Shown: positions 1 through 38,289 of the stretch, one piece after another
Position numbering within the stretch: the stretch's first letter is position 1
Layout of the letters: each line of letters begins with the position of its first letter
Assembly: GCA_019113275.1 (NCBI GenBank)
Contig: DXHS01000012.1
Coordinates: 1 to 38,289, forward strand
Direction: 5' to 3'
Length of the DNA stretch: 38,289 nucleotides
Origin: Candidatus Protoclostridium stercorigallinarum
GTDB lineage: Bacteria; Bacillota; Clostridia; Christensenellales; Pumilibacteraceae
Position numbers and translations under genes: made by a program
The notes under the pieces: generated by a model
Told to the model about the DNA's origin: nothing
The model's database searches: none
Seen by the model: only the letters and a program-made list of their open reading frames with translations

Positions 1-700
1 CGTAAAAACGCGCGATCATGCGGGATATCTTGCCGGGCAGCTTTGCGCCGGACAGTCCTATCGTCTTGTCGACGTGGCTCTTTTTTACGAGCGGCATGAT
101 GCCCGCCTGCACGGGAACGGTGATGCCCGCCTTGTCCAGCCGCTCGGAGAAGCGGTAGAAGTCCTCGTTATCGTAAAACAGCTGCGTGTTGAGGTGGGTC
201 ACGCCCGCGTCTATCTTCTTCTTCAAGTTCTCTATGTCCTCTTCGGGCGAGGCGCTTTCGGGGTGGCATTCGGGGTAGCACGCGCCGCAGAGATCGTAAT
301 CCCCCCGCTCCGTGATGAATGCGGCGAGATCGCTCGCGTGTCTGAAGTCTTTCGACTCCTCCGCGCCCGGCACTCTGTCGCCGCGCAGCGCGAGGATGTT
401 GGTCACGCCCGCCGCCGTCAGTTCGCCGAGAGATCGTTCCACGTCTGCCGCAGAGGAGTTTATACACGTCAGATGCGCAAGCGGCTCTATGCCCAGCTCT
501 TTTATCACGGAGGCGATCTCCGCCGTGCGGCGGTTGCCCGTGCCGCCCGCCCCGCAGGTGACGGAAACGTAATCGGGAGACAGGTCGGCAAGTTCTTTGA
601 GCGTCTGCCGCACGCCGCTCATGTCGGCGGTGGGTTTGGGCGGGAACACCTCGAAGGACCACAGCGCCTTTTTCTTTTCGAATATTCCGGATATTTTCAT
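1..700 (-). CDS. metF: 5,10-methylenetetrahydrofolate reductase, C-terminus truncated by window edge
   Basis: Minus-strand frame from ATG at 700 reads MKISGIFEKKKALWSFEVFPPKPTADMSGVRQTLKELADLSPDYVSVTCGAGGTGNRRT...LALRGDRV..., the MetF TIM-barrel signature. SD gggag upstream. Absent from the ORF track because it runs off the edge. Confidence 0.93.
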   Translation of the reverse strand, partial: MKISGIFEKKKALWSFEVFPPKPTADMSGVRQTLKELADLSPDYVSVTCGAGGTGNRRTAEIASVIKELGIEPLAHLTCINSSAADVERSLGELTAAGVTNILALRGDRVPGAEESKDFRHASDLAAFITERGDYDLCGACYPECHPESASPEEDIENLKKKIDAGVTHLNTQLFYDNEDFYRFSERLDKAGITVPVQAGIMPLVKKSHVDKTIGLSGAKLPGKISRMIARFY

Positions 701-745
701 AAGATCTCCCGTCGCGGCTTTCGCCGCATTTTGTTCTTACCCCTT

Positions 746-774
746 ATTATATATCATTTATCCGCAATTTTCAA
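746..774 (-). promoter_or_regulatory. sigma70-type promoter for metF
   Basis: Minus strand TTGAAA - 17 nt - TATAAT upstream of the metF start. Confidence 0.7.
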
Positions 775-1025
775 GGAAATCGGAGCAGGAAACCGCTTCG
801 GATATTATTGCCTGTCGTCGTCCTGCGGGGAAGTCCCGCGGGGCGTTTTTCGTTTGTGCGCCCGCGCGGAGGCAGGGGCACGATATGAGCGCGGGGCGTT
901 TTCGCTTGCGCCGGCGTATCCGCAGAGAGCGCGGGAACGAAAGCGGATATGCTGCGGATATCCCGCGGCGAGGAGCGCATACCGCGTAACGGCGTATCTC
1001 TCTGGGCGAGGCGACCGCGGCGAAT

Positions 1026-1041
1026 TGTGACAGTAATGTGA
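1026..1041 (+). promoter_or_regulatory. candidate regulator site TGTGACAGTAATGTGA
   Basis: Direct repeat TGTGA-N6-TGTGA; near-identical 16-mer upstream of GH3-4 at 23503. Confidence 0.4.
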
Positions 1042-1222
1042 AGCGGCGGAGGTACGGTTTGTCGTTATTCGGGTACGGATTGCTTTTGAGGTATAAGTTA
1101 CAACGGCAGAAGAGCGTTGAATAACAAAAATGCGCCGCGCCGCTTTTTATGTGTTATCATTCGTGTACAAACCTTTCCGCGCGCTTGTTATAGCCGCATT
1201 GCGCGGGGGAGGGGGAAAATAC

Positions 1223-4219
1223 ATGGAGGTAAAAAGGAAGAAAATGAAGATCCTTTCAAAGACGCCCTTAAGGGCGATCCTTACGGGCGTTTTCGCTCTT
1301 CTCCTCGTGGTCGTTATTATCGGCACCGCGGTGACGAGCTACTTCGCTCCGTACATCAACTCCGTGCTCGGAGCGTCTACGTCCAAGATAATCCGCGGCG
1401 ACAAAACGAACACGGACACCGAGTACTTCAAGAGCGATTACGCTTACGACCGCGCAGGCGAAGAGAAGCTGATCGCGGACGCGAAGGAAGTGTACCGCAG
1501 CAGCGTGGAGGAAGGTTCCGTTCTCCTTAAAAACGAGAACAACGCGCTTCCGCTCGCTTCGACGGGTAACGTCGTGGTATTCGGCGGCGCGGCGAACCAG
1601 CACATCACCGGGTTCAAGACGCAGCTCGAGACGGCGGGCTACACCGTCAACGAGGACGTGTGGACGTACTACTCCAACAAGAAGGGCACGTCGAGAACGA
1701 ACGCCGGTATCCCCAACTGGGACAGCTCGATAGACGGCATGGTGACCGAAACGGGCGCCACCGCGATCGTGACGTTCGGCAGACGCGCGGGCGAGGGCAC
1801 GGACGCGGCTCACCCCGGCGTATCCATCAATAAGACCAATGACCCGACGGGCTTCCAGACGGAGAACGACTACCTCAGCCTTTCGGGCGGCGAGCAGCAG
1901 ATGCTCGAGCACGTCAAGGCGATGAAGGATGCGGGCAAATTCTCCAAGATAATCGTCATCATCACGACGAGCAACATGATGCGCGGCGACTTCATCGACA
2001 ACGCGGCTTACGGTATCGACGCGGCTGTCTGGACGGGTCAGGCTTCCGCCGATTACGGCACCGAAGGTCTCGTCAACATCCTTCAGGGCGAGGTCAACCC
2101 CTCGGGCAGACTGGTAGACAGCATCTATATGGACAATATGGATCTCGACGCCAACCCCGTCATGGCTAACCTCGGCAACTTCAACGGCGACCTTTCCGCG
2201 GTGACCGCGGGGCTCGTGGATGAAGTCAAGACGGAGAACTATCAGTTCAACGCCAACCCTCAGGGCAACGACTGGGACAAGAGCGTCGTTTATCAGGAAG
2301 GCGTGTACCTCGGCTATAAGTACTACGAGACCAGATACGAAGACTATGTGATGGGCACGGGCAACGCGGGCGACTTCGTCTACGACGAGCACATCGCATA
2401 CCCGTTCGGCGAAGGTCTTTCGTACACGTCGTGGGAATACACCGCGTTCACCGCGTCCGAGGACGACGATAACTTCACGTTCAACATCACGGTAAAGAAC
2501 AGCGGCGGCAAGGACGGCAAGCACTCCGTGCTCATCTACATGCAGTCGCCGTACACCGATTACGACAAGGAAAACGACGTGGAGAAGCCCGCGGTGCAGC
2601 TCGTAGGCTTCACCAAGACGGGCGACGTCAAGGCGGGAGCGACCGAGGATGTGACCGTTACCGTTCCCAAGTACATGATGCGCGCCTACGACTCCAATGC
2701 AGCCAAGACGTACATCCTCGACGCCGGCGACTACTACTTCACGGCGGCGGGTTCCTCGCACGAGGCGGTCAACAATATCCTTGCGGCTAAGGGATATTCG
2801 CCTTCTTCGACGAGCAACAAGATGGACGCCGAGGGCGACAAGGACTCGGTGTACAAGCACACCGAGAGCGCGCTCGACACCGAGATATTCTCTACGTCGT
2901 ACGCTACGGGCAACGAGATAACCAACCGCTTCGACGACGTAGACCCCAATAAGGACGTCAACGCTTCCAAGCTCAACGACGTTAAGTGGGTGACGAGAAG
3001 CGACTGGACGGGCACGCTGCCCAAGACCAACGTCACGATCAAGTACAACGACGGGATGGTAGAGCTCGCTCGTCCCGTGACCTACGTCGCGGATCCCGAG
3101 GAGCAGAAGAATACGGAGATGCCCAAGTTCGGCGTCGCCAACAACCTCACCCTCGCGATGTTCATGGACGTCGATTACGACGATCCGCTGTGGTACGACC
3201 TGCTCGCGCAGATGACGTACGAAGAGACGGCTAAGCTCGTCACCAACTGCTGGTACGGTTCGGACGCCGTCGGCAGCGTAGGCAAGAACAGACAGACCGA
3301 CCAGGATACGTCCATGGGCCGCACCAACCCGTTCACCGCCAACCCCGACCTCATGGGTATAGCGTTCACCTCGGGCGACCTGCGCGCGGCTACGTTCAAT
3401 AAAGAGATCATGAAGGCTATCGGCACGATGACGGGCGAGAACAACCTGCACGCTTCCACCGATAACGTCAAGGCGGTAGGCCTCTACGGCTTCAGCCCCA
3501 ACATCCACCGCTCTCCTTACTCCGGACGTAACGGCGAGTACTTCTCCGAAGACGCTTACATCACGGGTATCGCCTGCGGACTTGCGGTCTCCGGCATGGA
3601 AGAGAAGGGAAGCGTCTGCTTCGCCAAGCACTTCTTCCTCAACGACCAGGAAGACAGCCGTCACGGTATCGCCACCTGGGCGAACGAGCAGACCATCCGC
3701 GAGACGTATCTGCCCGCGTTCGAGTACATCATCACCTACGGCGGCAGCATGGGTCTCATGAACTCCTTCAACCGCATCGGTATGAGATGGGTAGGCGAGC
3801 ATAAGGGCGCTCAGCTCGACATGCTCCGCGACGAATGGGGCTTCATGGGCAACATCGTCACCGACCTTTACGAAGGCGACTACCAGGATGTCATCGACGG
3901 CCTGCTCGCTCATACCACGATGTGGCTGACGACGGCTGCCGACCAGTACTGCTACGGTCTGCTGACCGGCGACAAGTACCGTAACGATCCCGTTATCGTC
4001 ACCGCGCTCGTCGAGGCGGCTCACCGCATGCTGTACGGTTCTTCGAGGAACGCTTCGATGAACGGTCTCGACACGACCGACCGTATCGTCGAGATCATGC
4101 CTTGGTGGCAGGCGGGACTCATCGCGCTCATAGTCATCTTCGCGGTGCTCACCGCGGCAGGCGTAACGATGACTGTACTGTCGCTGACGGTATTCAAAAA
4201 GCGCGACGCCCGCGAATAA
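1223..4219 (+). CDS. Domain-permuted family 3 glycoside hydrolase (GH3-1), membrane anchored at both ends
   Basis: GH3_C-like region first (GSVLLKNENNALPL), then YPFGEGLSYTSW FnIII-like region, then barrel motifs NIHRSPYSGRNGEYFSED, FAKHFFLNDQEDSRHG, GFMGNIVTD. N- and C-terminal hydrophobic segments. GGGGGAGGGGG SD-like run before ATG 1223 (ATG 1244 is an alternative). Confidence 0.9.
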   Translation: MEVKRKKMKILSKTPLRAILTGVFALLLVVVIIGTAVTSYFAPYINSVLGASTSKIIRGDKTNTDTEYFKSDYAYDRAGEEKLIADAKEVYRSSVEEGSVLLKNENNALPLASTGNVVVFGGAANQHITGFKTQLETAGYTVNEDVWTYYSNKKGTSRTNAGIPNWDSSIDGMVTETGATAIVTFGRRAGEGTDAAHPGVSINKTNDPTGFQTENDYLSLSGGEQQMLEHVKAMKDAGKFSKIIVIITTSNMMRGDFIDNAAYGIDAAVWTGQASADYGTEGLVNILQGEVNPSGRLVDSIYMDNMDLDANPVMANLGNFNGDLSAVTAGLVDEVKTENYQFNANPQGNDWDKSVVYQEGVYLGYKYYETRYEDYVMGTGNAGDFVYDEHIAYPFGEGLSYTSWEYTAFTASEDDDNFTFNITVKNSGGKDGKHSVLIYMQSPYTDYDKENDVEKPAVQLVGFTKTGDVKAGATEDVTVTVPKYMMRAYDSNAAKTYILDAGDYYFTAAGSSHEAVNNILAAKGYSPSSTSNKMDAEGDKDSVYKHTESALDTEIFSTSYATGNEITNRFDDVDPNKDVNASKLNDVKWVTRSDWTGTLPKTNVTIKYNDGMVELARPVTYVADPEEQKNTEMPKFGVANNLTLAMFMDVDYDDPLWYDLLAQMTYEETAKLVTNCWYGSDAVGSVGKNRQTDQDTSMGRTNPFTANPDLMGIAFTSGDLRAATFNKEIMKAIGTMTGENNLHASTDNVKAVGLYGFSPNIHRSPYSGRNGEYFSEDAYITGIACGLAVSGMEEKGSVCFAKHFFLNDQEDSRHGIATWANEQTIRETYLPAFEYIITYGGSMGLMNSFNRIGMRWVGEHKGAQLDMLRDEWGFMGNIVTDLYEGDYQDVIDGLLAHTTMWLTTAADQYCYGLLTGDKYRNDPVIVTALVEAAHRMLYGSSRNASMNGLDTTDRIVEIMPWWQAGLIALIVIFAVLTAAGVTMTVLSLTVFKKRDARE

Positions 4220-4238
4220 ACAAGGGGGTAAATAAGAT

Positions 4239-5195
4239 ATGAAAGCTGTAAAAAGAATGATCGCATTGCTGCTCACGGCGCTTCTCGTGCTCACGGCGGC
4301 GGCAGTGCTCAGCGCATGCGGCGGTTTCACCGTCACCTACGTCCTTCCCGAGGGCGCGACGGGCACCGCTCCCGCGTCCGCGACGTACGCGCAGTACGAC
4401 GTATTCAAGGCACCCGAGGGAACGGGTCTGGAAAAAGAACATTCGACCTTCGTCGGCTGGGCGGATTCCAGCGGCAGAGTGTACGAGCCGGGCGCGGACA
4501 TCACGATGGGCGGCGGCGACCTGACGCTCACCGCGGTGTTCGAAGGCACGTTCATCACGAACTCCTTCGCGTCCAACCCGGGCACCTTCCTGATGAGCCA
4601 GGGCAGATTCATAGGTCCTTCGCCCGCGCACACGTATTTCTATGCGGATAATACGTGGGTGGCGGATGCCGAGGGCGGCTCCTGCTTCTCCCACTGGGAG
4701 GGCACCTGGGAGCTGTCGAGCTCGGGCGAGTTCTCGATGAAGCTCGTCGTGCAGGACGGCGTCACCAAGAACGAGGCGGTGGAGATCACCGACGCCGAGG
4801 ACGGCAAGTGCTTCTCCTTCACGCTCTCCCATCCGGGCGACCGCGGCGGCATGAAGTACCACACGAACTACCTCTCCAAGTACGACTTCATCACGTCGTA
4901 CAACAAGGAGTTCGGCACTTCGATAAACGCGGGCACCGAGCCTACGTTCACCGTGACGTTCACCGCCGGCGCGACCGATACGACGGGCGAAGTCCCCGCG
5001 GCGATAACCGTGAAGAAGGGCGAGACCGTCACTCTTCCGGGCGCGGGCACCCTCGAGCGCGAAGGCTACAAGCTGGACGGCTGGAAGATCCAGGATTACT
5101 GGCTGTACGACTATACGACGAACTATCCCGTAGGGTATGAGTTCCCGATGTTCGAGCACAGCGTGGAAGCTTCTGCTATCTGGGTAGCGGAGTGA
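4239..5195 (+). CDS. Lipoprotein with Listeria-Bacteroides (InlB B-type) repeat-like domains
   Basis: Signal peptide with lipobox LSAC; FTVTYVLPEGATG...FVGWADSSGRVYEPGADITMGGGDLTLTAVFE and a second FTVTFTAGATDTTGEVP...YKLDGWK unit. Confidence 0.75.
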   Translation: MKAVKRMIALLLTALLVLTAAAVLSACGGFTVTYVLPEGATGTAPASATYAQYDVFKAPEGTGLEKEHSTFVGWADSSGRVYEPGADITMGGGDLTLTAVFEGTFITNSFASNPGTFLMSQGRFIGPSPAHTYFYADNTWVADAEGGSCFSHWEGTWELSSSGEFSMKLVVQDGVTKNEAVEITDAEDGKCFSFTLSHPGDRGGMKYHTNYLSKYDFITSYNKEFGTSINAGTEPTFTVTFTAGATDTTGEVPAAITVKKGETVTLPGAGTLEREGYKLDGWKIQDYWLYDYTTNYPVGYEFPMFEHSVEASAIWVAE

Positions 5196-5213
5196 TAAAA
5201 AACGACAGGCGAA

Positions 5214-5237
5214 GCCGCCCGCCCTCGGGCGGGCGGC
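5214..5237 (+). other. Intercistronic hairpin
   Basis: GCCGCCCGCC CTCG GGCGGGCGGC, 10-bp perfect stem. Confidence 0.6.
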
Positions 5238-5264
5238 GGAGCCGCGCTTAACGGAGCAAGAGAT

Positions 5265-5951
5265 ATGGACAAAAAGAAAGGTGCCGACAGGGTCGGCAGT
5301 AAACTCGAAATAGCTATACCCGTAGTCGCGGGCGTGATGCTGCTCTTTGCGCTGTTCTTCCCGCTCATCATATGGGACGCTCTCGGCGCGGGGGCCATGC
5401 ACTTCATGCAGTATTCGGGCGTGGCGGTAGCCGGCTCGAGCGCGGGCGACTCCAAAGCGACGTTCTTCTTCGGGCTGGATTACACGCTCTCCCATCTCGG
5501 TTCGGGGTTCATCCCCGCGCAGCTGTTCTCGGCTCAGTGGCGCGTCGTGCTCGACACGACGGAAGCCTCGGCGGCAGCGGACGGGCTGGGCGTCATCACG
5601 ATGATACTCACCGTGCTGCTGTTCGTGACGCCGCTTCTTATGATAGCGGGATACGTCGTCGATAAGATCCTCAAAAAACCGATCACGCGCAAGATAGCCA
5701 AGTATCTCGCGATCGTGTGCGCGGGCATAGAGATGGTCACCTTTATATGGTTCGCGATTATCGTGTTCACGATGGCGGGCAAGGTGCAGCCTTACGGCTT
5801 CCGCACGTTCGATTTCATGGCTTACGGCGGCATCAAGTTCGTGATAGAGATGGCGCTGTGCGCCGCTCTCTGCGCGCTGAACACGCTGCTGTTCGTAAGG
5901 ATACTCAAAGAGGAAAAATCGAAAAAGATCGCCGATCCGGCGGCGGCATAA
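5265..5951 (+). CDS. Predicted multi-pass membrane protein, function unknown
   Basis: Complete ORF with several hydrophobic segments, co-directional with GH3-1. Confidence 0.75.
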   Translation: MDKKKGADRVGSKLEIAIPVVAGVMLLFALFFPLIIWDALGAGAMHFMQYSGVAVAGSSAGDSKATFFFGLDYTLSHLGSGFIPAQLFSAQWRVVLDTTEASAAADGLGVITMILTVLLFVTPLLMIAGYVVDKILKKPITRKIAKYLAIVCAGIEMVTFIWFAIIVFTMAGKVQPYGFRTFDFMAYGGIKFVIEMALCAALCALNTLLFVRILKEEKSKKIADPAAA

Positions 5952-5956
5952 ACGGA

Positions 5957-6006
5957 GCCGGCAAAGATCTTACTCGTCGGAAGGGTAAGGTCTTTGCGGC
6001 GTTTTT
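5957..6006 (+). terminator. Rho-independent terminator
   Basis: GCCgGCAAAGAtCTTAC...GTAAGgTCTTTGCGGC stem followed by GTTTTT. Confidence 0.8.
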
Positions 6007-6028
6007 GCCCGTTATGGGATAAGGGGTA

Positions 6029-6057
6029 TTGACCGCCCGATAAAAAAGGTGTATAAT
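6029..6057 (+). promoter_or_regulatory. sigma70-type promoter for RR-1/HK-1
   Basis: TTGACC - 17 nt - TATAAT. Confidence 0.75.
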
Positions 6058-6072
6058 CACAAAAGGAGAATG

Positions 6073-6801
6073 ATGGATAATATGAAACAGGTGTGTGTGG
6101 TGGAGGACTCCGCGAGCGACGCGGAGCAGCTCGAAAAGTTCATACGGCGTTTTGCCGAGGAGCGCAAGGAGAACATCTCCGTCAAGGTGTACCGCGAGGG
6201 GATAGACTTTCTGAGCAATTACAAGTCGGACGCGGACGTCGTGTTCCTCGACGTAGAGATGCCCATACTAAGCGGCATAGACGTCGCGCGCAAGCTGCGT
6301 GACACCGATCCTTACGTTCAGATAGTGTTCGTCACCAACATGGTGCAGTACGCGCTGCGCGGCTACGAGGTGTCCGCTCTCGATTACGTGATAAAGCCGG
6401 TATCCTATTACCGCATAGCGGACTGCCTGAAACGCGCGTTCATGCGCACGCCGGCGAGGGAAGTGAAGCAGCTCGTGATAACGGTGTCGCCGGGCGAGAC
6501 CGTGCGCGTCGCCGAGACGGATATCTATTACATAGAAAAGCAGTCCAATTATCTGATATACCATACCGTGCGCGGGGACTACCGTGCGCGCGGTTCGCTG
6601 CACGTCGCGGAGGACGAGTTGCGGGGGGGGGGTAACTTCTCGAGGTGCATAAACGGCTGTCTCGTCAACCTGCGCTATGTGGACAGGACGACGCAGACTT
6701 CGGTGTTCGTGGGCGGGACGGAACTTCCGCTCGCGCGACCCCGCCGCAAGGATTTCATGAACGATCTGCTCGGCTGGCTGGGCAAGGGAGGCAGGGCATG
6801 A
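6073..6801 (+). CDS. LytTR-family response regulator (RR-1)
   Basis: Receiver motifs VVEDSASD, VVFLDVEMP, VIKPVS; C-terminal LytTR YIEKQSNYLIYHT...FSRCINGCLVNLRYV. SD aggag. Contains a G10 tract at 6623-6632. Confidence 0.9.
   Translation: MDNMKQVCVVEDSASDAEQLEKFIRRFAEERKENISVKVYREGIDFLSNYKSDADVVFLDVEMPILSGIDVARKLRDTDPYVQIVFVTNMVQYALRGYEVSALDYVIKPVSYYRIADCLKRAFMRTPAREVKQLVITVSPGETVRVAETDIYYIEKQSNYLIYHTVRGDYRARGSLHVAEDELRGGGNFSRCINGCLVNLRYVDRTTQTSVFVGGTELPLARPRRKDFMNDLLGWLGKGGRA
6623..6632 (+). repeat. Homopolymeric G10 tract within RR-1 coding sequence
   Basis: ttgc-GGGGGGGGGG-taac read directly. Confidence 0.97.
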
Positions 6802-8120
6802 ACACGATCCCCCTTTCCTCGCTGCTCTATGTGGTAACGCTGATAGCCGGCGAATACATGTTTTTATACCGTATGCCCCGCCGCGAGCATTTCATGCCGC
6901 GGCTGCTCGTCTATTTTCTCGCGTATCCCGCGGCGTGCTACGGGCTGGGGTGGTTCGCGGTGTTCGTCAACGGTGCGATCACGTCCGATCTCGTGCGGAA
7001 CCTGTTCCAGATCGCGTATTTCGCCGTGATATTCTTCCTTTCCGTGCCCGCGGTGTTGTTCTGCTGGCGGGTGAGCGTGCGCGAGGCGGTGTTCTGCTGC
7101 ATAGCGGGTTACTCCGTCGAGCACATATCCAACGTGTTCGCCACCGTGCTGATGTTCGTGTTCTCGCAGGCGGGGGTGACGATGCCGACCGCCGTGCGCA
7201 TGGTCGCGATAAGCCTCGTGCTCAAGTTCGCGGTCATCGTGGCGATGTTCCTGCTCTTCGTGCGCCGCTCCGAGCGACCCGACATGCCGACGTCGGACAA
7301 CCGCGTCATGGCGGTCTCCGCGATAAACCTCATCATCTGCATGGTGCTCAACATCATGAAGATGTACGGCATGGGAGAGCCCGTCAACTCGTTCACGACG
7401 AGTATCATCTGCTCGGCTTACGCGTTGTTCGGCTGCTCGCTGTGTCTGTGGCTGCAGCTGGGCTGGGGCAGGGAGAACAGGCTCAAAGAAGACAATCTCG
7501 CGCTCGAACAGCTGCTCGCGCAGGAGGCGAAGAAGAACGAGCTCAGCCGCAGCACGATAGACATGATAAACATCAAGTGCCACGACCTCAAATACAGCCT
7601 GCGCCGCCTGGAGAGCGGCAGCCGCGAAGAGAACAGGGAAGTGATAAAAAGCATTTACGACTCCTTCGCGATATACGACTCTCTCGTAAAAACGGGCAGC
7701 GAGGTATTCGACCTGCTCATCATGAACGTCTGGCCGATGTGCCGCGCGAACGGCATATCCTTCACCTATATCGTGGACGGCGCGGCTCTCTCCGGGCTGC
7801 GTACCGCCGACGTGTCCTCGCTGTTCGGCAACCTCATCGACAACGCCGTGGAGGCGGAGATGAGAGAGGAGCGCGACCGCCGCATGATAAGCCTCAACGT
7901 GCGCCGCGAGCGCAGCATGCTCGTCGTGCACATGCACAATTACTGCTCCGTGCAGCCCGAGTTCTCGGACGGCTTGCCCGTCACCACCAAGGCGGACAGG
8001 CGCTACCACGGTTTCGGCGTGCGAAGCGTGCGTTACCTCGTGCGCAAGTACGGCGGCGAGCTGCGCATGACCTGGTCGGACGGCATGTTCGAAACGGATA
8101 TCGTCCTTCCGCTGCCGTAA
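6798..8120 (+). CDS. GHKL-type sensor histidine kinase (HK-1), AgrC/HPK10-like architecture
   Basis: ATG overlaps RR-1 stop (ATGA). Multi-TM N-terminus; KCHDLKYSLRR H-box; LFGNLIDNAVEAE N-box; HGFGVRSVRYLVRKYGG. Confidence 0.88.
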   Translation: MNTIPLSSLLYVVTLIAGEYMFLYRMPRREHFMPRLLVYFLAYPAACYGLGWFAVFVNGAITSDLVRNLFQIAYFAVIFFLSVPAVLFCWRVSVREAVFCCIAGYSVEHISNVFATVLMFVFSQAGVTMPTAVRMVAISLVLKFAVIVAMFLLFVRRSERPDMPTSDNRVMAVSAINLIICMVLNIMKMYGMGEPVNSFTTSIICSAYALFGCSLCLWLQLGWGRENRLKEDNLALEQLLAQEAKKNELSRSTIDMINIKCHDLKYSLRRLESGSREENREVIKSIYDSFAIYDSLVKTGSEVFDLLIMNVWPMCRANGISFTYIVDGAALSGLRTADVSSLFGNLIDNAVEAEMREERDRRMISLNVRRERSMLVVHMHNYCSVQPEFSDGLPVTTKADRRYHGFGVRSVRYLVRKYGGELRMTWSDGMFETDIVLPLP

Positions 8121-8211
8121 AAGCGACGGCATTTCGTCCCGAAAAAGCGGCGTAACGTAAAACGCGCTTCGGCGTTATCTTTATAAAAGCATACTTTTCG
8201 GCAGTCCCGTA

Positions 8212-8240
8212 TTGAAGTTTTTCGATGCGGGACTTATACT
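8212..8240 (+). promoter_or_regulatory. Promoter upstream of membrane protein/GH3-2 operon
   Basis: TTGAAG - 17 nt (tttttcgatgcgggact) - TATACT. Confidence 0.65.
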
Positions 8241-8321
8241 TTATGCAAATAAAACAGTCTCGGCGTCCGCCCCGGCAAAAGCGTTTTACGAAGGGGCGCC
8301 GCCGTAAACGGAGGGAAAAGT

Positions 8322-8987
8322 ATGATCAGATTCGTTAAGCCCGACAAAAAGGGCACGGTCGCGCTCATCGCGATCGCCGTGAGCGCCGTCGTCGTACTGA
8401 CGGCAGCCATAGCCATGATCGTATCGCCGAGGTTCATGCGCCTTACGATAGGCGCGGACTTCGTTGTACGGTGGCTGCTCATATTCGTGACGGGCGGCTC
8501 GTTCTTTTACGGACTTGTGCGCATGGCGCTGTGCGTGCTCACGGGCGGGGACAAAGCCAAAACGCTGTCCCACGTGTTCCTGTTCTGCCTGCTCGCCGAG
8601 CTGTGCGCGATCGTCATAACCGTGATCACCTTCCTCGGCGACGCCGACTACCAGCAGAACATGAACCTCATCGAAGACGTGCTCTGCATAGTGTTCGCGC
8701 TCATCGTAGGGGTGCTCGCGCTGTTCGGCTATGTGTTCAGGCACAGCGGCAAACGTGCGTTCGTCGTGAGCGTTATCGCGGCTGCGGCAGCGCTGTTCCT
8801 CGCGTTCGTGGATATCGCTTTCGTCGGACCCGCCACCGTGCGCGCGCAGGATGTGGACTTCGCGTTCGTGATGAGCTCTCTCGGCGCGGTCTTCCCTTAC
8901 GTCGCGACTGCGGTGTTCTGCAAATGCGTCCCCGACGCGGAAGAGGAGCCCTCGGATCAAGGTCATAACGGCGGCGACGCCGTGTGA
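8322..8987 (+). CDS. Predicted multi-pass membrane protein, function unknown
   Basis: Complete ORF with gaggg SD and multiple hydrophobic helices. Confidence 0.75.
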   Translation: MIRFVKPDKKGTVALIAIAVSAVVVLTAAIAMIVSPRFMRLTIGADFVVRWLLIFVTGGSFFYGLVRMALCVLTGGDKAKTLSHVFLFCLLAELCAIVITVITFLGDADYQQNMNLIEDVLCIVFALIVGVLALFGYVFRHSGKRAFVVSVIAAAAALFLAFVDIAFVGPATVRAQDVDFAFVMSSLGAVFPYVATAVFCKCVPDAEEEPSDQGHNGGDAV

Positions 8988-9012
8988 TAAAGCAATATAA
9001 ACGGAGGTATAA

Positions 9013-11925
9013 ATGATGGCAAAAACAAGTAAGTCTACGGGCATCATAGGCATCGTTGTTTCTGCGGTGCTTGCGGTGCTCATCATCGCCCTTACGGTGG
9101 CGAGCGTCATGGCGAATTCGTCCATCACGCTTTGGTGGTCCAGCTTCTCGGAAACGGGCAACTCGGCTTTGCCCGAGGGCGTGACGAGAGAAACGCTCAC
9201 CGAGGACATGGAGCGCGTGGGCACCGAGGTCATGGGCGAAGGCGCCGTCCTGCTCGAAAACAACGGCGCGCTCCCGCTCGAAAAGAACACGACGGTCAAC
9301 CTCGTCGGCTACTACGGCGTGAACGCGCTCGTCGCTTCGGGCGGTTCGGTGTCCGTGGGCAGCACGAACATCTCGTCCGTGACGCTCAAAGAGGGTCTCG
9401 AAAAGGCGGGGCTCAAAGTCAACGAGTCGCTTTATAACGCGCAGGTGGATCTCAGCGAGGACGATCGTTACCAGAACATCTTCTCCATGGTGGAGAGCTA
9501 CGAGATCGCCGAGTACGAGCTTGCCGATCTCGAAGACGAGCTGACCGCCGCCGAGGACGTGTCGCAGACCGCGATATACGTCATGGGCAGGACGGCGGCA
9601 GAGAAGAACGACCCGATAACCGCGAACGCCGAGTTCGACGGCGACGAGATGAAGAGCAGCGGCTGGGGAGCTCAGGCGGACGGCAAGAAGGCGGAGGACG
9701 GGCATTACCTCGAATTCACTGATACCGAACGCGAGATGCTCACCGCGCTCAACGAGCACTTCGATAAAGTCATAGTGCTGCTCAACCTCGCGACCCCCAT
9801 GGAGCTGGGCGCGTTCGAGGAAGAGGCGGTGAAGCCCGACGCGGTGCTCTTTATCGGCACGACGGGCACATACGGCGCTTACGGCGTGGGCAAGCTGCTC
9901 ACGGGCGAGACAAACCCGAGCGGCAGGCTCTCCGCGACGTACTCCTACGATGTGACGGACAACCCCGCTTTCTACACTTACGGCACCAACGTGTATGCGA
10001 ACGCGAGCGAGTGGGGCGATCTTTCAAAATGGACTGCGGATAACGTGGAGGCTCTCGACGAGCATTACGACAAGTATTACCACTACTACGAAGGCATCTA
10101 CGTCGGTTACCGTTACTACGAGACCCGTTATATAGGCAACGACAATGTGTACACCGCCGAAGAGGAAGCCGCATACCGCGAAGCGGTGCAGTACCCGTTC
10201 GGCTACGGTCTGTCGTACACCGATTTCACCTGGAGCAACGCGCGCTGGGAGATAGGCGAGAAGGGCGGCACGGTATCCGTTACCGTGGACGTCAAGAACG
10301 ACGGGGATAAAGCGGGCAAGGATGTGGTGCAGATGTACTACACCGCGCCGTACACCGCCGGCGGTATAGAGAAGTCCGCCGTAGTGCTCGGCGGCTATGC
10401 CAAGACAGAGCTCATCGAGCCGGGCGCGACCAAGTCCGTCACCATCACGATGAATTACGACGACATGGCGTCCTACGACTACGAGACGGAAAAGTGCTAT
10501 GTGCTCGACGCGGGCACGTACACGCTCTCGCTCCGCTCGGACGCGCACACCGTCAAGAACGACCTGACCAAGACGTTCGACGTCGCCGAGAAGATCGTCT
10601 ACCGCGACAACGCGGACGGTAAGCGCTCGACGGATAAGGTAGAGGCGGTCAATCAGTTCGATACCCTCAGCGCGGGCGACGGCAGCATAACGTATGTGTC
10701 GCGCGCCGACTGGGAAGGCACCATGCCCACCGTCCGCGACAGCGAAAAGACGGTGAACGCTTCCGACGCGGTCGTCAAAGCCATCCTCAACGACGTGCAC
10801 GGCTCTTACGTGGACGGCGAGGATAAGGATGCCGAGAACTGCGCCGCTCACGGCTGGACGGAGGACATCGTCACCAATGCGGACAACGGCCTTACCGTCG
10901 ATCAGTTCGCGGGCATGACGGATTACGACGATCCGCTGTGGGACGACCTTCTCGCTCAGCTTTCGATAGACGACATGCGCACGCTGTACACCGACGGCGC
11001 TTACCGCGTGGCTTCCGTCGCCTCGATAGGCATGAAGCTCACGGTGGACGCGGACAGCGGCGTGGGACTCAACGCGACGAGCATCTCGCAGTACGGCGTA
11101 AAGGTGCCTTCGCCTCAGATCTGGGCGGGTTCGTATAACGACGCGCTCATCGAGGATATGGCAAAGTACGTCGGTTACGACTTCCTGCTCGCGGGCGCGG
11201 TAGGTATATACGGTCCCGCATGCAACCTCATGCGTTCGCCCTTCAACGGCAGGAACGGCGAGTACATGTCCGAAGATCCTCTGCTCACCGGCAAGATAAC
11301 CGCCGCTTACGACAGGGGAGTGCAGGGCGTCGGCTGCTACGTTTACAACAAGCACTACGCCATCTACGGCTGTGCGGGCAACGCCTCTGCGATGACCTGG
11401 CTCCATGAGCAGGCTCTGCGCGAGATCTACGTCCGCCACTTCGAGATCGCGGTCAAGGAAGGCGGCGCGATGGGCATGATGGTATCCTTCTCCAAGATGG
11501 GCACCTCGCTCAACATCTGCTCCTATCCTCTGCTCACCACCCTTCCCCGCGAAGAATGGGGATTCATGGGCGCGTTCGTGTCCGACGGCATAAGCACGAC
11601 GGCATGGAACCAGGATCTCGGACTGCTCGCGGGTCTCGACCTCGTGCTCGACGCGAACGTCGACTCGGGCATGACGTCGTATGCGGACGCCATGGTATCC
11701 GACCGCGTCAGCGGAACGATCTACGGCAGGCACATGATGCAGGAGAGCGCCAAGAGGCTCATATACAGATACTGTAATTCGGCTGCGAGCACCGCGATCC
11801 GCGACTTCACGCCCACCTGGATAATATTCGTGGTGCTGTTCAACGTGATACTCGCCGCAGGCATCGTATGCTGCGTCATATTCATGATAAAGCCCGCTTT
11901 CTTCCCCAAGAAGGAAAAAGCGTGA
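9013..11925 (+). CDS. Domain-permuted GH3 (GH3-2), membrane anchored at both ends
   Basis: GAVLLENNGALPL, YPFGYGLSYTDF, CNLMRSPFNGRNGEYMSEDP, NKHYAIYGCAGNAS, GFMGAFVSD; N- and C-terminal hydrophobic helices. Confidence 0.88.
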   Translation: MMAKTSKSTGIIGIVVSAVLAVLIIALTVASVMANSSITLWWSSFSETGNSALPEGVTRETLTEDMERVGTEVMGEGAVLLENNGALPLEKNTTVNLVGYYGVNALVASGGSVSVGSTNISSVTLKEGLEKAGLKVNESLYNAQVDLSEDDRYQNIFSMVESYEIAEYELADLEDELTAAEDVSQTAIYVMGRTAAEKNDPITANAEFDGDEMKSSGWGAQADGKKAEDGHYLEFTDTEREMLTALNEHFDKVIVLLNLATPMELGAFEEEAVKPDAVLFIGTTGTYGAYGVGKLLTGETNPSGRLSATYSYDVTDNPAFYTYGTNVYANASEWGDLSKWTADNVEALDEHYDKYYHYYEGIYVGYRYYETRYIGNDNVYTAEEEAAYREAVQYPFGYGLSYTDFTWSNARWEIGEKGGTVSVTVDVKNDGDKAGKDVVQMYYTAPYTAGGIEKSAVVLGGYAKTELIEPGATKSVTITMNYDDMASYDYETEKCYVLDAGTYTLSLRSDAHTVKNDLTKTFDVAEKIVYRDNADGKRSTDKVEAVNQFDTLSAGDGSITYVSRADWEGTMPTVRDSEKTVNASDAVVKAILNDVHGSYVDGEDKDAENCAAHGWTEDIVTNADNGLTVDQFAGMTDYDDPLWDDLLAQLSIDDMRTLYTDGAYRVASVASIGMKLTVDADSGVGLNATSISQYGVKVPSPQIWAGSYNDALIEDMAKYVGYDFLLAGAVGIYGPACNLMRSPFNGRNGEYMSEDPLLTGKITAAYDRGVQGVGCYVYNKHYAIYGCAGNASAMTWLHEQALREIYVRHFEIAVKEGGAMGMMVSFSKMGTSLNICSYPLLTTLPREEWGFMGAFVSDGISTTAWNQDLGLLAGLDLVLDANVDSGMTSYADAMVSDRVSGTIYGRHMMQESAKRLIYRYCNSAASTAIRDFTPTWIIFVVLFNVILAAGIVCCVIFMIKPAFFPKKEKA

Positions 11926-11943
11926 TAACGGGAGGAGGAAGAT

Positions 11944-12711
11944 ATGAAAAAGAGATATAAGGCGATAGTCGCCGCCGTGCTCGCGGTGCTGCTGGCGTTC
12001 TCCTGTCTCGCTTTCGTCGCGGCTTGCGGCGACGGCGAGGACGAGAGCGCTCCCGCGATGATGACGAGCGAGGACGGCAAATACGATCTGTACATGAATT
12101 CCCTCGGCCGCGCCTGGCTCACGGAGCACGGCAAGGAAGACCGGCTGATCGAGGGCAACTTCAGAGTGCGCGAGGAGAACTCGGCGCTGACGCTGTCCTT
12201 CAACGACGAGGTCGTGGACGTCACGAACTACCGTCTGTCGTACGGGTTCACGTACTCCAACGACGAGGCGGGCATAGCCGAAACGTCGTTCGCGATACAT
12301 CGCGGCACGCTCATGAAGGCGCTCGGGCAGAATGGCGTCGTGCTGGATACGCAGTACAGCGTGCAGGGCGATACGTCGGGCGGCGGCGGTGGCGGCGGCT
12401 TCGGAGCCGTGAGCCTGCTCATGAGCACCATCGGCAGCGGCACCAAGGAAGGCTACGGCAAGCTCGAGATCAAGATGCTCAAGATACAGGGCAACTGGGA
12501 CTACAAGTACACCAAGGAAGACGGTCTCGTCATCGACGCGACGGACTCCCAGAAGGCGCTCGTAGGCTCGGGCGCGGTACGGTACGACGAAGCGACGGAA
12601 ACGTATTACGTCACTTACGACATCGCGAAAGCTCCTCCTTTCGGCGATCCGGCGGGAGAGGCTCCGATAAGCAAGGCGGATATAGAAAACGCGCTTCTGC
12701 TTGCCGATTGA
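11944..12711 (+). CDS. Lipoprotein, function unknown, with poly-Gly linker
   Basis: Signal peptide with lipobox FVAAC; GGGGGGG encoded by GGN repeats; SD ggaggag. Confidence 0.75.
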   Translation: MKKRYKAIVAAVLAVLLAFSCLAFVAACGDGEDESAPAMMTSEDGKYDLYMNSLGRAWLTEHGKEDRLIEGNFRVREENSALTLSFNDEVVDVTNYRLSYGFTYSNDEAGIAETSFAIHRGTLMKALGQNGVVLDTQYSVQGDTSGGGGGGGFGAVSLLMSTIGSGTKEGYGKLEIKMLKIQGNWDYKYTKEDGLVIDATDSQKALVGSGAVRYDEATETYYVTYDIAKAPPFGDPAGEAPISKADIENALLLAD

Positions 12712-12723
12712 TCGGCGGACGGC

Positions 12724-12757
12724 AAAGCGGCGGAGGGCATGCGCTCTCCGCCGCTTT
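12724..12757 (+). terminator. Rho-independent terminator
   Basis: AAAGCGGCGGAG...CTCCGCCGCTTT 12-bp stem, short U-rich tail. Confidence 0.7.
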
Positions 12758-12799
12758 ATGTATTTGGTACGGAAAAATATACGTTTCGTATCCGACGTA

Positions 12800-12828
12800 T
12801 TGCAATTTTTTCATATTTGGTTTATCAT
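12800..12828 (+). promoter_or_regulatory. Promoter for HK-2/RR-2
   Basis: TTGCAA - 17 nt (ttttttcatatttggtt) - TATCAT. Confidence 0.65.
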
Positions 12829-12849
12829 AGATATATACGGCGGTGGTAA

Positions 12850-14220
12850 ATGTTAGCGTATTTTGCGGAGAAATATATAGATCCCGATTGGAGCGTGATA
12901 CTGACGACGCTTTTGTCCGTCTTCGGTATGTATTTTCTTTGTTTCGATTTTTCGGCGAAAAAGAGGAGCGTGCTCAAAGAGATATTGCGTTTTGCCTGGC
13001 AATGGGCGGCGTGGGCGCTGCTCTCCGCGCTTTTTTATTGGGCGTTCCCCGAGAGCAACTCGGGTTTCGCGTTCGTGCCTCTCGCATACGCCGTCATATA
13101 CGTCGTCGCGGACAGGCGCCTGTCGTTGTGGGAGCGCATAGTGCGCACGAGCGTGTTCGTCACGATAGTCATATACAGTTCGGCGATCACCCTGCCCATA
13201 GCCATGGCGGAGGGGACGGGCGCCGAAGGCAGGGTGCCTGTATTCTCGCTGCTGTTCAAAGCCGTGCTTTACGCGGGCACGATATTCTTCCTGCAATGGT
13301 TCTCGCTCGGCAGGTTCCGTTTCTCGGTATACTTCTTCGCGCTCGTCGAGGGCGTGTGCGTGATAGGTTACGCGCTCAATCTCGTGAGCATAGTCCTGGG
13401 CATAGACGACGCGTTCCGCTCTCCGTTCAGCGCGAATTTCTTCAATTCGATCGGGCTGACGGTCACCGAGCTGCTCGTGTACCTGATGTTCTACAAGCTC
13501 AGCGACGAGTCGGACAAAAAGGAAAAGCTGCTCCTCGAAGAGCAGCGCATGAAAAACGAGCTGAAAATGATGTCCATGTACGAGATAGGTTACAACCAGG
13601 TGCGCGCCGTGCGTCACGAGATATACAATCAATACTCCTATGTGAACATCATGCTCAAAAACGGGCAGTACGAGGAGGCTGAAAAGTATTTCGACAGGCT
13701 GCGCGTGTTCGTGGGCAGCATGGGCAAGACCGTGTATACGGAAAACAGGATAGTGAACATCGCGCTCAATCTCGCTGTCGAGCAGGCGGAAGAGCGGGGC
13801 ATAGCCGCGGACGTCAAAGCCGCGGTGCCCGCGGAGCTCGGCATATCCGACACTGCGCTCGCCTCCGTCATGAACAATCTCACGAGCAACGCCATAGAGG
13901 CATGCGAGCGCATGGACGGCGGGGAAAAATATCTGCGCATAACCGTGAGCTGCGACCGCGGGTATCTCCTGATACGCGAGGAGAATCCCGTGCCCGCGGG
14001 CACGAAAGAGGGAAAGAACATCCCGCTGCCTACGTCGAAGGCGAATAAAGCGCGCCACGGGTGCGGGTTGTCCATAATAAATAAGATAGCCGAGCGCAAC
14101 GGCGGGTGTTTCGATTACGAAGCGAAAGAGGGGAGATTTACCGCAAAGGTATCCATGAAATGCGATAACGATAAGGAGAAAGAGGAAGATGAAGGTGCCG
14201 GCGATAGCCGTATGCGATGA
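12850..14220 (+). CDS. GHKL-type sensor histidine kinase (HK-2)
   Basis: Multi-TM N-terminus; RAVRHEIYNQYSYVN H-box; MNNLTSNAIEACERMDG N-box; HGCGLSIINKIAERNGG. Confidence 0.87.
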   Translation: MLAYFAEKYIDPDWSVILTTLLSVFGMYFLCFDFSAKKRSVLKEILRFAWQWAAWALLSALFYWAFPESNSGFAFVPLAYAVIYVVADRRLSLWERIVRTSVFVTIVIYSSAITLPIAMAEGTGAEGRVPVFSLLFKAVLYAGTIFFLQWFSLGRFRFSVYFFALVEGVCVIGYALNLVSIVLGIDDAFRSPFSANFFNSIGLTVTELLVYLMFYKLSDESDKKEKLLLEEQRMKNELKMMSMYEIGYNQVRAVRHEIYNQYSYVNIMLKNGQYEEAEKYFDRLRVFVGSMGKTVYTENRIVNIALNLAVEQAEERGIAADVKAAVPAELGISDTALASVMNNLTSNAIEACERMDGGEKYLRITVSCDRGYLLIREENPVPAGTKEGKNIPLPTSKANKARHGCGLSIINKIAERNGGCFDYEAKEGRFTAKVSMKCDNDKEKEEDEGAGDSRMR

Positions 14221-14944
14221 CGAAAAAATGGCAAGGGACGTGGTGAAGACGGCGGTGACCAGCCTGCTCTCGCAGGAGGGGTTCGAAGCCGACGTGGAAG
14301 TTTTCGGCAGCACCGCAGAGCTGGAAGAGCGCATGGGCTCGCGCGCGTTCGACCTGCTGCTTTTGGATATAGGCATGCAGCCGGAGGGCGGTCTTGCATT
14401 CGCCCGCAAACTGCGCGAGGGGAACAGCGCCGTCCAGATAATATTCATTTCCAACCACATCGAAAAGGTGTTCGATACCTTTTCCGTGCGCCCGTTCGCC
14501 TTCGTGCGCAAAACGCGTTTCATGGAGGACATCGCAGCCGCTCTCGGGCGGTGGATAACGGGCATGAGAGACCGCCGCGAGCCGGGCGCGGGCAGGGGCG
14601 TGCTGCTCAAAAAGAAAAACGGCATGGCTCTCTACGATACGGATAAGATAATTTACGTCGAGAGCTGCCGCAACAAACAGCTGCTCCACCTTACGGATAA
14701 AAAGGACCCCGACGAGGTGATAGGCTCGCTGGTGCAGATTGAGCAGCAGCTCTCGGGCTTCGGTTTTCTGCGCGTACAGAAGAGCTTTATCGTCAATCTC
14801 CGCCATATCTCCGAGATATCCACCGAACGCATAGTGATGTCCGACGGCTCGTTCGTCCCCATCAGCCGCGGAAAAACGCGCGACGTCAAGTCCGCATACA
14901 TGGATTGGTTGCAACAGACCGACATCATCATGGGGGGAGGGTAA
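14189..14944 (+). CDS. LytTR-family response regulator (RR-2)
   Basis: AVCDDEKMAR, LLLLDIGMQPEGG, LytTR IIYVESCRNKQLLH...FLRVQKSFIVNLRHISEI; overlaps end of HK-2. Confidence 0.88.
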   Translation: MKVPAIAVCDDEKMARDVVKTAVTSLLSQEGFEADVEVFGSTAELEERMGSRAFDLLLLDIGMQPEGGLAFARKLREGNSAVQIIFISNHIEKVFDTFSVRPFAFVRKTRFMEDIAAALGRWITGMRDRREPGAGRGVLLKKKNGMALYDTDKIIYVESCRNKQLLHLTDKKDPDEVIGSLVQIEQQLSGFGFLRVQKSFIVNLRHISEISTERIVMSDGSFVPISRGKTRDVKSAYMDWLQQTDIIMGGG

Positions 14945-14951
14945 CGTCCTT

Positions 14952-14973
14952 GCGCGGCGTTTAAGCGCCGCGC
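14952..14973 (+). repeat. Hairpin GCGCGGCGTTTAAGCGCCGCGC, identical copy at 37291-37312
   Basis: Exact 22-nt match between the two intergenic positions; 8-bp stem. Confidence 0.85.
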
Positions 14974-15050
14974 TTCGCTGTCGGCGCAAAGCTCGGCGTC
15001 GCGCCTTTGCGCACCGCTACCGCTCGCTTCGCGTGCGCTTCGGCTTTGCT

Positions 15051-15130
15051 GCCGATTCTGTAATTGTTGCTCCGCCACTATCCCGAGAAAAGAGGGCGCG
15101 CATGTCGGCGACGTCGCGCGGAAAATTTAA
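15051..15130 (-). repeat. Dispersed intergenic repeat, copy A
   Basis: Reverse complement ccgcgcgacgtcgccgacatgcgcgccctcttttctcgggatagtggcggagcaacaattacagaat resembles 27391-27480 and 38071-38155. Confidence 0.8.
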
Positions 15131-15212
15131 TTTAAGCTCCTTCGCGCCTGATGCCTTGCGCACGCCGAACGGCGGGTGCGTTTTCGTCGCGGATAAATTT
15201 GCGTGATATCGC

Positions 15213-15241
15213 TTGATATTTTCCCGAAGATGAGTTATTAT
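15213..15241 (+). promoter_or_regulatory. sigma70-type promoter for RR-3/HK-3
   Basis: TTGATA - 17 nt - TATTAT. Confidence 0.65.
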
Positions 15242-15247
15242 AAAAAA

Positions 15248-16024
15248 ATGAGAGGGAACGATAAAAACCGATCGGATACGACATTCGGGAAAAGGGCTGC
15301 CGTGTATCGTATAGCGGTGGTCGAGGATGATAAGCGCGAGGCGGACGAACTGGTCTCGTTCATAGGAAGGTATTTCCGTGAGCGGCAGACCGAAGTGATC
15401 GTTACGGTGTTCGGCGACGCGGAACGCTTTCTCTGGCAGGAATCGGCGTCGTTCGATCTTGTGTTCCTGGACATAGAACTGCCGGGCAGGAACGGGATGG
15501 AAGCCGCGGGTGAGCTGCGAAAGACAAACTCCGAGACGGTCATAGTATTCGTCACATACATGGCGCAGTTCGCCATGACGGGTTACGAGGTGGACGCGGC
15601 GGATTTTATTGTCAAGCCCGTGGACTATCCGAGTTTTGTCCTTAAAATGAAAAGAGTGAGCGATCTGCTCGCCGGCAGGCGGGGAGAGAGTCTTTCGTTC
15701 ACGACGCCTCAGTCGGGCATGCGTCGCATAAACGTACGCGAGATACGGTATGCGGAAGCGGTAGGTCATAAGATCGTGTTCCATCTTGCGGACGGGCGCA
15801 CGCTGGAGACGGGCGGTTCGCTCAAAAACTTGCAGCAGAGGCTCGATCAGAATACTTTCGTGCGCTGCAACAGCTGCTATCTGGTCAATCTGAGGTATGT
15901 GATGGGAGTCAGCGGCTATACCGTGGATGTGGACGGAGAAGAGCTGCAGATAAGCCGTGCGCGACGCAAGGATTTCATGAGGGCGGTGAGCGGCTATTTC
16001 GGACTCGGGGGGGGGGGTAGATAA
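15248..16024 (+). CDS. LytTR-family response regulator (RR-3)
   Basis: VVEDDKREADE, LVFLDIELPGRNG, FIVKPVD; LytTR EIRYAEAVGHKIVFHL...FVRCNSCYLVNLRYV. Start uncertain: ATG 15248 or GTG 15302. Confidence 0.87.
   Translation: MRGNDKNRSDTTFGKRAAVYRIAVVEDDKREADELVSFIGRYFRERQTEVIVTVFGDAERFLWQESASFDLVFLDIELPGRNGMEAAGELRKTNSETVIVFVTYMAQFAMTGYEVDAADFIVKPVDYPSFVLKMKRVSDLLAGRRGESLSFTTPQSGMRRINVREIRYAEAVGHKIVFHLADGRTLETGGSLKNLQQRLDQNTFVRCNSCYLVNLRYVMGVSGYTVDVDGEELQISRARRKDFMRAVSGYFGLGGGGR
16007..16017 (+). repeat. Homopolymeric G11 tract at 3' end of RR-3, just upstream of HK-3 start
   Basis: ctc-GGGGGGGGGGG-tagataaATG read directly. Confidence 0.97.
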
Positions 16025-17515
16025 ATGCCGGTCACTTCTTTCGACATTTATAAGATCGTGTTCATGGCGGAGCTTCTGGTATCCGAATGCCTTTTCGTGT
16101 TCAGGCTCAAGCGGCGGCGGATGTTCGCGTTGCGTGCCGCCCTGTCGGTGTTCGTCTGTCTTGCTTCGGCGGTATTCGTTCCCGTCGTCGCATATAATGC
16201 GGCGTATACGTCCTTTTTGTTCGTCGCGTTCTTTGTCGTTACGCTGCTGTGTGCGAAATTCTGTTTTGCGGAAAGTTGGTACAATGTATTTTTCTGCTGC
16301 ATAGCGGCGTATACCATACAGCATCTGGCGTACGAACTGTTCAATTACATAAGTTCGGTCTCCGGCATAGTCACTTCCTATTCGGACAACATATACAGCG
16401 ATTCGGCTCCCGTGGTGCCGGACGCGTACACCGTTGTAATGTACTTCGGCATATATGCGACGGTATATTGGCTGATGTTCGTCCTTTTCGGAACGCGTGT
16501 GCGCAAGGCGGAGGAAATGTCGCTCAGGGGCGGCTGGATGCTGTTCCTTGCGGCGATGATAATACTTGTCGATATAGTATTCAACGCCGTTACCGTGTAC
16601 GAGTGGTACGAAAACCCCAACGCGGTATACCGCACGGTAGTCTTTTTGTATAACATCGTCTGTTGCCCGCTCGCGCTCATCGTGCAGTTCGGGCTTTTGT
16701 CGCGTAAAAATCTCGAAAAGGAACTGTATGCCGTGCGCAGTCTGCGGCGGATGGAGCGCAAGCAGTACTACGTATCCAAAGAGAGCATGGATCTGATAAA
16801 CCGCAAGTGTCACGACATAAAATTCCAGTTGCGCAGATACGGGCGGGATATGGCGCTCGGAGAGGACGCGATAAAAGATCTGGAAGAGGCGGTATCCATA
16901 TACGATACTTCGGTAAAAACGGGCAATACGGCGCTCGACTCCATAATAGGCGAGAAGAACATGTTCTGCAAGATGAACGGCATAAAGTTCACTTGCATGG
17001 CGGACGGAGCCGCGCTTTCTTTCATGCGCGAAGTGGATATCTATTCGCTGTTCGGCAATATGCTCGAGAATGCCGTAGACGCGGTCGGACGGCTGGACGA
17101 AGCAAACAGGATCATCGGGCTCGTGGTGCGCAGAGAGCACGATATGGTATCCGTCAATGCGTACAACTATTATTCGGGAGACCTTGTCATGAAAGACGGT
17201 CTGCCCGTGACGTCGAAAGGCGATCCGAAATATCACGGCTACGGTATGCGCAGCATAGAGGCCATCACCGACAAATACGGCGGCAGCGTGTCCGTCGCCG
17301 CAGACGACGGGATATTCAGGCTGAATATCATGCTGCCCGTAACGCGGTCGGGGCAGCCCGATATGGAAACGGGCGCCGACGCCGAAACTCCGGAAGAAGA
17401 GATCGCGGGCGTGCGCGCGGGAGCGATAGTTATCCCGCCCGCGCTCATAGCGGCGTTCGTTTCGTTCGGACTGCTGATAATATCCTGCCACGAAGCGCTC
17501 ACCGCCGTCGTATGA
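16025..17515 (+). CDS. GHKL-type sensor histidine kinase (HK-3), AgrC/HPK10-like
   Basis: Multi-TM N-terminus; RKCHDIKFQLRR; LFGNMLENAVDAVG; HGYGMRSIEAITDKYGG; extra C-terminal hydrophobic segment. Confidence 0.87.
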   Translation: MPVTSFDIYKIVFMAELLVSECLFVFRLKRRRMFALRAALSVFVCLASAVFVPVVAYNAAYTSFLFVAFFVVTLLCAKFCFAESWYNVFFCCIAAYTIQHLAYELFNYISSVSGIVTSYSDNIYSDSAPVVPDAYTVVMYFGIYATVYWLMFVLFGTRVRKAEEMSLRGGWMLFLAAMIILVDIVFNAVTVYEWYENPNAVYRTVVFLYNIVCCPLALIVQFGLLSRKNLEKELYAVRSLRRMERKQYYVSKESMDLINRKCHDIKFQLRRYGRDMALGEDAIKDLEEAVSIYDTSVKTGNTALDSIIGEKNMFCKMNGIKFTCMADGAALSFMREVDIYSLFGNMLENAVDAVGRLDEANRIIGLVVRREHDMVSVNAYNYYSGDLVMKDGLPVTSKGDPKYHGYGMRSIEAITDKYGGSVSVAADDGIFRLNIMLPVTRSGQPDMETGADAETPEEEIAGVRAGAIVIPPALIAAFVSFGLLIISCHEALTAVV

Positions 17516-17537
17516 CGGATCTTATGCGGTTGCCGTA

Positions 17538-17571
17538 ACGGGCTCTGCGGACTGCGGTCCGAAGAGCCCGT
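17538..17571 (+). terminator. Rho-independent terminator after HK-3
   Basis: ACGGGCTCT..CGGAC tgc GTCCG..AGAGCCCGT then ATTTTGT. Confidence 0.75.
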
Positions 17572-17626
17572 ATTTTGTCGCGCCGTTTGATTATGTCGTT
17601 CCGAACTACCGATTATGCAAGAGTCA

Positions 17627-17655
17627 TTGCAATTTTTCCGTATCGGTATTATGCT
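17627..17655 (+). promoter_or_regulatory. Promoter for Ig-like lipoprotein/GH3-3 operon
   Basis: TTGCAA - 17 nt (tttttccgtatcggtat) - TATGCT. Confidence 0.6.
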
Positions 17656-17717
17656 TTCCGAAAAGTCCGTCTTTCGCCTTGCGCGATAATATGATGACGG
17701 AAAAAAGGAGGAATAAT

Positions 17718-20411
17718 ATGCGTGGAAAAATCATTTTCCGGGAACTTACGGTCATCGTAGTATGTCTGGTCCTCGCGCTGTCCGCCGTTTTGTTTGCGGC
17801 GTGCGGCGACGGCGACAAAGTGAACGGGATAACGCTCGATCGGACGGATGTGTCGATCGAAACGGGCGAGACCGTTACTCTTACCGCAACGGTCGATCCC
17901 GAAGGGACCGAAGTCGAATGGAGCACTTCGGCTGCGGGCGTCGCGACGGTAAGCGATGGCGTTGTCACCGCCGTGGGGGCAGGCACCGCGACCATAACGG
18001 CTACCGCGGGGGACAAGACCGCGACGTGTAAGGTGACGGTCACCGAACCCGCCGTTCCCGAGAGCCTGAAAGTGACGTCATCGCGTACGCGCTACAATCT
18101 CGGCGACATGCTCGACCTGTCCTCGATCTCCGTTTCGGCGACGATGAGCGACGGCAGCACGCAGGTAGTGCGTCCCGCAGACTGCGATATCACGCTGTCC
18201 GCCGGCAACAGCGATACGCTCGAGCTGACAGAGCTCGGCGACGTGACCGTAACGTTCTCTTACGAGGGCGCGTCGGGGAGCGTGAAGATATCCGTTCTCA
18301 ACAGCTTTATATTGCAGGCGGAGGACCGCGATATATGCGAGTGGAGCGCAGAATTCGGTACCGAGACCACCGTCGAAGGCGGTCAGGCGGTCTCCAATCT
18401 GGACGGCACCACGGGCGCGAGCCTGACGTGGTCGTTCTGGTCCGATGCTCTCGACGAAGTCGCGGTATACGTCAACATGGCGACGGGCGTCGGCGGAGTT
18501 TCCGTTGCCGACATGTTCGATCTGCGCGTCAACGGCAGGTCGACGACCGTCAACGACGTCATAGCATGGCCCGCCGACGGCAGCTGGGATGAAGGTTGGG
18601 TGACTTACAACGAGATAGAATTCGGCACCGTAACGGTCAATAAGGGATATAACGAGATATCTCTCGTAGTGCTCGACAGAGCGGGCAATATAGACTACAT
18701 AGCGCTCGCGAGCGACGAATCGCAGATAGCCGGCGCTACCGAAGAGCAGAAGGAGAACGGCATATTCGCGATAAGCGATATGTACATAAACGCGAGCGAT
18801 ACCGAGTTTGCGATCAACCCCGTTTACGGCAATCCCGATATGGCGTCGCATGAGGTGGAGTACACCTTCGACGGCGATGATATCATGATATCCGACGGGA
18901 AGGTTAAGGGGGTGACCGAAAACACGGTCACGACCGTTACGGCGACGACGGACTTTGCGGAGACGCAGTTCGACGTATACGTTCAGCCCATGGAGTATTT
19001 CGGCGAACTGTCCGTGCCCGACGTCACGGTGTTCACGGGTGACTCCGCTCCCATCCGCCCGACTTTCTCGACAGGCGTCAGCTATGCCGTCGATTACGCT
19101 TTCGAAGGGAACGGCATATCGGTCGACGGCAACGAGGTGACGGGGAATACCGCAGGTACGGTGACGGTGACCGCCACGACCGCGATCGGCCACACGACGC
19201 AATTCGACGTGACCGTTTACGATTCCGTATCCACGGCAGTCTGCGAAGCGGAGGACATCCCCGAAGAGAGCTTTGTCGCGGGCAGCGCGGGCGTTCCTAC
19301 TATCACTAATTTCGGCGACGCGAGCGGCGGAGCATATCTCGGCAACGTGTACATGAATGTCGGTCTCCGATTCACGTTCAGCGTGAACGCAGAAGAAGCG
19401 TGCGTGTCGCGCCTTATCCTCGGCATGTCTCTGCCCAGCATCGTGCCTCAGTCCAGGTTCTCCGCCGGTCTCAACGTTTACGTGAACGATCAGCTTTTCT
19501 CGACAGAGGATCCCATCGTGTACAATCCCGACGGTCTCTGGGAAGACTTCGACCGCGCAGACCTCGGATATATCGCGCTGAAAGAAGGCGTCAATACGGT
19601 GACATTCGAAGTCATCAGCGCTTACGTATGCAACATCGACTATCTCGAAGTGCAGGCTACGGCGGAAGTCACCGACGTCAACGCTCCCGCGACCGGCGAC
19701 GTTACCGTGAACACGCTGACGCTCGATAAGACTTCCGCGGCTCTCGAAACGGACGAGCACGTCAAACTGACGGCGACCGTAGACCCGACGAACGTCACCG
19801 TCGCGTGGAGCACGTCGGACGAAGACGTTGCGATCGTCAAAGACGGCGTAGTTACCGCCGTGGGAGAGGGCGCCGCCACGATAACCGCGACCGCAGGCAA
19901 TAAGACCGCGACCTGCGAGGTGACGGTAACGGATTATGACGCGGTCTCCGTCATAAGGTGCGAAGCGGAGGATATCCCCGCCGAGGGCTTTGTCGCCGGC
20001 AAAGCGGGCACGCCTACGGTCACCGAAGCGAGCGGCGCGAGCGGCGGAGCATATATCGGCAACACATATAACAATATGGGCGTACGCTTCACGTTCAGCG
20101 TGAACGCCGAGGAAGCATGCAAGGCGCGTCTCGTGCTCGGCATGGGGCTGTCCGGCGCGCTGGTCGACGCGTCGTTCTCCAGCGGGCTTAAAGTATACGT
20201 GAACGACGTTGAATTCACGACAAAAGATCCCGTAGTATATACGTATCAGAGCTGGGAGACTTTCGATCGCGCGGTGCTCGGCGAGGCGGATCTGAAAGAG
20301 GGCGTCAATACGATAACGTTCGAAGTGGTCGGCATCAACGCCGGCAACATGGACTACCTCGAGGTGCAGGCGATGTCCGCCGTTACGGACGTGAATGCGC
20401 CCGCGGCATGA
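17718..20411 (+). CDS. Large lipoprotein with BIG2-type Ig-like domains and CBM-like repeats
   Basis: Lipobox LFAACG; BIG2 signatures (ITLDRTDVSIETGETVTLTATVDPEGTEVEWSTS...GTATITATAGDKTATCKVTV, and a second at LTLDKTSAALETDEHVKLTATVDP); CBM6/35-like regions starting QAEDRDICEW, CEAEDIPEESFVAG, CEAEDIPAEGFVAG. Confidence 0.8.
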   Translation: MRGKIIFRELTVIVVCLVLALSAVLFAACGDGDKVNGITLDRTDVSIETGETVTLTATVDPEGTEVEWSTSAAGVATVSDGVVTAVGAGTATITATAGDKTATCKVTVTEPAVPESLKVTSSRTRYNLGDMLDLSSISVSATMSDGSTQVVRPADCDITLSAGNSDTLELTELGDVTVTFSYEGASGSVKISVLNSFILQAEDRDICEWSAEFGTETTVEGGQAVSNLDGTTGASLTWSFWSDALDEVAVYVNMATGVGGVSVADMFDLRVNGRSTTVNDVIAWPADGSWDEGWVTYNEIEFGTVTVNKGYNEISLVVLDRAGNIDYIALASDESQIAGATEEQKENGIFAISDMYINASDTEFAINPVYGNPDMASHEVEYTFDGDDIMISDGKVKGVTENTVTTVTATTDFAETQFDVYVQPMEYFGELSVPDVTVFTGDSAPIRPTFSTGVSYAVDYAFEGNGISVDGNEVTGNTAGTVTVTATTAIGHTTQFDVTVYDSVSTAVCEAEDIPEESFVAGSAGVPTITNFGDASGGAYLGNVYMNVGLRFTFSVNAEEACVSRLILGMSLPSIVPQSRFSAGLNVYVNDQLFSTEDPIVYNPDGLWEDFDRADLGYIALKEGVNTVTFEVISAYVCNIDYLEVQATAEVTDVNAPATGDVTVNTLTLDKTSAALETDEHVKLTATVDPTNVTVAWSTSDEDVAIVKDGVVTAVGEGAATITATAGNKTATCEVTVTDYDAVSVIRCEAEDIPAEGFVAGKAGTPTVTEASGASGGAYIGNTYNNMGVRFTFSVNAEEACKARLVLGMGLSGALVDASFSSGLKVYVNDVEFTTKDPVVYTYQSWETFDRAVLGEADLKEGVNTITFEVVGINAGNMDYLEVQAMSAVTDVNAPAA

Positions 20412-20427
20412 AATACGGAGATCGAAG

Positions 20428-23388
20428 ATGAGATCAATGGTCAAAAAGATCGTATTGGCAGCCGCGGTGTTCGTCCTTGCGGGCGTCATGATAGCAGCCA
20501 ATATAGTGCTTGCCGTCAACTCGACGGTCATACACAGCTGGTTCGATAAATCGACGAGCAGCTACGATAACAACGAGCAGCAGGCGGTGATAACGCAGGG
20601 CGACGAACTCGTCCGCGACATCGCGGAACAGAGCATGGTGCTGCTGCGCAACGAGAACGACACCCTTCCTCTCGACAAGGAAACGCAGGGTAAGGTCAAC
20701 CTGTTCGGCTGGAGCAGCTCGGACGCCGGATTCCTTCTCGTAGGCGGCGGCTCGGGCGGAACGACGCTCGACGACGATATTGCGTATACGCTGCAGGAGG
20801 CTCTCACTCAGGAAGGCGTCGAATACAATCCCGAGCTTTCGCGGCGTTACGCGGATTTCAGCGATACGAACGCAGACGCGAACAACACGCAGAACACGCT
20901 GACGTCCGTGCAGAACCCGGACGAGTCGTTCTATGACGACGCGCTCATGACCTCCGCGAAGGAATACTCGGATACCGCCATAGTGGTGATAAGCCGTTAC
21001 GGCTCGGAAAACAGCATAGGCGGCAATCAGGAGCTGTATAACATCACGGGTTATCAGAACGGCACCTATCTCGAGCTTACGGACGAAGAGCGGATCATAT
21101 TCGAAAAGATAAACGAATACGAGTTCGGGAACGTGATCGTGCTGCTCAACGTCTGTAACCTCGTGGAGTGCGGCTTTCTCGAAGATTACGACGTCGACGC
21201 CTGTTTGTACGTCGGCATGCCGGGGCAGTCCGGCGCCATCGCGATCCCTCGGATCATATACGGCGACGTGGCTCCGTCCGGGCGCAATGCGGATCTGTAC
21301 GCATATGACTGGCAGACGTATAATCCCGTTATGGCGAACAACTACTATATAGCCGAAAATGTGGTGTATGCCGAAGGGATATACTACGGCTATCGCTGGT
21401 ATGAGACGGCGGACGCGGAAGGATACTTCGACGGCGTGACGAACGGATACGGCAGCGGTTACGACGCCGTGGTACAGTATCCGTTCGGCTACGGGCTCGG
21501 TTATGCCGACTTCGAGTATATCGTGGAGTCGTGGCCGTCCGAGAACGGGCTCACCGCGGACGGAGAATATTCCGTCAGCGTACGCGTGGCGAACGTAGGC
21601 GACAGAACGGGCAACACGTATTCCGGAAGGGAGACGGTCCAGCTGTACGTTACTCCTCCGTATCACGAAGGTGAGATAGAAAAGTCGCATGTATCGTTGC
21701 TCGCGCTGGGTAAGACGGCGGAACTTGATCCGGGCGAAAGCCAGGTCATAACGCTTACGTTCTCCGCTTACGACATGGCGTCGTACGATTCATATGACGC
21801 CAACAAAAACGGTTTCGCGGGATGGGAGCTTGACGAAGGCTCGTACGAACTCAAACTCATGAGCGATTCGCACAACGTCGTGACCGCTCTCGGAGAGGGA
21901 AGTGAGGCTGCGACTTTCTCGATGAACGCCGCGGCGGACATAAAGATCGCGAGCGATCCCGTTACGGGCGCGGAAGTGGTCAACCGTTTCACCGGAAGCG
22001 ACGCGTACGGCGGACTTCCGATAGACGGGACCGTTTCGTCTGCAAAGTCGGACGCGGATAACATCTACATGAGCCGTGCGGGCGGATTCGCAGACTTTCC
22101 GACGGCGCGCGCGTCTTCGGCGGTGACTTCCGTAAACAGCGATTTCGTCTGCGATATACCCGACGAGATCTCTGCCGAGGCGAGCAGATATTCGTACGGC
22201 AGCGGCGGTCCGCTCAGGCTCACCGCGCTGGAGGACGGCTCCGCTCCCGAAGCGGGCGATCTCGACGGCTCCAGCCGCAAACCGCTGGTCTACAACGACG
22301 AACTGCTGCGCGATCTGTGGGATTACGAAAGCGAAACGTGGGACGTACTGCTCGACCAGATGAGCAAGACGGAGATCGTCACTCTTATTCAGTACGGCGG
22401 CTTCCAAACTTCGGACATAGTCAGCATAGGTAAGCCGAGGATCCTCGATCGCGACGGTCCCGCAGGTTTCAACAACAGCGTGTCGGGCGGTACGAGATAT
22501 GACAGCTGGACGGCATTCCCCTCCGAATCGCTGATCGCGTGCTCTTGGAGCAACGAGATCTGCTATTACATGGGGCTGTCCCAGGGCGCAGTAGGCAACA
22601 GTACGGGCGTCAACGGCTGGTACGCTCCCGGAGTCAATCTCCACCGTTCGCAGTATAATTCGAGGAACTTCGAATATTACAGCGAGGATCCCGTGCTTTC
22701 GGGCGTGCTTGCCGCCGAGGTGATACGCGGCGCCAAGAACAACAATCTGTACTGCTACATGAAGCATTTCGCGGCGAGCGAGTCGGGCAGGAACCCGTAC
22801 AACTGGAATACGTGGCTCACCGAGCAGACGCTGCGCGAGATCTACCTGAAGCCCTTCGAGATAGCTGTCAAGGACGGAGGAGCCAACGCCGTTATGACCG
22901 CGTTCAGCAACATAGGCAATATCTGGGCAGGCGGAAACGCGGCTTTGTGCACGGATATCCTGCGCGGAGAGTGGGGCTTCAAAGGCTCCGTCATAACGGA
23001 CTACTTCGCGAAAGATTACATGGTTCCCACGACGGGTATCCTGGCGGGCAACGATCTGTATCTCGCTCCCGGCGGCGTGGGAACGGCGACGATCTCCCTA
23101 CCGAACAACGATCTCGACAAACTGTACGCGGCGCGCCGAGCCGTTAAAAATATCCTGTATACTCTCGTCGATACGTACATGACCGCGACGGAATACAGGG
23201 ACGGCGACGGTGTGGACGACAGATACAATGTGGAGATAGGTACGTTCGTTCCTACGGAAGCTCCGTTCTCTCCGTTGTTCGTGTTCCTCTGGGTGCTGAT
23301 AGACGTCGTTCTTGCGGCAGGCATAGCCGTCTGCGCGGTGGTCTTCATCAAAAAACCCAAGTCAAATACGTCGGATCGCGGCGAGTAA
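20428..23388 (+). CDS. Domain-permuted GH3 (GH3-3), membrane anchored at both ends
   Basis: SMVLLRNENDTLPL, YPFGYGLGYADF, VNLHRSQYNSRNFEYYSEDP, MKHFAASESGRN, GFKGSVITD; hydrophobic segments at both termini. Confidence 0.88.
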   Translation: MRSMVKKIVLAAAVFVLAGVMIAANIVLAVNSTVIHSWFDKSTSSYDNNEQQAVITQGDELVRDIAEQSMVLLRNENDTLPLDKETQGKVNLFGWSSSDAGFLLVGGGSGGTTLDDDIAYTLQEALTQEGVEYNPELSRRYADFSDTNADANNTQNTLTSVQNPDESFYDDALMTSAKEYSDTAIVVISRYGSENSIGGNQELYNITGYQNGTYLELTDEERIIFEKINEYEFGNVIVLLNVCNLVECGFLEDYDVDACLYVGMPGQSGAIAIPRIIYGDVAPSGRNADLYAYDWQTYNPVMANNYYIAENVVYAEGIYYGYRWYETADAEGYFDGVTNGYGSGYDAVVQYPFGYGLGYADFEYIVESWPSENGLTADGEYSVSVRVANVGDRTGNTYSGRETVQLYVTPPYHEGEIEKSHVSLLALGKTAELDPGESQVITLTFSAYDMASYDSYDANKNGFAGWELDEGSYELKLMSDSHNVVTALGEGSEAATFSMNAAADIKIASDPVTGAEVVNRFTGSDAYGGLPIDGTVSSAKSDADNIYMSRAGGFADFPTARASSAVTSVNSDFVCDIPDEISAEASRYSYGSGGPLRLTALEDGSAPEAGDLDGSSRKPLVYNDELLRDLWDYESETWDVLLDQMSKTEIVTLIQYGGFQTSDIVSIGKPRILDRDGPAGFNNSVSGGTRYDSWTAFPSESLIACSWSNEICYYMGLSQGAVGNSTGVNGWYAPGVNLHRSQYNSRNFEYYSEDPVLSGVLAAEVIRGAKNNNLYCYMKHFAASESGRNPYNWNTWLTEQTLREIYLKPFEIAVKDGGANAVMTAFSNIGNIWAGGNAALCTDILRGEWGFKGSVITDYFAKDYMVPTTGILAGNDLYLAPGGVGTATISLPNNDLDKLYAARRAVKNILYTLVDTYMTATEYRDGDGVDDRYNVEIGTFVPTEAPFSPLFVFLWVLIDVVLAAGIAVCAVVFIKKPKSNTSDRGE

Positions 23389-23407
23389 GCCTGACGACAT
23401 TTGCGTG

Positions 23408-23445
23408 TATACCTTCGGGACTTTGGTCCCGAAGGTATATTTTAT
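23408..23445 (+). terminator. Rho-independent terminator after GH3-3
   Basis: TATACCTTCGGGAC tttg GTCCCGAAGGTATA perfect 14-bp stem, then TTTTATATT. Confidence 0.88.
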
Positions 23446-23502
23446 ATTGCGTCCGGCTGCGATTTTTGCCGTCGGGGGAGGCGGGCATTTTTACCGTTAA
23501 TG

Positions 23503-23518
23503 TGTGACAGTTTTGTGA
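23503..23518 (+). promoter_or_regulatory. candidate regulator site TGTGACAGTTTTGTGA
   Basis: Same architecture as 1026-1041; preceded by ACCGTTAAT, which fits the LytTR-box consensus. Confidence 0.4.
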
Positions 23519-23566
23519 TAACGCATGTTTGGGTCAAAAAATGTCCGATATCGGGCAATAAATGTC

Positions 23567-23597
23567 TTGCATTTTGGCGTAGGGGGGGGGGTATTAT
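23567..23597 (+). promoter_or_regulatory. Promoter of GH3-4 with G10 tract in the spacer
   Basis: TTGCAT - 19 nt (includes G10 at 23582-23591) - TATTAT. Confidence 0.6.
23582..23591 (+). repeat. Homopolymeric G10 tract
   Basis: gta-GGGGGGGGGG-tattat read directly. Confidence 0.97.
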
Positions 23598-23656
23598 TTA
23601 TATATCCCGAGCGGTCACTTAGGCGGCAGGGAAAATATAAAACAGGAGGAAATGTG

Positions 23657-26656
23657 ATGTTCAGACTTACAAAACTCTGGGCAGGACTCGTTGCGGTATT
23701 CGCGGTCCTTTTAACGATCGTGATAATCGCAACGACCATCGGGCTTGACTACGCGGACGTCATCAACGACGCGTTGGACGTACAGCTTACCGAAGTAGTG
23801 AAATCCGATGAACCGACCGAGGATATCGACACCGAATACTACAAAAGCTCGTTCGGCGCGATAACCGCGGAGAATCAGGAGAAGCTCGTGGCGGCGACGC
23901 TCGAGCAGACCGTCAATGAGATGAGAGAGGGCGCTGCGCTGCTTTACAACAAAGAGTCCGCTCTGCCTCTTAAGACGGAGACCAGGATATCCGTGTTCGG
24001 TCATGCGGCGGTGGATCCCGCGTATCAGTCGAGCTCCGCAGGCACCAAGGTCAACAACGATTCGCTCAACGTCGTGACGCTGCGCGAGGCGCTGGAGGCG
24101 GAGGACTTCGAGCTCAACGAAACGCTGTGGACGGCGCTCGAAAACGGCACGGCAAAACGTACCGTGGGTTCGGCGAAAGGCTCGGAAGAGAACAAGGCGT
24201 TCTATGAAGGGCAGCGTTCGAGCTGGGCGAGCGACTACAAGGACGCCGCGATAGTGGTATTCTCCCGTCAGGGAGGCGAGGGTACCGACCTTGCGATGCG
24301 CGACGATGACGACGAGGGCGGCAGCACGGAGAAGATAAGCTCGCTTGCGCTGCATAAGAACGAGCGCGACATGCTCGAACTCGTGCGCGAGGATTTCGAC
24401 AAAGTCATCGTTCTGCTCAACACCCCCAACCAGATGGAAGTGCACGAGATACTGCCTTATTGCGACGCGGTATTGTTCATGGGCTTCCCCGGACATCAGG
24501 GCTTTACCGGCGTGGCGGAGATACTCCGCGGTAAGGTCAACCCGTCCGGACATCTCGTGGATACGTACGCGGTCAATTCGGTAGGCGCGCCGGCATGCGT
24601 CAACTCGGGCACCGAGACTCCGCTGTTCACCAATGCGGATGCGCTCAACGAAAAGATAGGCGAGGCGGAGAACGCCGAAAACGTATCCTTCCAGGCGGAA
24701 GGCATCTACATCGGTTACCGCTATTACGAGACTCGTTACGCCGATTGCGTTATGGGAGTCAAGGGTGCGGACGGTTCTCAGGGCGCCAAACCCGGTGCTA
24801 CGAGCTGGGAGTACGCGGATGAAGTTTCCTATCCCTTCGGCTACGGTCTGTCGTACACGACCTTCTCGCAGAAGATAACCGGCTTCGAGAACGGCGCGGA
24901 CGAAGTGACTCTCACCGTAGAGGTGGAGAACACGGGCGATGTGGCGGGCAAGAGCGTCGTTCAGGTATACGCGCAGACGCCTTACGGCGACTACGAGAAG
25001 GAGCGCGGCATAGAAAAGTCCGCCATCCAGCTCGCGGGCTTTGCCAAGACCAAAGAGCTTAAAGGCGGGGATAAAGATACCGTCACCGTTACGGTGGACA
25101 AGTACCTGCTCGCGAGCTACGACCGCAACGACACCAAGGGTTACGTGCTCACGGCGGGTGACTACTATTTCGCGATAGGCGACGACTCGCACGACGCGCT
25201 CAACAACATCCTTGCCGCGCAGGGTTACGACACGTCCGACGGCATGACGGAGAACGGCGACGGCAGCGAGAACAAAGTGCGCAGCTACGGTCAGTCTCTC
25301 GATACGAACAAGTATCGCAACGGAGAGGGCAACACCATCGTCACCAACCAGTTCGACGATTGCGATCTCAACTATTGGACGGATACCGAATACAAGTATC
25401 TTTCGAGAAGCGACTGGTCGGGCACCTATCCCACCGAGCAGGTGGAAGTGGCTGCGACGGACGCTATGATGGAGTACCTCGACGGTAACTTCTACGTCAA
25501 GCCGGAAGACGCTCCCACTTACGACGAAGTGGCTGCCCGCTTCGGCAAGGATGCGGATCTTACGATCGCGATGATGCGTGACGTTCCCATCACCGACAGA
25601 GCGACCTGGCGTAAGTTCATATATCAGCTGGATATCGAGGATCTCGCCAACGCTACGGCGGAGAGCTTTACCTGCCCGGCGGTCGGCGAACTTTCTCCCG
25701 CGTTCGGCGTGGGCGACGGCTGCGACAGCATCATGGGCAATCTGCCCTTCAAGGTCACGGTGGACGGAGAGGAAGTCACGGTGCAGTCCACGAGATATTG
25801 CAGCAAGCCCATCCTTACTGGTACGTTCAACACCTCGCTTTACTCCGAGCGCGGCAGACTGATGGGCGAAGAGGGTCTCTGGTGCAAGAAGATGGAGAAC
25901 TACAACGTCGGCGGTAACCTGCACAGAACGCCTTTCGGCGGCCGCAGCTTCGAGTATATGTCCGAGTGCCCGACGATGTCGTACCTCGCGGCTATCCCCG
26001 AGGTCATCGCAATGGAAAAGACGGGTTCGCACTCCGCGCCCAAGCACTTCACGGGCAACGATCAGGAAACGCACCGCGAGGGTGTGGTGACGTTCTTCAA
26101 CGAGCAGGCGTTCCGCGAGGGCAACCTCAGGGCGTTCGAAGGCGCGCTCAGGGTCGCAGGCGCGGGCGGACTCATGCAGTCCTTCTCCCGTCTCGGCGTC
26201 AAGTGGGCGTCCCACAGCTATGCGCTCAATACCGTCGTGCTCCGCAACGAGTGGGGATGGACGGGCAACATAGTCACCGACGCGGCACCCATGCGCGATA
26301 TTTCGTCCGAGGGCACCGGTTACAAGAACCACAGCCCCGAAGGCTTCGCGGCAGGTACCGAACAGTGGTGCCTTGACGGTAACGGCGGTCACGGTAAAGC
26401 CACGCTCGAGATAGCAAAGGAGACGAACGACGGTTACCTTGTGGAGCGCATGGTAGACGCAGCCATCAGCTGGGAATACGCTATCAGCCGTTCCTGCATC
26501 ATAAACGGCATGGCGCCCGGCGACAAGGTCGTCCCCGTGACTCCCTGGTGGCAGGTAGCCCTCTATTGGGCGATAGCCGTATGCGCGGTGCTCACCGCGG
26601 CAGCGGCAGCGATGCTCGTCGTATCCGAGATCAAAGGCGAGCGTAAGGAGGCATGA
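23657..26656 (+). CDS. Domain-permuted GH3 (GH3-4), membrane anchored at both ends
   Basis: GAALLYNKESALPL, YPFGYGLSYTTF, GNLHRTPFGGRSFEYMSE, PKHFTGNDQETHREG, GWTGNIVTD; SD aggagg; hydrophobic N- and C-termini. Confidence 0.9.
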   Translation: MFRLTKLWAGLVAVFAVLLTIVIIATTIGLDYADVINDALDVQLTEVVKSDEPTEDIDTEYYKSSFGAITAENQEKLVAATLEQTVNEMREGAALLYNKESALPLKTETRISVFGHAAVDPAYQSSSAGTKVNNDSLNVVTLREALEAEDFELNETLWTALENGTAKRTVGSAKGSEENKAFYEGQRSSWASDYKDAAIVVFSRQGGEGTDLAMRDDDDEGGSTEKISSLALHKNERDMLELVREDFDKVIVLLNTPNQMEVHEILPYCDAVLFMGFPGHQGFTGVAEILRGKVNPSGHLVDTYAVNSVGAPACVNSGTETPLFTNADALNEKIGEAENAENVSFQAEGIYIGYRYYETRYADCVMGVKGADGSQGAKPGATSWEYADEVSYPFGYGLSYTTFSQKITGFENGADEVTLTVEVENTGDVAGKSVVQVYAQTPYGDYEKERGIEKSAIQLAGFAKTKELKGGDKDTVTVTVDKYLLASYDRNDTKGYVLTAGDYYFAIGDDSHDALNNILAAQGYDTSDGMTENGDGSENKVRSYGQSLDTNKYRNGEGNTIVTNQFDDCDLNYWTDTEYKYLSRSDWSGTYPTEQVEVAATDAMMEYLDGNFYVKPEDAPTYDEVAARFGKDADLTIAMMRDVPITDRATWRKFIYQLDIEDLANATAESFTCPAVGELSPAFGVGDGCDSIMGNLPFKVTVDGEEVTVQSTRYCSKPILTGTFNTSLYSERGRLMGEEGLWCKKMENYNVGGNLHRTPFGGRSFEYMSECPTMSYLAAIPEVIAMEKTGSHSAPKHFTGNDQETHREGVVTFFNEQAFREGNLRAFEGALRVAGAGGLMQSFSRLGVKWASHSYALNTVVLRNEWGWTGNIVTDAAPMRDISSEGTGYKNHSPEGFAAGTEQWCLDGNGGHGKATLEIAKETNDGYLVERMVDAAISWEYAISRSCIINGMAPGDKVVPVTPWWQVALYWAIAVCAVLTAAAAAMLVVSEIKGERKEA

Positions 26657-27075
26657 TAATGGGATTTGCGGATAAAGTAACGAAAAAATCTTTGGGATTC
26701 TGGCTGGCTCTCGCAGCTTCCGTCGTCGCGCTCGTCGGGCTCATCGTCTACTTCGCGTATATCGGCAAAGGCGGCATCGCGAGCGCGGGCGTCATAATAC
26801 CGCTCATCGTGGCGATAGCCTGCGGCGTGGGACTGTTCTTCTACAACGGGACGTTCGCCGACCTTCTGCCCATAGCGGCGGCGGTCATGACGGCGATCGC
26901 TCTCGGCGTGAGCCTTTCGGACGGCGTGGGCAATATCGCCGACTATGTGTCCGACATCGTCATGTACGGCGATGCCGATCTGGCGGGGCTCAACTTCGCC
27001 ATGGTGGCGATATTCGCCGTGGGCGTGCTGCTCTATATCGTATCCTGCGTCATGAAAAAAGAGCGCACGGCATAA
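26653..27075 (+). CDS. Small multi-pass membrane protein, function unknown
   Basis: ATG overlaps GH3-4 stop (ATGA) with SD aaggagg; several hydrophobic segments. Confidence 0.78.
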   Translation: MIMGFADKVTKKSLGFWLALAASVVALVGLIVYFAYIGKGGIASAGVIIPLIVAIACGVGLFFYNGTFADLLPIAAAVMTAIALGVSLSDGVGNIADYVSDIVMYGDADLAGLNFAMVAIFAVGVLLYIVSCVMKKERTA

Positions 27076-27117
27076 CGACAACTTCATCGGCAGTATAAGC
27101 CGACCACCATCGTTTAA

Positions 27118-27152
27118 GCGCGGCGGTTGCGAAATATTCGCAGCCGCCGCGC
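27118..27152 (+). terminator. Strong hairpin after GH3-4 operon (terminator-like)
   Basis: GCGCGGCGGTTGCGAA ata TTCGCAGCCGCCGCGC, 16-bp stem with one wobble. Confidence 0.6.
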
Positions 27153-27161
27153 GCTTTCATT

Positions 27162-27741
27162 CCAAAAAATTTTTAAGGGGATTTCTTTTGAAATTCCCTT
27201 AAAATATTTTTCGTCATTTCACACGCGAAAAGCGCGGCTTTTCGGCGTAAAGTCACGTTTCGGAGTCGCCGCGGGGTCACCCTGCGGCGACCGCTAACGC
27301 TACGCCCGCTTCCGAAACGTGTCTTTCCATCCGAAAATCTCGCGGTTTCGCTTCGAATTCCGTTAAACGAAGCATATGCGTAAAGAAGCTAATAAAGAAA
27401 TACCGCACGACGTCATTTGACGTGCGCGCCCGTTTTTTTGAGGTAAACTGACGGAGAAACAATTGCGGAATTCGCAGCGTCCGACGGGCGCAAAAGAACG
27501 AGCCGTGTATTTGTGCTCAGGCGTTGCGCCCGTCGGACGCAATGATATCCCGCGGCGACTTGGAAATGCGGTTCTCGCGGATGACAATCGACCGACTTTC
27601 GATGGAAAATACTTATTCTGTACCGCATAGCTCGGTCAGCCGCGGTGCTATCCGCCCGAAAAGACGATAGGACTTTCGTTAAAAATGACGAAAAATATTT
27701 TAAGAAAATTTCAGTTTGAAATTTTCTTAAAAATTTTTCGG
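27162..27741. mobile_element. Non-coding element bounded by inverted repeats (MITE-like or repetitive extragenic element)
   Basis: 27162-27218 matches the reverse complement of 27685-27741 imperfectly over most of its length (e.g. gacgaaaaatattttaag / cttaaaatatttttcgtc); internal perfect inverted repeats. Confidence 0.5.
27391..27480 (+). repeat. Dispersed intergenic repeat, copy B
   Basis: aataaagaaataccgcacgacgtcatttgacgtgcgcgcccg...gacggagaaacaattgcggaattcgcag. Confidence 0.8.
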
Positions 27742-27811
27742 AACACACTTGCTTTTTTGCGCGAAAAGGTATATAAATATGTGCGGGGAAGAAAAAGGAT
27801 CGTTGCGCGTT

Positions 27812-29038
27812 ATGAGAAGCATCGCGGAAAAACACAGGCGTATCGCGGCGCCCGTCGGGACGGCGGGACTGCCGTCGGACGCGGAAGGACAAAAGAAGAC
27901 GGGCAAAGCGGGCAGGGCGCTCGGCTTTGTGCTCGGACAATTGAAGAGTCGTATCGTGCTCGTCATCGCGATAGTCGCGGCGGCGGCGACATGCTTTTTC
28001 GTTCCGCCCGACGCTGCTTACGCGGGGTACTTCGATCTCGACACGTTGTCCTGCCTGTTCTGCACGCTGGCGGTCGTGTCCGCGCTCAAGATACGCAGTT
28101 TCTTCGAGTGGCTGGCGGGCAAGATAGTCACGGCGTTCGGCAATATGCGCCGCGTGTCCTTCGCGCTCGTGTTCGTTACATACTTCGGCTCTATGATCAT
28201 GGCGAACGATATGGCGCTCGTGACCTTCCTGCCTCTCGGCTGGTTCGTGCTCTCGTCCTGCGGGAAGGAGAAGAACACCGCGTTCGTGTTCGTCATGCAG
28301 AACATCGCCGCCAACCTCGGCGGCATGCTCACGCCTTTCGGCAACCCGCAGAACCTCTACCTGTATTCGCACTACTCCATACCCGCGGGCGAGTTCTTCG
28401 CGATCATGGCGATACCGTTCGCCGTCGCGTTCGTGCTCATCGCCGCGACGTGCATGTTCGTCAAACCCGACCCCGTGAAATTGGAAACGCCACCCGTCGC
28501 GGCTCCGCCCGTGTGGCGCATGATAGTGTATTTCGCGCTGTTCGCGCTCTCGGTCATGATCGTGTTCGGCGTGTTCCCGTTCTGGATAGCGCTCGTCGTC
28601 GTGACGCTCGCGCTGCTCGTTCTTGAACCGCGCTGCTTCGCTCATGTGGATTACGGTCTGCTGCTGACGTTCTGCGCGTTCTTCGTGTTCTCGGGCAATC
28701 TCGCCCGTATCCCCGCGATAAGGGCGGGGCTGGGCGCGCTCGTGGGGGCGTCGCCGCTGCTCGTCGGCACCGCGTCCTGCCAGGTGATAAGCAACGTGCC
28801 TTCCGCGGTGCTGCTCTCCAACTTCACCGCCGATTACCGACATCTGCTCATCGCGGTGAATATAGGCGGGCTGGGGACCCCCGTGGCGTCCCTTGCCAGC
28901 CTCATCACCCTCGGCGAGTACCGCCGCCGTCGCCCCGGCACCACCGCCCGCTACCTCGGATTGTTCTCGCTGATAAACTTCTCCTATCTCGCGGTGCTCA
29001 TCGGTTCGGGCTTCCTGACCGACCTTATATTCGCCTGA
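27812..29038 (+). CDS. SLC13/ArsB-like permease (anion or Na+/H+ exchange type)
   Basis: About ten hydrophobic helices; SMIMANDMALVTFLPLGWFVL and ANLGGMLTPFGNPQNLYLYSHY motifs. Confidence 0.75.
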   Translation: MRSIAEKHRRIAAPVGTAGLPSDAEGQKKTGKAGRALGFVLGQLKSRIVLVIAIVAAAATCFFVPPDAAYAGYFDLDTLSCLFCTLAVVSALKIRSFFEWLAGKIVTAFGNMRRVSFALVFVTYFGSMIMANDMALVTFLPLGWFVLSSCGKEKNTAFVFVMQNIAANLGGMLTPFGNPQNLYLYSHYSIPAGEFFAIMAIPFAVAFVLIAATCMFVKPDPVKLETPPVAAPPVWRMIVYFALFALSVMIVFGVFPFWIALVVVTLALLVLEPRCFAHVDYGLLLTFCAFFVFSGNLARIPAIRAGLGALVGASPLLVGTASCQVISNVPSAVLLSNFTADYRHLLIAVNIGGLGTPVASLASLITLGEYRRRRPGTTARYLGLFSLINFSYLAVLIGSGFLTDLIFA

Positions 29039-29151
29039 AAGCCGCCCGAGCTTAACGCGGATCGCGCAATAACTGCGTGAAAAAATGTGAAAGCGTGCCC
29101 GCCGCAAGTGACGACCGCGTGTATTTTTTTGCGAAAATCGTCACGCACGTC

Positions 29152-29180
29152 TTGACGTCCGCGGCGGAAAAGCGTATAAT
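29152..29180 (+). promoter_or_regulatory. Strong sigma70-type promoter
   Basis: TTGACG - 17 nt - TATAAT. Confidence 0.75.
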
Positions 29181-29186
29181 ATATTT

Positions 29187-29282
29187 AATGAAAGTGCAGA
29201 CGTGTATTTAATGAAAATCAAAAAAAGCGTTTTACGCGTAACTTCCTGCGGCGCCGCTCTCGTCTCGGCGCCGCAGGTTTTT
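29187..29282 (+). ncRNA. Candidate small RNA (~95 nt)
   Basis: Lies between a consensus promoter (29152-29180) and an intrinsic terminator; no convincing ORF inside. Confidence 0.45.
29245..29282 (+). terminator. Rho-independent terminator
   Basis: CCTGCGGCGCCG ctctcgtct CGGCGCCGCAGG TTTTT. Confidence 0.9.
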
Positions 29283-29415
29283 CGTTTCGGACGCAAATAT
29301 ATCGTCGCGTGACGCGTAAGTTTGTTTTATCTGCGGTCATATCCGAATAGGCGAGAGTGCGTCGGGCATGCGGCGTCGATCTGCGCGAAATATTTTCCGA
29401 TATGTAAAAAAACGC

Positions 29416-29444
29416 TTGACAAACTTTTTCGTTTGCATTATTAT
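29416..29444 (+). promoter_or_regulatory. Promoter of glutamate synthase operon
   Basis: TTGACA - 17 nt - TATTAT. Confidence 0.8.
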
Positions 29445-29451
29445 ATGCCCA

Positions 29452-29548
29452 AAGCGTCGCGTTATCCGAGCGGCGCACGACGAAAATACAGGCAGGACAA
29501 AGGCGTCCCGCATGCGAAAGCATGACGGGGCGTTTTATGTTTTGCCGA
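29452..29548 (+). promoter_or_regulatory. Attenuator leader, candidate ANTAR-target antitermination element
   Basis: GGAC-AAAGGC-GUCC hexaloop hairpin (A1, G4) overlaps the 5' arm of CGTCCCGCATGC-GAAA-GCATG(A)CGGGGCG terminator-like hairpin followed by TTTTATGTTTT. Confidence 0.55.
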
Positions 29549-29562
29549 AAACGGAGGGAATC

Positions 29563-30690
29563 ATGGACGAATTTGAAGGACTTGCCGTGCGCACGCCGCG
29601 CGAAGGCGAGGTGCGGATACCGAGCGGCTGCGCGATATGCGGGTATTTTTCGCGGGACGGAAGAGCGCTGCCCGCGTCCGACGCCGTGGGAGCGATGTCG
29701 TACATGCACGAACGATCCAACGGTCTGGGCGGAGGCTTCGCGGGGTACGGGATATACCCTGATTTCCCCGACGACTACGCGTTCCACGTTTTTTACGACG
29801 ACGACCGCGCGAGGGAGGAGACGGAGGCGATACTTAACGCGCGCTTCGATATAGTCAATACGGAGCGCATCCCCACGCGCAAGATGTACGGCATAAAGGG
29901 CGCGCCGCGCATATGGCGGTACTTCGGGAAATTGCTGCCCGAAGTCATGGCGCGCACCGAGCTGGACGAAGAGGAATACGTCTGCCGCCTGGTGTTCCAC
30001 ATAAATACCGACGTCAAGGGCGCGTACGTGTTTTCTTCGGGCAAGAACATGGGCGTGTTCAAAGGAGTGGGGTATCCCGAGGACGTGGGCGAGTATTACC
30101 GACTGGACGAATACAAGGGCTATTGTTGGACGGCGCACGGCCGCTACCCGACGAACACCCCGGGCTGGTGGGGCGGAGCGCACCCCTTCAATATCCTCGG
30201 TTATACCGTGGTGCATAACGGCGAGATATCCTCTTACGACGCCAACCGCCGTTTTATGGAGCAGTACGGCTATAAATGCACGCTGCTCACGGATACAGAA
30301 GTCATCACATACATCATCGATTACCTGCACCGCAAGCGCGGGCTCACGCTGCCCGACGTCGCAAAGGTCATCGCGCCGCCTTTCTGGGAGCAGATAGAGC
30401 GCATGGAAGCGGGCGAACGCGAGAGGCTGACCACTCTGCGCAATATGTACGCGTCGCTGCTCGTCACGGGACCGTTCTCAATAATACTCGGTTATCCGGG
30501 CGGCATGATGGCGCTCAACGACAGGCTCAAGCTGCGCAGCATGGTGGCGGCGGAAAAGGGAGACGTGCTGTACGTTTCCAGCGAGGAGTGCGCGATACGT
30601 TCGATATGTCCCGATCCGACGCGCGTATGGAGCCCCGCGGGCGGCGAGCCCGTTTTTGCGGAACTGAAAAAGGAGGGCGTGGAGATATGA
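29563..30690 (+). CDS. Class II glutamine amidotransferase subunit of modular glutamate synthase
   Basis: Catalytic-Cys motif CAICGYFSRDGR after short propeptide; CWTAHGRYPTNTPGWWGGAHPFN, VVHNGEISSYDANRRFMEQYG. Confidence 0.88.
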   Translation: MDEFEGLAVRTPREGEVRIPSGCAICGYFSRDGRALPASDAVGAMSYMHERSNGLGGGFAGYGIYPDFPDDYAFHVFYDDDRAREETEAILNARFDIVNTERIPTRKMYGIKGAPRIWRYFGKLLPEVMARTELDEEEYVCRLVFHINTDVKGAYVFSSGKNMGVFKGVGYPEDVGEYYRLDEYKGYCWTAHGRYPTNTPGWWGGAHPFNILGYTVVHNGEISSYDANRRFMEQYGYKCTLLTDTEVITYIIDYLHRKRGLTLPDVAKVIAPPFWEQIERMEAGERERLTTLRNMYASLLVTGPFSIILGYPGGMMALNDRLKLRSMVAAEKGDVLYVSSEECAIRSICPDPTRVWSPAGGEPVFAELKKEGVEI

Positions 30691-32189
30691 TAAACTACAT
30701 GATGCCCGACTACGAGGTGGTGCGGGACAAAGAACTTTGCATAAAGTGCAAAGTATGCGTGCGACAGTGCGCGAACAACGTGCACGTTTACGACGAAAAG
30801 AGAGACGTGCTGTACGCCGACAGCTCCAAATGCGTCAACTGCCACCGTTGCGTGACGCTCTGCCCGGCGAGAGCGCTTAAAATAGTTAAGACCGATCATT
30901 GTTTCAAGCCTTCGGCGAACTATACCGAGGATATAATTAAGGATATCTACCGCCAGGCGGATACGGGCGGAGTGCTGCTTTCGAGCATGGGCACGCCCAA
31001 GAGCTATCCCGTTTATTGGGATAAAATGCTCGTGAACGCTTCGCAGGTGACCAACCCGTCCATAGACCCTTTGCGCGAGCCCATGGAGATAAAGACCTTC
31101 CTCGGCAAAAAGCCGGAGAGCATACGCTACCGCGAGGACGGGAGCATAGAGACGGAGAAGTACCCTGACCTCGAGCTCAAAGTGCCGATAATGTTCTCGG
31201 CGATGAGTTACGGCTCGATATCCGGCAACGCGCATATCGCGCTCGCGCGCGCAGCCGAGGCGCTCGGCACGTTCTACAACACCGGTGAGGGCGGTCTGCG
31301 CGAAGACCTTTACCGCTACGGCGCGAACACGATAGTGCAGGTGGCGAGCGGGCGTTTCGGCGTGCACCCCGCGTACCTCAACGCGGGCGCGGCGATAGAG
31401 ATAAAGATAGGGCAGGGCGCTAAGCCGGGCATAGGCGGGCATCTCCCCGGCAGCAAGATAGGTCCGGAAGTCTCCCGCACCCGCATGATCCCCGTGGGAA
31501 CGGACGCAATCTCTCCCGCGCCACACCACGACATCTATTCGATAGAGGATCTCCGCCAGCTCGTGATCGGGCTCAAAGAGGCGACGGACTATAAAAAGCC
31601 CGTCATCGTCAAGATAGCCGCCGTGCATAACGTCGCGGCGATAGCGAGCGGCATAGCGCGCAGCGGCGCGGATATCATCGCGATAGACGGCTTCCGCGGC
31701 GGCACGGGCGCGGCTCCCACGCGCATACGCGACAACGTCGGCATCCCGATAGAGCTCGCTCTCGCGGCGGTGGATACCCGCCTGCGGGAGGAAGGCATCC
31801 GCAGCGCCGTCGGACTCGTGGTCGGCGGCTCGGTGCGCTCGAGCGCGGACGTCGTCAAAGCGATAGCTCTCGGCGCGGACGCCGTGTATATCGCCACGCC
31901 CGCATTGCTGGCTATGGGCTGTCACCTCTGCCGCAGCTGCCATTCGGGCAGGTGTAACTGGGGCATAGCGACGCAGGATCCCGAACTCGTGAAGCGGCTG
32001 AATCCCGATGTCGCCGCCGCCCGCCTCGTGAACCTCGTGAGCGCGTGGAGCCACGAGATAAAGGAAATGATGGGCGGCATGGGAATAAATTCGATAGAGG
32101 CTCTGCGCGGCAACCGCCTGATGCTGCGCGGCGTGGGGCTCACGCAGAAAGAGCTGGATATCCTCGGCATAAAGCACGCGGGCGAGTAA
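30687..32189 (+). CDS. Glutamate synthase FMN-binding (synthase) domain protein with N-terminal 2x[4Fe-4S] ferredoxin module
   Basis: CIKCKVCVRQCANN, CVNCHRCVTLCPA; GEGGLREDLYRYG, QGAKPGIGGHLPGSKI, IDGFRGGTGAAPTRIRDNVGIP, CHLCRSCHSGRCNWGIATQDP. Confidence 0.93.
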   Translation: MINYMMPDYEVVRDKELCIKCKVCVRQCANNVHVYDEKRDVLYADSSKCVNCHRCVTLCPARALKIVKTDHCFKPSANYTEDIIKDIYRQADTGGVLLSSMGTPKSYPVYWDKMLVNASQVTNPSIDPLREPMEIKTFLGKKPESIRYREDGSIETEKYPDLELKVPIMFSAMSYGSISGNAHIALARAAEALGTFYNTGEGGLREDLYRYGANTIVQVASGRFGVHPAYLNAGAAIEIKIGQGAKPGIGGHLPGSKIGPEVSRTRMIPVGTDAISPAPHHDIYSIEDLRQLVIGLKEATDYKKPVIVKIAAVHNVAAIASGIARSGADIIAIDGFRGGTGAAPTRIRDNVGIPIELALAAVDTRLREEGIRSAVGLVVGGSVRSSADVVKAIALGADAVYIATPALLAMGCHLCRSCHSGRCNWGIATQDPELVKRLNPDVAAARLVNLVSAWSHEIKEMMGGMGINSIEALRGNRLMLRGVGLTQKELDILGIKHAGE

Positions 32190-32200
32190 GGAGGTATCTC

Positions 32201-32638
32201 TTGAAAAGAGTATACGTTAACGAAGAATGGTGCCTCGGCTGCCGGCTGTGCGAATATTGGTGCGTGTTTTCCGGTTCGGGCGAAAAGCGTTTCACCTTCG
32301 CTTTCGACGGCGGAGCCGTCCCGCCCGCGGGCATACGGGTCGAGGAATACGGTCCCGTGCGATTCGCGGTCAACTGCCGCCATTGCGACGATCCGCTTTG
32401 CCTCAAAGGCTGCATAAGCGGCGCGCTCTCGCGCGACGGCATGGGGGCGATAAGGATAGACAAAACGAAGTGCGTGGGCTGCCATACCTGTATCGCGATG
32501 TGCCCTTACGGGTGTATAGTCAGCGGCGGAGACAATAAGCCCGTTAAAAAATGTCAGCTGTGTGCGGGCAGGAACTATACGCCGCAATGCGTCGCGCATT
32601 GTCCGAACAACGCGATAGTGTACGAGGAGGGCGAATGA
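32201..32638 (+). CDS. 4Fe-4S ferredoxin-type electron transfer protein (TTG start)
   Basis: CLGCRLCEYWC, CRHCDDPLCLKGC, CVGCHTCIAMCP, CQLC...CVAHCP clusters; SD aaggagg 6 nt before TTG. Confidence 0.87.
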   Translation: MKRVYVNEEWCLGCRLCEYWCVFSGSGEKRFTFAFDGGAVPPAGIRVEEYGPVRFAVNCRHCDDPLCLKGCISGALSRDGMGAIRIDKTKCVGCHTCIAMCPYGCIVSGGDNKPVKKCQLCAGRNYTPQCVAHCPNNAIVYEEGE

Positions 32639-33891
32639 GATACGTTATCATAGGGAACGGAGTCGCATCCGTCGGCGCGATAGAGGCGATAAGAAAACGC
32701 GACAAAGAAGGCAGCATAACCGTGCTTGCCGACGAAGATCGTCCCTGCTACGGCAGACCGCTCATATCTTATTACCTCGAAGGCATGACGGAGCTTTGCA
32801 GGATGGATTACCGCCCGTCCGGATTTTACGCCGCCAACGGCGCGGAGCTGCTGCTCTCCTCTCCCGCAGAGAGCATAGACGCCCGTGCGCACAAAGTAGT
32901 GAGCGGCGGGAAGGAGCATATATACGATAAACTGCTCATAGCCACGGGCTCGTCGCCCGTCGTGCCGCCCACCGAAGGGTATGACGGCGTGGAGCGCAAG
33001 TTCACATTCAACAAGCTGAGCGACGCGCTCGCTCTCGAAAAAGCGGTGGATAAAAGTACCCGCGTGCTTATCGTGGGCGCGGGACTTACCGGATTGAAAG
33101 CCGCGGAAGGTCTATACGCGAGAGCGGGACATATCACCGTCGTGGATATGGCGGATCGCGTGCTGCCCGCCGTTACCGACGCCGAGAGCAGCGGCATGAT
33201 CAGGCGGCATCTCGAGAGAAAGGGTATCGAGTTTCGTCTTTCCGATCGTGTGGAGAAGTATTGCGACGGCTACGCTCTTTTGCACGGCGGCGAGGAGATC
33301 GACTTTGATGTGCTCGTGACGGCGGTCGGCGTGCGTCCCAATACGTCGCTTGCCGAGAGCATAGGCTGCGTGTGCGAGTGCACGGCTTCGGACGGCAGGC
33401 GTTACCGCGGTATCGTAACGGGGAGCGACGGAAGCACGAACGTGGAGGACGTTTACGCGGCGGGCGACTGCTCGCTGACTTACGACGTCACCCGCGGGGA
33501 AATACGTCCCGTTTTCATCCAGCCCAATGCCTACATGCAGGGTGAGACGGCGGGAACGTACATGAGCGGCGGCGAGTGCGCCGAACGGGCGTACCTGCCC
33601 GTGAACGCAGGCGGATTCCTCGGTCTGCACATGATAACGGCGGGCGCGTTTGACGGCGAACCTCTCACGTTGTCCGACGACGGATCGTACCGCAAGCTGT
33701 TCGTAAAGGACGGCAAACTGCGCGGATTCATAATGATAGGAGAGTATCCCCGCGTCGGCATACTCACGGATATCGTCCGTCGCGGAGTACCGCTCGGCAG
33801 GGAGGAGCTCGCTTCGTTGGCAAAACAGCCGCAGTTGGCGGCTTTGGGCATGGACTATGTGCGTTCCGTGCTCGGAAAGGAGGACAGATGA
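32635..33891 (+). CDS. FAD-dependent NAD(P)H oxidoreductase (pyridine nucleotide-disulfide family, NirB/rubredoxin-reductase-like)
   Basis: YVIIGNGVASVGAIEAIRKRD, LLIATGSSP, VLIVGAGLTGLKAAEGL, DVYAAGDC. Confidence 0.9.
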   Translation: MRYVIIGNGVASVGAIEAIRKRDKEGSITVLADEDRPCYGRPLISYYLEGMTELCRMDYRPSGFYAANGAELLLSSPAESIDARAHKVVSGGKEHIYDKLLIATGSSPVVPPTEGYDGVERKFTFNKLSDALALEKAVDKSTRVLIVGAGLTGLKAAEGLYARAGHITVVDMADRVLPAVTDAESSGMIRRHLERKGIEFRLSDRVEKYCDGYALLHGGEEIDFDVLVTAVGVRPNTSLAESIGCVCECTASDGRRYRGIVTGSDGSTNVEDVYAAGDCSLTYDVTRGEIRPVFIQPNAYMQGETAGTYMSGGECAERAYLPVNAGGFLGLHMITAGAFDGEPLTLSDDGSYRKLFVKDGKLRGFIMIGEYPRVGILTDIVRRGVPLGREELASLAKQPQLAALGMDYVRSVLGKEDR

Positions 33892-34610
33892 AAATAGACG
33901 CAAAAGGCATGCACTACGCCGAGCTCGACCGCATGGTCAAAAGCAGCGCGGACGAAGATATAACGATAGATAACGTGCTCGGGCAGCGGTATATTGCCGC
34001 GGGCGCGGGCGGCAAGCGTATCACGGTGAACGGCACGCCGGGTAATGCTCTCGGCGCGTATATGGACGGCTGCCGCGTGGAGGTCTGCGGCAACGCGCAG
34101 GACGCGACTGGCGATACGATGAACTCCGGGACGATCGTCATACGCGGCGACTGCGGCGATACCGCGGGCTACGCCATGCGCGGCGGCAGGATATTCATCC
34201 GCGGCAACACCGGCTGGCGCACGGGCATACACATGAAGGAATACGGCTCCGCCGTCCCCTGTATCGTGGTGGGCGGCAGAGCGGGCGCATACCTCGGCGA
34301 ATACCAGGCGGGCGGGCGGATCGTCGTGCTCGGTATCGGCTGCGAGGACGGTCCGTGCGTGGGCGACTTCGTTTCCACGGGCATGCACGGCGGCAGGATA
34401 TACGTCCGCAGCCGCTTCGTCCCGGACGGTCTCCCGCCGCAGGTGACGGCGCGCGACGTGACGGATAAGTCCGAGCTCGCGCCCCTCGTGCGCGAATACT
34501 GCTCGTACTTCGGCGGCGACGCGGACGCTCTGCTTGCCGACGACTATTATGTGCTCGAGCCTTCCACGGCGTGTATCTATAAGACACTGTATGTCAACCG
34601 CCCGATGTGA
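33888..34610 (+). CDS. Glutamate synthase GXGXG-domain subunit
   Basis: Repeated beta-helix GXGXG pattern: GTPGNALGAYMDGCRVEVCGNAQDATGDTMNSGTIVIRGDCGDTAGYAMRGGRIFIRGNTGWRTGIHMKEY. Confidence 0.9.
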   Translation: MKIDAKGMHYAELDRMVKSSADEDITIDNVLGQRYIAAGAGGKRITVNGTPGNALGAYMDGCRVEVCGNAQDATGDTMNSGTIVIRGDCGDTAGYAMRGGRIFIRGNTGWRTGIHMKEYGSAVPCIVVGGRAGAYLGEYQAGGRIVVLGIGCEDGPCVGDFVSTGMHGGRIYVRSRFVPDGLPPQVTARDVTDKSELAPLVREYCSYFGGDADALLADDYYVLEPSTACIYKTLYVNRPM

Positions 34611-34633
34611 GAGGAGCGGCATGACACGCAAGA

Positions 34634-34661
34634 CCCCCGCGCGGGATATCCCGCGCGGGGG
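34634..34661. terminator. Bidirectional terminator-like palindrome between convergent genes
   Basis: CCCCCGCGCGGGATATCCCGCGCGGGGG, perfect 28-nt palindrome; T-tracts poor. Confidence 0.6.
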
Positions 34662-34730
34662 TAGTTTCGTTGATATGTTGCGGAAAATTTTTATATTTAT
34701 TAAGTTTTGCCGCCGTCCGAGGCGTTTCGG

Positions 34731-35081
34731 TCATTTTTTCGGCGGGCGGGAGACGCTGCCGATGTACATCCCGCGGTCGTCGGTGACGGGCACGAAGCCG
34801 TATTCGGCAGCGATGTCCGATACGTCGCAGACGTCCATGCCCGCGGTGGCGGCGGGGCGGGGAAAGTCGTCCGCGATCTCGGCGAGCAGGGTGTCGCGGT
34901 CCGCGCCCGAGCGTACAGCCCAGAGCAGGATATGCTCGTTGGCTATGCCGACGTACATCCCGCTGCCGTCGACTACGGGCAGCGAGCCGCCGCCGAGGCG
35001 TTCCGCCGCTTCGCGCAGCGTCAGTTCCGCGCTCAGCCATGCGGAATTGTTTTTTATGGTCATTGCGGATATAACGTTCAT
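34731..35081 (-). CDS. CBS-domain pair protein
   Basis: MNVISAMTIKNNSAWLSAELTLREAAERLGGGSLPVVDGSGMYVGIANEHIL...GFVPVTDDRGMYIGSV; SD gggag before ATG at 35081. Confidence 0.82.
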   Translation of the reverse strand: MNVISAMTIKNNSAWLSAELTLREAAERLGGGSLPVVDGSGMYVGIANEHILLWAVRSGADRDTLLAEIADDFPRPAATAGMDVCDVSDIAAEYGFVPVTDDRGMYIGSVSRPPKK

Positions 35082-35095
35082 GTTCTTTTCTCCCT

Positions 35096-35385
35096 TACCC
35101 GGTGCCGGCCTCGGGTAGTACACATTTATCGGGCAATATCACGGGTGATGCGCGCGAAACGTCGCTCATCGTACCACAGAGGGTACGATGTCGTTCCGTT
35201 TCGCGCACCTGACCTCGCGATCATCGATAAATGCTCGCTGCAAGGAGATGCTACTCACGAGCCGTTTCCCCGGCAGTGCCCTACCGCGCAGCTGTAGTTT
35301 ACTTCTACAGCAAGCGTGACACGCAAGGGAAACAGCCGAAAAGCGCGCTCATTTACAGTGCACTACCCAAGGTCGGCACCGGGTA
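35096..35385 (-). ncRNA. Large structured RNA candidate (leader of CBS gene or standalone ncRNA)
   Basis: 24-bp closing helix 35096-35119/35362-35385 (one wobble, one mismatch) enclosing helices 35123-35131/35226-35234, 35167-35175/35182-35190, 35262-35271/35327-35336 and 35291-35297/35305-35311. Confidence 0.75.
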
Positions 35386-35471
35386 CCCGAGATCGATATC
35401 GAGTATATGCAATATACCGCGGATATATTAACCGAACATTATAAAGCGCGGGCGGGAACATTAAAATTCGG

Positions 35472-36149
35472 TTAGAATTTATGCGCCGGCTCGCTCTTTA
35501 CTTCCGTTATCCGACCCTTTTCGATGGGCTCCTCGGCGGGGGCGAAGCAGCGGCGCAGGCGGGCGAGGAGCAGCCGTCGGGAGAGCGGGCGGGAGACTAT
35601 GCGCCTGCCGAGGGCGATGATGTCGCCCTTTTTCATTTCGGCGACGGAGGCGCGCTTATCCGTAAGGCGGCAGTCGGTGACGGATATCCACACTTCGTAG
35701 TCGCGGCTCAGCCGTTTTGCCGCGCGGCGGAGAGAGGAGCGCAGGGTGCGGGAATATGGGACTCCGTCGAGGTCGATGACGAGCGTGCGCGTTTCGGGCG
35801 TGATACGTGCGGCGAGCGCGACCAGGCGGCGGTCGAGGAAACTCAGAGCGCGCATGCGCTTGTTCACGTTTATCCTTGCGCCCAGCTTGCGCAGCAGCGC
35901 TTTGACTTCCGCCTTGCCGGGTGCGGGTCTGTCGATGAGCGAGCGCTCGTAACGCACGTACTGCATGGCGGTGAATCCGCCGAACGGGTGCTCGCCGACG
36001 ACGTAATAATCCCTTCCTTCCATACGGCAGACGCTCGTTATCTCCGCTCCGCGCGCTCTCGCGACGCCCGGAAGGTCGCCGTGCATGGCGCGGCGTTTTT
36101 CCTCGCTGTCACCGAGGAGATAAATGACTTCCCTGTAATGTTTTTTCAT
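35472..36149 (-). CDS. Hypothetical protein, weak resemblance to the C-terminal half of an ABC ATPase
   Basis: MKKHYREVIYLLGDSEEKRRAMHGDLPG...FLDRRLVALAARITPETRTLVIDLDGVPYSRTLRSSLRRAAKRLSRDYEVWISVTDCR; start at 36149 preferred over upstream ATG. Confidence 0.6.
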   Translation of the reverse strand: MKKHYREVIYLLGDSEEKRRAMHGDLPGVARARGAEITSVCRMEGRDYYVVGEHPFGGFTAMQYVRYERSLIDRPAPGKAEVKALLRKLGARINVNKRMRALSFLDRRLVALAARITPETRTLVIDLDGVPYSRTLRSSLRRAAKRLSRDYEVWISVTDCRLTDKRASVAEMKKGDIIALGRRIVSRPLSRRLLLARLRRCFAPAEEPIEKGRITEVKSEPAHKF

Positions 36150-36214
36150 CACGGGGATTATGGACGGTTTCGCGAGTAAAATACGTCCGCGCGCGAAAAA
36201 TCTCCGCCGATATG

Positions 36215-36243
36215 TTGTCACGGGCGGCGGAGCGTGGTATAAT
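36215..36243 (+). promoter_or_regulatory. Promoter of asparaginase gene
   Basis: TTGTCA - 17 nt - TATAAT, 6 nt before ATG. Confidence 0.75.
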
Positions 36244-36249
36244 AGCGTT

Positions 36250-37194
36250 ATGAAGATCACCGTGATAACCGCGGGCGGCACGATCGCCTGCGAAAATACG
36301 GGCGGAGTATTGCGCCCGACCGCCGGTACGGACGCCCTGCTTGCGGCGGCTCTCGGCGAAGGCGCGCCCGAAGCCGATTACGTCGTGCGCCCGGTCATGA
36401 ACAAGCTCAGCGAGAACATGACGGGCGCGGATATCGCGGACATCGCGGGCGAAGTGCGCTCCGCGCTTTCGCGCTCGGACGGGGTCGTCGTCACGCACGG
36501 AACGGACACGCTCGCCTTTACGGCGGCGGCGCTGTCGTATGCGCTCGGGCTGTGCGACAAGCCCGTGGCTATCGCTTCCGCAAACGTCCCGCCCCGGGAG
36601 GCGGGTTCGGACGCTCCGCTCTGCTTTGCCGCCTGCGCCGCAGTCGCGGCTTCGGGCATGAAAGGGGTGTTCGCATGCAACGTGCGCGGCTCCGCCGCTT
36701 ACGTGCACCGTGCTTCCCGCCTGCTGCCCTGCCTGCCGTATTCGGGGGAGAGGTACTCGCTCGGCGGCGAGTACGCGGTGTTTTCGGGCGGCAGACTCGT
36801 GCGGAACGCATCCTGCCGCGAGCTGCCCGACGGTCTGCCCGCGGCGGATCTTTCTCCGTTGCGCCTCCCGTCCGATGTCATGCTCGTATGCCCGTTCTCG
36901 CTCTCCGCGTACCCGACCGTGCCCGAAGGCGTGCGCGCGGTCGTTTTCTCTGCGTTCCACTCGGGCACTCTGCCGACGGGAGACAGGACGTTCGCCGCAT
37001 TCTGCCGCGCCTGCCGCGAGCGGGGGATATCGCTTTACGCCGCCTGCTCTTCGCCCGACGTGCGCTACGAGAGCGCTCTGCTCTTGCCCTCGCTCGGCGT
37101 CGCCGTACTGCCGCGCCTCGCTCCCGCCGCCGCTCTCGTAAAGCTGCGCCTCCGCCTGCCGCCCGAGCCGTCTCTCGGCGGAGACGTGGTGTAG
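36250..37194 (+). CDS. L-asparaginase family amidohydrolase
   Basis: MKITVITAGGTIACENTGGVLRPT, DGVVVTHGTDTLAFTAAALSYAL, KPVAIASANVPPREAGSDA. Confidence 0.88.
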   Translation: MKITVITAGGTIACENTGGVLRPTAGTDALLAAALGEGAPEADYVVRPVMNKLSENMTGADIADIAGEVRSALSRSDGVVVTHGTDTLAFTAAALSYALGLCDKPVAIASANVPPREAGSDAPLCFAACAAVAASGMKGVFACNVRGSAAYVHRASRLLPCLPYSGERYSLGGEYAVFSGGRLVRNASCRELPDGLPAADLSPLRLPSDVMLVCPFSLSAYPTVPEGVRAVVFSAFHSGTLPTGDRTFAAFCRACRERGISLYAACSSPDVRYESALLLPSLGVAVLPRLAPAAALVKLRLRLPPEPSLGGDVV

Positions 37195-37235
37195 CCGGCA
37201 ACAATAGCCCCCGCTCGCATGCGCGTTGTTCGGCA

Positions 37236-37283
37236 GAATCCGCAGAAAGTTCATCGGATTTTCGAGGATAGGACTTTCGTCAA
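37236..37283 (+). repeat. Dispersed intergenic repeat, partial copy D
   Basis: agaatccgcagaaagttcatcggattttcgaggataggac vs ggaattcgcagaaaatgcgccgtatttttgaggatagaac at ~38141-38182. Confidence 0.65.
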
Positions 37284-37290
37284 AACCGAA

Positions 37291-37312
37291 GCGCGGCGTT
37301 TAAGCGCCGCGC
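37291..37312 (+). repeat. Hairpin GCGCGGCGTTTAAGCGCCGCGC between convergent genes
   Basis: Identical to 14952-14973; terminator-like. Confidence 0.8.
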
Positions 37313-37316
37313 AAGG

Positions 37317-37892
37317 TTAAAGCATTTTTATGACTCGGCAGGGGTTGCCGACGGCGAGGGAGTGGGCGGGTATGTCTTTGGTGACGACGGAGCCCGCGCC
37401 GATGACGGAGCCTTCGCCTATCGTCACTCCGGGGAGCACGGTCACGCCGCCGCCCAGCCAGCAGTTATCGCATATCGTTATACGGCTGCCGTATTCGAGG
37501 TCGTACAGCGTGCCGTCCTCGCGGCGGCGCATGTTGCGCCTTTTGTAGTCGAGCGGGTGATAGGCGGCGTACAGCGAGACGTTGGGTCCGAACATCACGT
37601 TGTTGCCTATCTTTATCTCGCCGCAGTCGAGGATAGTGAGGTTGAAGTTCGCGTAAAAGCATTCGCCCGTCGTGATATTGGTGCCGTAGTCCGTCCATAT
37701 CGGTCCCTGGATGTAAGAGTCTTTGCCCAGCCCGGGCAGCAGCTCGGCGAGCACGGCTTTACGCCTCTCGTCGCTCTGCTTCAATCCGTTGTATTCGACG
37801 CACAGTTCCTGGGCGCGTGCGTGCGCTTTCGCGAGTTCCTCGTCGCTCGGGTCGTAAAGTTCGCCTGCGAGCATTTTTTCTTTTTCCGTCAT
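37317..37892 (-). CDS. Maltose/galactoside-type O-acetyltransferase (left-handed beta-helix)
   Basis: MTEKEKMLAGELYDPSDEELAKAHARAQELCVEYN...GNNVMFGPNVSLYAAYHPLDYKRRN...ICDNCWLGGGVTVLPGVTIGEGSVIGAGSVVTKDIPAHSLAVGNPCRVIK. Confidence 0.93.
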   Translation of the reverse strand: MTEKEKMLAGELYDPSDEELAKAHARAQELCVEYNGLKQSDERRKAVLAELLPGLGKDSYIQGPIWTDYGTNITTGECFYANFNLTILDCGEIKIGNNVMFGPNVSLYAAYHPLDYKRRNMRRREDGTLYDLEYGSRITICDNCWLGGGVTVLPGVTIGEGSVIGAGSVVTKDIPAHSLAVGNPCRVIKML

Positions 37893-37942
37893 ATCGTCAC
37901 CGCCTTTGTCCGACTTTTTCCGTCCGACCTTATTATATATAT

Positions 37943-37971
37943 AATATACACCCGTGCGCCGCTACCGTCAA
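37943..37971 (-). promoter_or_regulatory. sigma70-type promoter for the acetyltransferase
   Basis: Minus strand TTGACG - 17 nt - TATATT. Confidence 0.72.
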
Positions 37972-38070
37972 GCCGTTTTTATCGAATAAAAGCCCGCCCT
38001 GCTCAGCCGAGCCGCCTACGGCGGCGAACGTACCTTCGGTGCTCGGCTGTGTGACTCGCTTACGCTCGTA

Positions 38071-38182
38071 AATAAATGTTCCGCGCGACGTTGCCGACGT
38101 GCGCGCCCTCTTTTTGCGGGAAGTCGACGGAGCGACAATTACGGAATTCGCAGAAAATGCGCCGTATTTTTGAGGATAGAAC
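38071..38182 (+). repeat. Dispersed intergenic repeat, copy C
   Basis: aataaatgttccgcgcgacgttgccgacgtgcgcgccctctttttgcgggaagtcgacggagcgacaattacggaattcgcag. Confidence 0.8.
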
Positions 38183-38289
38183 CGCGGCTCTCGGAGCGGC
38201 ACGCAAGTGCCGCGGTCGGGTGCCGTCTGGGTGATCCCGCGGCACCCCGAGAACGCGGTTATAGACCAAAAAGACGGCTGCGTTTTCGT

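Follow-up and report, generated by a model that had tools for sequence, protein, structure and literature searches.

The RR-1/HK-1 pair and its G tract

The gene of a response regulator, here called RR-1, carries a run of ten G within the sequence encoding its LytTR DNA-binding domain, which raises the question of whether this tract is a contingency locus able to switch a signalling system, and whether it stands alone. The window, i.e. the whole stretch of 38,289 nucleotides analysed here, belongs to Candidatus Protoclostridium stercorigallinarum, an uncultured member of the gut Clostridia known from a fragmented 1.65-Mb assembly of 122 contigs with 86% completeness. Its closest named relative is Candidatus Protoclostridium gallicola, also of the Clostridia, from chicken.

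RR-1 (6073..6801, + strand) encodes a receiver and a LytTR domain (Pfam Response_reg, 5.5e-15; LytTR, 4.6e-10), with an ATG at 6070 or 6073 as start codon and a TGA at 6799-6801 as stop codon. A putative sigma-70-type promoter, read from the sequence, precedes it on the same strand (6029..6057; TTGACC at 6029-6034, a 17-nt spacer and TATAAT at 6052-6057) and contains no G tract. The adjacent gene, HK-1 (6798..8120, + strand), codes for a sensor kinase with a GHKL ATPase domain (HATPase_c_5, 1.8e-21). The two genes share an ATGA at 6798-6801, in which the HK-1 start codon (6798-6800) overlaps the RR-1 stop codon, as had been noticed earlier. A receiver-LytTR regulator next to a GHKL-type (HATPase_c_5) kinase is the composition of a LytTR two-component system of the AgrA/LytR type. 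Upstream of RR-1 and in the same orientation lies a module (1130..5951) made of a large GH3-like ORF, a lipoprotein-like ORF and a membrane ORF, recognized as ORFs and by Pfam analysis of 4239-5195 and 5265-5951. As the arrangement is collinear in a related species (L171; blastn, window positions 1213-8081), this module is likely to be a target or partner of RR-1/HK-1, and the pair may control these neighbouring GH3, lipoprotein and membrane genes.

The G10 tract itself (6623..6632, + strand) had been described as uninterrupted in a sequence-only reading of the window, and the same was found when the sequence was read again. It lies on the coding strand and spans the end of an Arg codon followed by Gly-Gly-Gly. 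In an AlphaFold model of RR-1 (mean pLDDT of 86.6, and of 76 for the block around the tract), the residues that it encodes close a helix of the LytTR domain (helix 177-187), directly before the strand FSRCI (190-194). Tract lengths of G7, G10 and G13 yield the full-length protein of 241-243 amino acids, whereas G8 and G11 lead to a stop directly past the tract (186-187 amino acids), and G9 and G12 add VTSRGA before a stop is reached (192-193 amino acids). These frames agree with the earlier statements that RR-1 is full length at G10, that one additional G causes an immediate stop and that the loss of one G causes a stop shortly after, here after six codons. Glycine is encoded by GGC in 63% and by GGG in 11% of the Gly codons of the window. 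With this codon use, the probability of CGG GGG GGG GGT given Arg-Gly-Gly-Gly is 1.4e-4, and the run is therefore unlikely to be a plain spelling of these residues, GGG being a minor Gly codon.

Long G runs in the window and in the genus

The window contains ten octamer-G matches, compared to 0.87 expected from dinucleotide shuffles, and none of 100 shuffles reached ten. Besides the RR-1 tract, long runs are present at 16007-16017 (G11) and 23582-23591 (G10). In the whole genome, 23 distinct G runs of at least 9 were found. Lengths of G/C runs were counted as 143 runs of 5, 8 of 6, none of 7, 1 of 8, 4 of 9, 18 of 10 and 1 of 11 in 248 kb of this genome; the contigs had been picked for long runs, so that the counts from 9 upward apply genome-wide and those of shorter runs to the 248 kb. 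The spectrum is bimodal, and two modes are not expected from neutral mutation, even allowing for the choice of contigs. Nonamer-G matches number 43 in this genome, compared to medians of 16 for 73 further members of the family and of 0 for a sample of 117 others from the class Clostridia.

Five more genomes of the same genus added 83 tracts, giving a total of 106 in six genomes, all with a length of 9 to 11 except for one of 12. The flanks of these tracts are biased, coding tracts included, with a C before the run in 61 and a T after it in 88 of the 106 cases; a TAA, TAG or TGA placed straight after the run creates an immediate stop in one frame. Ten of the 106 tracts are located less than 250 bp from a contig end (in G000, the genome of the window, and in G007, G002 and G001), where 3.2 were expected. 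This may come from strain heterogeneity or from repeated promoters that break assemblies, and the excess was set aside as proof of the former, since the latter has the same effect. In another genus, a stretch of 50 consecutive G (G026:C18:30212-30261) is probably an assembly or sequencing artefact.

G tracts in LytTR regulator and GHKL kinase genes

LytTR regulators and GHKL kinases were located around the 106 tracts of the six genomes with profiles seeded by the genes of the window itself. In the genome of the window, 11 of the 23 tracts fall within such genes or at their margins, whereas 0.9 would be expected (P=4e-10), an expectation based on a generous estimate of 31 LytTR/GHKL gene pairs. 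Over the six genomes the number is 36 of 106, all but one on the sense strand, and the association is significant at P=3.5e-4 or less in four of the five other genomes; G002 has 14 tracts, none of them in LytTR/GHKL genes. A Pfam search detected 27 LytTR domains in the genome of the window, and about 11 of the 27 LytTR systems bear a tract, while one more (C68) has a promoter tract.

Sixteen of the 36 tracts are inside conserved domains, and 20 lie at junctions, close to where a gene ends and immediately ahead of the following one. Among the domain-internal tracts, 14 are in frame as assembled; the two off-frame alleles are a kinase gene of the window's genome (G000:C5) and a regulator gene (G001:C45:9461). 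At least one of the slipped frames meets a stop within 14 nt in 13 of the 16 (null 0.38, P=6e-4).

The junction type is represented in the window by a second LytTR response regulator gene, RR-2 (15248..16024, + strand, Pfam), with its GHKL sensor kinase partner HK-2 (16025..17515, + strand; HATPase_c_5, 3.9e-22). The G11 tract (16007..16017, + strand) occupies the 3' terminal part of RR-2 and is separated from the HK-2 ATG by 7 nt. With G11 the frame ends at a TAA abutting this ATG, with G12 an immediate stop follows, and with G10 the frame continues for 284 nt. Over the six genomes, 17 of the 20 junction tracts are followed, at a distance of 4-14 nt, by a candidate start codon for the second gene. 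In three cases (G000:C23, G008:C131 and G001:C38) one tract length joins both genes in frame into a fused HK-RR or RR-HK. Most junction linkers contain a stop, so that there is no sign of selection for fusion, and the idea that junction tracts are designed toggles between separate and fused proteins was rejected. The possibility that tracts in LytTR/GHKL genes act within promoters was likewise rejected, as none of the 36 reaches a promoter score of 9/12.

G tracts in putative promoter spacers

The 70 tracts outside LytTR/GHKL genes were scored for promoter-like surroundings, and 33 of them lie between -35- and -10-like hexamers with a score of at least 9/12, counted as matching positions. At the same threshold, 3% of shuffled flanks and 1 of 70 reverse strands scored. 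In the genome of the window, most of the tracts outside regulator and kinase genes resemble promoter spacers. Examples include TTGACA-N18-TATAAT enclosing the G run (G007:C6 and G001:C11). The spacers range from 14 to 22 nt, which is the picture to be expected if length changes shifted a promoter into or out of its optimum.

In the window, the G10 at 23582-23591 occupies the spacer of a putative promoter (23567..23597, + strand; TTGCAT at 23567-23572, 19 nt, TATTAT at 23592-23597), a weaker match than these examples. A similar 69-nt element stands before another tract of the same genome (C16:18101). Downstream of this putative promoter is the gene of a GH3 glycoside hydrolase with an N-terminal hydrophobic segment (23657..26656, + strand; Glyco_hydro_3_C, 2e-24; Glyco_hydro_3, 3e-13). 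The genes behind other promoter tracts include those of two more GH3 enzymes, ABC transporters, LytTR regulators, an LRR_5 protein and a collagen-repeat lipoprotein-like protein.

The tract in relatives

Comparison of tract length in relatives had been proposed earlier as a check. The RR-1 ortholog of Ca. P. gallicola, picked by protein similarity (78%) and not by its tract, carries an uninterrupted G9 at the same codons (LGGGGSFSRC versus LRGGGNFSRC in RR-1), which is in frame because flanking changes compensate. The DNA around this tract is 74% identical to the RR-1 region over 812 nt, and the upstream ORFs, the regulator and the kinase are collinear between the two loci. Other ortholog-like pairs also differ in length (C27 with G10 and G001:C60 with G9; G003:C28 with G9 and G007:C40 with G10), as does a pair of promoter tracts (C12 with G10 and G003:C3 with G9). 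The check thus revealed length differences between species, in the RR-1 ortholog as in other pairs. The outcome named beforehand as speaking against a switch, namely that all relatives share one length or have their Gly codons interrupted, was not seen inside the genus.

Outside the genus, relatives encode other residues at the site, and the regulator genes of L062-L074 have no tract. In G026, from another genus of the family, three runs are located at the 3' end of RR-1-like regulator genes, and the association of tracts with regulators may therefore be older than the genus.

Mismatch repair genes

The genome of the window encodes both MutS1 (921 bits, C42:41295-43829) and MutL (492 bits, C42:43856-45532), and hypermutation by loss of mismatch repair was rejected as the cause of the tracts. 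In the same-genus genomes G002, G009, G010 and G011, neither a full-length MutS1 nor a good MutL match was found, which incomplete assemblies could explain. G009 to G011 have 0-1 nonamer-G matches each, and the tract load may depend on mismatch repair.

Interpretation of the tracts

The RR-1 tract combines several features of a phase-variable locus: it is a long uninterrupted homopolymer, changes of one base would switch the product off, and it is kept in relatives with a length that varies between species. Very probably, therefore, the G10 of RR-1 is a contingency tract, one of a genome-wide set that would switch LytTR/GHKL systems as well as surface and transport genes. The sequence-only reading had seen in this regulator gene the layout of a slipped-strand phase-variable switch, and this proposal is strengthened by the separate mode in run lengths, by the concentration of tracts in LytTR/GHKL genes (in five of the six same-genus genomes) and in promoter spacers, and by the gallicola ortholog, which keeps an uninterrupted run of another length at the same site. 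The layout stands, with the qualification that the RR-1 tract is one of a set that includes the promoters of surface genes.

According to the proposed mechanism, replication slippage (slipped-strand mispairing) would alter the RR-1 tract by one base. At G10, or at G7 or G13, the whole of RR-1 would be made and HK-1 translated by coupling; at G8, G9, G11 or G12, RR-1 would end in the middle of its DNA-binding domain and coupling to HK-1 would be lost. The RR-1/HK-1 branch would then stay silent in the cell and its progeny until a reverse slip restores the length. We infer that such slippage takes place in living cells, that the truncated RR-1 is inactive and that HK-1 translation is lost with it. 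The same process would switch other members of the LytTR/GHKL family through tracts in genes and at junctions, and surface and transport genes through tracts in promoter spacers; slipped-strand mispairing that alters the length of the DNA is the explanation shared by in-gene and promoter-spacer tracts.

By extension, and with a confidence only somewhat above even, about a dozen of some 27 LytTR systems per genome would switch independently by slippage in genes, junctions and promoters. A clone would then be a mixture of cells with different working sensors, superimposed on phase variation in the promoters of GH3, lipoprotein and transporter genes.

Some observations count against phase variation. 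The excess of in-frame alleles (14 of 16) is larger than free unselected switching would leave, and the ON state is therefore usually selected or the slippage rate modest. MutS1 and MutL, which usually lower slippage, are both present, and none of the G002 tracts is in a LytTR/GHKL gene.

Homopolymers can cause transcriptional slippage, and the tract might act at the RNA level, with polymerase slippage or ribosomal frameshifting yielding both full-length and truncated RR-1, in constant proportion, from unchanged DNA. The in-frame excess suits this idea, as the DNA need not vary, but the ortholog tract is G9, so the length is not fixed, and two assembled alleles are off frame. Moreover, about half of the non-LytTR/GHKL tracts are in promoter spacers, where neither process can act because the spacers are upstream of the likely transcription start, and we regard this explanation as improbable. 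Slightly less probable still is a passive by-product, i.e. a tolerated poly-Gly turn spelled GGG through mutation bias and without switching. The glycines are indeed at a helix end or turn where relatives carry other residues, whereas the near absence of runs of 6-8 below a peak at 10, the minor use of GGG, the retention of the run with changed length at 74% DNA identity and the promoter-like spacers around about half of the non-regulator tracts all argue against it. For the junction runs (e.g. 16007-16017, not 6623-6632), a static Shine-Dalgarno-like element could be considered in view of the 17 of 20 situated 4-14 nt upstream of a candidate start codon; however, a ribosome site needs about 5 nt rather than a pure run of 9-11, and neither the domain-internal tracts (16 of 36) nor the promoter tracts would be explained, which makes it very unlikely. 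Homopolymer assembly or sequencing error, conceivable in a fragmented assembly of 86% completeness since homopolymers are error-prone, is the least probable of all, as about a third of the gene-internal tracts, instead of 14 of 16, would be in frame after random errors of one base, and tracts occupy matching sites in independent assemblies of other species.

If the contingency-tract explanation is true, bet-hedging in a commensal acts on the signals that a cell perceives, beyond what it displays, and clone-mates may differ at random in the signals that they answer; it also occurs through tracts in a lineage that retains mismatch repair. As every tract and its ON lengths are predicted, the proposal can be tested on existing metagenome reads without culture.

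Comparison with known systems

Among organisms with poly-G contingency loci, host-adapted pathogens such as Campylobacter, Helicobacter and Neisseria are the best-known examples, and there the loci mostly act on surface structures. In the largely open-access literature searched on homopolymer phase variation of LytTR regulators and on Protoclostridium, no earlier report was found. Homopolymer switches in single two-component genes are known; what appears to be new here is a poly-G set aimed at the LytTR family in gut Clostridia.

The CmrRST switch of Clostridioides difficile is a DNA inversion, whereas here a homopolymer lies inside the regulator gene. Both cases concern phase variation, proposed in the present one, of a signal-transduction system in Clostridia (PMC6837544).

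The poly-G/C loci of Campylobacter jejuni are similar in being uninterrupted G/C runs at G9-G10, mostly genic with an intergenic minority, and many per genome (PMC8355987). In Campylobacter, G8 tends to gain and G11 or longer to lose bases, and the tracts therefore settle at G9-G10 (PMC8355987); by analogy, the lengths found in this genus (9 to 11, one 12) match that equilibrium. The main targets in C. jejuni are surface glycan, flagellar and LOS genes, and its FlgSR (FlgR/FlgS) variants, described as non-reversible, originate in short A/T tracts (PMC8355987), whereas here the tracts are poly-G and their main gene target is a large paralogous LytTR/GHKL family, in Clostridia with MutS1 and MutL present. 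In Helicobacter canadensis, homopolymers near the 3' end alter the C-terminus while the protein is kept (PMC2823697), which resembles the junction tracts such as 16007-16017, except that here the 3' tract is also just ahead of the start of the next gene of an RR-HK or HK-RR pair.

The C6/C7 variation of BvgS in Bordetella pertussis is comparable in that a homopolymer within a two-component gene, by shifting the reading frame, turns the pathway off (PMC1891110); it involves one short C run in one kinase, compared to about 11 tracts of G9-G11 here, spread over separate regulator and kinase genes. In Bifidobacterium breve, another Gram-positive gut commensal, replication slippage in an intragenic G tract has been shown at the population level (PMC9187656). 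That tract switches pilus gene clusters, whereas those described here target a family of regulators.
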